Shown here one piece after another: positions 1 through 64,000 of a DNA stretch of 64,000 nucleotides. Numbering within the stretch: the first letter of the stretch is position 1; each line of letters opens with the position of its first letter. The translations under genes and the position numbers were made by a program. The notes below the pieces were generated by a model, which saw nothing but the letters and a program-made list of their open reading frames with translations, had not been told where the DNA came from and did not search any database. This DNA comes from Hyphomicrobium sp. (GTDB lineage Bacteria; Pseudomonadota; Alphaproteobacteria; Rhizobiales; Hyphomicrobiaceae): the NCBI RefSeq assembly GCF_019753045.1, contig NZ_JAIELN010000006.1, forward strand, positions 1 to 64,000, written 5' to 3'.

Positions 1-1212
1 TTCGGTCGACGTCGCCTCGCGCAGGCGTGACTGAGCATGTTCCAACAGTCGGCGCGTGGAGAGACCACCGAATTCTTCGAAGAACTGGGGTCCGAAAAAT
101 TGCGAGGCGTCGGGGAAGCTCAGGCCGCCGCCATTGATTTCCGAATGATGCGCCAGCCGCTTCGAGATGATGAGGCGCGCTTCCTCCGGCGTGCGGCTTT
201 CGCGCAAGAGAACGGGGCCCGATTTCTCGATGCGATCGATATACGACTGCGCGACGAGACTGCGCACCTGACCGTAGAAGTCTTCGAGGCACGAGATAAT
301 GATGATGGCGTTGGTCAGCCGGTTGGCGATCTGAATGAGATCGCGGACGGCGCGCTGGAAGCGGTCCTCGGCATTGTCGAAGAAGCGCAGGTCTTCGACC
401 TGATCGATGCAGAAGACCAGCGCAGCGCGATCGACGGTCCAGATGAGCGCGCCGAGTGCGGCGATGATTTCGAAAGCGCGATCCTCGCCGTCATTGGGAT
501 CGAGCGCGCTGACAGCCTCGTGCGCGATCGCCGTCAACTGGCGGCCGTTGAGATACTGCCTGACGCGCTGATCAATGCGTGGATCGCGGCGCTGCAGGTA
601 AAGCAGCGCGCGCACGATGTTGATGTCGAGCTCGCGCGTCTGGAACTTGTCGCAGGCGACGATCTGATCGGCGAGCCGGAGAATGAAATGCGCGAGCTGC
701 TTGTCGTCGAGCGTCGCGTCGCGAAGCTTCTCGAGATCTTGCGATGAGATGACCTCAGAATCGAGCACCATCCGGTTCGTCAGACGCGACAGCGCGGACT
801 CGCCGAAGCGATCCGGGTCGTATGGCTTTTCGAGCGAGTGCACGAGACGGCGCAGATAGAAGTCGGCGTAGTTCTGCACATCCGGCGTCATCTGCGCGTA
901 GCCGAAATAGCTCTGGCCGCTGCGATGGCTATCAGTGCGCAAAGCCCGCAACAGATGGGTTTTTCCAGCGCCCGACTGGCCGTGGAACAGCAGGATGCGA
1001 TCCTGCACGTGATAGCCGCGCCCGGATGTGACCGTCGTGAGGAGATCGTTGAATTTCTGGCGTGCCTTGGCGTGGATTTCCGGCACGTCGACGGGGTCGG
1101 CGCGCCAGAGATCATCTTCCCAGGTAATGGAATGCTCGAACGCTTCGCTCAGCTTGTCAGGCGCGAGCGAAGGAGCAAACGTCGGCTTGAGGGAAGCGCC
1201 TTCAACACCCAT
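1..1212 (-). CDS. P-loop ATPase, AAA+-like, 3' end cut by window edge
   Basis: The minus-strand frame is open from the ATG at 1212 to the window edge, so the C-terminus is missing. A Walker A motif (GQSGAGKT, residues 78-85) follows about 75 residues of N-terminal sequence. A hydrophobic Walker B-like strand with acidic residues (LVFCIDQVEDL) lies near residue 265. The part seen (about 404 residues) is rich in Arg, Asp and helix-forming residues, like ATPases that load on DNA or remodel complexes. The start is 17 nt after the stop of the 390-residue gene upstream, so the two are probably one operon. I do not recognise the exact family. ATP binding is well supported; the role (DNA transaction, defence or replication-associated) is not established. 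Confidence 0.85.
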   Translation of the reverse strand, partial: MGVEGASLKPTFAPSLAPDKLSEAFEHSITWEDDLWRADPVDVPEIHAKARQKFNDLLTTVTSGRGYHVQDRILLFHGQSGAGKTHLLRALRTDSHRSGQSYFGYAQMTPDVQNYADFYLRRLVHSLEKPYDPDRFGESALSRLTNRMVLDSEVISSQDLEKLRDATLDDKQLAHFILRLADQIVACDKFQTRELDINIVRALLYLQRRDPRIDQRVRQYLNGRQLTAIAHEAVSALDPNDGEDRAFEIIAALGALIWTVDRAALVFCIDQVEDLRFFDNAEDRFQRAVRDLIQIANRLTNAIIIISCLEDFYGQVRSLVAQSYIDRIEKSGPVLLRESRTPEEARLIISKRLAHHSEINGGGLSFPDASQFFGPQFFEEFGGLSTRRLLEHAQSRLREATSTE

Positions 1213-1229
1213 TGCGTACCGGAATGCCT

Positions 1230-2402
1230 TCAATCTTGAACGCGCACAAAGTGCCAGACAGTGTTCTTGTAGAGGATCTTCGAGTCCTCGAGCGATTTGA
1301 GGTCGCGACCGTCTTTGAGATCAGCGGTCGCGAGTTCGAGCTGGCCTGAACGATGGGCTTCCGCGAGCATTCCCTTGAATGCAATCTCGGATAGTCCCCA
1401 GTCCGGACGCGCGTTGCGAATCGCCTTCCATACCAAAGAGATAAACGCCTTCCGGTTGCCTGGCCAGCCCTCCGCCACCGGTCGTGCCGCATCGACAACA
1501 GCGCGACAGAATTCGGGCATGTCGGGAGGAGACGCAACTCGATAAGGCGCTGGCTGGCTCTCTTCAAGAGGAGCGCGGTCGTTTGCGGGCTTCGGGGTGG
1601 GCGCACGCGTCGCACGCCGCGGCGGCTCGGCGCGCGGATGGCTGGGCTGCGCACGGGCCCCCTCGTCATTGGGCACCATGAGCGCCCGCAGCAGCGCAAG
1701 TTCGAGCGCGACCAACGACGGCTCGCGGCAACCGGCGATTTCGCATGCAAGCTGGATGATCAGCTTGCCGTCGCTCGCGATCTCGCGCGGCTGCTTGAAT
1801 AGTTGACCGGCGAGGAGCCTGCCCGGTTTGGCCGGCAGGCCCGCGCCCTTGCCGAGGCCGGTCTTTATTTTATTGCCGAAGGCGCGTTCGAGGGCGACGA
1901 TTGCGAGTTCGGCCCTGAGATCGGCTGGCGAGTGGACCCGCGCCGTCGATTTTCTGAAGTGATGCTGCAACACGAGTGCGGCGAGGCCTTCCGCCCGCTG
2001 GATCGCTTTTCTGACTGATGGTGTGTCGCTGGCTCGGAGCGCGGCGAGGATGAGGCTGGTTTTGACGTCGGCCCAGGTTTCGGGAAAGCCGCGCGCCGGG
2101 GACAGTATGACCTCAGCCGCCTTCATACCCTTGGCGCCTGCCGTCAGGCGCCCTTTCGCTTCGGTTGTCAGCTGTAAACCGGCGAGCGTGCTCAGCGCCA
2201 GCTCGGCGGCCTGACGAAACTCGGTGCCCGAGATCCGCGGGGCCAGCAAGGGCGCGACGTCGCGTTGAAGATCGGCGCGCGTCGCTCCGCCCACGGCGAT
2301 GCGAAGCAGCAAAAGGTCGCGAACACCGAGATGGTTCGAAAATCCGGCCGCGGCTGTCCGCTCGGATTTTTCCATGGCTGATTGTTCGATGGCTGCACTC
2401 AT
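1230..2402 (-). CDS. hypothetical protein with possible C-terminal winged helix, partner of the ATPase
   Basis: 390 residues from an ATG at 2402, ending 17 nt before the ATPase gene. Residues about 20-230 are helical and Ala/Leu rich. A Pro/Arg/Ala-rich linker follows (about 245-285). The compact C-terminal domain (about 300-390) contains GNRKAFISLVWKAI and ends in a short beta-type segment (ILYKNTVWHFVRV), which suggests a winged helix. No signal peptide or membrane segment is seen, so it is probably cytoplasmic. The tight pairing suggests that it recruits or regulates the ATPase, possibly on DNA. I do not recognise a named family, and the winged-helix reading is inference from pattern only. 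Confidence 0.75.
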   Translation of the reverse strand: MSAAIEQSAMEKSERTAAAGFSNHLGVRDLLLLRIAVGGATRADLQRDVAPLLAPRISGTEFRQAAELALSTLAGLQLTTEAKGRLTAGAKGMKAAEVILSPARGFPETWADVKTSLILAALRASDTPSVRKAIQRAEGLAALVLQHHFRKSTARVHSPADLRAELAIVALERAFGNKIKTGLGKGAGLPAKPGRLLAGQLFKQPREIASDGKLIIQLACEIAGCREPSLVALELALLRALMVPNDEGARAQPSHPRAEPPRRATRAPTPKPANDRAPLEESQPAPYRVASPPDMPEFCRAVVDAARPVAEGWPGNRKAFISLVWKAIRNARPDWGLSEIAFKGMLAEAHRSGQLELATADLKDGRDLKSLEDSKILYKNTVWHFVRVQD

Positions 2403-2762
2403 CGAAAAGTCCCCCCGCGCGAATCAGATGCGCTGTCGCGACAACTTCGATGATTGATCCTTCACTTCCAAGGGCCGCCCGCATTTGACCCACAACGGTT
2501 CTATGTCCTCGAAATGCTCGACGGCGGCCGTCGCGTCAGGCTTTCGCCGTGCCTCGGTCAAAATCGCGACACCTTATTGAGGCGATTATGGCCCTGGGGC
2601 AGGGGTTCGAGTTCGCGAGGGGTCCGGCGTAATGAGTGGCTCTGAAAGTTCGCAGTGGCGCGAGGTCACGAGCGATTCGCATCTCGTTAGCGTTAACGGG
2701 CAGTTAACGGATTTCCGGCAATGCTGACCACAGCCGCACGTTTCGTGCCGGGAGTAGCCAAA
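2403..2762. other. intergenic region between divergent genes
   Basis: This 360-base gap separates the minus-strand ATPase unit from the plus-strand CAP lipoprotein and should hold both promoters. A short plus-strand open frame at 2454-2645 has no recognisable content. I see no clear -35/-10 pair, repeat or RNA gene. Confidence 0.5.
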
Positions 2763-3434
2763 ATGTATCGCGTCGCGCTCACCGCCGGGCTTGTTTCCGC
2801 ATTAGCGGGTTGCAGCCTTGGCTCCACATCCATCTCTTCGGGCTTTACCGATCCCGGCACCACCGCGTCGATCACGTCGTCGCCGTCCGCTTCGTATGCT
2901 CCGACGGTCAAAAGTGTCGGTCTCGGCGGCGAACCTTCAGTGCCGCGTGACGTGAAGGTCGCCGCGCTCGACAAAGCACCCACGGGCACGTTCGAGAAAG
3001 CACCTCCTGGCGTGCTTTCCGATCGCGACTATTCCCGCACCGCTCTCAACGCGGAGATGGCGCGCGATCTCATCAATGCCTATCGCAAGAAGAACGGCCT
3101 GAAGCCGCTGAAGCTCAATCCGGAGCTGACCGAAGCCGCCAAGTCCCATTCCCGCGATCTCGCGAAGTGGGACCGCATCTCTCATTACGGTTCGGACGGC
3201 TCAAATCCGTGGGACCGCGTGAAGCGCGCGGGCTATCGGGCACGCCTCACGGCTGAGAACGTCGGCACGGGCCAGGTCAATTTCAACGAAGTGTTGAAGG
3301 GTTGGGAAGAGAGCCCCGGCCACAACAAGAACCTTTTGACGCCCGATGCGCAGCACATGGGCATCGCGCTGGTTCAAGATCCAAAAACCGAATTCAAATC
3401 GTTCTGGACGCTGGTCATCGGCTCGCCGATGTAG
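2763..3434 (+). CDS. CAP-domain (SCP/PR1-like) lipoprotein
   Basis: The start at 2763 gives a short lipoprotein signal ending in the lipobox LAGC (Cys 17). An in-frame ATG at 2721 would add 14 residues and spoil it. A GGGAG at about 2750 fits as ribosome binding site. A low-complexity Ser/Thr/Pro linker is followed by a CAP domain (about residues 95-223) with LINAYRKKNGLKPLKLNPEL, AAKSHSRDLA, ENVGTG and a GHNKNLL-type segment, all typical of bacterial CAP proteins. It is expected to be anchored by lipid in an envelope membrane. Members of this family have poorly defined roles; function beyond envelope or secreted protein is not claimed. Confidence 0.88.
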   Translation: MYRVALTAGLVSALAGCSLGSTSISSGFTDPGTTASITSSPSASYAPTVKSVGLGGEPSVPRDVKVAALDKAPTGTFEKAPPGVLSDRDYSRTALNAEMARDLINAYRKKNGLKPLKLNPELTEAAKSHSRDLAKWDRISHYGSDGSNPWDRVKRAGYRARLTAENVGTGQVNFNEVLKGWEESPGHNKNLLTPDAQHMGIALVQDPKTEFKSFWTLVIGSPM

Positions 3435-3466
3435 TTTTGATTGGCGCTGGCGACTCTTTTTGGATG

Positions 3467-3505
3467 GCGCTTGCGACTCCGCTTCGCGGAGCCGGCCGCA
3501 AGCGC
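3467..3505. repeat. REP-like palindrome, copy 1
   Basis: A hairpin between two convergent genes. Outer arms GCGCTTGCG and CGCAAGCGC are exact complements. The inner part reads ACTCCGC, a short loop, GCGGAGCCGGC. A second copy with the same inner core but different, still complementary, outer arms lies at 40992-41031. It may act as a 3'-end stabiliser or terminator for the CAP gene or the flippase gene. Confidence 0.65.
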
Positions 3506-3538
3506 GGGCCTTGATATGGCCGCCAGCGCGGAAGACGA

Positions 3539-4993
3539 TCAGAACTTCGGCAGGTTGTTCCAGATCGGCATTTGGATACCGAGGCGCCGCCAGACGACGA
3601 GCGCGTTCAGAGATGCCGCCGTCATCAGCGAAAGTGCAGTTGCTGCCGCTGCGCCAATCATGCCGTACGTCGGCACCAACGCCATATTGAGCGCGATGTT
3701 GAGCAGCGCTGCCGAGAAGAGCACGGTCGCGCAGAGTTTCTGCTCGCCCAGCATATTCAGAAGAAATTCAGCCGGACCCATTGCCGACCGGAACAGGAAG
3801 CCGACGACGAGAACGAACATTACCGGGTAACCGGCGTCGAAGTTCGGACCGAAGAGCGAAAGAAGCGGCATTCCCAATGCGAGGATGATCACCGCTCCGG
3901 CGAGCGACGGCCAGAAGGTCCAGTTGACCGAATCTCTCACAAACGTTCGCAGGCCGTCGTGGTCTCCGCGCGCGTTGAATGCCGCGAACTTGTGAGCGAC
4001 CGCGCTTCCGACCGCATAGTGGACGAACATGATGAGGGCCATCGTCTTACCGGCCGCAAAATAGATGCCGACGTCGGCCGGCGCCATGAAGCGAGAGACG
4101 ACGAGGATGTCGGTATTCTGGAGAAGCAGCTCGGCCGTCAGAATAACCAGGAGCGGCGCGGAGATCGTCAGCCAGGACCGGAAATCGGTCTCACGCGGCG
4201 CCGCCGGGACTGTCGCGCGCACGCGTTTGTTTATCGACAGTGCCTGAAGCAATCCTGCCAGCCACGTCGCGACGATCGCGCCGCCAGCCGCTGTCGCGGC
4301 ATTCATCGGCAGTCCGGCTTGATTGGCGACGAACATACTTGCGAGCAGAAGCAGTGGCCTCAGTATGTATGGCGGCACGAGTGCTGTGCTCATCCAGCCG
4401 TTGCCGCGTCCGATGCCGTCCTGCACGTCTGTCAAAGCGTAAAGCGGGATGCAGACGAGTGCGAGATAGATGGGCAATAGGAAGTTCGGTTCGATGCGGT
4501 CGCTGAAGAGCCAGACTCCAAGAACGCCGAGGAGCATGACGATGGTGCCGCCTGCGAGCGCCAGCATGCGCACGCCCCAGATCAGGCCGCGGAGATGCGC
4601 AAAGTCGCCCGTTTCGCGGTACGAGGGTGCAAGGCGGATCGAGGCGTAATTCAATCCCAGGTGGGACATCGCTCCAAGGATCAGGACCCAGGTCCAGACC
4701 GCGACGTAGATTCCGTATTGCGCGCCGCCCATCCAGCGGGCGAGCACGATTTGCGTGAGATAGAGAAGGCCGGCGCTCAGAACGCGGACGGCAAAGGCCA
4801 GGATCGCGTCGCGCTGGGTGCGCTCGCGCTCGTCCTTAGAAGCGATGAGGTTGACGGCGAGTTTCGGGAGGCCGGCGATGATGTCTCGCGCTATTGCGAA
4901 AACCCTGCGAGGTTGTTCGACGCGCGTTGGCGCGGTTTCCTCGTTCGCGACGCCCCCGGCCGGGCAGAACTTCTCGGCTGTCGCGCTCTTCAC
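3539..4993 (-). CDS. Wzx-like polysaccharide flippase (MOP/PST superfamily)
   Basis: 484 residues from a GTG at 4993. After a cytoplasmic N-terminus of about 65 residues there are about 12-14 hydrophobic segments. The first carries FAVRVLSAGLLYLTQIVLARWMG, followed by YGIYVAVWTWVLIL, as in oligosaccharide flippases (O-antigen or exopolysaccharide subunit export). The later part (LLQNTDILVVSRFMAPADVGIYFAAGK) matches the second repeat of this fold. No glycosyltransferase is adjacent, so the substrate is unknown. A small hypothetical gene lies 20 nt upstream on the same strand and may be co-transcribed. The family is well supported. Confidence 0.87.
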   Translation of the reverse strand: MKSATAEKFCPAGGVANEETAPTRVEQPRRVFAIARDIIAGLPKLAVNLIASKDERERTQRDAILAFAVRVLSAGLLYLTQIVLARWMGGAQYGIYVAVWTWVLILGAMSHLGLNYASIRLAPSYRETGDFAHLRGLIWGVRMLALAGGTIVMLLGVLGVWLFSDRIEPNFLLPIYLALVCIPLYALTDVQDGIGRGNGWMSTALVPPYILRPLLLLASMFVANQAGLPMNAATAAGGAIVATWLAGLLQALSINKRVRATVPAAPRETDFRSWLTISAPLLVILTAELLLQNTDILVVSRFMAPADVGIYFAAGKTMALIMFVHYAVGSAVAHKFAAFNARGDHDGLRTFVRDSVNWTFWPSLAGAVIILALGMPLLSLFGPNFDAGYPVMFVLVVGFLFRSAMGPAEFLLNMLGEQKLCATVLFSAALLNIALNMALVPTYGMIGAAAATALSLMTAASLNALVVWRRLGIQMPIWNNLPKF

Positions 4994-5013
4994 GTGCAGT
5001 AAATTCCCGTCGT

Positions 5014-5250
5014 TCAGATGCCCTCGAGGCGATCCCGTTCGCGACTACGAACGAGTTCAGCGATCCCCGTCCATGCCCAAGCCCGTCCCGCGTCCCCTCG
5101 CTGTCCATGATAGAGGGCGAAGAATTCGGCGATCCCCGCAGCGAATGTTCCGTGTTTGCCCTCGAGAACTTCGGCCATGGCGCCGAGATCTTGTGGCGGT
5201 GGCGTAAAGTCCAGGTCGGTGTTCTGCGTCGGGCGCAACGGCAAGGCCAT
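5014..5250 (-). CDS. small hypothetical protein upstream of the flippase gene
   Basis: 78 residues from an ATG at 5250, ending 20 nt before the flippase gene. The protein is soluble, with an acidic/aromatic core (AEFFALYHGQ, AWAWTGIAELVRSRERDR) and no signal peptide or membrane segment. The short gap and same orientation suggest co-transcription. I do not recognise the family; coding status rests on codon pattern and position. Confidence 0.55.
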   Translation of the reverse strand: MALPLRPTQNTDLDFTPPPQDLGAMAEVLEGKHGTFAAGIAEFFALYHGQRGDAGRAWAWTGIAELVRSRERDRLEGI

Positions 5251-5423
5251 CGTAAGGTCCTACTCAAGGCTTAAATCCAGGTTGACGGATTTCGGAAAAG
5301 CAAGTTTGACGCCATATTGTGCTCAGTCGCAGCGCGCTTCTTCGGCCATGTGGTTAATCAGAGGTGAGGCGGCGCCACGAGGCGGCTCGCCTCTCAGCTG
5401 CGAAAAGCTAGGACGATTGCGAA

Positions 5424-5762
5424 ATGACTTGGATTTTGAGGGCTTCGGCGTTCTTCGCGACGGTCTATTTTCCGCTGGTCGCGGCCGGACACGCAGCCGA
5501 TCGTGGAGCCAATTATGACGCGTCCCTATTCCTGAGTTGTGCCGGAATGGAACTTGCCCAGAACGGGGAGCCGAAAGAGGACACGCCTGACGCAAATCCC
5601 GGTACACCGTCCGACGACGGATCTGACGGGGTGAAGCCATCAGCGCCCGGCGACAACGATAACGGAGAGGATGGGGCTGGTTCGGACCAGGCGTTGCCGC
5701 CCGACACGGCTCAACCGCCAGGCTGCATTTTTCGAAAAGGGCCGCTGGACCTGATCGTCTAG
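5424..5762 (+). CDS. small secreted hypothetical protein, low-complexity acidic
   Basis: 112 residues from an ATG at 5424 with AGGA 11 nt upstream. The N-terminus (WILRASAFFATVYFPLVAAGHA) looks like a Sec signal peptide cleaved after about residue 24. The mature part has two cysteines (SCAGMEL and PGCIFRKG) around a Pro/Asp/Gly-rich disordered stretch. Function unknown. It is convergent with the carboxypeptidase gene 19 nt downstream. Confidence 0.55.
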   Translation: MTWILRASAFFATVYFPLVAAGHAADRGANYDASLFLSCAGMELAQNGEPKEDTPDANPGTPSDDGSDGVKPSAPGDNDNGEDGAGSDQALPPDTAQPPGCIFRKGPLDLIV

Positions 5763-5781
5763 CCGCTGGCTTTGGCCCGGC

Positions 5782-6879
5782 TTATTCAGGGGAGGCTTGG
5801 GCGGCTTGCGGCTGGGCTGCGCCGGCCGATGAACTCGAAGGCGCGCCCTCGGCGTCGGGCCCCTTCAATGCCGAGCGAGCGTCGTCGTCGGCTTCGCCAC
5901 TTTTTTTCGCGCGTTTGACCTTGGACGTTGCGACTTTGTTTTTCGACTTGTGTTTACCGGCCGACGTGTGCCGCTTGTGGCCACCACAGCCCCATGCCGC
6001 CACCGTATCGCGTACCGTGGTGATGCCTTTGGCGCTCGGGTCCATCGGCAGCGTATCGATGGTGGTCGTGTTGAAAAGCTGCTTCCAGTCGTAAGTCTGG
6101 AATCCGTACTCCAACAGGCTGGCGGCGCGGATCGCCCGTTCGTTGCCGGACGATTCACCGAGAACGACTGCCATGAGGCGCCGGCCATCGCGGGTGGCGC
6201 TGGCAACGACGTTATATCCAGAATCGCATGTGAAGCCGGTCTTCAGGCCGTCGGCGCCCGCGAACGTTCTGAGGAGGGCGTTGTGACTGCCGAGGCGCCG
6301 CTTGCCGATGCGCATGTCGGGCATTGCCCAGTAACTCGCATATTGCGGGTACTCGCTGACGACGGCGCGGGAGATTTTTGCGATGTCGCGTGCGCTCGTG
6401 AGCTGGCCCGGATCAGGCAGGCCGTTCGTATTGACAAAATTCGTATGCGTCATGCCAAGGCGCCGCGCCGTCGCGTTCATTCGGTCGATGAAGGCGCTTT
6501 CGCTTCCGGAAATGGCTTCGGCGAGCATGACCGTCACGTCATTGGCGGATTTGATGATAACCGCTTGCAGGGCTTGCTCGACCGACAGCGTGGCGCCGAC
6601 GTTCAATCCGACCTTGCTGGGCGGTTGCAACGTCGCGACCAGCGAGCAGGGGATCTTATCGTCGAGACGGACTTTGCCCTCTTTGATTGCTTCGAAGGCG
6701 ACGTATGCCGTCATCAGCTTCGTCAGCGAGGCCGGGTGCCAGATGTCGTCGATGTCCTCAGCATAGAGGACCTTGCCGGTTGCGGGCTCGAACAGCAGCG
6801 TCGGGTTCGCCGAAGCCGGAAGGCTTGCCGTCAGCCATATCAACAATGTTGCAACTATGCCGGCTGCGTGTGACCGCAT
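5782..6879 (-). CDS. D-alanyl-D-alanine carboxypeptidase family protein (low-molecular-weight PBP)
   Basis: 365 residues from the ATG at 6879, chosen because GAGGA precedes it; an upstream in-frame ATG at 6915 has no such site. A signal peptide ends near ASA (residue 24). All three active-site motifs of serine D,D-peptidases of the S11 family are present: SLTK (Ser 51), SAN in KSANDVTVMLAE, and KTG in DGLKTGFTCDSGYN. It should trim stem peptides of periplasmic peptidoglycan. The C-terminus (from about residue 290) is a Lys/Ser/Ala-rich tail instead of the usual PBP5 beta domain and amphipathic anchor. This tail could bind the wall by charge (inference). Confidence 0.92.
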   Translation of the reverse strand: MRSHAAGIVATLLIWLTASLPASANPTLLFEPATGKVLYAEDIDDIWHPASLTKLMTAYVAFEAIKEGKVRLDDKIPCSLVATLQPPSKVGLNVGATLSVEQALQAVIIKSANDVTVMLAEAISGSESAFIDRMNATARRLGMTHTNFVNTNGLPDPGQLTSARDIAKISRAVVSEYPQYASYWAMPDMRIGKRRLGSHNALLRTFAGADGLKTGFTCDSGYNVVASATRDGRRLMAVVLGESSGNERAIRAASLLEYGFQTYDWKQLFNTTTIDTLPMDPSAKGITTVRDTVAAWGCGGHKRHTSAGKHKSKNKVATSKVKRAKKSGEADDDARSALKGPDAEGAPSSSSAGAAQPQAAQASPE

Positions 6880-7219
6880 GAACGTCCTCAGTATTCGCCA
6901 AAGCTCGGCTAGCATATTCGTGAAGATGGGCCAACCGAACCCGATTTTGCGCCGAGCTTATGATGGGTTGTGTTGCTCCTGCGGCGCTACCTGCGGATAA
7001 GCGCCCTATGAGCGGGGTTCAGAAATTCGCGATTTCCCAATACCGTGTCCAGGTCACCCGGAGACACTACCGCGTTGCTCTCGTTGGGTTCCCTGGATTG
7101 ATGCGCTGCAGAGCAATTGTGGCATTGCCAGGCGCAATGCCGGTTGACATCTCCGGTTTAAATCGTGCCCAGTCAAAAATATATACGCCACATAATCACG
7201 GGTCCGGCGTTTCCGCATC
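6880..7219. other. divergent promoter region
   Basis: This 340-base gap lies between the minus-strand carboxypeptidase and the plus-strand MFS exporter and should carry both promoters. I see no recognisable operator, RNA or convincing reading frame in it. Confidence 0.45.
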
Positions 7220-9226
7220 ATGCAGTACACCCGTTCCGAAGCCCTGCCTCTGCCCGAGACCAGCACGCGCGACCGGATGACGATTTTTTTCGCGCTCTCC
7301 CTCGTGCTGCTGCTCGCTTCGCTCGATCAGACGATCGTCGCAACAGCACTTCCGACCATCGTGCGCGAGATCGGCGGCTTATCCCATCTCACCTGGATCG
7401 TGACGGCCTATTTGCTGGCTACCACCGTCGTCGTTCCGGTTTACGGCAAGCTTGGCGACCTTTTCGGACGCCGCTTGGTGTTGCAAGCGGCGGTGATCAT
7501 TTTTCTCGTCGGGTCGGCACTTTGCGGGATCGCGCAAAATCTGCCGGAACTCATCGCCTTCCGCATCGTGCAGGGTCTCGGCGGCGGCGGCTTGATCGTT
7601 ACTTCGGTCGCGGTGGTGGGCGACATCGTACCGCCGCGCGAAAGGGGAAAATACCAGGGGTTCGTCGGCGGGATATTCGGATTGTCCACGGTGCTTGGAC
7701 CACTGATCGGCGGTTACATCGTCGACCATTCTTCGTGGCGCTGGATCTTTCTGATCAACTTGCCGTTCGGCATCCTTGCTCTCTTCGTCATCAATAGAAC
7801 GTTCCGCCCGCACCTCCAGAAGTCCAACATTTATATCGACTACGCGGGCGCCGTGCTGCTCGGGACGGCGCTCTCCATGCTCGTGCTCATCACGAGTTTC
7901 GGGGCGGTTCTCGTCAAAGAAGCGCCGGTCAGCCTGTTCGCGTTCTCGCTGCTTGGCGTCGCGTCACTTGCCTCGTTCATTTATGTCGAGACGAAAGCCA
8001 TCGATCCGTTGCTGCCGTTATCGCTTTTCAAAAACCGGACATTCGTCATTGCGGCCTCCATTGGCCTCATTGTCGGGCTCGCTCTGTTCGGATCGATCAC
8101 GCTCCTGCCGCTTTATTTCCAGATCGTCAAAGGCCTCGATCCGACGAGCGCCGGCTGGCATCTCACGCCCATGATGCTCGGCGTTTTTACCAGCTCAATC
8201 GTGAGCGGTCAGATCATCGCGCGGATCGGGCGCTACAAGATATTTCCGGTCATGGGCACCGGCATCATGACGATCGCGCTCATGCTTCTGTCGCGCATCA
8301 CGATTGAAACCACGCCATTCACGACTTCGGTTTACATGCTCATGCTCGGGCTCGGCCTCGGCATGGTCATGCAGATCCTGGTCATGGCGGTGCAGAATGC
8401 CGTGGATTTCGAACAGCTCGGCGTCGCGACTTCAGGGGTTACGCTCTTCCGGTCGATCGGCGGTTGCGTCGGCGTTGCAATGTTCGGGGCGATCTTTGCC
8501 TTCGTGCTGCAGCGGGAAATCATGGCATCGGCGCCGGAACTCTCGGCGACGCTGACCAATCCCGATGCCGTGGTGGCGCTTTCGGGAGACATGAAGTCCG
8601 CCTACGACAATTTCTTCATCGCGGCGTTGCATCCCGTGTTCCGCACCGCGACGCTATTGGCGCTCGTCGCGTTTCTGCTGTCATTCGCTATCCAGGAAGT
8701 GCCGCTCCGAAGCAGTATCACGAGGGAGCCGTCATCTGATCCGCTGCTCATGCCGCGCGACGCGACCTCGCTCGATGAACTCGAGCGGATTGTGGAGCGC
8801 ATCACGGCACGGGAAAATCGCTGGCGCGTCTATCAGGCGGCGGCGTCGCGTCTTGGCATCGAACTTCAGCCGGATGAGTTGTGGCTTCTGGCGCGCTTGG
8901 GCGAACGGGGCGGCCAAGCGGAGAAGGACGACATTCGCAAGCTCCTCGGTCCCAAGGAAACGCGGCCGCCGCGTCCGTTCGGCCGGCTCGAAGCCGCCGG
9001 TATGGCCCGCGAGGCGGGAAGCATCATCGAACTAACAGACAAAGGCCGATCGATTTACGAGCGTCTTCTTCGTCAACGCGAAGCCGACCTGGCGCACATG
9101 CTGCATGACTGGGACCGCAACGAGCATCCGGAAGTCGTCGCGATGATGAAAAGGATGGCGAACTCTTTTGCGAGTTCGCCACCGGTACCGCCCGCGTTTG
9201 CTATTTCTTCTTCGACAGCTCACTGA
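7220..9226 (+). CDS. DHA2-family MFS drug exporter with fused C-terminal winged-helix domain
   Basis: 668 residues. Residues about 20-500 are a 14-helix drug:H+ antiporter of the EmrB/QacA type. Motifs include [14 protein letters not shown] in helix 1, [10 protein letters not shown] (motif A), [11 protein letters not shown], and GPLIGGYIV (motif C). Residues about 510-650 are soluble: a helical stretch ([17 protein letters not shown]), then a segment that reads as a MarR-like winged helix ([45 protein letters not shown]). EmrB-type exporters are usually about 500 residues, so the tail is an addition. The ATG at 7220 has a weak ribosome site; an in-frame ATG at 7277 would drop 19 residues. The 3' end overlaps the convergent reductase gene by 26 nt. 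Confidence 0.9.
9157..9180 (-). terminator. hairpin terminator inside the MFS coding sequence
   Basis: GGCGAACTC and GAGTTCGCC form a perfect 9-bp stem with a 6-nt loop. Read on the minus strand it lies 20 nt after the stop of the aldo/keto reductase and is followed by a T-rich run (ATCCTTTTCATC), as an intrinsic terminator would be. It sits within the last 25 codons of the MFS gene. Confidence 0.6.
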
Positions 9227-10073
9227 GTTCTGCAAATTCGGCGTCGCTCAGCTTGATGTTTGCTCCGGCGACGTTCTCTTCGAGATGTTTCACCTTCGAC
9301 GTGCCGGGGATGGGCAGCATGACAGGGCTGCGCTTCAGCAGCCATGCGAGCGCGATCTGGCTCGGAACGGCGTTGTGCTTTTTCGCGATCGACTCGAGAC
9401 GCGAGCCCGGCTTCGCGAGATCGCCAGCGGCAAGCGGAAACCACGGGATGAAGCCGATATTCTGCTTCTCGCAGAAGTTCAGAACGTCCTCACTGCTGCG
9501 ATTGCCCAGGTTATAAAGATTCTGAACGGTCGCGACCTTGAAGAATTTCTGAGCCGCTTCGATTTCGCTTACCTTGACCTCACTCAGGCCGACGTGGCGG
9601 ATGAGACCTTCCGCCTGCATCGATTTGATGGCGTCGAACTGCTCGTTCTGCGGAACTTTCGGATCGATGCGATGCAGTTGCCAGAGGTCGAGGCGCTCGA
9701 CACCCAATCTGCGGATGCTCATCTTCACTTCTTGAAGCAGGTATTCGGGCCGGCCGAGAGGAATCCAGACATCGGGGCCGGTTCGTGCAAGGCCCGCCTT
9801 CGTCGCAATGATCAAGCCTTTGTAGGGATGAAGCGCTTCGCGGATGAGCAACTCGCTGACTTCGGGTCCGTAGCTGTCGGCAGTGTCGATGAAATTGATG
9901 TCGAGTTCGGGGAGCCTGCGAAGCGTGCGGAGTGATTCCTGCTTGTCTTCCGGTTCACCCCAAATTCCTTTGCCGGTGATGCGCATCGCGCCGAAGCCGA
10001 GCCGGTTCACCGTCATATCGCCGCCGATGGCGAAGGTGCCGGAATGATTTTTTGTTACGGTCGCTGTGGACAT
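9201..10073 (-). CDS. aldo/keto reductase
   Basis: 290 residues from an ATG at 10073 preceded by AGAAAGG. The AKR barrel is complete: GFGAMRITG near the start, FIDTADSYG with the catalytic Asp and Tyr, the Lys strand (IIATKAGL), the His strand (LWQLHRID), and the cofactor-binding C-terminus ([15 protein letters not shown]). It should reduce aldehydes or ketones with NADPH in the cytoplasm. The sequence is closest in style to oxidoreductases that recognise YdbC/AKR-like substrates; the real substrate is unknown. It stands alone, convergent with the MFS exporter. Confidence 0.93.
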
Positions 10074-10154
10074 GGCTGTGTGCCTTTCTAGGGGGGTGGG
10101 GAGTTTGCCACGGGGCTTGGCGCCGCGGAAATCAGCGGTGCCAAAGCAATCGAA

Positions 10155-10457
10155 CTAGCGTGTGTCGCGTGAATCCGGCAGAACCTCCTCGCATGCTGTT
10201 TGCACGCGAATGTCGCTGCCGATGTATCTGCAGATTTCTTCCTTACGGGCTGGATTGTTGCGGATGGCGGTGTCGGCGACCTTGTAGCCATATGTCCGCG
10301 CTACGGCGGCTAAGTAATTATCGCGGCAATATGGCGTTGATATCGGGCGGCCCTGAACAATCTGATAATCTTCGTTGCATTCTATGGCGCTTGCGGACGT
10401 GGCGGTGGCGGCTGCGAATGCCGTCGCTAAGAGGCAGATTCGTGCGGACTTCGTCAT
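10155..10457 (-). CDS. small secreted hypothetical protein, cysteine-containing
   Basis: 100 residues from the ATG at 10457, which gives a clear Sec signal (MTKSARICLLATAFAAATA, cleavage near SASA, residue 24). A much longer open frame upstream merely runs antiparallel through the neighbouring gene. The mature part has four cysteines (ECNED, PYCRDN, EICRYIG, TACEEV), enough for two disulfides. The pattern recalls small periplasmic proteins of Rhizobiales with no known role. The adjacent minus-strand gene is also a small exported protein. Confidence 0.65.
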   Translation of the reverse strand: MTKSARICLLATAFAAATATSASAIECNEDYQIVQGRPISTPYCRDNYLAAVARTYGYKVADTAIRNNPARKEEICRYIGSDIRVQTACEEVLPDSRDTR

Positions 10458-10590
10458 GCGCGATCTCCAATTTGCGCTGGGTGCATGCGGGCACGAAGCA
10501 TGGGGCCGGGCTGGCAGGCCCGATTTTGCTGGCTGAACGCCAAATGCTGGGTCGCGTTCCCGGCCAATATGGGGTCGGTATATATGACGC

Positions 10591-10947
10591 TCAATACGGT
10601 CCGCGTGATGCGATGCCTGCCATGACATTTTCGAGTTTCTCGATCCGCCGAGCGTAACTCGTCTGCAGGCATGCGATATTTTTGCCGCAAGCGTCGCGGG
10701 ACTGCAGCCACTTGCGCTGGTCGTCTTGGATGTCGCCGCGCTGTCCCATAGGGACGAGCGATGTCGTGATGGCAAAGAGCGTCGCCATCCGAGCTTCGCT
10801 TTGGCCGAGGTCGTATTCGCGGCAGATCGTTCGTTCAGCCGGCGATTTCGCTTTGCTGCAATCGAGCGGGGCATAGTCGCCGGCGTTGGCCGCCGCTGAT
10901 GACGATGTGATGGCAATGGCCATCATTGCGGGCGCGATCCAACGCAT
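10591..10947 (-). CDS. LprI-like (DUF1311) secreted protein
   Basis: 118 residues from an ATG at 10947 with a signal peptide cleaved after ANA (about residue 22). The mature part matches the LprI/DUF1311 pattern: LDCSKAKSPAERTIC, an AxMATLF segment, QRKWLQSRDAC, and a final CLQTSYARRIEKLE. The four cysteines are at conserved spacings for disulfides. LprI of Mycobacterium was described as a lysozyme inhibitor; the role of most proteobacterial members is unknown. Location is inferred to be periplasmic. Confidence 0.82.
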   Translation of the reverse strand: MRWIAPAMMAIAITSSSAAANAGDYAPLDCSKAKSPAERTICREYDLGQSEARMATLFAITTSLVPMGQRGDIQDDQRKWLQSRDACGKNIACLQTSYARRIEKLENVMAGIASRGPY

Positions 10948-10971
10948 ATGATTTCTCCCGCAGCACGGCGT

Positions 10972-11958
10972 TTAGAACATCGAGGAGATAGACCGCTGCA
11001 GCGTATCGAAGCCTTTGCTGATGGACGTCTGCATGTCGTCATATTGGCTGGGCTTGCGTTTTGCGGTCTTGGCTTTCTTCGGCTTTGGCGGTGGGGCGAC
11101 CGGGGCTTCGGCAGCGGGCGCCAATTCGGCCGATGACGGGTCGTTCGCCTGCGGAGGCGGCAGAACTTTATCGTCTTGGAAATGAATTGTGGAAGGTGCC
11201 GGCGCGGCGACAGCCTCATTGGTCGAGGCGGCCTGAATGGTCGTCACAGCAACCGCCGGAACGCGCGGTTCATCCGATGCGGGAATGGCTGCTACGGTTT
11301 CCTTCCGTAGCGTGAGCATTTCGGCGGGAGCCCAAGGATGATCGAGCATGGTGCGCTCGTCCGCCGATGACCGCTCGACGACTGCCGCAGGCAGCGGTGC
11401 CGCTGGAGGAGAGATTTCCTCGCGTACTTGCTGAAGCGATGCTGAGCGCGCCTCAGAACTCAGCGCGCCCGTCGATATCGCGCGGCCGCGAGCGCATACG
11501 GCGGTATCATTGGATTCGACCAAGGCGACGAGCGTATCGTCCGGGTTATCGACCGGCAGCAGCGCGTTGACCGTTTCAGCAAAGCCGCGCATCGCGTCCT
11601 TCGACGCGTCGCTCCAGATGCCGCTGATCGGACCATTGTAGCATTGAGCCCGCGCCAACGCCTTCTGCAACTGGCGCACGCGCGCACCGCGATCCGACGG
11701 AAGAACGGGCGCGGCGACGGGTTTGGTCAAGGCCGTCGATGCGATGTTGACGACATTAGCGGACGGGGACGGCGATGAGACGGGAACGGCTCTCACGAGC
11801 GGAGGCGTTGCGATAGCGTCGATGTGGGCGGGTGCGGAGACGCTGTCGGGTGTGGTGACAACGTAGAGTACGAGGCCCAGTGCCACCGTCACCGACAGGA
11901 GAAAGAAGCCTCCGGCCGTGCTGGAGAAACTCGCTGCTATTTTTCGAACGACGCTCAC
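10972..11958 (-). CDS. membrane-anchored protein with peptidoglycan-binding-like segment
   Basis: 328 residues from a GTG at 11958. One N-terminal membrane segment (GGFFLLSVTVALGLVLYVV, about 17-35) anchors the protein with the bulk outside. Residues about 92-140 (RVRQLQKALARAQCYNGPIS, then SDASKDAMRGFAETVN) resemble a PG_binding_1 repeat. The rest is Pro/Ala-rich, ending in a basic Lys-Pro stretch and a short helix. It may tether the inner membrane to the wall, but this is inference. It shares strand and spacing (24 nt) with the LprI-like gene, so co-transcription is possible. Confidence 0.68.
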   Translation of the reverse strand: MSVVRKIAASFSSTAGGFFLLSVTVALGLVLYVVTTPDSVSAPAHIDAIATPPLVRAVPVSSPSPSANVVNIASTALTKPVAAPVLPSDRGARVRQLQKALARAQCYNGPISGIWSDASKDAMRGFAETVNALLPVDNPDDTLVALVESNDTAVCARGRAISTGALSSEARSASLQQVREEISPPAAPLPAAVVERSSADERTMLDHPWAPAEMLTLRKETVAAIPASDEPRVPAVAVTTIQAASTNEAVAAPAPSTIHFQDDKVLPPPQANDPSSAELAPAAEAPVAPPPKPKKAKTAKRKPSQYDDMQTSISKGFDTLQRSISSMF

Positions 11959-12427
11959 AGGCGATACTCTTCACAATACAAACGCTACAGACGCAAACCG
12001 ACTGGCGACTTGAACCCCGACATACGGCCCGAAACGCTTTCGCCTTTCTGGCATGCGGTGGCATAAGCCGCAATCGAGCAAAACTCCGTGTGTGGCCAGC
12101 GCGTGTGACTTTTTAAGCCCCGCCGTTGAAGCCGCCTAGTGCGCCCGAGCCAGCTTCCACCAAAATCGGCGGGCAAAATCGGTTCGTTCGGAGCTGCGGG
12201 TGGCGAGCGGGTCACAGCAAGATTGCGAATACAAGATGGACGGGAAGAATTCCGCGATCCGTCTCAACGGCTTCCAATTTCTATGAAATTTCATGGCTGA
12301 CGACGCCACTTGCCGGCGCAGGTTGTGATTTTAAATTATGGAGATAATTTATCTGGCTCGACTCGACGTCCTTGCGTTCTCGGCGTCGTGCGGAGCCGTC
12401 GTGATCAACATCTGAAAGGGAGCCACT
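11959..12427. other. intergenic region with a perfect 12-nt palindrome
   Basis: This gap of about 470 bases lies between divergent genes. It holds a perfect palindrome ATGAAATTTCAT at 12283-12294, about 134 nt upstream of the ketosynthase start, in an AT-rich patch (12275-12355) that probably carries its promoter. No RNA gene or convincing ORF is seen. Confidence 0.4.
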
Positions 12428-13708
12428 GTGGCAGATCGTAAGACAGGTTCACGGATCGTGGTGACAGGCATGGGGCTCGTGTCGCCGCTTGGTGCGAACG
12501 TGGACGCGGCGTGGAAACGTCTCATCTCCGGCCAATCGGGAATACGGCGCCTCGATGAAGCGATCGTGCCGGATGTCGATTGCAAAGTCGGCGGGGTCGT
12601 TCCCGATATTTCGGAAGATCCGGAAGGATTCGACCTCGCGGCGGCGGTTCCCGCCAAAGACCGCAAGAAGATGGATCGCTTCATCCATTTTGCGATCGAG
12701 GCGTCGCGACAGGCCTTGACGCAAGCCGGATGGGCTCCGCAAGACGAGCGGTCGCGCGAACGGACAGGAACGGTCATCGCGTCGGGCATCGGTGGATTTC
12801 TTACGATTACGGACGCAGTGCGGACGGTCGACAATCGTGGCGCAAAGAAGCTTTCGCCGTTCACGGTCCCGTCGTTTCTCGTCAATCTTGCTGCTGGGAA
12901 TGTCTCGATCCTCTATGGTCTCAAGGGGCCGATCGGCGCGCCGGTAACGGCGTGTGCGGCGAGCGTGCAAGCCATCGGCGACGGCATGCGATTGATCCGC
13001 AGCGGGGAGGCCGATGTCGTGGTCTGCGGTGGCGCAGAGGCGTGCATCAACAGAGTTGCGCTCGGAGCATTTGCAGCGGCGCGTGCGCTTTCGACAGGCT
13101 TTAACGACGCGCCGGAAAAAGCGTCGCGACCGTTCGACAGGGCGCGAGACGGCTTCGTGATGGGCGAAGGCGCGGGCATGCTCGTGCTCGAAAGCGAGGA
13201 GCATGCGCTCGGCCGCGGCGCTGTTCCGCTCGCCGAAGTCGTCGGGTACGGCACGAGCGCGGATGCTTTTCACCTCACCTCAGGCCCACCCGATGGGAAC
13301 GGTGCATTGAGGGCCATGCGCGATGCACTTGCGATGGCGGGCCTTTCACCTGACGCCATCGGCTATCTCAATGCCCACGCGACTTCGACGCAGGTCGGCG
13401 ATGCGGGTGAGCTTGCCGCTATGCGCACCATGTTTGGGCATGGACGCGGGCCTGCGATCTCATCGACCAAGTCAGCCACGGGGCATTTGCTCGGCGCTGC
13501 CGGTGGGCTCGCAGCTGTATTTTCCATTCTTGCTTTGCGAAACGGCGTGCTGCCGCCGACGCTCAATCTCGCCGATCCGGATCCGGAAGCCGAAGGCCTG
13601 GATCTCATCGGTCCCGAGGCGCGGAAAAGCGACGTCGACTATGTTCTTTCGAACGGGTTCGGCTTTGGCGGGGTCAACGCGTCAGTGATTTTCCGCCGTT
13701 GGTCCTAA
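12428..13708 (+). CDS. fabF: beta-ketoacyl-ACP synthase II-type (FabF-like)
   Basis: 426 residues from a GTG at 12428 preceded by GAAAGGGAG. The thiolase-fold active site is complete: Cys in TACAAS (about 176), His in NAHATST, Lys in KSATGH, and the second His in ATGHLLGAAG. It carries out Claisen condensation of acyl-ACP with malonyl-ACP in fatty acid elongation. Length and motifs fit FabF. No acpP, fabG or fabD is adjacent, so this could be a second copy used for special acyl chains rather than the main fab-cluster enzyme. That point is open. Confidence 0.9.
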   Translation: MADRKTGSRIVVTGMGLVSPLGANVDAAWKRLISGQSGIRRLDEAIVPDVDCKVGGVVPDISEDPEGFDLAAAVPAKDRKKMDRFIHFAIEASRQALTQAGWAPQDERSRERTGTVIASGIGGFLTITDAVRTVDNRGAKKLSPFTVPSFLVNLAAGNVSILYGLKGPIGAPVTACAASVQAIGDGMRLIRSGEADVVVCGGAEACINRVALGAFAAARALSTGFNDAPEKASRPFDRARDGFVMGEGAGMLVLESEEHALGRGAVPLAEVVGYGTSADAFHLTSGPPDGNGALRAMRDALAMAGLSPDAIGYLNAHATSTQVGDAGELAAMRTMFGHGRGPAISSTKSATGHLLGAAGGLAAVFSILALRNGVLPPTLNLADPDPEAEGLDLIGPEARKSDVDYVLSNGFGFGGVNASVIFRRWS

Positions 13709-13730
13709 CCGTCGACTGTTGCGGCGGCCC

Positions 13731-14576
13731 TTAGCCGCCGCTCAGTTGGTCGGCCATCGCCGCGATCGTTCGGTCGTAGACGTCGGCCTTGTTCCATTGG
13801 GCGATGACGCCGTAGTTGTGCGAGCCAGGTTCCCAACTGCCGCCGCGTTGCCAGCCGTGGCCTGCGAGAAAGCTCGCCGTCGAAGCGAGGATGTCGGGTA
13901 CGCTGTGGATCAAATCCTTCTTGCCGTCACCATCGAAATCGACGGCGAAGCGGATGTATGGGGTCGGTAGAAATTGTGTCTGGCCGATCTCGCCTGCCCA
14001 ACCGCCGCGCAATTGTGCAGGCGTCAGGTCGCCTTCTCCGACGATCCGCAAGGCGTCGAGCAATTGGCCGGTGAAGAATTCGCTGCGGCGGCAATCGTAG
14101 GCCAGGGTCGCGAGCGAACGGATGATCGAATAGCGGGCGGTTGCGTCGGCGCCGTAATGCGTTTCGAGGCCCCAGATCGCGATGATCACCGCGCCGGGTA
14201 CGCCAAAGCGCTGTTCGATGCGATCGAGCAGCGCGCGGTGACGCTGCATCAGCACTCGACCGCGATTGATCAATGCCTTGTCGACGCGCCGGGCATAGAA
14301 CTGCTGAAAGCTCAGCTTGAATGATCGCTGCGAGCGGTCGAGGCGAACGACTGCCGGGTCATAGGTCACGTCGGAAAGAGTCGATAGGATCGTCCCGGAT
14401 GCGATGCCTTGCGCTGCAGCCTGCAGTCTGAACCGCTGTAGCCAGTTTGCAAATCCTGCCGCGCCGCTGCCGCACTGAGCTGCCACCGCGTCGCCTGGTG
14501 CGCCGAGGAGCAACAGCCCCACGAGCCATATCGCGTTCAGCCTGATCCTGATCGGGGCAACGAAGGTGGACGGCAT
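13731..14576 (-). CDS. lytic murein transglycosylase, MltB family
   Basis: 281 residues if started at the ATG at 14576, which gives a signal peptide (RIRLNAIWLVGLLLLGAPGD) cleaved near VAA. Upstream in-frame starts reach 14672. The catalytic Glu lies in IIAIWGLETHYG. AGEIGQTQFLPTPYIRFAVDFDGDG is characteristic of the SLT_2/MltB domain, here with an EF-hand-like DFDGDGKKD. It cleaves the MurNAc-GlcNAc bond of peptidoglycan to leave anhydro ends. There is no lipobox, so it is probably a soluble periplasmic form. No C-terminal peptidoglycan-binding domain is present. It is convergent with the ketosynthase gene. Confidence 0.9.
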   Translation of the reverse strand: MPSTFVAPIRIRLNAIWLVGLLLLGAPGDAVAAQCGSGAAGFANWLQRFRLQAAAQGIASGTILSTLSDVTYDPAVVRLDRSQRSFKLSFQQFYARRVDKALINRGRVLMQRHRALLDRIEQRFGVPGAVIIAIWGLETHYGADATARYSIIRSLATLAYDCRRSEFFTGQLLDALRIVGEGDLTPAQLRGGWAGEIGQTQFLPTPYIRFAVDFDGDGKKDLIHSVPDILASTASFLAGHGWQRGGSWEPGSHNYGVIAQWNKADVYDRTIAAMADQLSGG

Positions 14577-14824
14577 CGTTTCTGCTTTCGGATTCGCCGG
14601 GGGAAACATGAGGAAGGGCGGGCCAAGACGTCGAGTGCCGTCCTTACTGTCATATCTTCGCAAGGACGCCAAATGCGCATCTCATCACGCGGAAAATCTG
14701 GTGTTTTCAAGGATTGAGGAAAACTTGGGCCAATGGAGCTGCCCGGGAGCTGCTGTAACGCGGGGAACAGCTTCGGAGCGAGCTTCGAGGCAACGTGGCG
14801 TTTGCATCCGGAGGACTGAGCCCC

Positions 14825-15154
14825 ATGATGATCCGAGCCGCAACAACTGATCCATTCTCGTTAAGCGACGCCGCTGCGATCATCGCCGGCCTGGTCGTCG
14901 TTGGAATTTTGGTATTTTGCATCTCGATTTGCGCGGAGGAGTCGCCGATTTCGGAATTTCTGCACCGTACGCAGGCGGAGGCCGATGCCTCCCGCTTCAA
15001 CGAATTGCTCGGAGCTTTGGACGGGCCGCAGCGAACATCACATCCTCGTGCGGGAGTGGAGCACGGGGCGGCGCGTAAGGACGAAGCAATGAACGTGTCG
15101 CTCGGACGGCAATCGCGAACGCGAAACGAGATCAGGGTTTCAGATCGGGATTGA
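14825..15154 (+). CDS. small single-pass membrane protein, hypothetical
   Basis: 109 residues from the ATG at 14825, supported by GGAGGA 8-15 nt upstream. One membrane segment (AAAIIAGLVVVGILVFCISI, about 17-36) is followed by a hydrophilic tail with basic residues. No known domain. Isolated between two minus-strand genes. Coding status rests on the ribosome site and the membrane segment. Confidence 0.5.
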   Translation: MMIRAATTDPFSLSDAAAIIAGLVVVGILVFCISICAEESPISEFLHRTQAEADASRFNELLGALDGPQRTSHPRAGVEHGAARKDEAMNVSLGRQSRTRNEIRVSDRD

Positions 15155-15248
15155 AGGCACGATCAGCGCAGATTCAGTGTGGGCATGAAACATGAGGGGG
15201 AGGAAGGGGCAGTCCCGCCGCCGCCCCGCCGTCGAACGATTGTCCGCC

Positions 15249-15548
15249 TTACATCTTGCAGATGGTCGCCTGTGCGTGACAGGTCGACATCACGCCGTCT
15301 TGTGTGCAGTGGTATTTGCGCGGGCCGAAGCTATAGCCTGGGGTGCCGCCGCCGGTCATCCAGACCATAAACACTCCCATGTCCGTCTGCTGAAGAAGAG
15401 ATTCATCGGCCAGGAATTTTGCGTTGGTTTCGCCGAGGGGGGATGATCCCAGCGAAGCCTTTTTGAAGCATTCCTTGGCGTCGGCTGTGGCCGAAGCGAA
15501 GGTTGCGGCGGCGAGAAGCGCGAGCGTCAACCCGGAAATCTTGCGCAT
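15249..15548 (-). CDS. small secreted hypothetical protein
   Basis: 99 residues from the ATG at 15548, chosen because GGGAG lies 9 nt upstream; a GTG at 15557 is also in frame. A signal peptide (MRKISGLTLALLAAATFASA) is cleaved near ADA. The mature part has four cysteines (ECFKK, YHCTQ, STCHAQ, ATICKM) and a Gly-rich middle (MTGGGTPGYSFG). No family recognised. Probably a disulfide-bonded periplasmic protein. Confidence 0.6.
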   Translation of the reverse strand: MRKISGLTLALLAAATFASATADAKECFKKASLGSSPLGETNAKFLADESLLQQTDMGVFMVWMTGGGTPGYSFGPRKYHCTQDGVMSTCHAQATICKM

Positions 15549-15907
15549 TGAATTCACTCCCAGTGATTGCGAGATCGCGCTCCAACCGTGCCACGCTCTC
15601 GCGAGCCCTGGGGATGATAAATGAGACGGATACCGCCGATTTCAGTGAAGTTGCGGCGTCTATACATCACATCGCGCAGGTTCTTCCCGCATTCTCCTCG
15701 GTCGGAATTGAGCACAAGTCGCTTTGCAAATTTGCGAGAATTTCTTCATCCGGCGGTTGGCGTCATGAGCCTCACGTGCGCCGAGATGGTGGGGCGCGTT
15801 CTATTGCGATCCGATGCCTTCGAGGTATTATTCGGGAGCGGTTCAACCGTCCCGGGTAAGGTCTCTTGATCGGGCGGAGCAATTCATAAGCAGGGGGCTA
15901 CACGCTT
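15549..15907. other. intergenic region, nothing recognised
   Basis: About 360 bases between a minus-strand secreted-protein gene and the plus-strand XRE regulator. Overlapping plus-strand open frames (for example 15503-15859) have no recognisable content and no good start. Promoters for both neighbours are expected here. Confidence 0.4.
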
Positions 15908-16156
15908 ATGCCTCGTTTGGGAGGAGGGTATCGCAGGGTCGATTCCCTCATCGGCCAACGTATCCGTCTTTTTCGACATGCGTCGGGGATTTCGGCCGAG
16001 TACATGGCCCGCGTTTCCGGAATGGATGTCGGTGACTATGCAAGCCGAGAGCTCGGCGAGGTCCGGTTCAAGACGACCGAGCTCCATGAAATTGCAAAAG
16101 CTCTGAAAGTCCGGCTGACGGACATTTTCGGGATCCTCGCCGACCCCGTCGATTAG
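15908..16156 (+). CDS. XRE-family helix-turn-helix regulator
   Basis: 82 residues from an ATG at 15908 with GGGG about 9 nt upstream. Nearly the whole protein is one Cro/CI-type HTH: IGQRIRLFRHASGISAEYMA, then VSGMDVGDYASRELGEVRFK with a recognition helix, then ELHEIAKALKVRLTDIFGIL. No dimerisation or sensing domain. It should bind DNA; the target is unknown. The 3' end overlaps the convergent small gene by 4 nt. Confidence 0.82.
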   Translation: MPRLGGGYRRVDSLIGQRIRLFRHASGISAEYMARVSGMDVGDYASRELGEVRFKTTELHEIAKALKVRLTDIFGILADPVD

Positions 16157-16344
16157 TCGGCTGGCGGCAGACGGTCGATGAGATCGGCGAATTGCCGAAG
16201 CCGCATGGCGAGTTCTGCCGTGACATTGCTTTGCTGGCGGCGCTGGGAGGTATCCATTGCCTCGCGGATTGCGTCCACGATCCGGCACAGGTTCACAACC
16301 AATTCGTCGGGCTGGTCGTGTTCGAAGAAAAACGGGCGTTCCAT
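16153..16344 (-). CDS. small hypothetical protein
   Basis: 63 residues if started at the ATG at 16344; a start at 16377 would add 11 residues and overlap the P450 stop. Helical and acidic (DELVVNLCRIVDAIREAMD, AMRLRQFADLIDRLPPAD), soluble. It lies just downstream of the P450 on the same strand, so it may be the last gene of the luxI-P450 unit. No family recognised. Confidence 0.5.
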   Translation of the reverse strand: MERPFFFEHDQPDELVVNLCRIVDAIREAMDTSQRRQQSNVTAELAMRLRQFADLIDRLPPAD

Positions 16345-16363
16345 TGATGTGACTTTTCTTATT

Positions 16364-17701
16364 TCAGGATGCTGCACGGACCGGCATTGGCACTAGCTCT
16401 AGCTCCCGCTCCCGCGGGAGAATGATGCTTCGTTCGCGCGGCTCGCGAACCTTGAGCGACAATTGGATATCCGGCGGGATGAGTGTGACCGACGGTGTCG
16501 GCAATGGCGCCGGCACGGCGCTTTTGATCGTGATCGAAAACGCTGCTGCCATTTCCAAGGCTAGCAGCTGCAATTCGAGGTTCGCCAATCCCATACCGAT
16601 GCAAACGCGCGGACCGGCTCCGAACGGGAGGTAGGCTTTTCCCGTGAAGTTTCGCGTCAGGTCGAATTTGTCGGGATTGACCCAATAATGCTCGTCGCGG
16701 TGCAATTGCCAGGGGCAGAAGATCAACGCGTCGCCCGCCTTCAAAGGTATGTTCCGGACGGTGATGTCGGTTCTGACGTCGCGCGAGAACCAGTGAGCCG
16801 ACGGGTAAAGCCGCAAAACTTCCCGCACGAACGCCAGACTCTTTGAGGCGCGCGGGAGAATTTCTGGCCGCAACTCGCCCGTGTCGTCGGAGGAGGCTTC
16901 GGCTTCGGCGGCCAGCTCTTCGGCGAGGCCGGGCACCGTGCCCAGATAATACATGATCCATGCCGCGGCCGAGCCTGTCGTGTGATGTCCGGCGAGCAGC
17001 ATCGTCACGATTTCGTCGCGTATCTCGATGTCGGACAGCCCAAGCGCGATCAACGCGCCGACGGCGGTCGAAGATGCTGCGCGGGCGCGGACCCTCGCGA
17101 CAACGGCATCAATCATTCTCCTCGCCAATTCCCGCTTGCGGCGGCGGGCGGCGGCCTTCCAAGGCGGAAGCGGCAAAACGCGAAACAGATCGTCCGCGAG
17201 ATCGGATTCGACAAGGCGAACCGCCTCGACGATCGCTCGTTCGTCCCCGCGCGAAAGCACGTCCTTGCCGAACATGGCGATGCAAATCATGCGTAGCGCC
17301 AACGGTGCGGTCAGCTCGTGGGCGGAAACCTCCGATTCCCTCGAAGCGGAAACGGCGGCCTCGCGGATGGCGGCCGACATCTCAGGAACAAATCGCTGCG
17401 CGACGCCTTTCGCGAAAACCGAATGAAGAACCGCGCGGCGCTTGCGATTTTCTTCGCCGTTGAGCGTCAGCGTGCTCTGGCCGACGACCGGACGAAGCTT
17501 GCCGACGAACCGCCCCTTGTCGACGAGGATCTCGTCGGCCTTGAGCAGATGCCTGACGAGATCAGGATCGGTTACCAGCCATACTGGCTTTGGCCCAAGA
17601 TGGAGCCTCACCAGCGGATCGATCGCCGATTCCGCTTGGGTCAGGAAGAACTTGAGCGGATCCCGATTGAACGACCTCAGGTCTGAGAACCAATGTTTCA
17701 T
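16364..17701 (-). CDS. cytochrome P450
   Basis: 445 residues from the ATG at 17701 (a longer open frame to 17932 is antiparallel-style sequence inside luxI). The P450 fold is clear from RSFNRDPLKFFLTQ onward. The I-helix motif is AGHHTTG (usually AG-x-[D/E]-T-T), with His where the acid is normal. The K-helix ExxR is REVLRLYP, and the heme-thiolate motif is FGAGPRVCIGMG. No membrane anchor, so it is soluble and needs separate redox partners, which are not in the window. The first about 140 nt overlap the 3' end of luxI in another frame, which implies co-transcription and a link to quorum sensing. Substrate unknown. Confidence 0.92.
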   Translation of the reverse strand: MKHWFSDLRSFNRDPLKFFLTQAESAIDPLVRLHLGPKPVWLVTDPDLVRHLLKADEILVDKGRFVGKLRPVVGQSTLTLNGEENRKRRAVLHSVFAKGVAQRFVPEMSAAIREAAVSASRESEVSAHELTAPLALRMICIAMFGKDVLSRGDERAIVEAVRLVESDLADDLFRVLPLPPWKAAARRRKRELARRMIDAVVARVRARAASSTAVGALIALGLSDIEIRDEIVTMLLAGHHTTGSAAAWIMYYLGTVPGLAEELAAEAEASSDDTGELRPEILPRASKSLAFVREVLRLYPSAHWFSRDVRTDITVRNIPLKAGDALIFCPWQLHRDEHYWVNPDKFDLTRNFTGKAYLPFGAGPRVCIGMGLANLELQLLALEMAAAFSITIKSAVPAPLPTPSVTLIPPDIQLSLKVREPRERSIILPRERELELVPMPVRAAS

Positions 17702-18314
17702 CGACAATCTCAACTGTTTGGAGGAGGTCCATGAGCGCTTCGTAGGCTTCGCCGCCCTGCTCTTGGATTGGGATTTCGCCGGCGACTGCGGTGAGGCGCC
17801 GGCCTTTTCGATCGTTACCGATGTACTGGGGAGACCCGTAGCGGCGGGTCTTGATGCCGATTTGTCTGAGCAACCGTTCGTGACAGAGGTCGACGAGAGC
17901 GACCAAGGCTTTGGCGCCGCGCAGCCGCGCAAGGTGAAGCATCACCGCATAGGTCACGCCGGCGATATTCAGGTCCGGCGGATTGACGCCCAGACGGCTA
18001 ATTTCCCACATATCCGGCTGTCTCGGATACGGGCGCTCGGTGGCGAGTTGCGGGAATACCGACAGGGCCAGATATTCGTGATCGCAGCGAATAGCCCGGA
18101 ATCCGCTGATCAGCTTGCCGTCGGCATAGATGGCGCAATAGGTCGCGGTGGCGCCGTCGAATTGATCGATTTCAAGATTTCCGAATACCGGTAAGTCCCA
18201 TTGCAGGGTGTCGACAAAGAGTTTCCTTCGAAACTCCTGAAATTCGGTCACGAGTGCCGAATTGCTCTGGACATTGCAAAGTTTCGCAACCAGTCTCGGT
18301 CTTTGGGTACTCAT
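17562..18314 (-). CDS. LuxI-family acyl-homoserine lactone synthase
   Basis: 250 residues from the ATG at 18314. The LuxI invariant residues are present: the RRKLF...QWDL segment, the acid cluster EIDQFD, GFRAIR (Arg of the binding cleft), and WEISRLGV (Glu-x-x-Arg). It should make an N-acyl (or aryl) homoserine lactone from S-adenosylmethionine and an acyl-ACP or acyl-CoA in the cytoplasm. About 45 residues at the C-terminus lie in the stretch shared with the P450 start. A luxR gene is divergent 125 nt away. The acyl group cannot be predicted from sequence alone. Confidence 0.9.
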   Translation of the reverse strand: MSTQRPRLVAKLCNVQSNSALVTEFQEFRRKLFVDTLQWDLPVFGNLEIDQFDGATATYCAIYADGKLISGFRAIRCDHEYLALSVFPQLATERPYPRQPDMWEISRLGVNPPDLNIAGVTYAVMLHLARLRGAKALVALVDLCHERLLRQIGIKTRRYGSPQYIGNDRKGRRLTAVAGEIPIQEQGGEAYEALMDLLQTVEIVDETLVLRPEVVQSGSAQVLPDPSGIGDRSAGEAPSWAKASMAGNRS

Positions 18315-18411
18315 GGCCACTGCTGTGCGCAAAGTTTTCGACCTCATCGGCACTTGGTGTGCTGGTGTTTTCCGATAGGGAAGTTTTTCGCGAGATGGCT
18401 TGCTTGGGAAA

Positions 18412-18427
18412 TCCCCTGAATGGGGGA
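18412..18427. promoter_or_regulatory. inverted repeat over the luxR ribosome site
   Basis: TCCCC and GGGGA flank six bases in the luxR-luxI intergenic region. The right arm is the luxR Shine-Dalgarno. It may be an operator for autoregulation or a hairpin hiding the ribosome site. It is shorter than a typical 20-bp lux box. Confidence 0.4.
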
Positions 18428-18438
18428 GAGTCGGTAAA

Positions 18439-19212
18439 ATGACGGTTGAAGAGGCGATATCCGCGGTCGAAGCTTCAAGCGACCTCGACGAACTCAGAGA
18501 CACGCTGCAGAAAATTGCAGAGGACTATGGGTTTTCGTCATTCAATTTTCTTGATGTCGGGAATCCGCACCAGGATGTGCCGTTCTACATGGGCACGACG
18601 GGCGCCGCTTGGGAGAGCGACTACAAGTCGAACAAGTTTGTCCATGTCGATCATTGCGTGAAATTTGCGCGACGGACCAATACGCCATTTTCTTGGGATG
18701 AGGTGCCGCTGCCGAGTGTGCCGAGCGGGCCAAAGCCCGGCGCATACAAAATTATGGAAGCCGCGCGGGATCACGGATTCAATAACGGTGTCGTAGTTCC
18801 CTTTCACTACCGAGACCGCTTAGGCCGAATGAATTCGAGCCTCTGTTCCTTCTATTGGAAGGACACGATCAGCCGCTTCCGCTTCATGCTCATGCGCAAG
18901 AAGATCGATCTTCATGTGGTGCTGGTCTATTGGGTTCAGCGCGCTGTCGATTTGATTGCCGAAAAACACAGAGACGATCCCAATCGCTTGCTGGCGCCCG
19001 AGTCGGTGGCCAGCGTGCCGCTGAGCGATCGCGAACGCGACGCGCTTGCGTGGGCCGGCCGGGGGAAGACGGTCGGGGAAACAGCGGAAATCCTCGGTCT
19101 CAGTGAAGAGACGATCAAAAGTCATTTGCGGAACGCCATGCGCAAGCTTGGCGCATCGAATAAAACGCATGCTGCGGTCCGCGCTCTCTACCTCGGATTG
19201 ATCGACTATTGA
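18439..19212 (+). CDS. LuxR-family quorum-sensing regulator
   Basis: 257 residues from the ATG at 18439 with GGGGGAGAG upstream. The N-terminal autoinducer-binding domain (about 10-170) holds the WESDYKSNKFVHVD segment with the Trp, Tyr and Asp of the ligand pocket, then NTPFSWDEV. The residue after that Asp is His where many LuxR proteins have Pro. The C-terminal HTH (about 190-255) is typical: LSDRERDALAWAGRGKTVGE, EETIKSHLRNAMRKLGASNK. It should respond to the product of the divergent luxI and control luxI-P450 and other genes. Confidence 0.9.
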   Translation: MTVEEAISAVEASSDLDELRDTLQKIAEDYGFSSFNFLDVGNPHQDVPFYMGTTGAAWESDYKSNKFVHVDHCVKFARRTNTPFSWDEVPLPSVPSGPKPGAYKIMEAARDHGFNNGVVVPFHYRDRLGRMNSSLCSFYWKDTISRFRFMLMRKKIDLHVVLVYWVQRAVDLIAEKHRDDPNRLLAPESVASVPLSDRERDALAWAGRGKTVGETAEILGLSEETIKSHLRNAMRKLGASNKTHAAVRALYLGLIDY

Positions 19213-19224
19213 GCGTCTGTTGCT

Positions 19225-20181
19225 TTGAAAGCGAGGCGTGGCGAATTGTTTGGCAATGGTGGCTTAGGGGTGGGATTAGGGCGTAAGGCGGCTGCCGCTG
19301 CGACGGTCGCGTTCGCATTCGCATCGCTCCACGTCGCGGACGTGCACGCGGCCGAAGGCGGGCTTACCAACTATGTTCCCGGCTACTACGGAGACTTTGC
19401 GGTGGCGGTCGCGCCACCCAAAGGTCTCTACGTCTACGGAACAGCCTATAGCTACCAAGCGAAGCTGAAGGGCCCCGCGGTTCCGAACACGGTGTCCGCC
19501 AGCGCCATGCTCTATCTCGGCGGATTTCAATACGTCACCGATTACAAGCTTTTCGGCGCCACCGTCGCGTTCGGGTCGTATACGACTTTCCTCGATGCCA
19601 ACCTCGAAGCGAAGCCTCCGCCGTTCAGCCTCGATGCGAGCGTCTCAAATCGCGGCGACACGAGTGTCTCGCCGCTCATTCTCTACTGGTCGTCCGGCAA
19701 TCTATATGTGAGCGCCTATCAAGCGGTGATCATGCCGACAGGCCCTTACGATCGCGGCGCGGCGCTGAACTCAAGTCGGAATTACTACAGCTTCGATTCC
19801 GTGCTTGCGTTGACTTGGCTCGATCAAAAGCAGGGGTATGAGATTTCGCTCGTACCCGGCCTCATGTTCAACACTCGGAATACCGCGACGGATTACCGGA
19901 CGGGCAATGAGTTCCATCTGGACGGCATGCTCAATCGGTATCTCTCGCAGGATTTTGCGATTGGCTTGCACGGCTACGTTTATTCGCAATTTACCGATGA
20001 CAGCGGCGCCGGGGCGCCGAAAATCCGCAGCTCATCCGCGGCCATCGGGCCTGCGGTTCTCTGGAATACGACCTCTCTCGGCATTCCGGGCAAAATCGTC
20101 GGAAAGTGGCTGCACGAAGTCGACGCGACCAATCGGTTTCAAGGCGATATTTTAAGCGTGACCGCCGCGATCAAATTCTAG
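19225..20181 (+). CDS. SphA/MetA-type outer-membrane protein
   Basis: About 300-318 residues. No ATG start is available: candidates are TTG at 19225, TTG at 19246 (GAGGCG upstream) and GTG at 19270. A signal peptide (AAAAATVAFAFASLHVADVHA) is followed by a beta-rich protein with alternating aromatic residues (YVYGTAYSYQAKL, LYVSAYQAVIMPTGPYDRG) and ends in Phe, as outer-membrane barrels do. It matches the 'MetA-pathway of phenol degradation' family of putative channel proteins for hydrophobic compounds. Its substrate is unknown. It follows luxR by 12 nt and could be read through from it. Confidence 0.8.
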   Translation: MKARRGELFGNGGLGVGLGRKAAAAATVAFAFASLHVADVHAAEGGLTNYVPGYYGDFAVAVAPPKGLYVYGTAYSYQAKLKGPAVPNTVSASAMLYLGGFQYVTDYKLFGATVAFGSYTTFLDANLEAKPPPFSLDASVSNRGDTSVSPLILYWSSGNLYVSAYQAVIMPTGPYDRGAALNSSRNYYSFDSVLALTWLDQKQGYEISLVPGLMFNTRNTATDYRTGNEFHLDGMLNRYLSQDFAIGLHGYVYSQFTDDSGAGAPKIRSSSAAIGPAVLWNTTSLGIPGKIVGKWLHEVDATNRFQGDILSVTAAIKF

Positions 20182-20207
20182 CGGCGAAGCAGCATGACGA
20201 GCGGGAT

Positions 20208-20822
20208 TTACTTTTCGTTCTCGTCCATTTTGGCCAGGTCGCGCTTCTCCGCGGAGTCGCGTTTATTGCAGGCGGGTTTCTTCAGCGCATCGGCATATGT
20301 GCGATTGATCTCATTTTCCAGGTCGGCCAAATCAATGAAATGATCGGCTTGCCGGCGCAGTTCATCGGAGATCATGGGTGGGTCCGTCTCGAGGGTGGAG
20401 ACGACGGTGACGCGCTTTCCCAACTCCTGGAGCGCGGCGACGAGGCTGCGAAGATCTCCATCGCCCGAAAAGATGATCATGTGATCGAGTTGATTGGCCA
20501 TTCGCATTGCGTCGACGGCTAACTCGACGTCCATATTCGCCTTGAACTTCTTTCGACCCGATGCGTCGGTGAATTCCTTCATCGGCTTGGTGATGACGGA
20601 ATAGCCGTTGTAATCGAGCCAGTCGACCAAGGGGCGCATTGCGAAGTATTCGGGGTCGTCGGGGATGGCTGTATAGTAATGCGCTCTCAACAATTGAACC
20701 TTGCTTCGGAAGAGGTCCAGGAGGCGCCGGTAGTCGATGTCAAATCCCAATGATCTCGCTGACGCGTGAAAACTCGCCCCGTCAATCAGGAGAAGGGTTC
20801 GTTCGTTCGGATAGAGCTTCAT
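20208..20822 (-). CDS. NYN-domain protein (LabA/DUF88 family)
   Basis: 204 residues from the ATG at 20822. A PIN-like NYN nuclease fold is seen: LLIDGASFHASARSLGFDID (first Asp), VELAVDAMRMANQLDHMIIF (second), and FSGDGDLRSLVAALQELGKR (third/fourth Asp). Acidic residues at these sites bind metal in NYN RNases. The C-terminal 40 residues are charged. Role in RNA processing or turnover is inferred from family; no partner gene is adjacent. Confidence 0.87.
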   Translation of the reverse strand: MKLYPNERTLLLIDGASFHASARSLGFDIDYRRLLDLFRSKVQLLRAHYYTAIPDDPEYFAMRPLVDWLDYNGYSVITKPMKEFTDASGRKKFKANMDVELAVDAMRMANQLDHMIIFSGDGDLRSLVAALQELGKRVTVVSTLETDPPMISDELRRQADHFIDLADLENEINRTYADALKKPACNKRDSAEKRDLAKMDENEK

Positions 20823-21125
20823 CTTTCTGCCTGGACTGACGCACGAGGTGATCCCGGAGCATCTTGCTCTTGGGGCTAATAATTCGATCTGGAAGACAGT
20901 CGGAAGGGGGCCGCCAGCCGATCGCGCGGTTGAAGCTGCAATATTAATCTTTATACGTAGCAATTACGGCGTTCTTAGAGAGACAAGCAATAGTCAAGTT
21001 GGGTCGGCCTTGAATTTTTTATCGATCCAGCGGGGCGGCGACTTGGGTTTTGTGCACTTGCTCACGAGACTTCCGTTGCCTGGGCTCGCTGATGGTTGCG
21101 ATGACGCCGGGTCGAATTCGGACAT
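20823..21125. other. intergenic region, nothing recognised
   Basis: About 300 bases upstream of the NYN gene, where its promoter should lie. A minus-strand frame runs on from the NYN gene, but it has no convincing start. No RNA gene seen. Confidence 0.4.
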
Positions 21126-21158
21126 AAAAAAGGACCCGCCTCTCCGGAGGACGGGTCC
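21126..21158 (-). terminator. intrinsic terminator
   Basis: GGACCCG and CGGGTCC pair as a 7-bp stem that can be extended by inner pairs (CCTC/GAGG region). On the minus strand it is followed by six T residues. It lies 26 nt after the stop of the small membrane protein gene at 21184. Confidence 0.85.
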
Positions 21159-21183
21159 TTTCTCGTTTCGGTGTTTTACGGCT

Positions 21184-21501
21184 TTACGGCTTCGGGGCTG
21201 CCGGTGCGGGGGCCTTCACGCTCGTGTCGGTGTTCGGGCTGGTGCCGCTGGTGCCTGTCGAAGCGCCTGTCGACGGTGAGCTGGTATCAGCAGGTGTCGA
21301 GGGCTTCGTGGTGTCAGTCGCCGCGTTCGTCGTGGGATGATTTACGTCGGCAACTCTCTGGGTGTGATTGTAGTAATACCAACCACCTAGTGCGATAGCC
21401 GCGACCACGAGAAGGCCGGCAATCCATGATCCCGTCGAATTTGCTACGTCGTCTTGGCCGAGATTGCGCTCCCGGCCTGTGCGAGGATCTTCATATGACA
21501 T
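21184..21501 (-). CDS. small single-pass membrane protein with Thr/Ser/Pro-rich tail
   Basis: 105 residues from the ATG at 21501, fixed by TTGGAGGAAACAAT just upstream. A short polar N-terminus is followed by one membrane segment (SWIAGLLVVAAIALGGWYYY, about 24-43) and a low-complexity tail of Thr, Ser, Pro, Ala and Asp. The tail is probably disordered in the periplasm. Function unknown. A strong terminator follows, so it is a single-gene unit. Confidence 0.68.
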   Translation of the reverse strand: MSYEDPRTGRERNLGQDDVANSTGSWIAGLLVVAAIALGGWYYYNHTQRVADVNHPTTNAATDTTKPSTPADTSSPSTGASTGTSGTSPNTDTSVKAPAPAAPKP

Positions 21502-21917
21502 ATTGTTTCCTCCAAATTGCTTCGAAGGGGGAACGAAATGGGCGCCATTCGGTTCCGATTTTCCCCGACCGGGCTGGCCCACCGACCAGGCTTTGCCGGT
21601 AACGAATGATTGCGGTGTCTTGCTTGTTCGACTGCCCATTCAGCGGGGCGCGGCTCTGTGCAAGTTCGCGCAATTGATGCCGCGGGGGGTAGGGGCTCTC
21701 CCCATCGCTGTGGCGAATCGCGACTTACGATCTGACAGGCGGCCACCGGTGGCGGGCCGCTAAGAAATGTCGTGAGTGCAATGATCAACATCTTTGCAGT
21801 TTCGTAGCTTGGTGCACAGGTTTCGGGCAAGTGATCCGTGTGCAGCGCAAAGACTTGATGGCCGCCTGAACGGTCATTGCGCATACTTTCAAGGCCTTGG
21901 CTATATTTTGGTCAGTC
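21502..21917. other. intergenic region, nothing recognised
   Basis: About 415 bases between the start of the small membrane protein gene and the sigma-54-type promoter of the amt unit. Open frames here are short, have no recognisable content and no ribosome sites. No RNA gene seen. Confidence 0.4.
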
Positions 21918-21933
21918 TGGCACGATTTTTGTT
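21918..21933 (+). promoter_or_regulatory. sigma-54 (RpoN)-type promoter of the amt unit
   Basis: TGGCACG, four bases, TTGTT. The -24 element is exact and the spacing to the -12 element is exact; only the C of the TTGC core is changed to T. Sigma-54 with NtrC is the known control of glnK-amtB in Proteobacteria. It lies 87 nt upstream of the GlnK-like ORF and 364 nt upstream of amt. Confidence 0.7.
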
Positions 21934-22004
21934 TCACTTCTCGTCGGACCCTCAGTCATTTCACACGGGGTTCGGCCGCCTCCACGACATTGAATCGGGG
22001 GCAC

Positions 22005-22343
22005 ATGAAACCGATCACAGCTGCTCTATGGCCGTTCAAGCGTCCTGAGTTGCGCGAAGCGCCGATCTCGATCGACGTTGCGGATGTGATCGTTTTTCGA
22101 AGTCGGGATTTTCTCGAAAACTCCAACTCCAATTTTCTCTCGACGCTACTCGCCGTTCCTCGCCAGCTTCCGGGGAGTGAATTTTCACGCGTTAATACGC
22201 ATGCGGATGAATGGATCACGGAAGAAATACTTGTCGACAATTTCAATCCCATTTTCGAATTCGATCAGGGAGATTTAGGCGATGCTGCATTCCAACATTC
22301 CCTTCGCGGAATTCACGAAGGGCAAAATTCCATCGACCGCTAA
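22005..22343 (+). CDS. diverged GlnK/PII-like ORF in glnK position
   Basis: 112 residues from an ATG at 22005 (GGGG 4-7 nt upstream). The first 36 residues align without gaps to GlnK: MKPITA, PFKRPELREA and the closing F match MK..A, PFKLDEVREA and F. The segment EILVDNF...GDLGDAAF lines up with the GlnK C-terminus (KIFVYDL...GETGEDAL). Between them the T-loop, its Tyr and the nucleotide-binding TGKIGDGK stretch are absent. The ORF runs past the normal GlnK end and overlaps amt by 62 nt. It is either a PII-like protein that has lost nucleotide binding or a pseudogene still in frame. The alignment was made from memory of PII sequences. Confidence 0.5.
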   Translation: MKPITAALWPFKRPELREAPISIDVADVIVFRSRDFLENSNSNFLSTLLAVPRQLPGSEFSRVNTHADEWITEEILVDNFNPIFEFDQGDLGDAAFQHSLRGIHEGQNSIDR

Positions 22344-23754
22344 AATATTTCGTAGCATTGCCCTTGCGCTGTTCGTGGCAAGCTTTGTCAGTTGCTTCGC
22401 ATCGTCGTTGTCGGTCGCGCAGGACACCGCGCCCGCAGCCGCCGCGACGCCCGCTGCTGCCCCTCCCGCCCCGCCCGCGCCTCCAGCTTGCGATGCGAAG
22501 ACGCAGGAGAAGTGCACGGTGAATAGCGGCGACACCGCATGGATGCTGACTTCGGTTGCGCTCGTCCTGATGATGACCGTCCCTGGCCTCGGGCTGTTTT
22601 ACGGCGGCATGGTGCGCAAGAAAAACGTCGGCGACACCGTGATGACGTCGTTCGCGATCACGTGTCTGGTCACGGTCCTGTGGGCAGCTTTCAACTACAG
22701 CTTAGCGTTCCGCGGGGGGACGCCGTTCATTGGGGGACTCGATCGAGCATTTCTGCAAGGGATATTGAGCGATATCGCGACGGGCACGACCAATCCAAGT
22801 CCGCTTGCGCCAACGATTCCTGAGACTGTTTACATTTGCTTCCAGATGACGTTCGCGATCATCACGCCGGCGTTGATTGCGGGCGCCTTCGCGGAGCGCA
22901 TGAAGTTCTCGGCGATGCTTTGGTTCATCGCCTTGTGGGCGACCGTCGTCTATGCGCCGATCGCGCACTGGGTCTGGGGTCCGGGCGGTATTTTGAATGC
23001 AGGCAACGATCAGGCGTGGTTCAAGGTTCTCGACTTTGCCGGCGGCACGGTCGTTCACATCAACTCGGGTACGGCCGGGCTGATCGCCTGCCTTGTGCTT
23101 GGGGCCCGGAAGGACAGCGGTCCTGCGCACAATATCGTCCTGACCTTCATCGGGGCATCACTGCTGTGGGTCGGCTGGTTTGGATTCAACGCCGGTTCGG
23201 CGGTGACGGCTAACGTTCAAGCCGGCATGGCCATGCTCGTCACGCAGCTTGCGACCGCGATAGCCGCCCTTACGTGGATGCTTGTCGAGTGGTCGATGCG
23301 GCAAAAGCCGACGGTGGTCGGCATTTGCTCGGGCGCCGTCGCGGGGCTCGTCGCGATCACGCCGGCGTCGGGTTTCGTCGGACCGATCGGCGCCTTGGTG
23401 ATCGGTATTGCCGCGGGCGTCTTCTGCTATTGGGGTACGACCGGCCTCAAGCACATGTTCGGTTACGACGATGCGCTCGATGCGTTCGGTGTGCACGGGG
23501 TCGGCGGCATCGTCGGCGCGCTGCTGACAGGCGTTTTCGCGATATCCGAATATGGCGGTACGCCGGGCTGGATCGAAGGCAATCCGCATCAGGTGATCAA
23601 TCAGGCGGCCGGTATATCGATCGTTTTGGTCTACGACGTGATCGTTACCTTCATCATCCTGAAGCTTATCGATTGGACGATCGGTCTGCGCGTCGCCCAG
23701 GATGTCGAGCGCGAGGGTCTCGATTTGACGCTCCACGGCGAGATCGTTCACTAG
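22282..23754 (+). CDS. amt: ammonium transporter Amt
   Basis: 490 residues from an ATG at 22282 with GGGAG upstream. The first 47 residues include a signal-like hydrophobic stretch, then an Ala/Pro-rich linker, then an 11-helix Amt domain. Diagnostic parts: GLGLFYGGMVRKKN, HWVWGPGGILN, the twin pore histidines (VVHINSGTAG and FGVHGVGGIVG), and WFGFNAGS. It moves ammonium across the inner membrane. A PII protein normally plugs it; the ORF upstream is a very diverged PII relative. Expression under nitrogen limitation is expected from the sigma-54-type promoter. Confidence 0.95.
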   Translation: MLHSNIPFAEFTKGKIPSTAKIFRSIALALFVASFVSCFASSLSVAQDTAPAAAATPAAAPPAPPAPPACDAKTQEKCTVNSGDTAWMLTSVALVLMMTVPGLGLFYGGMVRKKNVGDTVMTSFAITCLVTVLWAAFNYSLAFRGGTPFIGGLDRAFLQGILSDIATGTTNPSPLAPTIPETVYICFQMTFAIITPALIAGAFAERMKFSAMLWFIALWATVVYAPIAHWVWGPGGILNAGNDQAWFKVLDFAGGTVVHINSGTAGLIACLVLGARKDSGPAHNIVLTFIGASLLWVGWFGFNAGSAVTANVQAGMAMLVTQLATAIAALTWMLVEWSMRQKPTVVGICSGAVAGLVAITPASGFVGPIGALVIGIAAGVFCYWGTTGLKHMFGYDDALDAFGVHGVGGIVGALLTGVFAISEYGGTPGWIEGNPHQVINQAAGISIVLVYDVIVTFIILKLIDWTIGLRVAQDVEREGLDLTLHGEIVH

Positions 23755-23770
23755 GGGGAGCTGGCCGCAT

Positions 23771-23800
23771 CTTCGGAGCCCCATGTTTTCGGCTCCGAAG
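23771..23800 (+). terminator. hairpin downstream of amt
   Basis: CTTCGGAGCC and GGCTCCGAAG form a perfect 10-bp stem 17 nt after the amt stop. There is no long T run, so it may stabilise the 3' end or terminate with help from Rho. Confidence 0.5.
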
Positions 23801-23914
23801 ATCGCGGTTTGCCAGGGCGCCTGCGGCGAGCAACATAATCGAGGCCACGGCCTCTCCATAGTTAGGGCCGGACCGTCCCCCTAACTACGTGAATTCTTGA
23901 TGATGAAATTCGGA

Positions 23915-24000
23915 TGGTGCCCCAGGAGGGACTCGAACCCCCACACCCTTGCAGATAGCAGATTTTGAGTCTGCCGCGTCTACCGTTCCGCCACTGAGGC
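23915..24000 (-). tRNA. tRNA-Leu (anticodon CAA)
   Basis: On the minus strand the acceptor arms GCCTCAG and CTGGGGC pair (one G-U). The anticodon stem GCAGA/TCTGC holds the loop CTCAAAA, with anticodon CAA. A long variable arm fits a class II tRNA. The T loop is GGTTCGAGTCC and CCA is encoded. 86 nt including CCA. Confidence 0.96.
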
Positions 24001-24070
24001 ATGCACCCGGATAACCGGGCGAAGCGGCGACATATAACGGCCTAGGCGGCCGCGTCAACGCGCGAAGACA

Positions 24071-24415
24071 TTATTTGAGGGTATGAGTGACGCGGCCCGT
24101 TGCATGGTGGTGCTCTACGACCTGGATATGGTCGCCGATCTTGATGCCGCGCGACTTATAGGCGAGCACCCGGACGAGCTGTCCTGCGTCGAGCTTGACG
24201 ATGACGTTTTCGCCATCGGCCGCGTTCTGCTTGGAGACCAGGGGCTCGATGTCGGTCACGGTTCCCTGGACATCTGAGTTCGAAACGGAGAGATCGAGCG
24301 TTTCGTAGCCGAATGCCAGCCCTATCGCAGCGACGACCGCGAGGGCGATGCCGAGCTTTTTCGCGCGGTCAATCCAGAGTGCTCTTTCGAGCCGCTTTCG
24401 AGTTTCTTCCCGCAA
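24071..24415 (-). CDS. small membrane-anchored hypothetical protein
   Basis: 114 residues from a TTG at 24415, with GGGGAGGG about 10 nt upstream and 13 nt after the stop of the preceding gene. One N-terminal membrane segment (LGIALAVVAAIGLAFGYETL) is followed by a small beta-rich domain that begins VQGTVTDIEPL and ends VVEHHHATGRVTHTLK. The layout is like that of the upstream gene (anchor, then VQGTV...), so the two may be distant paralogues. Function unknown. Confidence 0.6.
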   Translation of the reverse strand: MREETRKRLERALWIDRAKKLGIALAVVAAIGLAFGYETLDLSVSNSDVQGTVTDIEPLVSKQNAADGENVIVKLDAGQLVRVLAYKSRGIKIGDHIQVVEHHHATGRVTHTLK

Positions 24416-24428
24416 AGGCCGCCCTCCC

Positions 24429-24731
24429 CTAGTCGCGCTGCCTGTACCAGACCTGTCCCCAGGGTGTCACCAGTTCCGTGATGGTTATGGCGCCTCCGAC
24501 CGGTATGTTCAGCGGGATTCTTGCGGAGACCGTGACCAGGCTGCCATCCGGAAGGCGCGCCGTGTAGTGCGGGGGCGTCGGAGGATACCATTTCGGAAGG
24601 GGGTTGCCGAAATCGACGGCGGTGACGGTGCCGACGACGGTTCCCTGCACACGGGAGAAGACATCACGTGCGACGCCCCAGGCGATGCCCGCGGCGAGCA
24701 ACAGAAGGAATAAGACGACCCAGGTTTTCAT
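24429..24731 (-). CDS. small membrane-anchored hypothetical protein
   Basis: 100 residues from the ATG at 24731 (an upstream start at 24767 would put polar residues before the anchor). Anchor WVVLFLLLLAAGIAWGVA, then VQGTVVGTVTAVDFGNPLPK and a beta-rich domain. It shares layout and the VQGTV start with the following gene, and the two lie 13 nt apart. Downstream of the ecm start region on the same strand. Function unknown. Confidence 0.6.
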   Translation of the reverse strand: MKTWVVLFLLLLAAGIAWGVARDVFSRVQGTVVGTVTAVDFGNPLPKWYPPTPPHYTARLPDGSLVTVSARIPLNIPVGGAITITELVTPWGQVWYRQRD

Positions 24732-24793
24732 CGGCCAAGCGTAACGAGATCCGGCCGACGCTTGCAAGCCATCGTCCGGGGTGCCTCCTACCC

Positions 24794-26803
24794 TCAGGCT
24801 GCCTTGGCGTAGCGGTCCACGAGCTTCACGATGTCGGCCATGATGTCGTTCAGCTGGAAGTCCTTGGGCGTGTAGACGGCTGCGACCCCGAAGGCTTTCA
24901 ACGTCTTGGCGTCCTCAGGCGGGATGATGCCGCCGACGACGACGGGAACGTCATCGAGCCCTTCCTTGCGCATCCGCTCCATCACGTCCTTCACGAGCGG
25001 CACGTGAGAGCCCGACAGGATCGACAAGCCGACGACGTGGACACCTTCATCGACGGCCGCGCGTACGATCTGGCCGGGCGTCAGGCGGATGCCTTCATAG
25101 ACGACCTCCATGCCGGCATCCCGCGCGCGGACGGCGATCTGCTCGGCGCCGTTGGAATGGCCGTCGAGGCCCGGCTTGCCGACGAGGAACTTGATACGCC
25201 GGCCGAGGCGGTCGGACACTTCGTTGACGCTGGCGCGTACCGTCTCCAGCTGTGTGCTGTCGCGGGCGACCGCAGCCTGGGCGACGCCCGTCGGCGCGCG
25301 ATACTCTCCGAAGATTTTGCGCAGCGCCGTGCCCCATTCGCCGGTCGTGACACCGGCTTTGGCGGCCTCGATGGAGCTATCCATGATGTTGCGGCCTTCT
25401 TTCGCGGCGCGCTCGACTTCGGCGAGGGCTGCGGCGGCCTTTTTGGAATCGCGGCTTTCGCGCCAGGCCTTCAGCCTGCCGATCTGCTCGGCTTCAACCG
25501 CCGGATCGACGACCATAATCGCGTCGGTGCCGCCCGACAGCGGGGACGGCTCGGTCTCGGTGAATTTGTTGACGCCGACGACGACCAGATCGCCGCTCTC
25601 GATCTCGGACAGCCTCGATGTGTTGCTCTCGACGAGGCGGCGCTTCATGTAGTCGATCGAAGCGATGGCACCGCCCATTTTCTCGATGGTCGCGAGTTCG
25701 GCCTTGGCTTCTTCCTTCAGCGCCGCGACCTTTTTCGCGACCTCGACGGAGCCGTCGAAGATATCGCCGTACTCGAGCAAGTCCGTTTCGTAGGCGACGA
25801 TCTGCTGCATGCGGAGCGACCACTGCTGATCCCACGGCCGCGGCAGGCCAAGCGCCTCGTTCCAGGCGGGCAGCTGCACTGCACGGGCGCGCGCATTTTT
25901 CGACAGGGTTACGGCCAGCATCTCGATGAGAATGCGATAGACGTTGTTTTCGGCTTGAGGCTCGGTCAGGCCGAGTGAGTTGACCTGCACGCCGTAGCGG
26001 AACATCCGGTGCTTCGCGTCCGTCACGCCGTAGCGTTCGCGCGTGATCTCATCCCAAAGCTCGCCGAATGCGCGCATTTTGCACATCTCGGTGACGAAGC
26101 GCATGCCCGCATTGACGAAGAAGGAAATGCGGCCGACGACGTTGCCGAACTCTTCCGGCGGTACTTCGCCCGAGGTTTTTACGGTGTCGAGAACGGCGAT
26201 GGACGTTGCGAGCGCGTATGCGAGTTCCTGAACCGGCGTCGCACCCGCTTCCTGCAAGTGGTAAGAGCAGACGTTCGTCGGATTCCACTTCGGAACGTTC
26301 CGGGTCGAAAAGACGATCGTGTCCTTGATCAGTCGGAGCGACGGCTCAGGCGGGAATACGTAGGTGCCGCGCGACAGGTATTCCTTGATGATGTCGTTCT
26401 GAATTGTGCCGGTGAGCTTGTCGCGTGACGCACCAGTCTGGTCGGCGACGGCGATATAAAGCGAGAGGAGCCAGGCGGCCGTCGCGTTGATCGTCATCGA
26501 CGTATTCATCTGGTCGAGCGGAATGCCGTCGAGCAGGGTGAGCATATCCCCGATGTGGGAAACCGGGACGCCGACCTTTCCGACTTCGCCACGGGCAAGC
26601 TCGTGATCTGAATCGTAGCCCGTCTGGGTCGGCAGATCGAAGGCGATCGAGAGGCCGGTCTGCCCCTTCGCGAGGTTTTTCTTGTAAAGCTCGTTCGACT
26701 TTTGCGCCGTCGAGTGGCCGGCGTAGGTGCGGATCAGCCAGGGTTTGTCACGCGGGGTTTTTGCCGCTTTGGTTTTCGCGTGGAGAGTCTTGGTGTCCGA
26801 CAT
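24794..26803 (-). CDS. ecm: ethylmalonyl-CoA mutase
   Basis: 669 residues. A methylmalonyl-CoA-mutase-type barrel (from RTYAGHSTAQKSNELYKKNL, FDLPTQTGYDSDH) is followed by the B12-binding domain with GLDGHSNG (about 545), where His is the lower cobalt ligand. Single-chain length without the extra N-terminal region of MCM, and its place near ccr and mcd, mark it as Ecm (the former meaA). It converts (2R)-ethylmalonyl-CoA to methylsuccinyl-CoA in the ethylmalonyl-CoA pathway, needed to replenish glyoxylate in isocitrate-lyase-negative methylotrophs. It needs adenosylcobalamin. No B12 riboswitch is seen upstream. Confidence 0.94.
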   Translation of the reverse strand: MSDTKTLHAKTKAAKTPRDKPWLIRTYAGHSTAQKSNELYKKNLAKGQTGLSIAFDLPTQTGYDSDHELARGEVGKVGVPVSHIGDMLTLLDGIPLDQMNTSMTINATAAWLLSLYIAVADQTGASRDKLTGTIQNDIIKEYLSRGTYVFPPEPSLRLIKDTIVFSTRNVPKWNPTNVCSYHLQEAGATPVQELAYALATSIAVLDTVKTSGEVPPEEFGNVVGRISFFVNAGMRFVTEMCKMRAFGELWDEITRERYGVTDAKHRMFRYGVQVNSLGLTEPQAENNVYRILIEMLAVTLSKNARARAVQLPAWNEALGLPRPWDQQWSLRMQQIVAYETDLLEYGDIFDGSVEVAKKVAALKEEAKAELATIEKMGGAIASIDYMKRRLVESNTSRLSEIESGDLVVVGVNKFTETEPSPLSGGTDAIMVVDPAVEAEQIGRLKAWRESRDSKKAAAALAEVERAAKEGRNIMDSSIEAAKAGVTTGEWGTALRKIFGEYRAPTGVAQAAVARDSTQLETVRASVNEVSDRLGRRIKFLVGKPGLDGHSNGAEQIAVRARDAGMEVVYEGIRLTPGQIVRAAVDEGVHVVGLSILSGSHVPLVKDVMERMRKEGLDDVPVVVGGIIPPEDAKTLKAFGVAAVYTPKDFQLNDIMADIVKLVDRYAKAA

Positions 26804-26945
26804 CGAAAGGGCGCCCCTGGGCTCGGTTCTAATTGTGTTGGCGGAAGGATTTACCGTAGCTGAAGCCTGTGAAAAGGCAAAACCGGCAGTTCGCCGCGCT
26901 TTGGCGCAGCGATACTGGGGAAGGGCTCGGTAGAACGGCAGTTGG

Positions 26946-27308
26946 TTAGCGCCGCAAGCGGGGGGCGCGGCTCGGGATCGAGACGGGCTTAATCCGGCTG
27001 ACGCGATGTTCGTTGAGGAGGGTCACAAGCCACTTGCTCAGCAGGATAACGAGGAGCATCGCGAGAATGCCCAATGCTGTCGCAGTGACGGCGTTGGCGT
27101 TCTTATCGTATGAAAGCGCGATCATTTGCCGGTTGAAGAACGCCGGGCCTAGCAAGCCGCCGATTATCAGCAAAGGGACCGAGCTCAAGGCAAGTCCCGA
27201 GGAACCGATGATTTCGCGGATGAACCAGGCAACGATCGCGACAAATAAGAGCGTCGTGTAGATGGTGAAGGAGTCGGTATTCTTAAGCTGCCAAAAGAGG
27301 TCTTGCAT
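26946..27308 (-). CDS. small multi-pass membrane protein, hypothetical
   Basis: 120 residues from an ATG at 27308. Three hydrophobic segments: IYTTLLFVAIVAWFI, SSVPLLIIGGLLGPAFF, and TALGILAMLLVILLSKWLV. The C-terminus is basic (RVSRIKPVSIPSRAPRLRR). No family recognised. It sits between ecm and ccr but on the opposite strand to ccr, so a direct link with the pathway is not shown. Confidence 0.62.
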   Translation of the reverse strand: MQDLFWQLKNTDSFTIYTTLLFVAIVAWFIREIIGSSGLALSSVPLLIIGGLLGPAFFNRQMIALSYDKNANAVTATALGILAMLLVILLSKWLVTLLNEHRVSRIKPVSIPSRAPRLRR

Positions 27309-27534
27309 GAGCCGCGTCCCAACTGCCCGAACGGGTAGGAAAAGGAAGCCGGAACAATAACCCTCTCTCGTTAAAGAGGAATTGAGCCGGCATTAACGGC
27401 GGCCTAACCCTCTTCATTGCAGCGCAAAAACGTGCTTCATACTGCGGTCCCCAAGCGAAGTTGGGGGAGAAACGCGAAGAAGATGAGCCATAACGGCCCT
27501 CGTCGCGGGGAAAAGGTCGGGAGACGCAACACCA

Positions 27535-28848
27535 ATGTCGAGCCAGAAGTTGGCAGCAAAAAGCGACGTGGCCGATGCTCAGTCGGCGGCGGGCATCAAG
27601 AAAGATCTTTACGAGATCGGAGAAATTCCGCCGCTCGGGCACGTCCCGAAGAACATGTATGCCTGGACCATCCGCAAGGAGCGTGAGGGTCTGCCCGAGA
27701 CGGCCATGCAAGTCGAAGTCGTTCCTACGTGGGAACTCGACAGCCACGACGTGCTCGTCCTCGTGATGGCGGCCGGCGTCAACTACAACGGCGTCTGGGC
27801 GTCGCTCGGCACTCCCGTGTCGATGTTCAGCGTCCACAAGCAGCCTTACCACATCGCAGGTTCGGACGCGTCCGGCATCGTTTGGGCCGTCGGCTCGAAG
27901 GTGAAGCGCTGGAAGGTCGGCGACGAAGTCGTTGTTCACTGCAATCAGGACGACGGCGACGATGAGGAGTGCAACGGCGGCGATCCGATGTTCTCGCCCT
28001 CGCAGCGCATCTGGGGTTACGAGACGCCGGATGGCTCGTTCGCCCAATTCTGCCGCGTGCAGGACCGCCAGCTTCTCGAGCGGCCGAAGCATCTGACCTG
28101 GGAAGAGAGCGCTTGCTATACGCTGACGCTCGCAACAGCCTACCGCATGCTCTTCGGCCATCGTCCGCACGTGCTTAGGCCCGGCCATAACGTGCTCGTG
28201 TGGGGTGCGGCCGGCGGCCTGGGCGCCTTCGCGATCCAGCTCTGCGCGACCTCTGGCGCCAACGCGATCGGCGTCGTTTCAGATGACGACAAGTTCGACT
28301 TCGTGAAGCAGCTCGGCGCCAAGGGCGTGATCAATCGCAAGAAGTTCAACTGTTGGGGACAGCTGCCGAAGGTGAACTCGCCCGAGTATCACGAGTGGCT
28401 GAAGGAGATGCGCAAGTTCGGCCAGGCGATCTGGGAGATCACCGGCAAGGGCGTCAACGTCGACTGTGTCTTCGAACACCCCGGTGAGACGACCATTCCG
28501 GTTTCCGTGCAGGTCGTGAAGCGCGGCGGCATGGTCGTCATTTGCGCTGGCACGACCGGCTACAACCTGACGATGGATGCGCGTTACCTCTGGATGCACC
28601 AGAAACGCGTGCAGGGTTCGCACTTTGCCAACCTCGCCCAAGCATCGCAGGCCAACAAGCTGGTCGTCGAGCGCCGCATCGATCCGTGCATGTCGGAAGT
28701 TTTCTCGTGGGAGCAGATTCCGAAGGCGCACATGCGGATGTATCGGAACGAGCACAAGCCGGGCAACATGGCCGTGCTGGTATCGGCTCCGACGACGGGT
28801 CTGCGGACTCTGGAAGACGTCATCGAAGCTGGGCCGAAGCCACAATAA
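27535..28848 (+). CDS. ccr: crotonyl-CoA carboxylase/reductase
   Basis: 437 residues from an ATG at 27535. A medium-chain reductase fold with NADPH site WGAAGGLGAFAIQL. The features of Ccr are present: long N-terminus, VNYNGVWASLGTP (Asn of the CO2 pocket), and the segment HFANLAQASQAN carrying the conserved His. It carries out reductive carboxylation of crotonyl-CoA to (2S)-ethylmalonyl-CoA, the key step of the ethylmalonyl-CoA pathway. ecm is 0.7 kb away on the other strand and mcd is 1.3 kb downstream. A hairpin terminator follows. Confidence 0.96.
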   Translation: MSSQKLAAKSDVADAQSAAGIKKDLYEIGEIPPLGHVPKNMYAWTIRKEREGLPETAMQVEVVPTWELDSHDVLVLVMAAGVNYNGVWASLGTPVSMFSVHKQPYHIAGSDASGIVWAVGSKVKRWKVGDEVVVHCNQDDGDDEECNGGDPMFSPSQRIWGYETPDGSFAQFCRVQDRQLLERPKHLTWEESACYTLTLATAYRMLFGHRPHVLRPGHNVLVWGAAGGLGAFAIQLCATSGANAIGVVSDDDKFDFVKQLGAKGVINRKKFNCWGQLPKVNSPEYHEWLKEMRKFGQAIWEITGKGVNVDCVFEHPGETTIPVSVQVVKRGGMVVICAGTTGYNLTMDARYLWMHQKRVQGSHFANLAQASQANKLVVERRIDPCMSEVFSWEQIPKAHMRMYRNEHKPGNMAVLVSAPTTGLRTLEDVIEAGPKPQ

Positions 28849-28854
28849 TCGTTT

Positions 28855-28889
28855 CGTCCTCCTTCGCCGGTCAAAGGCGAGGGAGGACG
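28855..28889 (+). terminator. hairpin downstream of ccr
   Basis: CGTCCTCC pairs with GGAGGACG, with inner pairs CGCC/GGCG around the loop GGTCAAA. It starts 6 nt after the ccr stop. A weak T-rich stretch follows (GTTGTTT). Confidence 0.65.
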
Positions 28890-28932
28890 ACGTTGTTTCC
28901 CGTAAAATTCCTGATTTTCGGGGTGGCACGCT

Positions 28933-29823
28933 TTACGTGCCGCTCATCGTGCCGAGGCGCAGCGCCTCGCGCTCTGCCGCCTCACGGCGCATGCGTTTCA
29001 TTTCCAGTATGCCGCGATTGAATTCAGCGCCGAGAAGAATTGTTATCGCGGTGAACTGGAAGAAGATCAGCGCGATCATCAGCTGCGAGAGACCGGCGTA
29101 AAACAGCGAATAATTGCTGATTTTTATGTAGTACGACCAGAGCCCGGCGAGCGCGAGCCAGAGAGCGATCGTCAGGAATATGCCGGGCAATACGTCCATG
29201 ACGCGCCGCTTGCCTGCCACCAACCACAAATGGAGCGCAAGCAGCTGAGCCGCCATCACGGCGCCGGCGACGCAATAGCGAATCGCGGGTCCAAAGCTGA
29301 TCGAGTCGATGAGCGTTCTCACCCATCCGGCGGAAAAGTCTTCGACGATGGCCGGTCCGAAGATGCTTGGGCCGACAACGATAAACCAGGTGATCACGAG
29401 CGTCGATATCGCGTTGACGAATACGAAGAGCATGCTGATCAGCAGGCAGAGCGCGTAGGGGCGCTTCTCACGGACGCGGTATGCGCCGTTCAAAGCGGCG
29501 CGCAATGTTTCAACAGCGCTCGTCGCGAAGAAGAGGGCCAGAAATGCCGACGCCGTCAGAAGGTCGATCCGCTGCGATCCCATGACCGCTTCGATCTGCG
29601 GGGCGATGCCTTTGGCGACCGGCTCCGGCAGGATGGCAAACAATTGATTGATGGCGTCCTGCGCGAGTTCGCGGCCTCCGAAGATACCGGAGAGGGCGCC
29701 GAGAAAGATGCAAAACGGGAAGATTGAAACGACGAACGAAAACGCGATCGCGCCAGCCATCGCGAAGCCCGAATGCTCGTAGACCCGATAGAGAGCTTCG
29801 AACAGTCTTCGCATGCGCTTCAT
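28933..29823 (-). CDS. YihY/BrkB-family inner-membrane protein
   Basis: 296 residues from an ATG at 29823. Six hydrophobic segments, with the family patterns GAIAFSFVVSIFPFCIFLGAL, LFFATSAVETLRAALNGAYR, VLPGIFLTIALWLALAGLWS and FQFTAITILLGAEFNRGILE. Once annotated as ribonuclease BN, but the family has no proven RNase activity and is now called YihY or BrkB. Function unknown, possibly transport. No operon partners on this strand. Confidence 0.88.
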   Translation of the reverse strand: MKRMRRLFEALYRVYEHSGFAMAGAIAFSFVVSIFPFCIFLGALSGIFGGRELAQDAINQLFAILPEPVAKGIAPQIEAVMGSQRIDLLTASAFLALFFATSAVETLRAALNGAYRVREKRPYALCLLISMLFVFVNAISTLVITWFIVVGPSIFGPAIVEDFSAGWVRTLIDSISFGPAIRYCVAGAVMAAQLLALHLWLVAGKRRVMDVLPGIFLTIALWLALAGLWSYYIKISNYSLFYAGLSQLMIALIFFQFTAITILLGAEFNRGILEMKRMRREAAEREALRLGTMSGT

Positions 29824-30186
29824 GAGTGATCTTCTCTCCCCAGGCTTTTCAGGCTTTTTATATTTGGTGGCGCGGAACCTAGTGTTTCGCCGCTCCGGGG
29901 TCCACTACGGACCTCACCGGTCAGGCCGAGGGCGGCAATTTGCACGCAGGTTCGTGGTCATCCGTAGATCTAGTAAACGGCGGGAACTTTGTTGAGTTCG
30001 CTATCGTTCGTGGCGCCTGTCGCGGGCCATACTCGCGCAATTAGGTCGCGGAGGGTTTGTTGCAGGCCGGGACCAGTTGACTAATCCTTCCCGACCGGCG
30101 AATTGGTCGCGGAGTACCGCAAGGGTAGGCAAAATACTGTGTTTCTTGCCTTGGTCTCATGCCTTGGCATTCTTCAGGAGAATCGC
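29824..30186. other. intergenic region upstream of mcd
   Basis: About 360 bases between divergent genes. It should carry the promoters of the YihY-like gene and of mcd. A frame at 30103 is open into mcd but lacks a good start. No RNA gene or repeat recognised. Confidence 0.4.
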
Positions 30187-31866
30187 ATGTCCGTCACGCC
30201 GATGAAGGCTGGAGCTAGCATCCTTGCCGGAGGAGCCGCGAAGCTCATCGAGCGGTGCGGGGAGGCCGTCGGCGGCGCGGACAAGATCCTGCAGGCCGCC
30301 AAGGCCGGGGTTCGGATCAAGATCCAGGAAGCAGGCGGCATCGACGAAGCGCAGCACACGGCGCATGGGCTCGCGTGGCTGGCGACGACCGTCGAGGGTC
30401 TCCGCCAGATGCACGACTGGGCGGCCCGCCTCGAAGGGGAAGGGCGCTTCGGCGAATTCGAGCAGCTGTTGCTCATCGCGGCCTTCGGCGAATACGCCGC
30501 GCAGGTGGCAAGCGGCATTCCTATGAGCCAGCTCGAGATCACGCGGCCTGAGGCGCTGGGCGTGCCGAAAGCCGATCTTCGCCGTTACGAGGATTCCGTT
30601 GCCGATCTCGTCGCTGAGGGCGGTTCGGAAGCGGTGAAGGCGCGTCTTGGAGAGCTGATTGCCGTTCAGCCCGACGCGATGACGTTCGGCGACACGGGTC
30701 TCGACGAGACGCACGCGCAGATCCAGGATCTGATGCGCCGTTTCTGCCTCGATGAAGTTTATCCGCACGCCCACGAGTGGCATCTCAAGAACGAATACAT
30801 TCCGCTCGATGTCATCGCGAAGCTTGCCGAGCTTGGCGTCTTCGGCTTGTCGCTTCCGGAAGACTTCGGCGGCATGGGGCTTGGCAAGGAGTCGATGTGC
30901 GTCGCGTCGGAAGAGCTGTCGCGCGGCTACATCGGCGTCGGTTCGCTCGGCACGCGCGCAGAGATCGCGGGCGAGCTGATCCTCCACAACGGCACGCCGG
31001 AGCAGAAGGAAAAGTTTCTCCCGAAGATCGCCTCGGGTGAGTTGCTGCCGACGGCTGTTTTCACCGAGCCGAATACCGGCTCCGATCTCGCATCGCTCAA
31101 GACGCGTGCGGTGAAAGACGGCGACGTCTACAAAATCACCGGCCAAAAAACGTGGATCACGCATCCGGTCCGCGCCGACGTCATGACGGTTCTGACGCGC
31201 ACCAATCCCAACGAGCCCGGCTACAAGGGCCTGTCGATGTTCCTCGCCGAAAAACCGCGCGGGACCGATGCAGATCCATTCCCGGCCAAGGGCATGACGG
31301 GCGGCGAGATCGAAGTTCTCGGCTACCGCGGCATGAAGGAATTCGACATTTCCTTCGACAACTTCGAAGTGCCGGCCGACAGCCTGCTCGGCGGCGTCGA
31401 GGGGCAAGGCTTCAAGCAGTTGATGATCACCTTCGAGGGCGCACGCATCCAGACGGCCGCGCGCGCTGTCGGCGTCGCTCAATGCGCGATGGACCTCGGT
31501 CTCAAGTATGCGCTCGACCGCGTGCAGTTCGGCAAGCCGATCTATTCGTTCCCGCGCGTCCGCAACAAGGTCGTGATGATGGCCGTCGAGACGATGATCG
31601 CGCGGCAGCTCACATATTTCTCGGCGCGGCAGAAGGATGCCGGCCGGCGCTGCGATCTCGAAGCGGGCATGGCGAAACTGCTCGGCGCGCGCGTCGCGTG
31701 GGCCAACGCCGACAACGCTCTGCAGATCCACGGCGGCAACGGTTTCGCCCTCGAATACCCAATCAGCCGCGTGCTCTGCGATTCCCGCATCTTGAATATC
31801 TTCGAAGGCGCTGCTGAAATTCAGGCGCAGGTGATTGCACGGCGTCTGCTCGAAGGCGCCAACTGA
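30187..31866 (+). CDS. mcd: (2S)-methylsuccinyl-CoA dehydrogenase
   Basis: 559 residues from the ATG at 30187, fixed by AGGAG 6 nt upstream. An N-terminal helical extension of about 150 residues precedes a standard acyl-CoA dehydrogenase domain, which is the known layout of Mcd. Signature parts: TAVFTEPNTGSDLASLKTRA, GQKTWITH, and QIHGGNGFALEYPISRVL. It oxidises methylsuccinyl-CoA to mesaconyl-CoA with FAD, passing electrons to ETF. With ecm and ccr it gives three consecutive steps of the ethylmalonyl-CoA pathway in this 7-kb stretch. The META-domain gene follows by 22 nt. Confidence 0.92.
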   Translation: MSVTPMKAGASILAGGAAKLIERCGEAVGGADKILQAAKAGVRIKIQEAGGIDEAQHTAHGLAWLATTVEGLRQMHDWAARLEGEGRFGEFEQLLLIAAFGEYAAQVASGIPMSQLEITRPEALGVPKADLRRYEDSVADLVAEGGSEAVKARLGELIAVQPDAMTFGDTGLDETHAQIQDLMRRFCLDEVYPHAHEWHLKNEYIPLDVIAKLAELGVFGLSLPEDFGGMGLGKESMCVASEELSRGYIGVGSLGTRAEIAGELILHNGTPEQKEKFLPKIASGELLPTAVFTEPNTGSDLASLKTRAVKDGDVYKITGQKTWITHPVRADVMTVLTRTNPNEPGYKGLSMFLAEKPRGTDADPFPAKGMTGGEIEVLGYRGMKEFDISFDNFEVPADSLLGGVEGQGFKQLMITFEGARIQTAARAVGVAQCAMDLGLKYALDRVQFGKPIYSFPRVRNKVVMMAVETMIARQLTYFSARQKDAGRRCDLEAGMAKLLGARVAWANADNALQIHGGNGFALEYPISRVLCDSRILNIFEGAAEIQAQVIARRLLEGAN

Positions 31867-31888
31867 AGCCCTAAAGGGGGGAACGCTC

Positions 31889-32281
31889 ATGCGGTTCATC
31901 AAGGTGATCGTTATCGGCGCGCTCGCCTTGGCGATGAGCGGTCCCGTCCTTGCTGAGGACGATGAGGATGGTCCGCTCGCTGCAAGCTGGGTTGCGATCG
32001 AGCTCAACGGCCAGCGCGTCGAGGGGCTCACCTTCGACTACACTACGGAAAAGGTCTCGGGGACGGGCGGCTGCAACCGTTTCAGCGGGCCGATTTCCAT
32101 CGAGGACGATGCCATCCAGATCGGTCCCTTGGCGGCGACGAAGATGGCGTGCGGGGGCAAATCCAAAATCGAAATGCAGTATTTCTTGGCACTCGAAGCC
32201 GCGCGTTCGTTCGTTGTTGAAGGCGATGTGCTGACGCTGAAGGGCGACGACGGCCACGTGCTCGCTAAGTTCAAGAAATAG
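31889..32281 (+). CDS. META-domain secreted protein (HslJ-like)
   Basis: 130 residues from the ATG at 31889 with GGGGGGAA upstream. Signal peptide (FIKVIVIGALALAMSGPVLA, cleaved near AEDD). The mature part is one META domain: SWVAIELNGQRVEG, GTGGCNRFSGPISIEDDAIQ, LAATKMACGG, MQYFLALEAARSFVVEGD, and LTLKGDDG. Cys-containing HslJ-type proteins are linked to envelope stress and outer-membrane function in enterics. It follows mcd by 22 nt and may be transcribed with it; no metabolic tie is known. Confidence 0.86.
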   Translation: MRFIKVIVIGALALAMSGPVLAEDDEDGPLAASWVAIELNGQRVEGLTFDYTTEKVSGTGGCNRFSGPISIEDDAIQIGPLAATKMACGGKSKIEMQYFLALEAARSFVVEGDVLTLKGDDGHVLAKFKK

Positions 32282-32318
32282 TGCGAGCGGGCGGCTATCG
32301 CCGCATTACCGGAGCCCA

Positions 32319-33143
32319 ATGGCACGCTCTATTCTCATCACCGGGTGCTCTTCCGGTATCGGCCTCGACGCGGCGCGCACGATGCGCGAGCGCGGCTGGC
32401 GCGTCATCGCAACGGCTCGTAAATCCGAAGACCTCGCCCGGTTGAAGAATTTCCTCGGCGTCGAAGTTCTGCCGCTGGAGCTCGCGGATTCCCAATCGAT
32501 CGCGACGTGTGCCATCAGCGCGCTGGAGATGACGCGCGGCAAGCTCGACGCGCTTTTCAACAACGCGGCCTTCGCGCAGCCGGGGGCGATCGAGGATCTG
32601 ACGCCGAAGCTGCTGCGTGAGCAATTCGAGGTCAACGTGATCGGCACGCACGATCTGACCCGCCGCCTTATCCCGGCGATGCGCAAGAATGGTGCGGGCC
32701 GCATCGTCAATTGCTCATCCGTGCTCGGGATGGTCGTCGCTCCCTATCGCGGCGCCTACTGTGCATCGAAATTCGCGCTTGAAGCGTTGACAGCGTCGTT
32801 GCGGCTCGAACTCGAAGGTTCGGGGATTTCGGTTTCGCTGATCGAGCCGGGGCCGATCCGCTCGCGGTTCGTGGAACATGCACTCGCGCGGCTGCTCGCG
32901 ACGGTCGATATCGAGAACTCGCCCCATCGCGACGTTTACCAGGCGCGTATCGATGCGATGAAGGCGGGAGGCAAGATGTCATTCAAGCTCGAGCCCGAAG
33001 CGGTGACCAAGCGGCTTATTCACGCCGTCGAAAGCGCGCGGCCGCAGCGGCACTACTACGTGACGACGCCGACGTATCTCGCCGCCGCCATGCGCCGGGT
33101 GCTGCCGCAGTTCGCGATCGATTATTTCACGCGGAGTTCCTGA
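32319..33143 (+). CDS. short-chain dehydrogenase/reductase
   Basis: 274 residues from an ATG at 32319. Rossmann motif TGCSSGIG, NNAAF, catalytic Ser in NCSSVLG and YxxxK in YCASK. ARKSED after the second strand suggests NADP preference. Substrate unknown; lipid or ketone reduction is common in this branch. It overlaps the convergent glycosylase gene by 22 nt. Confidence 0.92.
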   Translation: MARSILITGCSSGIGLDAARTMRERGWRVIATARKSEDLARLKNFLGVEVLPLELADSQSIATCAISALEMTRGKLDALFNNAAFAQPGAIEDLTPKLLREQFEVNVIGTHDLTRRLIPAMRKNGAGRIVNCSSVLGMVVAPYRGAYCASKFALEALTASLRLELEGSGISVSLIEPGPIRSRFVEHALARLLATVDIENSPHRDVYQARIDAMKAGGKMSFKLEPEAVTKRLIHAVESARPQRHYYVTTPTYLAAAMRRVLPQFAIDYFTRSS

Positions 33144-33697
33144 CGACTGCCGGCTATGTGGCCTTTGAGCCTCGATCGCCAGACGGTGAGCTTCTCGTCG
33201 AGCGTTTTCGTGTAGAGCGGGCTCGATGACGGCAGTTCGATCAGGTCGAAATCATCTTCCGCCACGATGCCGGGCTTCACGACGAAGCGGCGGAATAAAT
33301 CGCGGGCCTTCTGTCCATTGAAAGCAATTGCCTCAATCGCCGGATTGGCTGCGAGGTAGGTGCCGAATGCGTTCGCGGTCGGATTGCGTATCGCTGAGTC
33401 AGCACTGCCGATGCGCTCCGCGCCTTCGAGCACATCCCAAAGTGCCCAGCGGTTGACGTTCAAGAGCGCCAAGCGCTTTTCATAGATCGGCGGCAGCTCT
33501 CTGTTGGCGAGGGCGGCAATCAGCGGCCAGAAATGGTTTCGCGGATGTCCGTAATACTGCTGCCGTCGCAGCGACTCTTCGCCGGGGAGCGTGCCGAGGA
33601 TGAGCAGGCGCGCATTCTTCGGGCCAATCGGCGGGAAACTGTATTTGACGACCGGACTGCTTTCGATCTGCTGCCCTTTTACTCGCTCTGCAGCCAT
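33122..33697 (-). CDS. DNA-deoxyinosine/uracil glycosylase, UDG family 6-type
   Basis: 191 residues from the ATG at 33697 (a longer frame upstream lies over rlmH). LLILGTLPGEESLRRQQYYG and HPRNHFWPLI match the active-site and helix motifs of the hypoxanthine-DNA glycosylase branch of the uracil-DNA glycosylase superfamily. NVNRWALWDVLEGAER and ELPSSSPLY (the Ser/Pro recognition loop) support it. It should excise hypoxanthine from DNA after adenine deamination. It follows rlmH with a 5-nt gap, so it belongs to that operon. Confidence 0.85.
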   Translation of the reverse strand: MAAERVKGQQIESSPVVKYSFPPIGPKNARLLILGTLPGEESLRRQQYYGHPRNHFWPLIAALANRELPPIYEKRLALLNVNRWALWDVLEGAERIGSADSAIRNPTANAFGTYLAANPAIEAIAFNGQKARDLFRRFVVKPGIVAEDDFDLIELPSSSPLYTKTLDEKLTVWRSRLKGHIAGSRQELRVK

Positions 33698-33702
33698 TGC
33701 CC

Positions 33703-34185
33703 TCACGCTCGATGGTAGGGATGTCCGGATAGGATCGTTGCGGCGCGGTAAAGCTGCTCCACGAGAACGACGCGCGCAAGACCGTGCGGAAGGGTCAGGG
33801 AGCCGAGGGAGAGCTTCACGGCCGCAGCGGTTAAGGCTCCATCGCCGTGGCCGTCCGGACCTCCGATGAGGAAGTTGCACGTCTTGGCGCCGCCATCGCG
33901 TGTCTCGCGGATGAGGGCTGCGAAGGCTTCGCTGGTGAAAGAGCGTCCTAATGGGTCGAGCGCTATTGCGACGTCGCCCGGGCCGATCTCCCGCAGGAGA
34001 CGGGCCGCTTCTTCGCGCTTGCGCTCGTCGGCGCCAGCCGCGCGGCTTTCGGAGAATTCGCGGATCTCGATGGGGCCAAGGCCGAGCGATTTGCCCGTGC
34101 CGTTGAGGCGTTTGGCATAGCGCTCGACGATGGCGCGTTCCTCGGCGTCCTTCAGTTTCCCGATCGCCGAGATCGCGATGCGCAT
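33703..34185 (-). CDS. rlmH: 23S rRNA (pseudouridine1915-N3)-methyltransferase RlmH
   Basis: 160 residues from the ATG at 34185. SPOUT-fold motifs: ALDPLGRSFTSEAFA, FLIGGPDGHGD (SAM knot), and LGSLTLPHGLARVVLVEQLY. It methylates pseudouridine 1915 in helix 69 of 23S rRNA on 70S ribosomes. rsfS lies 66 nt upstream and nadD beyond, the usual alphaproteobacterial order. Confidence 0.96.
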   Translation of the reverse strand: MRIAISAIGKLKDAEERAIVERYAKRLNGTGKSLGLGPIEIREFSESRAAGADERKREEAARLLREIGPGDVAIALDPLGRSFTSEAFAALIRETRDGGAKTCNFLIGGPDGHGDGALTAAAVKLSLGSLTLPHGLARVVLVEQLYRAATILSGHPYHRA

Positions 34186-34251
34186 CAATCAACCGCCTCG
34201 CGGCCGAAGGTGCTCGGCCGCGTCTGTTTCAGGTCGTGCAATTCCGCGCAG

Positions 34252-34713
34252 TCAGTGCTGCGAGGAGTCGCCGCGCGATGCGTCCGGCGGGATCTCCGCC
34301 TGCCACATCTTTTCAAGGTTATAGAATTCGCGCACCTCGGGCCGGAAGACGTGGACGATCACGTCGCCCGTGTCGATCAGGACCCAATCGCAGGCCCCCA
34401 AGCCTTCCACCCTGACGCGGGTTTCGCCGCGCGCCTTGAGCTTTTCCCGCAGCTGTTCGGCGATGGCGCCCACGTGCCGGTCATTACGGCCCGACGCGAC
34501 GACCATGAAATCGCCCAATGCGGATTTGCCTTTGAGGGGGAGGGAAACGATCTCCTCTGCCTTCGCGTCGTCGAGCCAACGGACGACATCATCGAGCAGG
34601 GCAGCCGAGTCCGGCGCCGAAGCGGCGGACGTGGCGGTTGAGGTGCTCTTACGAGCGGCCTCGGTTGTGGTTCGAATCAAGCGGCGAACGTCCTTTGCTG
34701 GTTGGTCCCGCAT
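34252..34713 (-). CDS. rsfS: ribosome silencing factor RsfS
   Basis: 153 residues. RsfS/Iojap domain (about 38-140): ALLDDVVRWLDDAKAEEIVS, DFMVVASGRNDRHVGAIAE, CDWVLIDTGDVIVHVFRPEV, and YNLEKMW. It binds uL14 on the 50S subunit and blocks subunit joining when nutrients are short. The N-terminal 37 residues are a Thr/Ser/Ala-rich extension with low conservation. Confidence 0.96.
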   Translation of the reverse strand: MRDQPAKDVRRLIRTTTEAARKSTSTATSAASAPDSAALLDDVVRWLDDAKAEEIVSLPLKGKSALGDFMVVASGRNDRHVGAIAEQLREKLKARGETRVRVEGLGACDWVLIDTGDVIVHVFRPEVREFYNLEKMWQAEIPPDASRGDSSQH

Positions 34714-34823
34714 GTCTTAGCCTCCGGACGACCCGGAGCCACGCGGATATTACTGGGCGTCGCGCCGGGCCGCAATTGGAAACGACGGAAGTCGCAAAAA
34801 TGTCATATAAGTCATATGCTTAG

Positions 34824-35474
34824 CTATTTAACCTCAAGCTCGGCTGGGTTCGCCGCGCGCAAAGCGGTCGAGGAAAGCCCGGAAAGCCGGATGGTCAGCA
34901 GCATCCAGGCGGGCGGATGCCGGTCGGCCAGGATCGCGGCTTCAGTTTCCGGCACGCGATAACGTTCGAGCGCCCGGGCGGCGGGAGAGGACAGGGCGGC
35001 GTGGCGCCAGTTCGGCCGATCTACGACCGCTATTGGCATGATGTCTGCGATGTGCCGCCAGTGCTGCCAACGGTCGAAATAGGCGAGATTGTCAGCGCCC
35101 ATGATCCAAACGAAGCGGACTGCGGGGTAGCGCCGCTTCAGAAACGACAGCGTCCCGGCAGTGTAGCGGGTGCCTAGTTCGCGCTCGAAGCCCGTAATCT
35201 TCATCTTCGGTCCATGGGCGAATTCGCGGACAAGGCCCATGCGGCCAGCGAGGGGCGAAAGCCCGTTGTGCGATTTCAGCGGGTTGCCTGGCGTAATGAG
35301 CCACCAGACCTGATCGAGCTTCAGCCGCTTCATGGCCGCTTCGGCGGCGATGCGGTGACCGTCATGGGGAGGGTTGAACGTACCCCCCATTACGCCAATG
35401 CGTTGCCCCGGAAGACAGAAAGGGGTTTTGACGCGAAGGGAGCCGAAGCTTTGCAGCGGTATCTTTCGCGTCAA
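34824..35474 (-). CDS. nadD: nicotinate-nucleotide adenylyltransferase
   Basis: 216 residues from a TTG at 35474, preceded by GGAGAGG; no ATG or GTG gives the full domain. Nucleotidyltransferase motifs: GVMGGTFNPPHDGH and ISxTxxR-like LSGLSSTALR. PGNPLKSHNG and MGADNLAYFDRWQHW are typical of NadD. It makes deamido-NAD from nicotinate mononucleotide and ATP. It follows proA by 25 nt, in a proB-proA-nadD-rsfS-rlmH run. Confidence 0.94.
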   Translation of the reverse strand: MTRKIPLQSFGSLRVKTPFCLPGQRIGVMGGTFNPPHDGHRIAAEAAMKRLKLDQVWWLITPGNPLKSHNGLSPLAGRMGLVREFAHGPKMKITGFERELGTRYTAGTLSFLKRRYPAVRFVWIMGADNLAYFDRWQHWRHIADIMPIAVVDRPNWRHAALSSPAARALERYRVPETEAAILADRHPPAWMLLTIRLSGLSSTALRAANPAELEVK

Positions 35475-35499
35475 TGGCGACGTGCCTCTCCGCGGTTCA

Positions 35500-36786
35500 T
35501 CACTTCGGCCGGATCTGGCCGTTGCCGCGGACCTTGTACTTGAAGCTCGTCAATTGCTCGACGCCGACGGGGCCGCGTGCGTGCATCTTGCCGGTCGCGA
35601 TGCCGATCTCGCCGCCAAAGCCGAATTCGCCGCCGTCGGCGAACTGGGTCGAGGCGTTGACGAGGACGATGGCCGAGTCCACGCGATCTAGGAAGCGTTC
35701 TGCCGTTGCCTCGTCCTCGGTGATGATGGCGTCGGTGTGCTGCGAGCCGTAACGCGCGATGTGGTCGATTGCTTCGTCGACGCCATCGACCATTTTCACA
35801 GCGATGATCGGCTCGAGGAATTCCTTGCCGTAGTCTTCGGGCGACGCCGCTTTGACGCGCGGGTCGGCCTTTTGAACGAATGCGTCGCCGCGCACTTCGC
35901 ATCCCTCATCCAGCAGCGCCTTGACCAAGGGCGTCACGACATCGCTCTTGGCGTTCTTGTCGATGAGCAGGCACTCGGTCGCGCCGCAAACGCCGGTACG
36001 CCGCATCTTGGCGTTGACGACGATCGGCAGCGCGATGGTCATGTTTGCAGCTTTATCGACGTAGGTGTGGCAGATGCCTTCGAGATGCGCGAAGACCGGC
36101 ACGCGCGCTTCGTCCTGAACGCGTTGCACCAAGCTTTTGCCGCCGCGAGGAACGATCACGTCGATGGCGCCCTCGAGGCCGCGCAGCATTGCGCCGACAG
36201 CTTCGCGGTCCGTCGTCGGGACGAGCTGAATGGATGCTTCGGGAAGGCCGGCAGCGCGAAGCCCTTCGACGAGGCAGGCGTGAATGGCCACGCTCGAATG
36301 ATGGCTTTCCGAGCCCCCGCGCAGGATCGATGCGTTGCCCGCTTTCAGCGAAAGCGCGCCGGCGTCGGCCGTGACGTTCGGGCGGCTTTCATAGATGATG
36401 CCGATCGTTCCCAAGGGAACGCGCACGCGCTGGAATCTTAGGCCGTTCGGCCGCGTCCACTCGGCCAACACGGTGCCCACGGGATCCGGCAGCTCGGCGA
36501 TTTCCTCAAGCGCTTTGGCTATGCCTTCGACGCGCTTTTCATTCAGAAGAAGACGGTCGACGAAAGAGTCGGGCCGACCGGCAGCTTTCGCCGCTTCGAT
36601 GTCCTTGGCGTTGGCTTCGAGAATTTTGGGCGTCGCTGCGCGCAGAGCAAGGGCTGCAGCCTTGAGGGCTTTGTTCTTTTCTTCCGGCGTGGCGATGCCG
36701 AGGCGGCGGCTTGCTGCCTTCGCTGCTTGTCCGATGCCGCGCATCAACGCGGCCGTATCGTTCTCGATGCGCTCCGGTCTGTTCAT
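35500..36786 (-). CDS. proA: gamma-glutamyl phosphate reductase
   Basis: 428 residues from the ATG at 36786, 2 nt after the proB stop. ALDH-like fold: [36 protein letters not shown], and the catalytic Cys in [14 protein letters not shown]. It reduces gamma-glutamyl phosphate to glutamate semialdehyde with NADPH, second step of proline synthesis. A TTG at 36792 is also in frame but unlikely. Confidence 0.97.
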
Positions 36787-36788
36787 GC

Positions 36789-37949
36789 TCAAGTCCTCGT
36801 CAACGCCATATCGTCCCGGTGGATGAGCGTGTCGCGTCCCTCGTAACCGAGGATTGCGGCGATCTCACCGGATCGTTTGCCCATGATACGCCGAGCTTCG
36901 TCCGCCGCATAGGCAACAAGGCCGCGGCCGAGTTCGCGCCCGTCGGGCGAGCGGATGATGACGGCATCGCCACGGCCGAACGTGCCATCGATCCGGGTTA
37001 CGCCGGCCGGCAGGAGGCTTTTGCCCGTCAGAAGCGCCTTCGCGGCGCCCGCATCGAGAAAGATTTGGCCGTTCGGGACCAATTGGCCCGAGATCCAGCG
37101 CTTCTTCGCGGTGACCGGATCGGACTTCGCAATGAACCATGTTACGCGCGCGCCTTCGGAAATGGCGCGCAGCGGGTGGTAGATTTTGCCCGTGGTGATG
37201 ACCATGTGGGTGCCTGCGGCCAAGGCGATCTTGCCGGCCGTGATCTTGGTCTTCATGCCGCCCTTGGACAGTTCCGTCCCCGCGTCGCCCGCCATCGCTT
37301 CGATCTCGGGCGTGATCTCGGTGACGAGGGGGATATGCTCGGCGCTCGGATCGTCGTTCGGGGGAGCGGTGTAGAGGCCATCGATGTCCGACAGCAGGAC
37401 GAGGCAGTCGGCGGACACCATCGAGGCGACGCGCGCCGATAACCGGTCATTGTCGCCGTAGCGGATTTCGGCAGTGGCGACCGTATCGTTTTCGTTGACG
37501 ACGGGAATGGCTTTGAGCGCGAGCAGCACTTCGATGGTGTTGCGGGCGTTCAAATAGCGTTGGCGTTCCTCAGTGTCGCCGAGCGTCAGCAGAACTTGAG
37601 CGGCCGTCAATCCGCGTGCGGCGGCGAGTTCCTGATAGGCGTGGGCGAGACTGATCTGGCCGACAGCCGCCGCTGCCTGGCTTTGTTCGAGTTCGAGCAC
37701 GCCCTTGGGAAGCTTCAGCGCATGGCGGCCGAGCGCGATCGAGCCGGACGAGACGAGAACGATTTCCTTACCCGCCTTCGCGAGCTGGGCGACGTCGTCC
37801 ATCAGGGAGTTCAGCCAAGCGGATTTGATGCGACCCGTTTCGCGATCGGTCAGCAGGGCCGAGCCGATTTTGACCACGATGCGCTTCGCGCCGGCCCATT
37901 CGGGTCGCGCTGTGAGCGTCGTGGCATCGGATGCTGACGTGGAGACCAT
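36789..37949 (-). CDS. proB: glutamate 5-kinase
   Basis: 386 residues from the ATG at 37949; a longer open frame goes to 38039. Kinase domain: [49 protein letters not shown], and [14 protein letters not shown]-terminal PUA domain (about 290-375, ending in [13 protein letters not shown]) is present as in the classical feedback-regulated form. It phosphorylates glutamate as the first step of proline synthesis. In the usual alphaproteobacterial order, obgE-proB-proA, obgE is close; here a ChaA-like exchanger lies between. Confidence 0.96.
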
Positions 37950-38095
37950 GTCCAACTCGAGAAAAGGCGGCCGAAAAGGCCGGTGCACCGCCTGCTTATC
38001 TTCAAATGCGGGCGTTCCGGCAAGGGGCGGGCGCCGCATAGCGGCAATGCCGAAGGGTTTTTTACCAATTGCCTGCCGGAATGGCTAATCCGGCA

Positions 38096-39208
38096 TCACG
38101 GGACGAACGACACGAACAGAAAGGTGCCGAAAATCACGAGGTGAAGGAAGCCAAAGAGCACGTTGGTCCGGCCCGTACCAAACGTCAGCATGCTCGTCGC
38201 CAGAGTCATGACGAGGAGAACGACGTCGTTTGTATCGAGACCGAGAACGAGCGGCTTGTGAATAAAGATATTGGCCGCCGCGATGGCCGGGATCGTCAAC
38301 CCGATGGTCGCCAACGATGACCCGAGCGCGAGATTTATGCTCTTTTGCAGTTCGTCCCTTCTTGCGGCCTTTACGGCGGAGATGGATTCCGGCGTCAAAA
38401 CGATTAGCGCGATGATGACGCCGCTGATGCTCGCCGGGGCGTCGGATTTCGACACGCCGAAGTCGATCACGACGGCGATGAGCTTGGCCAGCAACACGAC
38501 AGCGGTCAATGCAACACAAAGCAGGAGCGCAGCGAGTGCGAGTTTGCCTTGCTGGCTTTTGGGTGACGAAGCGGCCCCCTCTTTTTCTTCTATGTGCTCG
38601 CCGACGAAGTAGCCTCTGTGCAGGACGGTCTGGGTGTAGAGGAAAACCATATAGAGCGCGATCGTGGCGACGCTGACGAAGATCAGCTGGCTTTCCGAAT
38701 AGAGATTGCCTGGCGCTGTTGTCGTGTAATTCGGCAGAATGAGCGTCAATGTCGTCAGCACGATCAGCATGGCGAGATAGATCTTCGCCGACGTCACGTC
38801 GAAGCGCTGCTGACGGTAGCGAATGCCGCCCACAACGATGCAGAGGCCAACGAGGCCGGTGGTAACGATCATGACGACGGCGAAAACCGTCTCGCGCACG
38901 AGCGTCGGCGTCGCCTTGCCGGACAACATCAAGGCAACTATGAGCGCCAATTCAATGACTGTGACCGCAACGGTCAGGACGAGCGTTCCCAGAGGCTCGC
39001 CCATGATGTGCGCGACTTCTTCGGCATGGTAGACGGCTGCGAACACCGCGCCGATGAGCAACGGGACAAGAATGATCGTTTCGACTATACCGAGCGTGTG
39101 ATTGGCGAAGTTCTCGTCATATCCCGTCGCTGTCGCCACAATGAAAAATAGCAGGCCCAAGACGGGCATTGCCCAGGTCCAAACTGGGAATCGGACCGAA
39201 TGGGTCAT
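38096..39208 (-). CDS. ChaA-like Ca2+(Na+)/H+ exchanger
   Basis: 370 residues, about 11 membrane segments. The two inverted alpha repeats of the CaCA superfamily are seen: GEPLGTLVLTVAVTVIELAL and VLTPESISAVKAARRDEL followed by INLALGSSLATIGLTIPA. The loop between halves (EEKEGAASSPKSQQGK) is acidic then basic. It should move calcium or sodium outward against protons. Its position between proB and obgE breaks an otherwise conserved order. Confidence 0.9.
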   Translation of the reverse strand: MTHSVRFPVWTWAMPVLGLLFFIVATATGYDENFANHTLGIVETIILVPLLIGAVFAAVYHAEEVAHIMGEPLGTLVLTVAVTVIELALIVALMLSGKATPTLVRETVFAVVMIVTTGLVGLCIVVGGIRYRQQRFDVTSAKIYLAMLIVLTTLTLILPNYTTTAPGNLYSESQLIFVSVATIALYMVFLYTQTVLHRGYFVGEHIEEKEGAASSPKSQQGKLALAALLLCVALTAVVLLAKLIAVVIDFGVSKSDAPASISGVIIALIVLTPESISAVKAARRDELQKSINLALGSSLATIGLTIPAIAAANIFIHKPLVLGLDTNDVVLLVMTLATSMLTFGTGRTNVLFGFLHLVIFGTFLFVSFVP

Positions 39209-39328
39209 GCGCTGGTTTTCCTGGATGCTCTATCTATTTGGGGACGTCTGGCGGGTAAGCTGATAGTGCGCGAATTGTGAGTGAGTTGAGCCCATCCCGC
39301 AAGTGATCCAGTACAATCAGCCGCAACT

Positions 39329-40887
<1,559 letters not shown>

Positions 40888-40991
40888 GGTCCCGGCTAAA
40901 GTATGAAATTCAGATCACGATATGATCGCGAGCCAAAAAAGGCAAAAGGGGACGGCAGAGCCATCCCCATGGTCGTTGCAACTCTTCTGTA

Positions 40992-41031
40992 CACTTGGCG
41001 ACTCCGCTGGCGCGGAGCCGGCCGCCAAGTG
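40992..41031. repeat. REP-like palindrome, copy 2
   Basis: Just after the rpmA stop on the minus strand. Outer arms CACTTGGCG and CGCCAAGTG are exact complements. The inner part ACTCCGC...GCGGAGCCGGC matches copy 1 at 3467-3505 while the outer arms differ, so the pairing rather than the sequence is kept. No T run follows, so it probably protects the mRNA 3' end rather than terminating by itself. Confidence 0.65.
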
Positions 41032-41040
41032 CAGTCGGTA

Positions 41041-41313
41041 TTACTCCGCCGCGATCGGCTTGGCGGGTTTGACCGAGATATAGATGCGGCCGTTTCGCTT
41101 GGTCGCAAATTCGACTGTGCCTTCTTCGACGGCGAAGATGGTGTGGTCGGTTCCCATGCCGACGCCTGCACCCGGATGCCACTGCGTTCCGCGCTGGCGG
41201 CAAAGGATGTTACCCGGAATGACGTACTCGCCACCGTAACGTTTGATGCCGAGGCGTTTGCTTTCGGAATCGCGGCCGTTACGTGTCGAACCGCCTGCTT
41301 TCTTTTGTGCCAT
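41041..41313 (-). CDS. rpmA: 50S ribosomal protein bL27
   Basis: 90 residues. Starts [20 protein letters not shown], then [20 protein letters not shown], the highly conserved L27 sequence whose N-terminus reaches the peptidyl-transferase centre. No N-terminal leader to be cleaved (unlike Firmicutes). It follows rplU by 30 nt in the standard order. Confidence 0.98.
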
Positions 41314-41343
41314 TTCAAAGTCCTCGAATGGAGCGGCGGCTCG

Positions 41344-41658
41344 TTACGCGCCCGTGATGTCGGTGATACGCACGACAGAAAGGTCCTGACGGTGGCCCTT
41401 CTTCCGGCGAGAGTTCTTGCGGCGGCGCTTCTTGAAGGCGATCAGCTTCGGTCCGCGAGATTGCTTCACGAGCTCGGCGATGACCTTGGCACCCGATACA
41501 ACCGGTGCGCCGATGGTGACATCTGCACCCGAGCCGACCATCAGCACCTGGTCGAACTCAACCTTGGCGCCGGCGTCGCCCGACACTCTTTCAATCGTGA
41601 CGACGTCGTCTTTGGAAACGCGGTATTGCTTGCCGCCTGTCTTGATGACAGCGTACAT
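41344..41658 (-). CDS. rplU: 50S ribosomal protein bL21
   Basis: 104 residues from the ATG at 41658, with AAGGAAG upstream. [18 protein letters not shown] and [16 protein letters not shown] are characteristic of L21. An open frame reaches 41709 but lacks a site. Co-transcribed with rpmA from the promoter near 41825. Confidence 0.98.
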
Positions 41659-41810
41659 GGCTTCTTCCTTTCGGCCTTTTAGGCCTGTTACCGCGCCCTG
41701 TGGCGCCACCGCAAAAACGGTGGACTTTCAATGATATGCTAGTCAGTGCTAGCGGGAGCCTCGGGCAGCGCATTCAACGCGGGCAATTTTCCTGCCCACG
41801 GTAGGCGCGG

Positions 41811-41839
41811 TTTATTGTCGAAGTGAGGCCGATTGTCAA
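41811..41839 (-). promoter_or_regulatory. sigma-70-type promoter of rplU-rpmA
   Basis: On the minus strand: TTGACA, 17 bases, AATAAA. The -35 is a perfect consensus and the spacing is ideal. Transcription would start near 41804 and leave a leader of about 145 nt before rplU, which contains two small inverted repeats: GGGCA...TGCCC (41781-41797) and GCTAG...CTAGC (41738-41753). Confidence 0.65.
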
Positions 41840-41956
41840 TTGCCATGCGGCGTTTCGGCCGTGCGCCCAACGAACGGAAATGCCGTCGTAATTCGTAAAG
41901 AGCATACCCATTTCATGGTCAATATATCGGCAACTCGAGGGTAAGACGGAACGGTT

Positions 41957-42994
41957 ATGGCAGTTGCAGCTAGGGCTTCCGGGACGCTAGCTGAGTTGGC
42001 TGCGCTACCGCAGATTCCGGTCATTGAAACCGGGCCGGATTTTCCGCTTGCGACGCTTCGCGCGTCTCCGGGTAAGACGCACGCCCTCCTCGACATTGCC
42101 ACCCGGCGGTATCCAAGGCGGCTTCTCGTCGGCCTCGACCAGGTTTCCCGGGCGTGGCTCGTCCGCTGGAATAACCGGCATCTCAATGAGATCGACATGA
42201 TCGCGGAGCTGCTCGGGCGGCCGGGCGCCTACTTCTTTTCGATCAACTACGAGTGGGGGTGCACCTGTCGCGCGGCGCCATCGCCGGATCGTGACTCGGC
42301 GCGGCTTATTCGGGTTCTGGACTGGAAGACGCCCGGCCTGGGCAGCAATTTGGTTTGCGCCAAGGTTACGGGTGCTCCCGCGGGGCCCTTCGCTGTCGTG
42401 ACGTGGCCCGGTTATACGGGGGTTCTGCAAGTCATGGCGCCCGGCCGCTTTTCGGCCGCTCTCAATCAGGCCCCTATGCGGGATCCGACGGGATTTTTCT
42501 ATTTGGATTGGGCCGCGAACCGCCGCCGCGTTTGGAAGATGCCGCATCCGACGCCCGCTCATCTCTTACGGAGGGTCGCCGAGGAGGCCCGGGATTTCAG
42601 TGATGCGTGCCGGATGTTGAGCGAGCAGCCGATCTCTACGCCCGCGATCTTCACACTGGCCGGTATGGCGTCGGACGATACTGTCGTCATCGAGCGCACC
42701 GAAGACGCGGCGCGCGTGCGAGAGGACGACGCGGTAGCCGCCAATCACTGGCATACGCCGGGCTGGCGGGGCACGTCGCGCGGCGAAGGCAGCTGCGAGC
42801 GCGCAAACCTCATGAGGGAAACCGAAACTCTGTTCGATACCGAGTTCGGATGGCTCGTTCCGCCGGTGCTGAACGAGAAGACGCGTCTGGCGATGGTTGC
42901 GGATGCCAAGGCGGGCCGTCTCGTCGCGCGTGGATACGAGGCGACGGGCCCTGCGACGAGGACGCTCGACTTCATTTGGGATGCGGCTCTCTGA
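41957..42994 (+). CDS. Ntn hydrolase of the acid ceramidase/NAAA-like type
   Basis: 345 residues from an ATG at 41957. An N-terminal segment of about 100 residues precedes WGCTCRAAPSPD, where a Cys could become the N-terminal nucleophile after self-cleavage. RVLDWKTPGLGSNLV and VTWPGYTGVLQVMAPGRFSA are typical of linear amide C-N hydrolases (bile salt hydrolase, acid ceramidase, N-acylethanolamine amidase). No signal peptide, so a cytoplasmic amidase acting on N-acyl compounds is expected. Whether it acts on homoserine lactones is not known. Confidence 0.75.
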   Translation: MAVAARASGTLAELAALPQIPVIETGPDFPLATLRASPGKTHALLDIATRRYPRRLLVGLDQVSRAWLVRWNNRHLNEIDMIAELLGRPGAYFFSINYEWGCTCRAAPSPDRDSARLIRVLDWKTPGLGSNLVCAKVTGAPAGPFAVVTWPGYTGVLQVMAPGRFSAALNQAPMRDPTGFFYLDWAANRRRVWKMPHPTPAHLLRRVAEEARDFSDACRMLSEQPISTPAIFTLAGMASDDTVVIERTEDAARVREDDAVAANHWHTPGWRGTSRGEGSCERANLMRETETLFDTEFGWLVPPVLNEKTRLAMVADAKAGRLVARGYEATGPATRTLDFIWDAAL

Positions 42995-43058
42995 GCCGCT
43001 TGCGCAGAGGGAAAAGCGAAGCTACAAGCCCACTTCGCCGTTTGGCGCCGCGGCTTCC

Positions 43059-43148
43059 GGAGAGGTGGCAGAGTGGTCGATCGCGCCGCACTCGAAATGC
43101 GGAGTACTCGCAAGGGTACCGGGGGTTCGAATCCCTCCCTCTCCGCCA
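43059..43148 (+). tRNA. tRNA-Ser (anticodon CGA)
   Basis: Acceptor arms GGAGAGG and CCTCTCC pair fully. Anticodon stem CCGCA/TGCGG with loop CTCGAAA gives anticodon CGA. A long variable arm and T loop GGTTCGAATCC fit a class II serine tRNA. CCA is encoded; 90 nt. Genes downstream look accessory, so this tRNA may be an insertion site. Confidence 0.96.
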
Positions 43149-43363
43149 TAAATTAATCCGCACCCGTCCGCCAGCGTCCGAATTTCCAGTAAAAATCAAT
43201 GTATTGCCAAGTCTTTGAGAGTTTTTAATTGATGGGCCAAAGGGCCTCTAGCGGCCGCCGCGCTTAGGAACAAACTTAGGAACAGGCGCATGTCGGCGGG
43301 TTCGCGCCGCGGTGAGGAATCCCGCGCAAGAGAAGAGGTGGCTCCGCACTTTGTGCGGGGTTA

Positions 43364-44218
43364 TCATGCTACCAAACCGGCAGATTGCGCGGGCGGCTCG
43401 AGGACACGTCCTCTTATCTCAGCATCTAGGGCGAGTAGTTCGCTTGAGCGAATAACGACCCCAAGGTGCATCATCGTGGCCACCGAAAACTCGGATGGCT
43501 GCGCGAGTATGATCTGCCCTCGGCTGGTTATCTGCGGCCCTGCGTAGAGCACTCCCACAAGCCGGACGCGGCCCGCCCCCATCATGTAGGAGTTGGTCCT
43601 GCGATCGAGATACCCCGCCCGGTCATGGAGAAATACAGGCGACCCCGAAGAACCAGGGAAACACGCCATATCGACCATAAATTCCGATTTGCCGTTGTAT
43701 CTCTTGCCGAGGGATGTTGCCGTAATCCCCCTGCGCACGATGGGAAGGTTGTTCGCCTCGTCGGAAATCCCGTTAGGGCACCCGATCATCGTCACTTCTT
43801 CTATCGCGTCGAAATACTCCCAGTCCTCATCGGACGGGATCAAGTCTAGTCCGAGATAGACACAGAAGAGCGGCGTCTTACTCGCCATGGCCTGCTGCAT
43901 GATTTGGCCGATGGGAATGGCACACAAATCCACGGAGTCATCTGGATGGCGAAAAACGTCTTGCCCCGTTGTAGGCATGGTGCACTGGGCGAATTTTCCG
44001 GACGGCTTGTTTTCATTGGCCAAGTGACAGAGCGCGGTAACTTCATCGCCCACTTCGATTACGTGTCTGTTCGTAACTATCGCCGGAACCATCGATTGAC
44101 CGCGCACAGCAAAGTTCACGAAGAAGCCAGTGCCCGTTCCGCGCACCTCGCCACCGCCTTTTGTGACGAGCTTCACAGTTGAGTAGAGCATTTGCTCCGC
44201 AGGCGTGAGTTCCGGCAT
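43364..44218 (-). CDS. trypsin-like serine protease
   Basis: 284 residues from the ATG at 44218, fixed by GGGGG 5-9 nt upstream. The catalytic triad of a chymotrypsin-fold protease is visible: His in TNRHV, Asp in DSVDLCAIPI, and Ser in PGSSGSPVF. No signal peptide and no PDZ domain, so it is a cytoplasmic stand-alone protease, unlike DegP. Such proteases occur in islands and in some defence systems, but no partner is seen here: its neighbours are gene fragments. Confidence 0.82.
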   Translation of the reverse strand: MPELTPAEQMLYSTVKLVTKGGGEVRGTGTGFFVNFAVRGQSMVPAIVTNRHVIEVGDEVTALCHLANENKPSGKFAQCTMPTTGQDVFRHPDDSVDLCAIPIGQIMQQAMASKTPLFCVYLGLDLIPSDEDWEYFDAIEEVTMIGCPNGISDEANNLPIVRRGITATSLGKRYNGKSEFMVDMACFPGSSGSPVFLHDRAGYLDRRTNSYMMGAGRVRLVGVLYAGPQITSRGQIILAQPSEFSVATMMHLGVVIRSSELLALDAEIRGRVLEPPAQSAGLVA

Positions 44219-44270
44219 GTTGCCCCCAATGAAATAAGGAGCAAAAATGTTAGGTTGAGTCTTCAACACA

Positions 44271-44447
44271 TCAAAAGGAAAGGCTCGCCTGGAAGCCATC
44301 ACACACAGATTTTTTGGTGCTGCATCTGGCACGCACAATTTTCTTCTGCAACGGCGTTGCGGCGGCTTCATCGATGCGCTCGCGCGCCATGTCTGCATAT
44401 TCGGGATTCAGTTCGCACAGGATAGCGTTGACCAGCCTCGTGTCGAA
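44271..44447 (-). pseudogene. C-terminal remnant of a DNA methyltransferase
   Basis: A frame with no start, open from a stop at 44448 to the stop at 44271. It reads LVNAILCELNPEYADMARER then IDEAAATPLQKKIV. This is the C-terminal strand-and-helix typical of phage and restriction DNA methylases (N4/N6 type), where ELNPEY marks the SAM-binding end. Nothing of the catalytic DPPY/NPPY or target-recognition part remains. It indicates that a mobile element or prophage was deleted here. Confidence 0.65.
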
Positions 44448-44515
44448 TTATTCTGTCGTACTCGAGTTCTTCGAGGGTCGACGCAGGCTGCGGAATGATT
44501 TGGACAACAGCCCCA

Positions 44516-44647
44516 TTAGTGCGTCGCGCGATGCGGGTCCAGTTGCCGTCTGAAGCTTTCAAAATTCGGCACAAGATCGGCGATGGCGAATTGGTCGAGA
44601 TGCCACGCGAAAGCTTCCAGCGCATGACGTAGCGCGCATGCCGGCAT
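44516..44647 (-). other. small ORF of unknown nature
   Basis: 43 residues from an ATG that overlaps the TGA ending the Rrf2-like stump. Helical (ALRHALEAFAWHLDQFAIAD, LVPNFESFRRQLDPHRATH). It may be the tail of another deleted gene or a small gene from the element. No family recognised. Confidence 0.3.
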
Positions 44648-44733
44648 CACGACAGATCGAGTGGTGGCCCGTCTTTGACGGCCAAAAACATCAGCGTCCG
44701 AAGGGCATAGTCGATTTGGAGCGATAATCTCAT
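44647..44733 (-). pseudogene. 5' stump of an Rrf2/NsrR-type regulator gene
   Basis: 28 codons from an ATG at 44733 to a TGA: MRLSLQIDYALRTLMFLAVK, then DGPPLDLS. This is the invariant N-terminus of Rrf2-family regulators (MRLTxxTDYALRxLMYLA). The recognition helix and the iron-sulfur cysteines are gone. It is divergent from the NO reductase operon, where nsrR commonly sits. It therefore looks like a broken local NsrR gene. Confidence 0.65.
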
Positions 44734-44775
44734 AAAAGATTCACATATACTGGATTTTCCCGCCAAGCTGTGCAA

Positions 44776-44798
44776 ATAATTCATTTTGAATGCATCTT
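44776..44798 (+). promoter_or_regulatory. NsrR-like operator
   Basis: An imperfect palindrome of 11-1-11 bases. The right half GAATGCATCTT matches the NsrR half-site AAATRCATCTT at 10 of 11 positions. The left half ATAATTCATTT matches AAGATGCATTT at 8 of 11. It lies between the broken Rrf2-like gene and the NO reductase operon, where NsrR would repress both. Confidence 0.55.
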
Positions 44799-44894
44799 AT
44801 TGCGGCGGGGCTTACATATCATGAGCAGATTCCCGCGCACAAGAATCCGGATCGACCGGAGTGGCCTAGCCGCCATCTCCGCGAGGGCCGCGCC

Positions 44895-45194
44895 ATGACG
44901 TCGGCACCCTCACTCTATGGCGCGTCACCGATTTTCGACGAGCAGAGCCTGCCCGAAGCTCTGCGCAAGGATCACCGCACCAAGGCGGGCACGTGGGGGC
45001 TGCTGCGGGTGCTTGACGGCGAAGTGCGACTGATTTTTTTAGATCCGCCCAGCGAGCATCTGGTGACGCCGGACAATCCCGGGATCATTCCACCGCAAGC
45101 AAGCCATTACGTCGTGCCGCTAGGCCACATGACAATGCAGGTCGAATTCTACCGGGAACGCCCAAGCCTTGGCAGGAGCGTTTCCGATGGATGA
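44895..45194 (+). CDS. DUF1971-domain protein
   Basis: 99 residues from the ATG at 44895, with GAGGG upstream. A small cupin-like beta domain: PIFDEQSLPEALRKDHRTKA, GTWGLLRVLDGEVRLIFLDP, and DNPGIIPPQASHYVVPLG. Genes of this family often lie beside NO or nitrite functions and tellurite resistance genes. No biochemical role is established. First gene of the NO reductase operon; it overlaps the next by 8 nt. Confidence 0.8.
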   Translation: MTSAPSLYGASPIFDEQSLPEALRKDHRTKAGTWGLLRVLDGEVRLIFLDPPSEHLVTPDNPGIIPPQASHYVVPLGHMTMQVEFYRERPSLGRSVSDG

Positions 45195-45651
45195 TCTCGC
45201 GTTGGCTCGCAGCCTGCATGTGATCGCAGTCCTGTTCTGGGTCGGCGGTGTCGGATTCGTCACCTGGGTTGTGATGCCGACGCTGAAGGCAACGGAAGCG
45301 CCCGAAGATCGGCTGCGCCGTTTTCAGCAACTGGAAGCACGCTTCGCCTTGCAGGCGCGCCTTTGGGTCGTCTTAGCCGGGGCAAGCGGGTTATGGCTGG
45401 TGATGCGTGCGGATCTGTGGAGTCGCTTCCTCGATATGCGTTTCTGGTGGATGCACCTGATGGTGGGGCTTTGGGCGATTTTCGCACTGATGTTGTTCGT
45501 CATTGAGCCGCTGCATCTGCATCGTAGCCTCGCCGTGTCAACGTCGCCGGAAGGAGACTTCCTGCGAATGATGCGGCTGCATCAGCTCTTACTTGCTGTC
45601 AGCATCATAACGATATTCGGCGCCGTGGGCGGTAGCCACGGACTTTTTTGA
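45187..45651 (+). CDS. small inner-membrane protein next to NO reductase
   Basis: 154 residues from the ATG at 45187, in the last codons of the DUF1971 gene. Four hydrophobic segments: SLHVIAVLFWVGGVGFVTWV, LWVVLAGASGLWLVM, FWWMHLMVGLWAIFALMLFV and LLLAVSIITIFGAVGG. His residues at membrane edges (SLHVI, WWMHLM, LHQLL) suggest heme binding, as in CopD-like proteins. Its tight overlap and position suggest a role with NO reductase (assembly or electron supply); this is inference. Confidence 0.75.
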   Translation: MDDLALARSLHVIAVLFWVGGVGFVTWVVMPTLKATEAPEDRLRRFQQLEARFALQARLWVVLAGASGLWLVMRADLWSRFLDMRFWWMHLMVGLWAIFALMLFVIEPLHLHRSLAVSTSPEGDFLRMMRLHQLLLAVSIITIFGAVGGSHGLF

Positions 45652-45669
45652 GCGGAGAGGGTTCGGGGC

Positions 45670-47961
45670 ATGACGAGCTATCAAACGACCTTCAGCATCA
45701 AAAGGCTCTGGATCATCTTGTCAGTCGGCATGGTGGTCATGTTCGGCATCCTGCTGCTGCTCGGCCAGCAAATTTATCAGCAAGCTCCCCCCATTCCCGA
45801 AGCGGTGAAATCCGCCGGTGGTGAAACGTTGTTCACTCGCGCGGACATCGAGACCGGCCAAAATATCTGGCAATCGATCGGCGGCATGGAGCAAGGCTCG
45901 ATCTGGGGCCATGGCAGTTATCTGGCACCCGACTGGAGCGCCGACTGGCTGCACCGGGAAGCGGAAGCACTGCTCGCCCAGCCCGTCGTGCCGCTACCCA
46001 CGGGGGCATCTGCGACGCAAGCCGATGCCATGCAAAAGGCGGCGCTACAGGAAGAAATGCGCAGGAACACCTATGACCCGACGTCGGGCGTCATAACGGT
46101 GAGCGATGCTCGCGCCAAGGCGATCAAGCAGGTGCAGCAGCATTTCGTCAGCCTGTACGATGGCGGCGACGCCGAGTCGCTCAAACTCCGCCGCGACTAT
46201 GCCTTCCCCGTCTATGGTCGGCTATCGACTATTGAAGCTCGTCAGCTCAGCGCCTTCTATTTCTGGACGGCCTGGGGAGCGACCACGAACCGTCCGGGCC
46301 AGACCATCACCTATACCAGCAACTGGCCGCATGAACCGCTGGTGGGCAACAGTCCGACCACCGGCACCCTATTGTGGAGCCTGGCCTCGGTCATCCTGCT
46401 GCTTGCGGCCGCCGGCGCGCTCATCGCGTATTACGCCAAGCAGTTTGACGTCTGGCGCGCCGACATATTGCCGGAAGGCGGTATGGCGACGGCCGACCTT
46501 CTCGGGCAAGCCGTCATCACGCCGTCAATGCGCGCCACCGCGAAATATTTCTGGATCGTCTGCGCGCTGTTCGTGGCGCAGGTGTTGCTCGGCATCGTCA
46601 CCGCCCATTACGCGGTGGAAGGACAAGGACTCTACGGCCTGCCCTTCGCCGAATATCTCCCGTACACGATCACCCGCACATGGCACACGCAACTGGCGGT
46701 GCTGTGGATCGCTACCGCGTGGCTGGCGACCGGGCTCTATGTCGCGCCGATGCTCGGAGGACGGGACCCGAAGTTTCAGCGGCTCGGCGTCAATTTCCTG
46801 TTCGTCAGCCTGCTCATTATCGTCATCGGCTCCTTTGCCGGCCAGTGGGCGGCCGTCCACCGCTTCTTTGGCGACCTGACGGCGAATTTCTGGTTCGGGC
46901 ATCAGGGCTACGAATATGTCGATCTTGGCCGCTTCTGGCAGATCTATCTACTCGTCGGCCTGCTTCTATGGGTTGCGCTGGTAGTGCGCGCGCTTTGGCC
47001 CGTGCTGCGGCGAGAGGGGAGCAAGTCGCTCATTTATCTCGTGCTGGTATCGGCGCTCGCCATCGGGCTGCTCTATGGTGCAGGCCTGATGTGGGGCCAA
47101 CACACCAACATCGCAGTGATGGAGTATTGGCGCTGGTGGGTGGTGCATCTGTGGGTCGAAGGCATTTTCGAGGTGTTCGCAACAGCCATCATCTCGCTGC
47201 TGTTCGTGCAGATGGGCATCCTGCGAAGCTCCACAGCAACCGTGATGGTGCTGTTCGCGACGATCATCTTTCTGTTTGGCGGGGTGCTGGGAACCTTCCA
47301 CCACCTTTATTTCAGTGGGACACCGACATCGGTGATCGCGGTCGGCGCGATGATTTCGGCACTGGAAGTGGTCCCTCTGCTGGTCGTCGGCTTCGAGGCC
47401 TACACGCGGCACAAGGTCGAGCATGAGGCCGCGTGGGAGGAGATCTATCACTGGCCGTTCATGTTTTTTGCGGCCGTCCTGTTCTGGAATCTCGTGGGCG
47501 CCGGCCTGTTCGGCTTCCTGATCAACCCGCCCATCGCGCTCTATTACATGCAGGGGCTGAATACGACGGCCAACCATGGTCATGCCGCGCTATTCGGCGT
47601 CTACGGTATGCTCGGGCTCGGCTTGACGCTCTACTGCATGCGCGGATTGACCGACGTCACCCGGTGGAACCGGAAATGGATCAGCATCTCCTTCTGGTCG
47701 CTGAATATCGGTCTGGCGATGATGACCTTCCTCTCGCTTCTGCCGCAAGGCATCCTACAAACCTATGCCAGTATCGAGCATGGCTACACCTATGCCCGCT
47801 CGGCAGAGTTCATCCATAGTCCGATCATGCAGTCGCTGGTTTGGGCAAGAGTGCCTGGCGATGTCGTTTTTGCGTTCGGCGTCTTCGCGTTCGCAGGGTT
47901 CATGTTCCGGGCATTCCTGCCCGGCAAAGAGCCGGCATCGGTCGCGGTGTCGTTGCGGTAG
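45670..47961 (+). CDS. norZ: quinol-dependent nitric oxide reductase (qNor)
   Basis: 763 residues from an ATG at 45670. The N-terminal part (about 1-210) is the qNor-type extension with one anchor and a periplasmic domain lacking CxxCH, so it takes electrons from quinol. The catalytic part has about 12 helices with the heme and non-heme iron ligands: HTQLAVLW, VVHLWVEGIFEVFATAI (His and Glu), GTFHHLYFSG (His pair), and ANHGHAALFGVYG. It reduces 2 NO to N2O at the inner membrane. Without other denitrification genes nearby the role is likely NO detoxification. Confidence 0.95.
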   Translation: MTSYQTTFSIKRLWIILSVGMVVMFGILLLLGQQIYQQAPPIPEAVKSAGGETLFTRADIETGQNIWQSIGGMEQGSIWGHGSYLAPDWSADWLHREAEALLAQPVVPLPTGASATQADAMQKAALQEEMRRNTYDPTSGVITVSDARAKAIKQVQQHFVSLYDGGDAESLKLRRDYAFPVYGRLSTIEARQLSAFYFWTAWGATTNRPGQTITYTSNWPHEPLVGNSPTTGTLLWSLASVILLLAAAGALIAYYAKQFDVWRADILPEGGMATADLLGQAVITPSMRATAKYFWIVCALFVAQVLLGIVTAHYAVEGQGLYGLPFAEYLPYTITRTWHTQLAVLWIATAWLATGLYVAPMLGGRDPKFQRLGVNFLFVSLLIIVIGSFAGQWAAVHRFFGDLTANFWFGHQGYEYVDLGRFWQIYLLVGLLLWVALVVRALWPVLRREGSKSLIYLVLVSALAIGLLYGAGLMWGQHTNIAVMEYWRWWVVHLWVEGIFEVFATAIISLLFVQMGILRSSTATVMVLFATIIFLFGGVLGTFHHLYFSGTPTSVIAVGAMISALEVVPLLVVGFEAYTRHKVEHEAAWEEIYHWPFMFFAAVLFWNLVGAGLFGFLINPPIALYYMQGLNTTANHGHAALFGVYGMLGLGLTLYCMRGLTDVTRWNRKWISISFWSLNIGLAMMTFLSLLPQGILQTYASIEHGYTYARSAEFIHSPIMQSLVWARVPGDVVFAFGVFAFAGFMFRAFLPGKEPASVAVSLR

Positions 47962-48148
47962 CCCCAACAAATGGGTGACGGTCTTGGGGCGGCCGACGGT
48001 TGAGCGACGCCTTAAATGTGAGAGTGCGATGTCGCGTCGCCGCGGGAGTCCAACGCAGATCGGCAGCTCGGCGTAAGTTGGGCGATGTCTGCTTTGGGTT
48101 TAGGAGCGGGCAACGCAGCCAACTGTATAGCAGCGACCGATCTGGCAT

Positions 48149-48180
48149 TTCGGCGAGTCGGATCTTCGGCGAGTCGGATC
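48149..48180. repeat. 16-bp tandem repeat, two copies
   Basis: TTCGGCGAGTCGGATC occurs twice head to tail directly downstream of the histidine kinase stop and between it and the NO reductase unit. It may mark the right boundary of the accessory segment. Confidence 0.6.
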
Positions 48181-48187
48181 GAAGACA

Positions 48188-49555
48188 TCATTCGCCTTGA
48201 AGGAGATCTCCTGGCCGCGGCGTTTCTTGCTCGGTCGGCCCCGTAGTCGCAGCCGGCAGGCAAATCTGCAGAAAAGTCCCGCCGTCAGCGGTTGAGGACA
48301 ATGCGAATGAACCCGAGAGTGCATTGACGCGCTCGCGCATCCCTTTCAAACCAAATCCCTCTGCTGACGAATCCGCTCGTCCGCGACCGTTATCTCGCAC
48401 GCTCACTTTGACGGCATCGTCATGCTGCTGAGACACGTCGACCGTAATGATCGAGGCGCCGGAGTGCCGAAAGGCATTCGTCAGTCCCTCTTGGACGATC
48501 CGATAGACCGTCAACTTCGTTGTTTCGTCGAGCGTATCGATCGAACCATCGATTGCAAGTTCGAGGGCGACCGAGCTTTTGTTCCTCCGCCACATCTCGA
48601 CCATCGCGCGAAGAGCGCCGCTCAAGCCGAGTTCGGAAAGGCCGGGAGGAGTCAATCTCTCGAGCACTCTGCGGTTTGTTTGCTGTAACAGGTCGACGTG
48701 ATCGAGAATTTGGCTATTCAGCCGCTGCGTTCGCCCTAAATCCGGTTCAGCCTGCTCGAGTTCGCGGCCGAGAAGCATCCCGTCGGTTCGGATCGAGAAC
48801 AGGTAGGGACCGAGTTCATCATGCAGCTCGCGAGCGATGTCGCGGCGTTCCTGATCCTGGATCAGGATCATATTGCTCGTTAGCCGCTGATTGTCCTGTC
48901 GTGCTTTCTGCAGTGCGGCAGCTAGGCCGTTCAGGCTTCCGCAGATGCTTTTGATCTCGGGTGGTCCCGCTTCGGGAACGCGAAGGTTGAACTCTCCGTC
49001 CGCCATGCGACGCATCGCGTCGCGTAGACCATTGATGGGTCTGAGAGAGCGATCTATAATGAGCCACGTCAGAGCGAGCGTCACCGTCGAGATGATGACG
49101 CCCCATTCGAAGATCCGGAAAATGGCTTCGAGAAGTTCCGAGAATTCATCGCTTGGTCTCGGCATGATGACGATGGTGTCGATAAGCCCGCCGTGGCCTT
49201 CGACGGGGATCCTGACCGGTACGAAAGGATGGCCCTTGTACCCGACGAGCCAGGATTGTTCGATGTCGTCCTGATTGGCGGGGCGTTCGGCCTCGGCCTG
49301 CGAAGCCAGCGACACCGATGCGTGACGCATATTCTTGAGTTCGCCCACAAGGTTTAGCAGCGCTGCTTTCGGGTCCTGCGAATCTTTGAGCGGCAACAGT
49401 GAGGATCGGATCAGCGTCTCGGTCAGCAGCATGGTGCTCGCGTTTTCGTCATCCACACGCGGTTTTGCATCGATGAGAATGAAAGCGATCATGCAAAAGA
49501 GTCCCAACGCCGAGAGAAGCGCGATTGCAAGATTGAGACGCAGCTGAATGGACAT
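48188..49555 (-). CDS. sensor histidine kinase, NarX/UhpB (HisKA_3) type
   Basis: 455 residues. Two membrane segments (about 9-28 and 147-168) enclose a periplasmic sensor of about 120 residues. A HAMP domain follows (DRSLRPINGLRDAMRRMADG), then the HisKA_3 dimerisation helix with phospho-acceptor His in RRDIARELHDELGPYLFSIR, and an ATPase with EGLTNAFRHSGA (N box) and DNGRGRADSSAEGFGLKGMR (G boxes). Its divergent neighbour is a LuxR-type response regulator, the usual partner. With a similar kinase beyond xoxF it may regulate alcohol oxidation. Signal unknown. Confidence 0.92.
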   Translation of the reverse strand: MSIQLRLNLAIALLSALGLFCMIAFILIDAKPRVDDENASTMLLTETLIRSSLLPLKDSQDPKAALLNLVGELKNMRHASVSLASQAEAERPANQDDIEQSWLVGYKGHPFVPVRIPVEGHGGLIDTIVIMPRPSDEFSELLEAIFRIFEWGVIISTVTLALTWLIIDRSLRPINGLRDAMRRMADGEFNLRVPEAGPPEIKSICGSLNGLAAALQKARQDNQRLTSNMILIQDQERRDIARELHDELGPYLFSIRTDGMLLGRELEQAEPDLGRTQRLNSQILDHVDLLQQTNRRVLERLTPPGLSELGLSGALRAMVEMWRRNKSSVALELAIDGSIDTLDETTKLTVYRIVQEGLTNAFRHSGASIITVDVSQQHDDAVKVSVRDNGRGRADSSAEGFGLKGMRERVNALSGSFALSSTADGGTFLQICLPAATTGPTEQETPRPGDLLQGE

Positions 49556-49666
49556 GGGAATGCTCGCAGCTGATCGGGAAAATTTCCCAGAAATTGGATA
49601 TTGATAATCGGTCGTCGCTCGCTAGAACCAAAGTTGTTCTGGAAGTCAAGAAGAGCGCGAGCCAAC

Positions 49667-50284
49667 GTGAAGCTTCTCGTGGTCGAGGACCATCCTATCG
49701 TCATCTCGGGTTGCCGGGCTTTGTTTTCGGAAGATGACGGAGTGACAATGATCGAGGCGCGCACGGTCTCGGCGGCACGCGTCGCGATGGAGGACGAGAC
49801 GCCGGACGTCACAGTTGTCGACATCAATCTTCCCGACGGTTCAGGTCTCGATCTCACTCGGGAATTTGTCTCCAAGGATCCCAACGCACGGATCGTCGTT
49901 TTTTCGATGAGCGACACCCCGATGCTGGCTATCCAGGCAATCGAATGTGGTGCGAAAAGTTATGTCAGCAAGAACGGCAATCCGTTCGATTTGAGAGATG
50001 CCGTCCTCGCGGTTGCGAGCGGGGGCTCCTGGATATCCGATGAGCTAATCCAGGAGATGGCGCTTATCCGGTCGCGCGCGCCGGGGACGACGGCTTTACT
50101 CAGCGAGCGTGAGCACATCGTTCTCAGGATGCTGGCCCGGGGGCGCAGCATCGCTGAAATCGCCAACGATATTTCAGTCTCGTACAAGACTATTGCGGCT
50201 GATTGCGCGATGTTGCGCACGAAACTCAATGCGCGCACGTCGTCGGAGATGGTCCGCATCGCCGTTGAGCTAAAGCTCGTCTGA
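49667..50284 (+). CDS. LuxR/NarL-type response regulator
   Basis: 205 residues from a GTG at 49667 (a longer frame from 49601 has no homology). Receiver domain starts VKLLVVEDHPIVISG; phospho-acceptor Asp in TVVDINLPDGSG; Lys in SYVSKNGNP. A C-terminal HTH has LSEREHIVLRMLARGRSIAE and ISVSYKTIAADCAMLRTKLN, where Asp replaces the common His in the recognition helix. It is divergent from the NarX-type kinase and should be phosphorylated by it. It could regulate xoxF or mxa-type genes. Confidence 0.9.
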   Translation: MKLLVVEDHPIVISGCRALFSEDDGVTMIEARTVSAARVAMEDETPDVTVVDINLPDGSGLDLTREFVSKDPNARIVVFSMSDTPMLAIQAIECGAKSYVSKNGNPFDLRDAVLAVASGGSWISDELIQEMALIRSRAPGTTALLSEREHIVLRMLARGRSIAEIANDISVSYKTIAADCAMLRTKLNARTSSEMVRIAVELKLV

Positions 50285-50308
50285 ACGCGATCGAGATTCG
50301 GTCGGCGC

Positions 50309-51256
50309 TCAGGGCGAAAGATCTCTGGCAATTCGAAAGCCAAGCGTCTGATTGCGAAAGAACGGCCAATTCCGGAGCCGCATAGCGGCGCGCATCTGGC
50401 GCGGCTCATAAAAGCACGAGCCGCCCCGAAAAATGCGCAGTCCCTCAATCGCGCCAGGCTTGCCGCAGCTTTTTGATTGACGTGCGGAACCGTCTTTCGG
50501 ACCCGTTTCGTAGTCGTCGCAGTAGTAGTCGGCGACCCACTCCCAGACATTGCCGTGGACGTTATAGAGGCCGAAGCTATTCGGCTTAAAGCTATCGACC
50601 GGATAAGCGCCTGTGCCATCGCGCTCGCTACCGCAGCCGCGACAGCAGGCCATCACCTCGCCGTTGTTCTTGACGTCTCGTCCCCACCAATACGAAGTCT
50701 TGCTGCCAGCCCGCGCCGCATATTCCCATTCCGCTTCTGAAGGCAGGCGATAGTGATGACCGGTCTTCTTGGACAGCCAGTCGGCATAGGAGGTGGCATC
50801 GTCCCAGCTGATACCGACGATCGGCTGATTGTCGCCCTTGATGTAGTCCGCCATGCTTTTGTACGTCACACCGCTGCCTGTGTAGATGTTGTGCTCGCCG
50901 CCAGGCTCGAGCCATTCAGGTGGCCGGCAGGCTTTCGCCTCGACGCAGGACATATATTCCGCAGCCATCACTTCGTATTTGCCGATCGCGAATGACCCGA
51001 TCGAAACGCGATGCAGCTTCTCCGATGGCAAACGTTCGGGCTCGTCTTCCGGAGAGCCGATCTCGAATCCCGGCGGCGACGCTGGGATGACGACCATGTC
51101 CGGACAGTGCGCGGCGGGACAATCGTTGATCGTTTGCACAGCGGCCACGCCATCGGCCGCAAACGCTGGCCAGATGGCGATGATGAACGCTAAGGATACG
51201 AATGCCGGGAGTGTCGCGCATGCGCAAGCAAGAGCGATGTCGGTGAGACGACGCAT
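50309..51256 (-). CDS. SUMF1/formylglycine-enzyme-like periplasmic protein
   Basis: 315 residues. A signal-type N-terminal helix (ALACACATLPAFVSLAFIIA) is followed by a complete FGE-sulfatase fold: MVVIPASPPGFEIGSPEDEP, FAIGKYEVMAAEYMSC, YRLPSEAEWEYAARAG, GNVWEWVADYY, and RGGSCFYEPRQMRAAMR. In real FGE two cysteines at +3 and +8 after RGGS do catalysis; here they are Tyr and Met, and the Cys is at +1. So it is not expected to make formylglycine. Many extra cysteines suggest disulfides. The role here is unknown; it lies with PQQ-dehydrogenase genes. Confidence 0.85.
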   Translation of the reverse strand: MRRLTDIALACACATLPAFVSLAFIIAIWPAFAADGVAAVQTINDCPAAHCPDMVVIPASPPGFEIGSPEDEPERLPSEKLHRVSIGSFAIGKYEVMAAEYMSCVEAKACRPPEWLEPGGEHNIYTGSGVTYKSMADYIKGDNQPIVGISWDDATSYADWLSKKTGHHYRLPSEAEWEYAARAGSKTSYWWGRDVKNNGEVMACCRGCGSERDGTGAYPVDSFKPNSFGLYNVHGNVWEWVADYYCDDYETGPKDGSARQSKSCGKPGAIEGLRIFRGGSCFYEPRQMRAAMRLRNWPFFRNQTLGFRIARDLSP

Positions 51257-51277
51257 TTTTGATCCATCTCTCGAAAT

Positions 51278-51796
51278 TTACTGAACCAGCATACGCGTTC
51301 CGTCGGACGCTTCGGCTTCTCCCGCTTTGAGGTCACCGCACGACTCGCCGACATACTTGCCGACTTGCGTGATCGTTCGCTTGACGACGACGCTTTGAGC
51401 CTTCTGCTCGGGGTCTGTCGTCGTGCTCTGGATCTTGATCTCGAAAGCGGATTTGAAGTCACCCGACATGTTCGTGGTGCTCATGACCTTGCGGCCGTTA
51501 TAGAGGCAATCGGAATTGACTTCGGTGGCGCCGCCCGCGGACTTGATGTCGTAAGACGTGCAATTTGCCTTGTGTTCGAGGACGCTCGCGGAAACGGTAT
51601 TCTTTTCCATTTGGCCGTCAACGCAGAGCTTCATCGACTGGTCGCGCGGTCCGTTACCTTCGTCCATCACGGTCTTGAGCTCCCAGAGCCCGGCTTTTCG
51701 CTCAGGCAACGTCGCTTGCGCATCGTCGCTGGAGGCAGAGGAAGCGGAGAATGCAATAACTGGAAGAAGTGCAAGAAGCAGAGCTGTCAAACGCAT
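51278..51796 (-). CDS. DUF3617 secreted protein
   Basis: 172 residues. Signal peptide (RLTALLLALLPVIAFSASSA) and a DUF3617 domain: ERKAGLWELKTVMDEG, KLCVDG, and NSDCLYNGRKVMS. Cysteines at CVDG, NCTSY, DCLYN and SCGDL can form two disulfides. Function of this family is unknown. 21 nt upstream of the SUMF1-like gene, so the two are probably one operon. Confidence 0.8.
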   Translation of the reverse strand: MRLTALLLALLPVIAFSASSASSDDAQATLPERKAGLWELKTVMDEGNGPRDQSMKLCVDGQMEKNTVSASVLEHKANCTSYDIKSAGGATEVNSDCLYNGRKVMSTTNMSGDFKSAFEIKIQSTTTDPEQKAQSVVVKRTITQVGKYVGESCGDLKAGEAEASDGTRMLVQ

Positions 51797-51995
51797 GGGT
51801 GTCTCCGGAAGGGCGGCGGCTCTTTGTGGTTGGCGGAGTTCTTTCCATCCGCACGCAGCGGATCTCTAAGACCGCTTCGGCTCGGTGCGCAACGATTGGA
51901 TGAAGAGGAAATAAAGTTTGGGAATTATTCCCATTGCCGGTGCCTATTGTTCGTTAGCAATCTCCGGTCGGTTCTGATGGACGGGTGAGACTCGG

Positions 51996-53105
51996 ATGTC
52001 GTTCGCAAGAGGCCTGAGTTTCGTCGTCCTCGCCATGTGCGCGCTCTTGCCGGTGAATTGCCGAGCCGACGGCGTCGTTATCACCGATCCGTCGATCGTA
52101 TTGGCCGGTCATACGAGCGATCTTTGGGTGGCTCAGTTCAGTCCCGATGGAAAGCGCGTTCTAACGGCATCAAGTGACAAGACCGCCAAGCTGTGGAACG
52201 CCGAGACCGGCGCCGAGATCGCGACGCTAAAGGGACACGAGCAAGGTGTGCGCAACGCTGCATTCAGCCCTGACGGAAAAATCGTTGTGACCGTCGCGCG
52301 AGACGGCTCCGGGCGCCTCTGGAATGGCGCGACCGGCGCCGCGCTCGGCGAACTCGTTGGTCATTCGGCGATGACGGAAGCCGTCACCTTCAGCCGAGAC
52401 GGGTCAAAAATAGCGACGGGTTCCCTCGATACGACGGCCCGCGTCTGGGATGCCGGCAGCGGAAAGGAGCTTTTGAAGCTGACCGGCCACCAGGGCAACA
52501 TCTCCGATATCGAATTCAACGTGGACGCCTCACGCATCGCGACGTCGTCAAACGACCGGACGGCCAGAATTTGGGACGCCAAGACTGGAGCATTGCTCTT
52601 CACGCTGGGCGATCACGGCGGCATGGTAACGAGCGTCGCATTCAGTCCCGATGGAAAGAAAGTCGCGACGTCGTCGAGCGATAAGTTCGTTCGCATTTGG
52701 GATGCAAACACGGGCACCCTCATTCGAAAGCTCGAGGGGCATCAGCGCGGAGTCCTGCGGGTCATCTTCGACCACACGGGAACAAAGATCTATTCGGCCT
52801 CGACCGACAAGACGGCGAAGCTGTGGGATGTCGAGACGGGAGCGGTCGTTGCGACATTCGCGGGGCACGATCGCTATGTCATGCGCCTCGCGCTCAGCGC
52901 TGACGGCACGCGTCTCGTGACGGCGTCTCACGACAAGACCGCGCGCGTCTGGGATGCCAAAACCGGCCTGCCTCTGGCGATCCTGGCCGGTCACCTGATG
53001 GAGGTCGAGGATGCCGAATTCTCGCCCGATGGACGCAAGGTCGTGACGGCGTCCTATGATGGCAAGGCGCGGATATGGGATCTGTCACGCCTTCCGGCCC
53101 AATAG
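51996..53105 (+). CDS. exported WD40-repeat beta-propeller
   Basis: 369 residues from an ATG at 51996. Signal peptide (LSFVVLAMCALLPVNCRA) then eight WD40 blades of about 41-42 residues. Each ends with a motif such as KLWNAETG, RLWNGATG, RVWDAGSG, RIWDAKTG or RIWDANTG, and each starts with FSPDGKRVLTAS-like text. Eight complete repeats and a signal suggest a periplasmic scaffold. It starts a plus-strand pair with the VWA gene 9 nt downstream. Propellers are common partners of quinoprotein dehydrogenase systems. Confidence 0.92.
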   Translation: MSFARGLSFVVLAMCALLPVNCRADGVVITDPSIVLAGHTSDLWVAQFSPDGKRVLTASSDKTAKLWNAETGAEIATLKGHEQGVRNAAFSPDGKIVVTVARDGSGRLWNGATGAALGELVGHSAMTEAVTFSRDGSKIATGSLDTTARVWDAGSGKELLKLTGHQGNISDIEFNVDASRIATSSNDRTARIWDAKTGALLFTLGDHGGMVTSVAFSPDGKKVATSSSDKFVRIWDANTGTLIRKLEGHQRGVLRVIFDHTGTKIYSASTDKTAKLWDVETGAVVATFAGHDRYVMRLALSADGTRLVTASHDKTARVWDAKTGLPLAILAGHLMEVEDAEFSPDGRKVVTASYDGKARIWDLSRLPAQ

Positions 53106-53114
53106 TTCAATCCG

Positions 53115-53909
53115 ATGATTGGAAGAGCGCTTTTCCCGAATTGGCTCTGTCGTCTGAGCATGTTCTGCGCGCTCCTGATTATATCGCCGGTATCGGTTTC
53201 TGTGCGCGCCGAACCGGCTGACAAAAAGGCCGAATGCACGAAGGATCTGATGTTCGTGTTCGACGCGTCAGGGTCGATGGGGACGACGGATCTTACCGCA
53301 AAGGAACCGCACATTGAGCGGGTGAAGAGAGCGCTCCATCGTATTCTTCCGGAAATTCCGCCATCCCGCCGAATGGGGCTGATCATCTACGGCGAGGGGG
53401 CCCACAACCAATGCGACAGCGTTGAATTGAAGGTTCGGCCGCAACTCAATGCTGGGCCGACGATCGTCGCCGAGGTCGACAAGGTTCAGCCCATGGGCCG
53501 CACGCCACTAACGCAATCGGTTCGCGATGCTGCAGATATTCTGGACTACCGGCACAATCCCTCGGTCATCGTTCTCTTGACCGACGGTGAAGAGACATGC
53601 GGCGGCAAGCCCTGTGAACTGGCTGAGGCGTTGAAAGCGGATTCAACTGATTTGACGATCCATGTTATCGGCTACCGTCATAGAGATGCGGCGGGGCTCG
53701 GAGCGATATTCGGCGCGCGCTGCCTCGCTGAACAAACCGCCGGCCTCTATCTCTCGGTCGAGACGGAGGATGAACTCGTCGATGCTCTGCGCAAGACGTT
53801 GACGTGTCCGCTGACTGCCGAAACGGCGCCGAAAGGCGGAGCCATCACGAAGGCGGAGATATCGAGCCCGTCGCCCGGAATTTGGCTCCGGCCGTATCTG
53901 TCGCGGTAA
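53115..53909 (+). CDS. exported VWA-domain protein
   Basis: 264 residues. Signal-type N-terminus (LCRLSMFCALLIISPVSVSV) then a von Willebrand A domain with an intact MIDAS: DASGSMG, Thr in GRTPLTQS, and Asp in LLTDGEE. Cysteines (ECTKDL, QCDSVEL, TCGGKPCEL, RCLAEQ, TCPLTA) suggest a disulfide-stabilised periplasmic protein. VWA proteins (such as MxaC/MxaL) help assembly of calcium- or lanthanide-dependent methanol dehydrogenase; a similar role here is inferred. It overlaps the convergent SoxYZ-like gene by 65 nt. Confidence 0.88.
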   Translation: MIGRALFPNWLCRLSMFCALLIISPVSVSVRAEPADKKAECTKDLMFVFDASGSMGTTDLTAKEPHIERVKRALHRILPEIPPSRRMGLIIYGEGAHNQCDSVELKVRPQLNAGPTIVAEVDKVQPMGRTPLTQSVRDAADILDYRHNPSVIVLLTDGEETCGGKPCELAEALKADSTDLTIHVIGYRHRDAAGLGAIFGARCLAEQTAGLYLSVETEDELVDALRKTLTCPLTAETAPKGGAITKAEISSPSPGIWLRPYLSR

Positions 53910-54672
53910 ACTCGAGATCGGCGGGGCTCTCCGTTGCAAACGTGAAGCGGATATTGGGATCTTCCGAAATCGAAATTCCGCCCTCCATCGACCACAACAC
54001 GGTATTGCCCTGCTTCACTTCGATGGCGTTGACGAAGCGAGCGGGCGTGTAGTGGCCGGTTGTTTTGTTCATCTGCATGCCGGTGAAGTTCGGGTGCTTG
54101 ATCATCACGCGCGCTTCGCGCCAATCCTTGCCGTTGGAGTCGTCACGCAAGATCGTAAGATGCGCCTTTCCCATCTGTGCGAGCGCTTGTTCCGGTTCCT
54201 TTGAAGCAGGGGCCGAACATCCTCCCGAGCCGATGACGAATTTCGATGCCATGTGGAGCACGCCGTCCGTCGTCTCGAGAACAACGCGAACGCGGCTGAA
54301 AGCATCCACCCGAACGCGCGTTGCGAGCGTTCTTTCCCCGACGTCGGGTCCCTTTCTGAAGCCATCGCCAAAGGCGAAGTTCGCGGCGACCGGCACAGGG
54401 TTTCTGTCGATGATGAGCGTCAGCGTCTTCGCCGAAGCTGCGACCTTTGATGGAATTTTGATCGAAATAGGAACGACGGCGGCGTCGTCCGCCTGGTTCG
54501 GTGCGAAGATCTGGACACTCGCCGGGTCGTCTTGCACCGGCCTGTTGGCAAAGAGCGCTTTCTGAATTTCAGGCCAGGGGTCATCCTCTGCCACTGCCGA
54601 GAATGCGAAAGCCGTGAGGCCGGTCGCGGCGGAAAGAAATGCCGTCGAGAATTTGCGCAAAATGGATTGCAT
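53845..54672 (-). CDS. quinoprotein dehydrogenase-associated SoxYZ-like carrier
   Basis: 275 residues with signal peptide (STAFLSAATGLTAFAFSAVA). The N-terminal half (about 55-150) resembles SoxY, with VVPISIKIPS and FVIGSGGCSAP; a Cys lies in GGCSAP near where SoxY bears its GGCG swinging arm. The C-terminal half (about 170-275) resembles SoxZ (IKHPNFTGMQMNKTTGHYTP). Fused SoxYZ-like proteins are known in PQQ-alcohol-dehydrogenase clusters; their carrier role is not understood. Its presence supports the assignment of this region. Confidence 0.87.
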   Translation of the reverse strand: MQSILRKFSTAFLSAATGLTAFAFSAVAEDDPWPEIQKALFANRPVQDDPASVQIFAPNQADDAAVVPISIKIPSKVAASAKTLTLIIDRNPVPVAANFAFGDGFRKGPDVGERTLATRVRVDAFSRVRVVLETTDGVLHMASKFVIGSGGCSAPASKEPEQALAQMGKAHLTILRDDSNGKDWREARVMIKHPNFTGMQMNKTTGHYTPARFVNAIEVKQGNTVLWSMEGGISISEDPNIRFTFATESPADLEFTATDTAGAKFRATGSISPPS

Positions 54673-54852
54673 GGTTTCCTCTGCGATCGATGGCGAATGA
54701 GAAAACGACGACTGAGCGGTTGCTTGAACTATGAGGCTTAGAATACTCCTCTGCCAGCCGTTGCAATCGGCGTTTCGCTAGGGAAATATTCCCGATTATG
54801 TCGGGAGCGGCACCGGCAACGCATTGGGACGCGCCGCGGGCCGAGGACGCGC

Positions 54853-55995
54853 ATGGCTGCTTGCCGTTGGATATTGCTTCTAGCTGTGGTCGCCGCTGCG
54901 CTCGTGCGTACCCCGGCAGGAGCCGTGGAGGGATCGGGCTCGCTCGCTGCGTCCGCCGCGACGTTGATCCAAAACTTCGCGGCCGCAGGCGCTGATGGCA
55001 AGTCGTCTCCGCTCCCTGCGCTGAGTGTCGCGATAGGGCGGGACGGAACACTGCTGTACGCCGATGGATTTGGAGACGTCGATGACCAGCATCGTTCGGC
55101 GTCGGCGCAAACGATCTACATGGTTGGCTCGATAACGAAGCAGTTCACGGCTACTGCTGTCCTTCGGCTCATCGAGAAGCATGCAGTTGTCCAGCGTGAT
55201 GGTTCCCCGCTGACCACAGCTACGCCACTTGCCAGCCTGCTCGACGTTGCAGATGGCTGGACGCTCGAAGGGGGACCACCCATCACCGTGGGTAACCTCT
55301 TGTCGATGACGTCGAACCTCCCGAACTTCACGCGCCGGCCACCTCATGAGCTCGATCCCTGGGGAGCCGTTCCTGCGCGACGCTTGCTCGATGGCATAAA
55401 AGGCTATCGGCCGAGCGGTTTTCCCGGATCCTTCGAATACTCGAACACGAGCTACTTCCTGCTGTCTGAACTCATGGAAGCCGTCGAGGTCGATGGCGTG
55501 TCGCGCGACTACCGCCGCATTCTGCAGGAGGAAGTTTTTTCGCGCCTCGGCCTCGCAGATACGGGCTTCGGAAACGATCCAAGCTTTGCGCATCGCTTGG
55601 CAAGTCCGCACTACCGCCGGCGGCCGCGGTTCTCACAACCGGATTGGTTGAAAGGCAGCGGCGACGTTGCTTCGTCCGTCCTCGATATTTTCAAATGGAA
55701 TAAGGCTTTGATGGAGGGGCGCGCACTGACGCCTGCTATGCGCGACGTCATGCTCTCTGATTCTGCGCGCGTCGATGTATGGACCTACTATGGTGCAGGT
55801 TGGTTCATCACGCACAAGGATGGCGTGGACCGCTATTTTCACAGCGGCACCGTCTCGGGCTATACGGCTTTCAACCTGATCGTCCGTCCCCGCACCGAAC
55901 ATTGGGTGTCGGTAACTCTGCTGACGAATAGCGACGGCGTGGAGGATCTCGACGTCTTGGCCGATAAGCTCGCGTCGCTCGTCCTTGCGCCTTGA
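54853..55995 (+). CDS. beta-lactamase-fold serine hydrolase (class C-like)
   Basis: 380 residues. Signal peptide (ACRWILLLAVVAAALV) then a class C/AmpC-like hydrolase: SxxK in VGSITKQFTA, YSN in FEYSNTSYF, and HSG (KTG equivalent) in YFHSGTVSG. It is probably periplasmic and acts on peptides or esters rather than as a resistance enzyme. It lies just upstream of xoxF; a functional tie is not shown. Confidence 0.88.
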   Translation: MAACRWILLLAVVAAALVRTPAGAVEGSGSLAASAATLIQNFAAAGADGKSSPLPALSVAIGRDGTLLYADGFGDVDDQHRSASAQTIYMVGSITKQFTATAVLRLIEKHAVVQRDGSPLTTATPLASLLDVADGWTLEGGPPITVGNLLSMTSNLPNFTRRPPHELDPWGAVPARRLLDGIKGYRPSGFPGSFEYSNTSYFLLSELMEAVEVDGVSRDYRRILQEEVFSRLGLADTGFGNDPSFAHRLASPHYRRRPRFSQPDWLKGSGDVASSVLDIFKWNKALMEGRALTPAMRDVMLSDSARVDVWTYYGAGWFITHKDGVDRYFHSGTVSGYTAFNLIVRPRTEHWVSVTLLTNSDGVEDLDVLADKLASLVLAP

Positions 55996-56527
55996 AGACC
56001 CGATTTTCACGAACGGTTGAACTGAAATATCGCTCCCGGGATTTTGAGGCATAGAATTCGGGAGAATTGCCCGTGGCGGAATGTCGAAGCCTATCGGCAT
56101 ATTGCAAATGCCACGTTGAAAGGCGTCGAGCGGTTTTCTCCCGTGCTCCGCTCGGCGCCGATTTTTTTGGCTTCTATCGTCCGATGGCATTTCGGGGGCA
56201 AAACTGATCCCTATGCGTCGTGATAACATCACATCCGCGTGAACAGGAAGCCTTCCTATACGCGCTAGGAACAACTCCCATGGTTTCGGAAAAATTTGAA
56301 CATTAGCGTCCTCACGCTGAAGTACAGCGGGCTGTTTCGCGTCAAGCGGTACAGCTGAATAACGACCCGACGCACGCAGTTAGCCAAATCACTTCGTCGT
56401 TTCTCAGTCCGCGACCAGCCGGTTCGCGGAACGAAGTCTCTTTGTTTGCTGCGAAGCCGGAAAAGAGCCGTGCCGTGATCGGCGAAAGCGGACCGCGGTG
56501 AAAATGAAAGGCTATGGAGGAAGCACA
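55996..56527. other. intergenic region upstream of xoxF
   Basis: 530 bases with no convincing ORF or RNA. It must hold the xoxF promoter and any lanthanide-dependent control site. I could not pick a -35/-10 pair with confidence. A strong ribosome site, GGAGGAAG, lies at the right end for the ATG at 56528. Confidence 0.5.
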
Positions 56528-58411
56528 ATGAGAATGAGTTCGCTCCGTTATTTTGCGGGCGGAATCTTGGCGGCGCTGATCGGGATTTCCGTTCCAGCGG
56601 TTGCCGAAGATGAAGTTGCGCAACGCGCGGCCAATCCCAACGAGTGGGCTGCGCCGGGCCGTGACAACGCCTTGACCCGTCACAGCCCGCTTAAGGACAT
56701 CACAGCCGACAACGTCTCGAAGCTGCAGATGGTCTGGTCGCAATCGACCGGCGCGCTTCGCGGTCATGAAGGGCAGCCCGTGGTCATCGAAGACGTTGGC
56801 GGCAAGCCGATGATGTTCTTCGTCTCCGGCTGCCCCGAGATGTCGAAGTGCAATATCGTACAGGGTCTCGATCTTTCCGATCCCGACCACCCGAAGCAGA
56901 TTTGGAACTACGTGAAGCAGACGGACCGTGACGAGACCGCAGTGCCGCGGGCATGCTGCGATACGGTCAACCGCGGCCCGGCTTATGGCGATGGAAAGGT
57001 CGTGTTCGGCACGCTCGACGGCTTCCTCATCGCTCTCGACGCCCAGACCGGCAAGGAAGCCTGGGTTGTCAAGCATGCGTGGCCGGAAAAAGGTGAGACG
57101 ATCACCAACGCGCCGCTTATCGCCGATGGCCTTGTCATCATCGGATTCGGCGGTGACGAGTTCGCTGCCCGCGGCCGGGTCAACGCCTACGACCTGAAGA
57201 CCGGCAAGCAGGTTTGGAAATGCTACTCGACGGGCTCCGACAAGGACGTCTGTCTGACGCCGGAAACCAATAAGGCCAACCCGCACTACGGTACGGCAGG
57301 CAAGGATCTCGGCATCCACACGCACGTCGGCGACGATTGGAAGATCGGCGGCGGTTCGGCGTGGGGCTGGTTCAGCTACGATCCAGAACTGAAGATGGTC
57401 TACTACTCGACAGGCAACCCTGGCCTGTGGAGCCCCGCTTATCGTTGCGCCAAGAAAACGCACGAGGAATGCAACACGGGCGAGTTCGACAATAAGTGGT
57501 CGATGACCATTTTCGGGCGCAAGGTCGATACGGGTGAAGCGGTCTTCGCTTACCAGATGACTCCGTTCGATCAGTGGGACTACGACGGCGTCAACGAGAA
57601 TATTCTCGTCGACATGAACGTCGACGGCAAAGACCGTAAGACGCTTGTTCACTTCGACCGCAACGGCTTCAGCTATGTTCTCGACCGGACCGACGGCACG
57701 CTGCTCCGTGCCAACAAGTACGTCACCGTGAACTGGGCCGAGAAGGTCGACCTCAAGACAGGCCGGCCGGTGAAGGTCCGCGAGCACTCCCCGCTCGAAC
57801 GTGGCCGCAACGTCAATGCCTGCCCGTCGGCGATGGGCGGCAAGGACCAGCAGCCGTGCTCGGTCGATCCGGCAGAGCCCAACAAGTTCTATTGCCCCAC
57901 GAACAACTGGTGCATGGAGCTTGAGCCGCAGGAGCGCAGCCACACGCAACAGGGCACGGTCTACGTGTTCGCCAACGTGTTCATGTTCCCGGAGAAGCCC
58001 GGCGTCACCGGCAAGATCAAAAAGTACGATGTCTTGACCGGCCAGACCGATTGGGAAATTCCGGACCAGTATCCTAACTGGGGCGGCACGCTCAACACAT
58101 CCGGCGGCCTGATGTTCTACGGCTCGCTTGGCGGAGATTTCCGTGCAGTCGATCGCAACTCCGGCAAGGTCCTGTGGGATCGCAAGCTCGCCTCAGGCAT
58201 CATCGGCAATCCGATCACCTACAAGATCAAAGGCAAGCAGTATATCTCGATCTTGTCGGGTATTGGCGGATGGATCGGCGTACCCGTCACCGCAGGCCTC
58301 GATCTCAACGACAAGTTCGGTGCGATCGGCGCCACGGCCATGACCAAAGCAGCAAACCTCGACAAGATTCCCCAGGCCGGAACGCTCTTCACGTTCCGGG
58401 TGATGGAATAG
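56528..58411 (+). CDS. xoxF: XoxF-type lanthanide-dependent methanol dehydrogenase
   Basis: 627 residues from the ATG at 56528 with GGAGGA upstream. Signal peptide (MRMSSLRYFAGGILAALIGI, cleaved near VAE). Eight-bladed PQQ propeller. Diagnostic residues: vicinal disulfide Cys 143-144 (RACCDTVNRG) over PQQ, and DYD in FDQWDYDGVNEN (Asp 351 and Asp 353). The second Asp is the extra ligand that marks lanthanide enzymes; MxaF has Ala there. It oxidises methanol, perhaps other small alcohols, in the periplasm and gives electrons to cytochrome cL. The clade (XoxF1, 3 or 5) cannot be fixed by eye. No mxaI is present. Confidence 0.95.
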   Translation: MRMSSLRYFAGGILAALIGISVPAVAEDEVAQRAANPNEWAAPGRDNALTRHSPLKDITADNVSKLQMVWSQSTGALRGHEGQPVVIEDVGGKPMMFFVSGCPEMSKCNIVQGLDLSDPDHPKQIWNYVKQTDRDETAVPRACCDTVNRGPAYGDGKVVFGTLDGFLIALDAQTGKEAWVVKHAWPEKGETITNAPLIADGLVIIGFGGDEFAARGRVNAYDLKTGKQVWKCYSTGSDKDVCLTPETNKANPHYGTAGKDLGIHTHVGDDWKIGGGSAWGWFSYDPELKMVYYSTGNPGLWSPAYRCAKKTHEECNTGEFDNKWSMTIFGRKVDTGEAVFAYQMTPFDQWDYDGVNENILVDMNVDGKDRKTLVHFDRNGFSYVLDRTDGTLLRANKYVTVNWAEKVDLKTGRPVKVREHSPLERGRNVNACPSAMGGKDQQPCSVDPAEPNKFYCPTNNWCMELEPQERSHTQQGTVYVFANVFMFPEKPGVTGKIKKYDVLTGQTDWEIPDQYPNWGGTLNTSGGLMFYGSLGGDFRAVDRNSGKVLWDRKLASGIIGNPITYKIKGKQYISILSGIGGWIGVPVTAGLDLNDKFGAIGATAMTKAANLDKIPQAGTLFTFRVME

Positions 58412-58435
58412 TCCCGCTTCGCAGAGAATTCGATT

Positions 58436-58464
58436 GGCGCCCGGCGAATTGCTCGCCGGGCGCC
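58436..58464 (+). terminator. strong hairpin between xoxF and the downstream genes
   Basis: A perfect 12-bp GC-rich stem, GGCGCCCGGCGA with TCGCCGGGCGCC, and a 5-nt loop. It starts 25 nt after the xoxF stop. There is no T run, so it may be a partial terminator or protect the xoxF end of a processed transcript. Confidence 0.7.
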
Positions 58465-58521
58465 GTCGTCGGTATGAGCGCCCCGAACAAGGCGCGCGAT
58501 TTCAAAATGAGAGTCACCTCA

Positions 58522-60363
58522 ATGGCTTTTGATCGCAGTCTGCGGCGTCCGCGGCGTTTCCGGGCTCTGGCGGCCACACTGTTGATGTCCGGCCTGAATA
58601 TCGCCGGCCAGTCCGCTTTCGCCGCCGATGCCCCGACTGACAAAGACAAGCATCGTCTCGAGGCTGCGCTCGCTCGCCTCGAAGCGCAGATGCCGCTGAC
58701 GTCTGCCGATCACAACGCGCTGAAAAAGGCCGCGATGGAACGGCGAATTCCGGCCCTTCGGGTCTGCGGCGATCCGGGTAACTTGCCGCTTTCGGATATC
58801 AATCGCGCGGGTTTCCAAAACAAGATCATAGAGCTCATCGCTGCCGAGATGGGTACATCCGTTACCTATTTCTGGCGGCCCTATCTCGAACGCGGAATCA
58901 CACGGCAGACGTTCGAATCCGGCGATTGTGACGTCCTGCTCGATCTGCCGGTCGGCTTCGAGCGAGTCCTGACGACCGAGCCGATCTATCGGACGACGTA
59001 CGTCCTCGCTTACCGCATTGATCGCGGCCTGAAGATCAAGGATCTCGATGATCCGCAGCTGCAGAAGCTTTCCATCGGTACGTTTCAGACGTCCGGCATT
59101 CGCATGGCGCTGGCTGAACGCGGCATACGCAGCAATGTGAGCCTTCACGTCCTGAGCCACAATTCTGACCTCGACCCCGCGGCCCAGCCCTGGCGGCAAG
59201 TGCAGGATGTCATCGACGGGAAACTCGACGTTGCGGCGGTGTGGGGGCCGTTTGCCGGCTGGCTGAAGACGATGAAGGGCGAGCCGCTCGTCATCCAGCC
59301 GGTCAATCTCGACGAGGATGATGTTCCGCTCGAATTCGACCTGACGATCGGTCTCCGGAAGATCGATTGGATCCTCAAGTACAAATTCGATCTGGCGCTG
59401 GAAGCGAAGAAGGCCGAGATCGAAAAGATACTGCGGGACTATGGCGTGCCGCTCGTGCAATGCAGCCGTTGCTTCGTCGCCGGGGATCTTCCGTCGCACG
59501 GCATCTATACGAAGCCCGTTATGGCGGCGAACCCTGTGCACGTCGCGATCGCGCCCGATCAGAACGTCACGCGTGAACGCCTCGAAAATTGGCTCAAAGA
59601 AGGAGCCGACATCAACCAGGAGCTGGCGAACGCTGTACTTGCCGATGACAAAGATCGCATCTCGTTCCTGATCGACAAGGGCGCCGATGTAAACAAGCTC
59701 GATCGCGAAGGGTATGCGCCGTTGCACATCGCTGCGCGAAACGAGCGTCCGGAAATCATTACTGCACTGATTGGCCGCAAAGCTGACGTCAACATAAAGG
59801 ACCGGGACGGCTACACGCCGTTGCAGCATGCTGTGCTGCGTAACTCGCCGCCGGCCATAGAAGCACTGGGGAGCCACGGCGCCGATCTCGAGGCACGTAC
59901 GCCCGCAGGCGTGACGCCGCTCGCTTTGGCGATCCTGGAAAGCAAATACAAGGCGGCGATCGCTCTCATCGCCGCCGGAGCAAACGTCGAGACGGCGGAC
60001 GGAGAGGCGAAGCTCACGCCATTGATGCTGATTTCCGGCTCCGAAGACCGGGAGCTGACATTGGCCGCCGGAGTATCGCGAATAGAAAAGGTCAATCCCG
60101 GCGATCCAGGTCCGATTGATGTCGCCCGCGCGATGATCGCCAAAGGCGCGAAGGTCAACGACGTTTCGGGCTCGGGCGTGACGGCGCTTCTCCTTGCTGC
60201 CGCGCACAACAATGCTCCGATCGTCGGTCTACTGGCACAGGCCGGCGCTGATCCGAATTTCAAGTCACCGCAGGGTCAGACCGCTGCCGATCTCGCCCGC
60301 CAGAACGGCAACACCTCGGTCGTCAGCCTGCTTGGCCTTCTCTCTCAGGAGCGGAGCAATTGA
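58522..60363 (+). CDS. XoxJ-like binding protein fused to ankyrin repeats
   Basis: 613 residues from the ATG at 58522 (GAGAG upstream; earlier in-frame ATGs at 58507 and 58474 are possible). Signal peptide ends near SAFAADA. Residues about 70-320 match the MxaJ/XoxJ-type family of quinoprotein dehydrogenase-associated periplasmic binding proteins: LRVCGDPGNLPLSDINRAGF, GDCDVLLDLPVGFERVLTTE. A CSRC pair follows. Residues about 345-610 are seven or so ankyrin repeats (DREGYAPLHIAARNERPEII, DRDGYTPLQHAVLRNSPPAI, GVTPLALAILESK). XoxJ is normally about 270 residues and activates XoxF; this fusion adds a protein-binding solenoid. Confidence 0.92.
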   Translation: MAFDRSLRRPRRFRALAATLLMSGLNIAGQSAFAADAPTDKDKHRLEAALARLEAQMPLTSADHNALKKAAMERRIPALRVCGDPGNLPLSDINRAGFQNKIIELIAAEMGTSVTYFWRPYLERGITRQTFESGDCDVLLDLPVGFERVLTTEPIYRTTYVLAYRIDRGLKIKDLDDPQLQKLSIGTFQTSGIRMALAERGIRSNVSLHVLSHNSDLDPAAQPWRQVQDVIDGKLDVAAVWGPFAGWLKTMKGEPLVIQPVNLDEDDVPLEFDLTIGLRKIDWILKYKFDLALEAKKAEIEKILRDYGVPLVQCSRCFVAGDLPSHGIYTKPVMAANPVHVAIAPDQNVTRERLENWLKEGADINQELANAVLADDKDRISFLIDKGADVNKLDREGYAPLHIAARNERPEIITALIGRKADVNIKDRDGYTPLQHAVLRNSPPAIEALGSHGADLEARTPAGVTPLALAILESKYKAAIALIAAGANVETADGEAKLTPLMLISGSEDRELTLAAGVSRIEKVNPGDPGPIDVARAMIAKGAKVNDVSGSGVTALLLAAAHNNAPIVGLLAQAGADPNFKSPQGQTAADLARQNGNTSVVSLLGLLSQERSN

Positions 60364-60495
60364 GGCGCGTTGTGACAATCAATTTCGGGAAATTTCGGCA
60401 ATGGCGAACGCGTTAAATGGAGAGTGTCGGTTGTCAGCCGAACCAATGATTTGAGCACTTGGGGTAAATTTGAATATGCAGGGAAGGATCGGCTC

Positions 60496-61065
60496 GTGAG
60501 AAATTGGAATTGGGTATCTGTATTTATCGCTGCCTTGATACTGGGCACAGCGGCGTTGTTCGTATCCGCGAACATCGTCATGGCCGATGACGACGATGAT
60601 CCGCAGGCTGCAGCCAAAGCAGCGGCAGCCAAGGCTTATGAAGAATTCAAGGCCAGGAAGCCGACGGAGGTCACGCACAAGCCCCCGCTCGAAGTCGATA
60701 AGGCCAATCCCATTGGGACGATGAAGAACCCCTACACGGATCAGGCCGACAAGATCGAAGAGGGCAAGAAGCTCTACTTCTCATACAGCTGCAATGGCTG
60801 CCACGGTGGTGGCGGTGGTGGTGGCATGTGTCCGCCGCTCACGAATGAAACTTGGGTCTACGGCGGCGATGACGACATCCTCTTCCGGCTGATCTCGCAC
60901 GGCAGCCAGGATCTGCAGAAGACTTACGGGCTGAGCCGCAAGGGTCAGGAAAGCGTTGTCGGACCGATGCCGCCATTCGGCGAAATCATCAAGGACGACG
61001 ACGAATTGTGGAAGATCATTGCCTTCGTTCACTCGCTTTACAAAGGCTCGAAGAGGACCTGGTGA
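60496..61065 (+). CDS. xoxG: cytochrome cL-like electron acceptor of XoxF
   Basis: 189 residues from a GTG at 60496 with GGAAGGA upstream; an ATG further up (60424) has no site. Signal peptide (WVSVFIAALILGTAALFVSA). Heme site CNGCH (Cys 99-His 103) followed by a seven-Gly stretch and MCPPL; axial Met probably in GPMPPFGE. It accepts electrons from XoxF and passes them to the terminal oxidase chain. Stop overlaps the next start as GTGA. Place directly after the binding protein fits xoxFJG-type order. Confidence 0.9.
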   Translation: MRNWNWVSVFIAALILGTAALFVSANIVMADDDDDPQAAAKAAAAKAYEEFKARKPTEVTHKPPLEVDKANPIGTMKNPYTDQADKIEEGKKLYFSYSCNGCHGGGGGGGMCPPLTNETWVYGGDDDILFRLISHGSQDLQKTYGLSRKGQESVVGPMPPFGEIIKDDDELWKIIAFVHSLYKGSKRTW

Positions 61066-62336
61066 CGAGGCAACAGCGAAGCGCCCCGTACGTCCTTGCG
61101 AGCACAATGCAAGTTGCCAAAGGGTTAGCATTAGTGCTGGCGGCATTCCTGATGTGTCTGGCTGATCCGGTGCGGAGCAATGAAGCTCCGCCCGGAGATG
61201 GCGCGCGCACGGCGCTTGGCATCACAATAGCTTACCTCGGGAAGACCTACGCCGAAGCCGAGCCGCTTTCCCTTGTCGATAAGATCTACACGGATAAGGG
61301 CATCCAGGGCGCGCGTGTTGGGCTCGTAGAAGACAACATGACTGGCCGCCTGATCGGCCAGCATTATGCGCTTGTCGAAGCCATTGTTCCGGAAGGCGAG
61401 GATATCAAGCCGAAAGCGCTCGAATTGTTCAAGTCGGGCGTTTCGTTGATCGTCGCGGACCTCGAACCGGCGGATCTTCTCGCCGTCGCGGATCTTCCCG
61501 AGGCAAACGACGCCATCATCATGAGCATCCGCTCGAGCGACGACAGGATTCGTAACGAAGACTGCCGAAAAAACATTTTTCACATCCCTCCCGATTGGGC
61601 GATGCGCGCAGACGCGCTCGCCCAGTTTCTGATCTGGAAGCAATGGCGGAAGTGGGCGCTGATCTCTGGCGAGATGCCGAAGGATAAGGACTATGCGGCC
61701 GCGGTGCGCCGAGCGGCGGCGCGCTTCGGCGGAAAAATCGTCGGCGAGAAGTCTTATGCGTATGTTGCGGGTTCCCGCCGCACCGACACCGGGCATCAGC
61801 AGATTCAGAAGCAGATGCCATTGCTCACGCAGGGCCTCGGCGATGCCGACGTCATCATCGTCGCGGATGTCGAGGAAAGTTTCGGCGACTACCTTCTGTT
61901 CAATAGCTACGAGCCGCGCCCTGTTGCGGGTACCCACGGCCTGACCGCCGTTTCATGGCATCGCTCCTATGAGGAGAGCGCCGCGACGCAGATGCAGAAC
62001 CGGTTCGAACGCAAGACCGGCCGCGTCATGACGGAGCGCGATTATTCCGCCTGGCTTGCCGTGCGCACCTTCGGCGAAGCGGTGACGCGCACCAACTCGG
62101 CGGATCCGGGCGTGCTCCGGTCATACCTGCTGTCGGACAAATTCGAGGTCGCCGGGTTCAAATCGCAAGGCATGAATTTCCGGCGATGGGATCGTCAGTT
62201 GCGCCAGCCGGTCCTGCTGGCGGGGCCGCGGGCACTGGTTTCGATATCGCCACAGGAAGGCTTCCTGCATCCCAAATACCTCACCGACACGCTCGGCTAC
62301 GACGAACCGGAATCGAAATGCCGACAGCGAAACTAA
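61062..62336 (+). CDS. PQQ-dependent pathway-associated ABC-type substrate-binding protein
   Basis: 424 residues if started at the GTG at 61062 that overlaps the cytochrome stop (GTGA); an ATG at 61107 would drop 15 residues. Signal-type helix (GLALVLAAFLMCLADPVRS). Periplasmic leucine-binding-protein fold: GITIAYLGKTYAEAEPLSLV, GLVEDNMTGRLIGQHY, FSGEMPKD-type region ALISGEMPKDKDYAAAVRRA. Such proteins are recurrent in PQQ alcohol-catabolism clusters with a matching ABC exporter, not seen in the window. Substrate unknown. Confidence 0.88.
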   Translation: MTRQQRSAPYVLASTMQVAKGLALVLAAFLMCLADPVRSNEAPPGDGARTALGITIAYLGKTYAEAEPLSLVDKIYTDKGIQGARVGLVEDNMTGRLIGQHYALVEAIVPEGEDIKPKALELFKSGVSLIVADLEPADLLAVADLPEANDAIIMSIRSSDDRIRNEDCRKNIFHIPPDWAMRADALAQFLIWKQWRKWALISGEMPKDKDYAAAVRRAAARFGGKIVGEKSYAYVAGSRRTDTGHQQIQKQMPLLTQGLGDADVIIVADVEESFGDYLLFNSYEPRPVAGTHGLTAVSWHRSYEESAATQMQNRFERKTGRVMTERDYSAWLAVRTFGEAVTRTNSADPGVLRSYLLSDKFEVAGFKSQGMNFRRWDRQLRQPVLLAGPRALVSISPQEGFLHPKYLTDTLGYDEPESKCRQRN

Positions 62337-62358
62337 GGCCAACGATCATAGGCGTTGA

Positions 62359-63327
62359 ATGATGCGATTAGGTTGGAAACTGGCGATTATTTCGTTCTGT
62401 ATGGCTCACCCGGCACTCGCGGGCACAGCCTTCATCAGCAACGAAAAAGACAACACCATTACCATGCTCGATACGGGTACGCTGAAAGTGGTCAAGACCG
62501 TTCCCGTCGGAAAGCGGCCGCGCGGAATGGTGCTCTCTCCTGATTACAAAACGCTCTTCATCTGTGCGGGTGACGACAATCGCCTCGATGTGATGGATAC
62601 GACGACATTTGAAATCACCAGCACACACGAGACATCAGGTCCAGATCCCGAACTGCTCGACATCGATCACGCCGGCAAGTTCATTTACATCGCCAACGAA
62701 GACGACGGCATGGTGACGGTGATAAGCGCTGCCGACGGGGCCGTGCGCGGAGAGATTCAGATCGGCGTCGAGCCCGAAGGTATGGCGGTGTCCCCGGATG
62801 ATACCATCGTGGTTGCGACATCGGAATCGACCAGCATGGCGCATTTCATCGATATCAAATCGATGACGGTTATCGCCAACGTGCTGGTCGATACGCGCCC
62901 GCGGGTTGCCCGTTACACGCCCGATGGAAAAGAGGTCTGGGTCACTGCGGAAGTCGGCGGCACCGTATCGGTGATCGACGCGGATCAACGCAAGATCAAG
63001 CAAAGACTGACGTTCGATATCCCGGGGGTCCGGCCGGAGTTGATCCAGCCGATGGGCGTGAAGTTCACACCCGACGGCAAGCGCGCGTTCGTTGCCCTAG
63101 GCCGGGCCAATCGTATCGCGGTCATAGACACCGCCACATACAAGACGTTGAGCCTTATCCTCGTTGGCCAGCGCCCCTGGCATATGGACTTCAACGCGGA
63201 TCACACGAAGCTCTTCACCGCCAACGGCCTCTCGAACGATGTCACTGTAATCGATGTCGCCAGCCTGAAGGCGGAGAAATCAGTCCCCGTTGGCCGCCTC
63301 CCTTGGGGCCTTGTCATCAAACCCTGA
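62359..63327 (+). CDS. PQQ-dependent catabolism-associated YVTN beta-propeller
   Basis: 322 residues. Signal peptide (MRLGWKLAIISFCMAHPALA) then seven YVTN-type blades: AFISNEKDNTITMLDTGTLK, IYIANEDDGMVTVISAADGA, VWVTAEVGGTVSVIDADQRK, and AFVALGRANRIAVIDTATYK. It ends VGRLPWGLVIKP. This family travels with PQQ dehydrogenases of alcohol catabolism. Function unknown; probably a periplasmic scaffold. Confidence 0.92.
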   Translation: MMRLGWKLAIISFCMAHPALAGTAFISNEKDNTITMLDTGTLKVVKTVPVGKRPRGMVLSPDYKTLFICAGDDNRLDVMDTTTFEITSTHETSGPDPELLDIDHAGKFIYIANEDDGMVTVISAADGAVRGEIQIGVEPEGMAVSPDDTIVVATSESTSMAHFIDIKSMTVIANVLVDTRPRVARYTPDGKEVWVTAEVGGTVSVIDADQRKIKQRLTFDIPGVRPELIQPMGVKFTPDGKRAFVALGRANRIAVIDTATYKTLSLILVGQRPWHMDFNADHTKLFTANGLSNDVTVIDVASLKAEKSVPVGRLPWGLVIKP

Positions 63328-63337
63328 TGTTTGCGTC

Positions 63338-64000
63338 ATGTCGCTCCGTCAACGCCTCCTAATGAACGTCGCGCTCGTCCTGGCTCTAAGCCTGTTGATC
63401 GGAGCGTTCATGTCCTACTGGCGTGCCGCAGCAAAGATAGAGACCGAGCTGCATTCCGCATTCGTGGTCGGTGAACAGGTGCTGGAGGACGGAGTAAACG
63501 GGCTGAAGAGTTCTCCGAACCCCTATCAGAAATTGAGCGGCATCATTGAGCAGTTTAACAATGGACGCCATTTACGTGTGTCGCTTCTCGACATGAGCGG
63601 CGCCCGGGTCGTGCAATCGCATCTTGAGACGCCCGATGATCCGGCACCGGCCTGGTTTTACAAACTGCTCGGAGGTTCCCCCGAATCTGCACGGGTTCCG
63701 ACGCCGCCGAATATTCAGGACTATTCTGCGTTCTTGATCGAGGCGGAGCCCCGCAACGAAGTGCAGGAGGTTTGGGAAGATCTTGCGAACAGCCTGTTCC
63801 TTGCGGCGATACTCGCCGGGCTTGTTTCAGCGCTGATCTACTGGACCGTTGAGCGCGAATTGAAGCCGCTCGATCAGTTGCGCCATGCCATCGCCAGAGT
63901 AGCGCAGCGCGATTTCAATTTGCGGCTCGTTGAAAGCGGTCCTCGCGATCTCAGGGCGGTTACGAGCGGCTTCAACCACATGGTGGGCCAACTCGAGCAG
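63338..64000 (+). CDS. sensor histidine kinase, N-terminal part, cut by window edge
   Basis: The frame is open from the ATG at 63338 to the end (221 codons seen). Two membrane segments (LMNVALVLALSLLIGAFMSY and LFLAAILAGLVSALIYWTVE) enclose a periplasmic sensor of about 130 residues; a HAMP domain follows (ERELKPLDQLRHAIARVAQR). The HAMP region resembles that of the kinase at 48188-49555, so the two may share origin or cross-talk. It follows the propeller by 10 nt, which places it in the xox operon. The kinase core is outside the window. Confidence 0.85.
   Translation, partial: MSLRQRLLMNVALVLALSLLIGAFMSYWRAAAKIETELHSAFVVGEQVLEDGVNGLKSSPNPYQKLSGIIEQFNNGRHLRVSLLDMSGARVVQSHLETPDDPAPAWFYKLLGGSPESARVPTPPNIQDYSAFLIEAEPRNEVQEVWEDLANSLFLAAILAGLVSALIYWTVERELKPLDQLRHAIARVAQRDFNLRLVESGPRDLRAVTSGFNHMVGQLEQ

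Follow-up and report, generated by a model that had tools for sequence, protein, structure and literature searches.

The window, a stretch of 64,000 nucleotides from Hyphomicrobium sp. (contig NZ_JAIELN010000006.1), carries a methanol dehydrogenase cluster in the order xoxF1, J-Ank, cytochrome c, TIGR03863 binding protein, and TIGR03866 propeller; a histidine kinase and response regulator come next, and then a second cluster. J-Ank denotes a fusion of a XoxJ-like protein with ankyrin repeats that sits, as a preliminary description of this DNA had stated, between xoxF and the cytochrome gene. The features of the locus are:

56498..58411, + strand: xoxF1, lanthanide methanol dehydrogenase (TIGR03075; lanthanide Asp in DQWDYDG; best PDB match 7o6z)
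58522..60363, + strand: J-Ank, XoxJ-ankyrin fusion, 613 aa (open frame, profiles, structure match)
58522..58623, + strand: signal peptide, residues 1–34 (basic n-region, hydrophobic core, AFA/AD; the cleavage point is our reading)
58753..59457, + strand: J domain, residues 78–312, periplasmic-binding fold (TIGR03871, 6onp, invariant C82 and C136)
59461..59502, + strand: fusion-specific hinge, residues 314–327, C-S-R-C-F-V-A-G-D-L-P-S-H-G (C314, C317, and G321 invariant)
59569..60360, + strand: ankyrin domain, approximately residues 350–613, cap helix and seven helix-pair repeats (Pfam, AlphaFold2 model)
60040..60105, + strand: loop (~residues 507–528) within the repeat beginning at ~residue 494 (low pLDDT at 509–525)
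60424..61065, + strand: c-type cytochrome, candidate XoxG1 (profiles; under the MoxG equivalog cut-off)
61008..62336, + strand: second periplasmic binding protein, TIGR03863 (profile; true start probably further in)
62359..63327, + strand: TIGR03866 beta-propeller protein (profile)

The second cluster comprises a 74% identical xoxF, a 49% identical J-Ank, a binding protein, and a propeller, and has no cytochrome; this second full-length J-Ank copy lies 7.3 kb downstream, beyond the window. The same genome encodes three stand-alone J proteins adjoining other XoxF/MxaF genes.

The xoxF product of the window matches PDB entry 7o6z best, with 859 bits versus 546 for 4mae and 507 for 6oc5, and the second copy scores 845 bits against the same entry versus 538 for the next. 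Both xoxF copies retain the lanthanide Asp, and this extra metal-binding residue is present in 48 of 48 XoxF1 sequences at the corresponding alignment column. We take 7o6z to be the XoxF1-type enzyme of PMC8546591. Judged by the 7o6z match and the tree described below, the dehydrogenase neighboring J-Ank belongs to the XoxF1 clade.

Two other genes on the minus strand of the window recur near XoxF1 clusters: a sulfatase-modifying-factor (FGE) type protein (50309–51256; 13/56 loci, including the window) and a SoxYZ-like, quinoprotein-associated carrier (53845–54672; TIGR04557, 240.9 bits; 18/56 loci). Outside the window, a further ankyrin protein of 309 residues, its N-terminus signal-like, is encoded on the minus strand of contig C1 of the same genome (L012:3997-7356). 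Adjoining it are genes for a PQQ alcohol dehydrogenase and for a protein resembling a c-type cytochrome, in which two CxxCH motifs can be picked out by eye; this is a second ankyrin-quinoprotein neighborhood in the genome.

Domain architecture of J-Ank

J-Ank is encoded by a single uninterrupted open reading frame of 613 codons. By a simple home-made rule, 54 of 55 fused proteins have a signal-like N-terminus. Residues 78–312 are covered by TIGR03871, the NCBIfam model named quinoprotein dehydrogenase-associated putative ABC transporter substrate-binding protein, at 233.1 bits, above its cut-off of 212.15, and match the solved XoxJ 6onp in sequence (E 9.9e-36). The MoxJ equivalog TIGR03870 reaches 112 bits, below its cut-off of 258.1; on profile grounds, J-Ank is therefore not MoxJ proper. 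In the C-terminal half, Pfam ankyrin models score far over their cut-offs (Ank_2 E 9.2e-28, 97.1 bits versus 27.3), and in the AlphaFold2 model a cap helix precedes seven helix-pair units. With several repeats over the Pfam cut-off and a helix-pair fold, J-Ank is an ankyrin-repeat protein.

The AlphaFold2 model has a mean pLDDT of 76.4 and a pTM of 0.47, with most of both domains at high confidence. The linker (res. 320–347) is of low confidence, so the angle between the J and ankyrin halves is not fixed by the model. A Foldseek search matched the model to MxaJ (5sv6, E 1.3e-14), MxaJ in the MxaF/MxaJ complex (9ism), XoxJ (6onp, E 1.7e-13, TM 0.87 by target length), and ankyrin structures. The loop at residues ~507–528 is missing in the verrucomicrobial homologue described below (locus L188). 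The preliminary description of a signal peptide, a XoxJ-like fold, and about seven ankyrin repeats in one 613-residue protein is thus borne out, also by the Pfam search that it had proposed.

Directly after the J domain lies a hinge with the motif C-[SAP]-x-C-x-x-x-G-x-[LI]-P-x-H-G, which the preliminary description had overlooked and which marks the fused form. C314, C317, and G321 are kept in 56 of 56 fused proteins and H326 in 52; the hinge cysteines occur in none of the 31 stand-alone J proteins compared. C82 and C136 are common to the fused proteins and all 31 stand-alone ones. These two residues, together with C314 and C317, are the sole cysteines from the J domain onward in 48/56 fused proteins. 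This pattern suggests that the hinge cysteines are joined in a disulfide, bind a metal, or act as a redox pair.

Distribution, neighborhood, and history of the fusion

A full-length J-Ank match was found in 27 of 103 genomes of the source family. Across the order, the fusion occurs in 23/397 genomes (E<=1e-45) spread over three families, and a XoxF1-level XoxF in 24/397 (E<=1e-190). All 23 fusion genomes are XoxF1 genomes, and no fusion was found in genomes of the order without XoxF1; in the 24th XoxF1 genome, G110, the 3367-base contig ends 349 bases from xoxF. At the same threshold of 1e-45, a draw from the class yielded the fusion in 1/385 genomes (the source genome), and a draw from the phylum in 3/398, namely the source, G1095 (from another order of the same class), and G1176 (from a different class). 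These order, class, and phylum searches scored no more than three candidates per genome and therefore give minimum copy numbers. No fusion was found on the plasmids searched at 1e-40. In one set of 33 loci, 14 are fusions, and in the remaining 19 the match is confined to the ankyrin part.

Among 288 genomes of Verrucomicrobiota, one (G1443) encodes XoxF1, at 62% identity. This XoxF1 (locus L188) is identical to 7o6z over all 618 aligned residues, so G1443 very probably represents Methylacidimicrobium thermophilum AP8 or a close relative. Downstream of its xoxF1 come a 537-residue J-Ank (274 bits with TIGR03871, E 7.5e-41 with Ank) and then a cytochrome. Intact J-Ank homologues thus exist in two phyla, Pseudomonadota and Verrucomicrobiota, which rules out an artefact or a frameshift between two genes, one of the outcomes that the preliminary description had named as fatal to the fusion. 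NC10 bacteria also possess XoxF1.

XoxF1 is adjacent at 53 of 53 distinct full-length fusion loci having upstream sequence (52 at the >60% identity cut, the 53rd being 60% identical), and at the loci examined no XoxF1 had an intact stand-alone J as its neighbor. The survey of genomes that the preliminary description called for recovered the same arrangement. The fusion it reported is real, and its estimate of a rare fusion is too weak: on the sequence comparisons made here, J-Ank is the J form accompanying the XoxF1 clade, present in 23 of the 24 XoxF1 genomes of the order, and no one-off. Other neighbors vary. A cytochrome gene lies within 2.5 kb downstream at 31/52 fusion loci, the verrucomicrobial one included, and is missing at 21/52; the second binding protein is found at 40/52 and the propeller at 51/52, two of them at just 23–30% identity. 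The verrucomicrobial locus is without the second binding protein and without a same-strand propeller. Since XoxF1 is constant and the cytochrome often missing, these neighborhoods favor XoxF1 as the partner of both J-Ank halves; the cytochrome may act in trans.

Trees group both the fused J domains and the XoxF proteins that go with them. In the tree of 87 J domains, a branch with SH-aLRT 99 separates 56 fused from 31 stand-alone domains, with the verrucomicrobial J-Ank deepest among the fused. The XoxF tree has 84 rows, labeled 47 fused, 28 alone, and 9 with no J in view. After removal of one long row (L105_7791), all fused rows fall in one 55-row clade with support 100, which also holds seven rows lacking a visible J and a single row labeled 'alone', L109. 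That label is wrong, as the locus ends within the J-Ank of L109; with this put right, 48 rows are fused and 27 alone, and 0/27 XoxF/MxaF proteins with a true stand-alone J lie within the XoxF1 clade. The fused alignment omits L071 (short), and the stand-alone set omits L109, L137, and L138, which are fusions truncated where their loci end. The trees were built by a quick method, with a long-branch warning on the J tree and the first XoxF tree.

Pairwise identities of the J half and the ankyrin half correlate at 0.85 over 1540 pairs, and the ankyrin half changes faster, with a mean identity of 0.48 versus 0.59. The repeats look collinear across phyla: four of the seven verrucomicrobial repeats (hand-cut) score best with the same-numbered profile, and this diagonal ranks 6th among 5040 permutations, which favors one fusion event.

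Strict one-to-one pairing of xoxF1 with J-Ank is rejected, as several xoxF1 copies have no complete J-Ank alongside. Of the seven clade rows without J in view, L013, L022, and L105 are cut by locus edges, and L081 (G368) has an incomplete J-Ank. The remaining three are real xoxF1 copies without a complete J-Ank: G053, the second copy of G017, where just the last ankyrin part remains, and the first of a tandem pair in G208. Nine more stretches were checked, and in G174, G287, G308, and G375 a tandem pair likewise begins with an xoxF1 that has no J-Ank of its own; J-Ank follows the second xoxF1 of these pairs and is broken in G308. The second xoxF1 copy of G458 is too near a contig end for a call. 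Every genome with a J-Ank-less xoxF1 copy holds another J-Ank (in G308, besides the broken one), which would therefore have to serve in trans. The tie between J-Ank and XoxF1 holds by genome, not by gene copy.

Several gene copies are damaged. J-Ank is split into two frames in one copy each of G174, G308, and G400, with an intact copy also in G174 and G308, not in G400. In G368, the match starts at residue 203 in one frame, even with more flank. These four broken copies, which are outside the 53-locus count, may be pseudogenes or assembly errors. Lone xoxF1 copies with no J-Ank in the stretch contain an in-frame TAG in G208, G287, and G174 (L197, L198, and L199, respectively); a lone copy also occurs in G375, with no stop reported. 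At the decaying XoxF1 cluster of G053 (G053:C4:1-9500, L195), J-Ank is deleted, the second binding protein and propeller were not found, and the closest cytochrome gene contains an in-frame TAA. In Methyloceanibacter marginalis (L021:2874-6080), the J-Ank frame continues into the TIGR03863 binding protein for 1069 codons, a join that resembles a frameshift after the last ankyrin repeat.

Possible roles of the ankyrin arm and hinge

The fold of residues 78–312 is the one seen in XoxJ of Methylobacterium extorquens AM1 (6onp) and in MxaJ (5sv6, 9ism). Stand-alone J genes mostly adjoin a dehydrogenase gene (19 of 20 stretches), as J-Ank does; unlike J-Ank, with its 613 residues, the stand-alone proteins have neither an ankyrin domain nor a C-x-x-C hinge. 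According to studies reviewed in PMC12997753, MxaJ/XoxJ may bind the partly folded apo-enzyme for PQQ and metal insertion, and a MxaF/MxaJ complex has been solved (9ism, by its structure title). By extension from this complex and the suggested holding of the apo-enzyme, J-Ank would do likewise for XoxF1. We consider it about an even bet (probability roughly 0.5) that J-Ank is a dedicated XoxF1 maturation factor whose ankyrin arm offers an additional surface for docking, most likely to XoxF1 itself. After export, the J half would bind immature XoxF1 during PQQ and lanthanide insertion, and the C-x-x-C hinge would connect it to the ankyrin arm. The arm would provide a second grip, most likely on the other protomer of XoxF1 or on a late-folding face. 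The maturation reading is built on the domain make-up, the conservation, the grouping in the trees, and the tie to XoxF1; from these we infer XoxF1 binding, the maturation role, the target of the ankyrin arm, and the role of the hinge. Gene adjacency is not proof of contact, which speaks against it, as do the xoxF1 copies without a complete J-Ank beside them and the conservation of the ankyrin surface. Repeat positions where ligands typically bind are conserved no more strongly than outer ones (mean entropy 2.08 versus 2.03, p 0.71), the positions and the repeat consensus in this comparison following the usual description of ankyrin repeats. Groove conservation as proof of ankyrin binding was thus tried with a negative outcome.

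The same conservation values, and the faster change of the ankyrin half, would fit a passive stabilizing tail handed down from one early fusion. We regard this as unlikely, given that an equal number of repeats is retained in two phyla and that XoxF1 is nowhere accompanied by an intact stand-alone J at the loci examined. The preliminary description had instead suggested that the fusion could scaffold XoxF, XoxG, and the propeller proteins. On this view J-Ank would be an electron-transfer scaffold and not a maturation factor, its ankyrin arm holding the cytochrome and perhaps the propeller or the second binding protein. The downstream cytochrome at 31/52 loci, in both phyla, and the near-constant propeller agree with such a scaffold, which nonetheless seems doubtful to us. 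Clusters of the second type retain a full J-Ank without a cytochrome gene, and G054 (97% complete, ~400 contigs) has one J-Ank and no cytochrome match better than E 7.4e-5. The TAA inside the closest cytochrome gene of G053 and the neighbors absent from the verrucomicrobial locus point the same way. These objections are weakened in that the cytochrome could still act in trans. We regard a signaling part as highly improbable; here the ankyrin arm would inform a membrane sensor, for instance the adjoining two-component system, of lanthanide status or of how far XoxF1 is loaded. A histidine kinase and response regulator do lie between both clusters of this genome and also near various XoxF1 clusters elsewhere, and XoxF1, XoxG1, and XoxJ1 of Methylocella silvestris drop upon lanthanide addition (PMC9291206). 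However, the kinase is inconstant at fusion loci, and the lanthanide response of M. silvestris XoxJ1 may not concern a J-Ank.

The hinge itself raises the prospect of a redox-active XoxF1 maturase, in which the ankyrin arm would grip XoxF1 while the C-x-x-C pair makes or rearranges its disulfides; we think this quite improbable. We know of no disulfide-making or rearranging step in other methanol dehydrogenases. The putative targets would be the vicinal Cys153-Cys154 pair, present in all XoxF/MxaF compared, together with additional cysteine pairs found in pseudomonadotal XoxF1. Among the 48 XoxF1 sequences, one of them verrucomicrobial, up to four such pairs occur at residues 112/118, 242/252, 317/325, and 454/466 in the numbering of the XoxF1 encoded in the window (in 42, 46, 47, and 38 sequences, respectively). 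They are missing in 27/27 other XoxF/MxaF and in the verrucomicrobial XoxF1, whose J-Ank keeps the hinge, leaving the vicinal pair as the sole possible common target. The case for the extra cysteines as hinge partners is thereby weakened.

For the maturation reading, AnkB of Pseudomonas aeruginosa offers a precedent, as a periplasmic ankyrin-like protein encoded with the redox enzyme KatB and required for full KatB activity (Howell 2000, by its title; PMC2830190). It differs in being a separate gene with a catalase partner, with no J domain mentioned. Verrucomicrobial methanotrophs have XoxGJ fusions, in which J is likewise joined to a component of methanol dehydrogenase systems, here a cytochrome in place of ankyrin repeats. 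The XoxJ of M. thermophilum AP8 (MTHMO_v1_1701) lies in the order xoxF1-xoxJ-cytochrome, the same as L188 (PMC7907005); with the identity of the L188 XoxF1 to 7o6z, this makes the AP8 protein very probably a J-Ank. Msil_3148 of M. silvestris is the XoxJ encoded beside XoxF1 there. Both are called XoxJ or solute-binding protein (PMC7907005, PMC9291206). Among the open-access papers searched, none links xoxJ or mxaJ with ankyrin. In open papers that join ankyrin, methanol dehydrogenase, and xoxF, the ankyrin passages are unrelated, and the word 'ankyrin' is absent from the main text of the XoxF/ped-system papers checked, including PMC9291206, PMC7907005, and PMC8546591.

The current names, XoxJ and ABC substrate-binding protein, conceal the fused form. 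A fused J with a C-x-x-C hinge is a simple genome marker for XoxF1 systems. The role of XoxJ is still debated, and a fusion tied to a whole XoxF clade, adjoining a XoxF1 already purified and crystallized, gives a clean handle on XoxF1 assembly.
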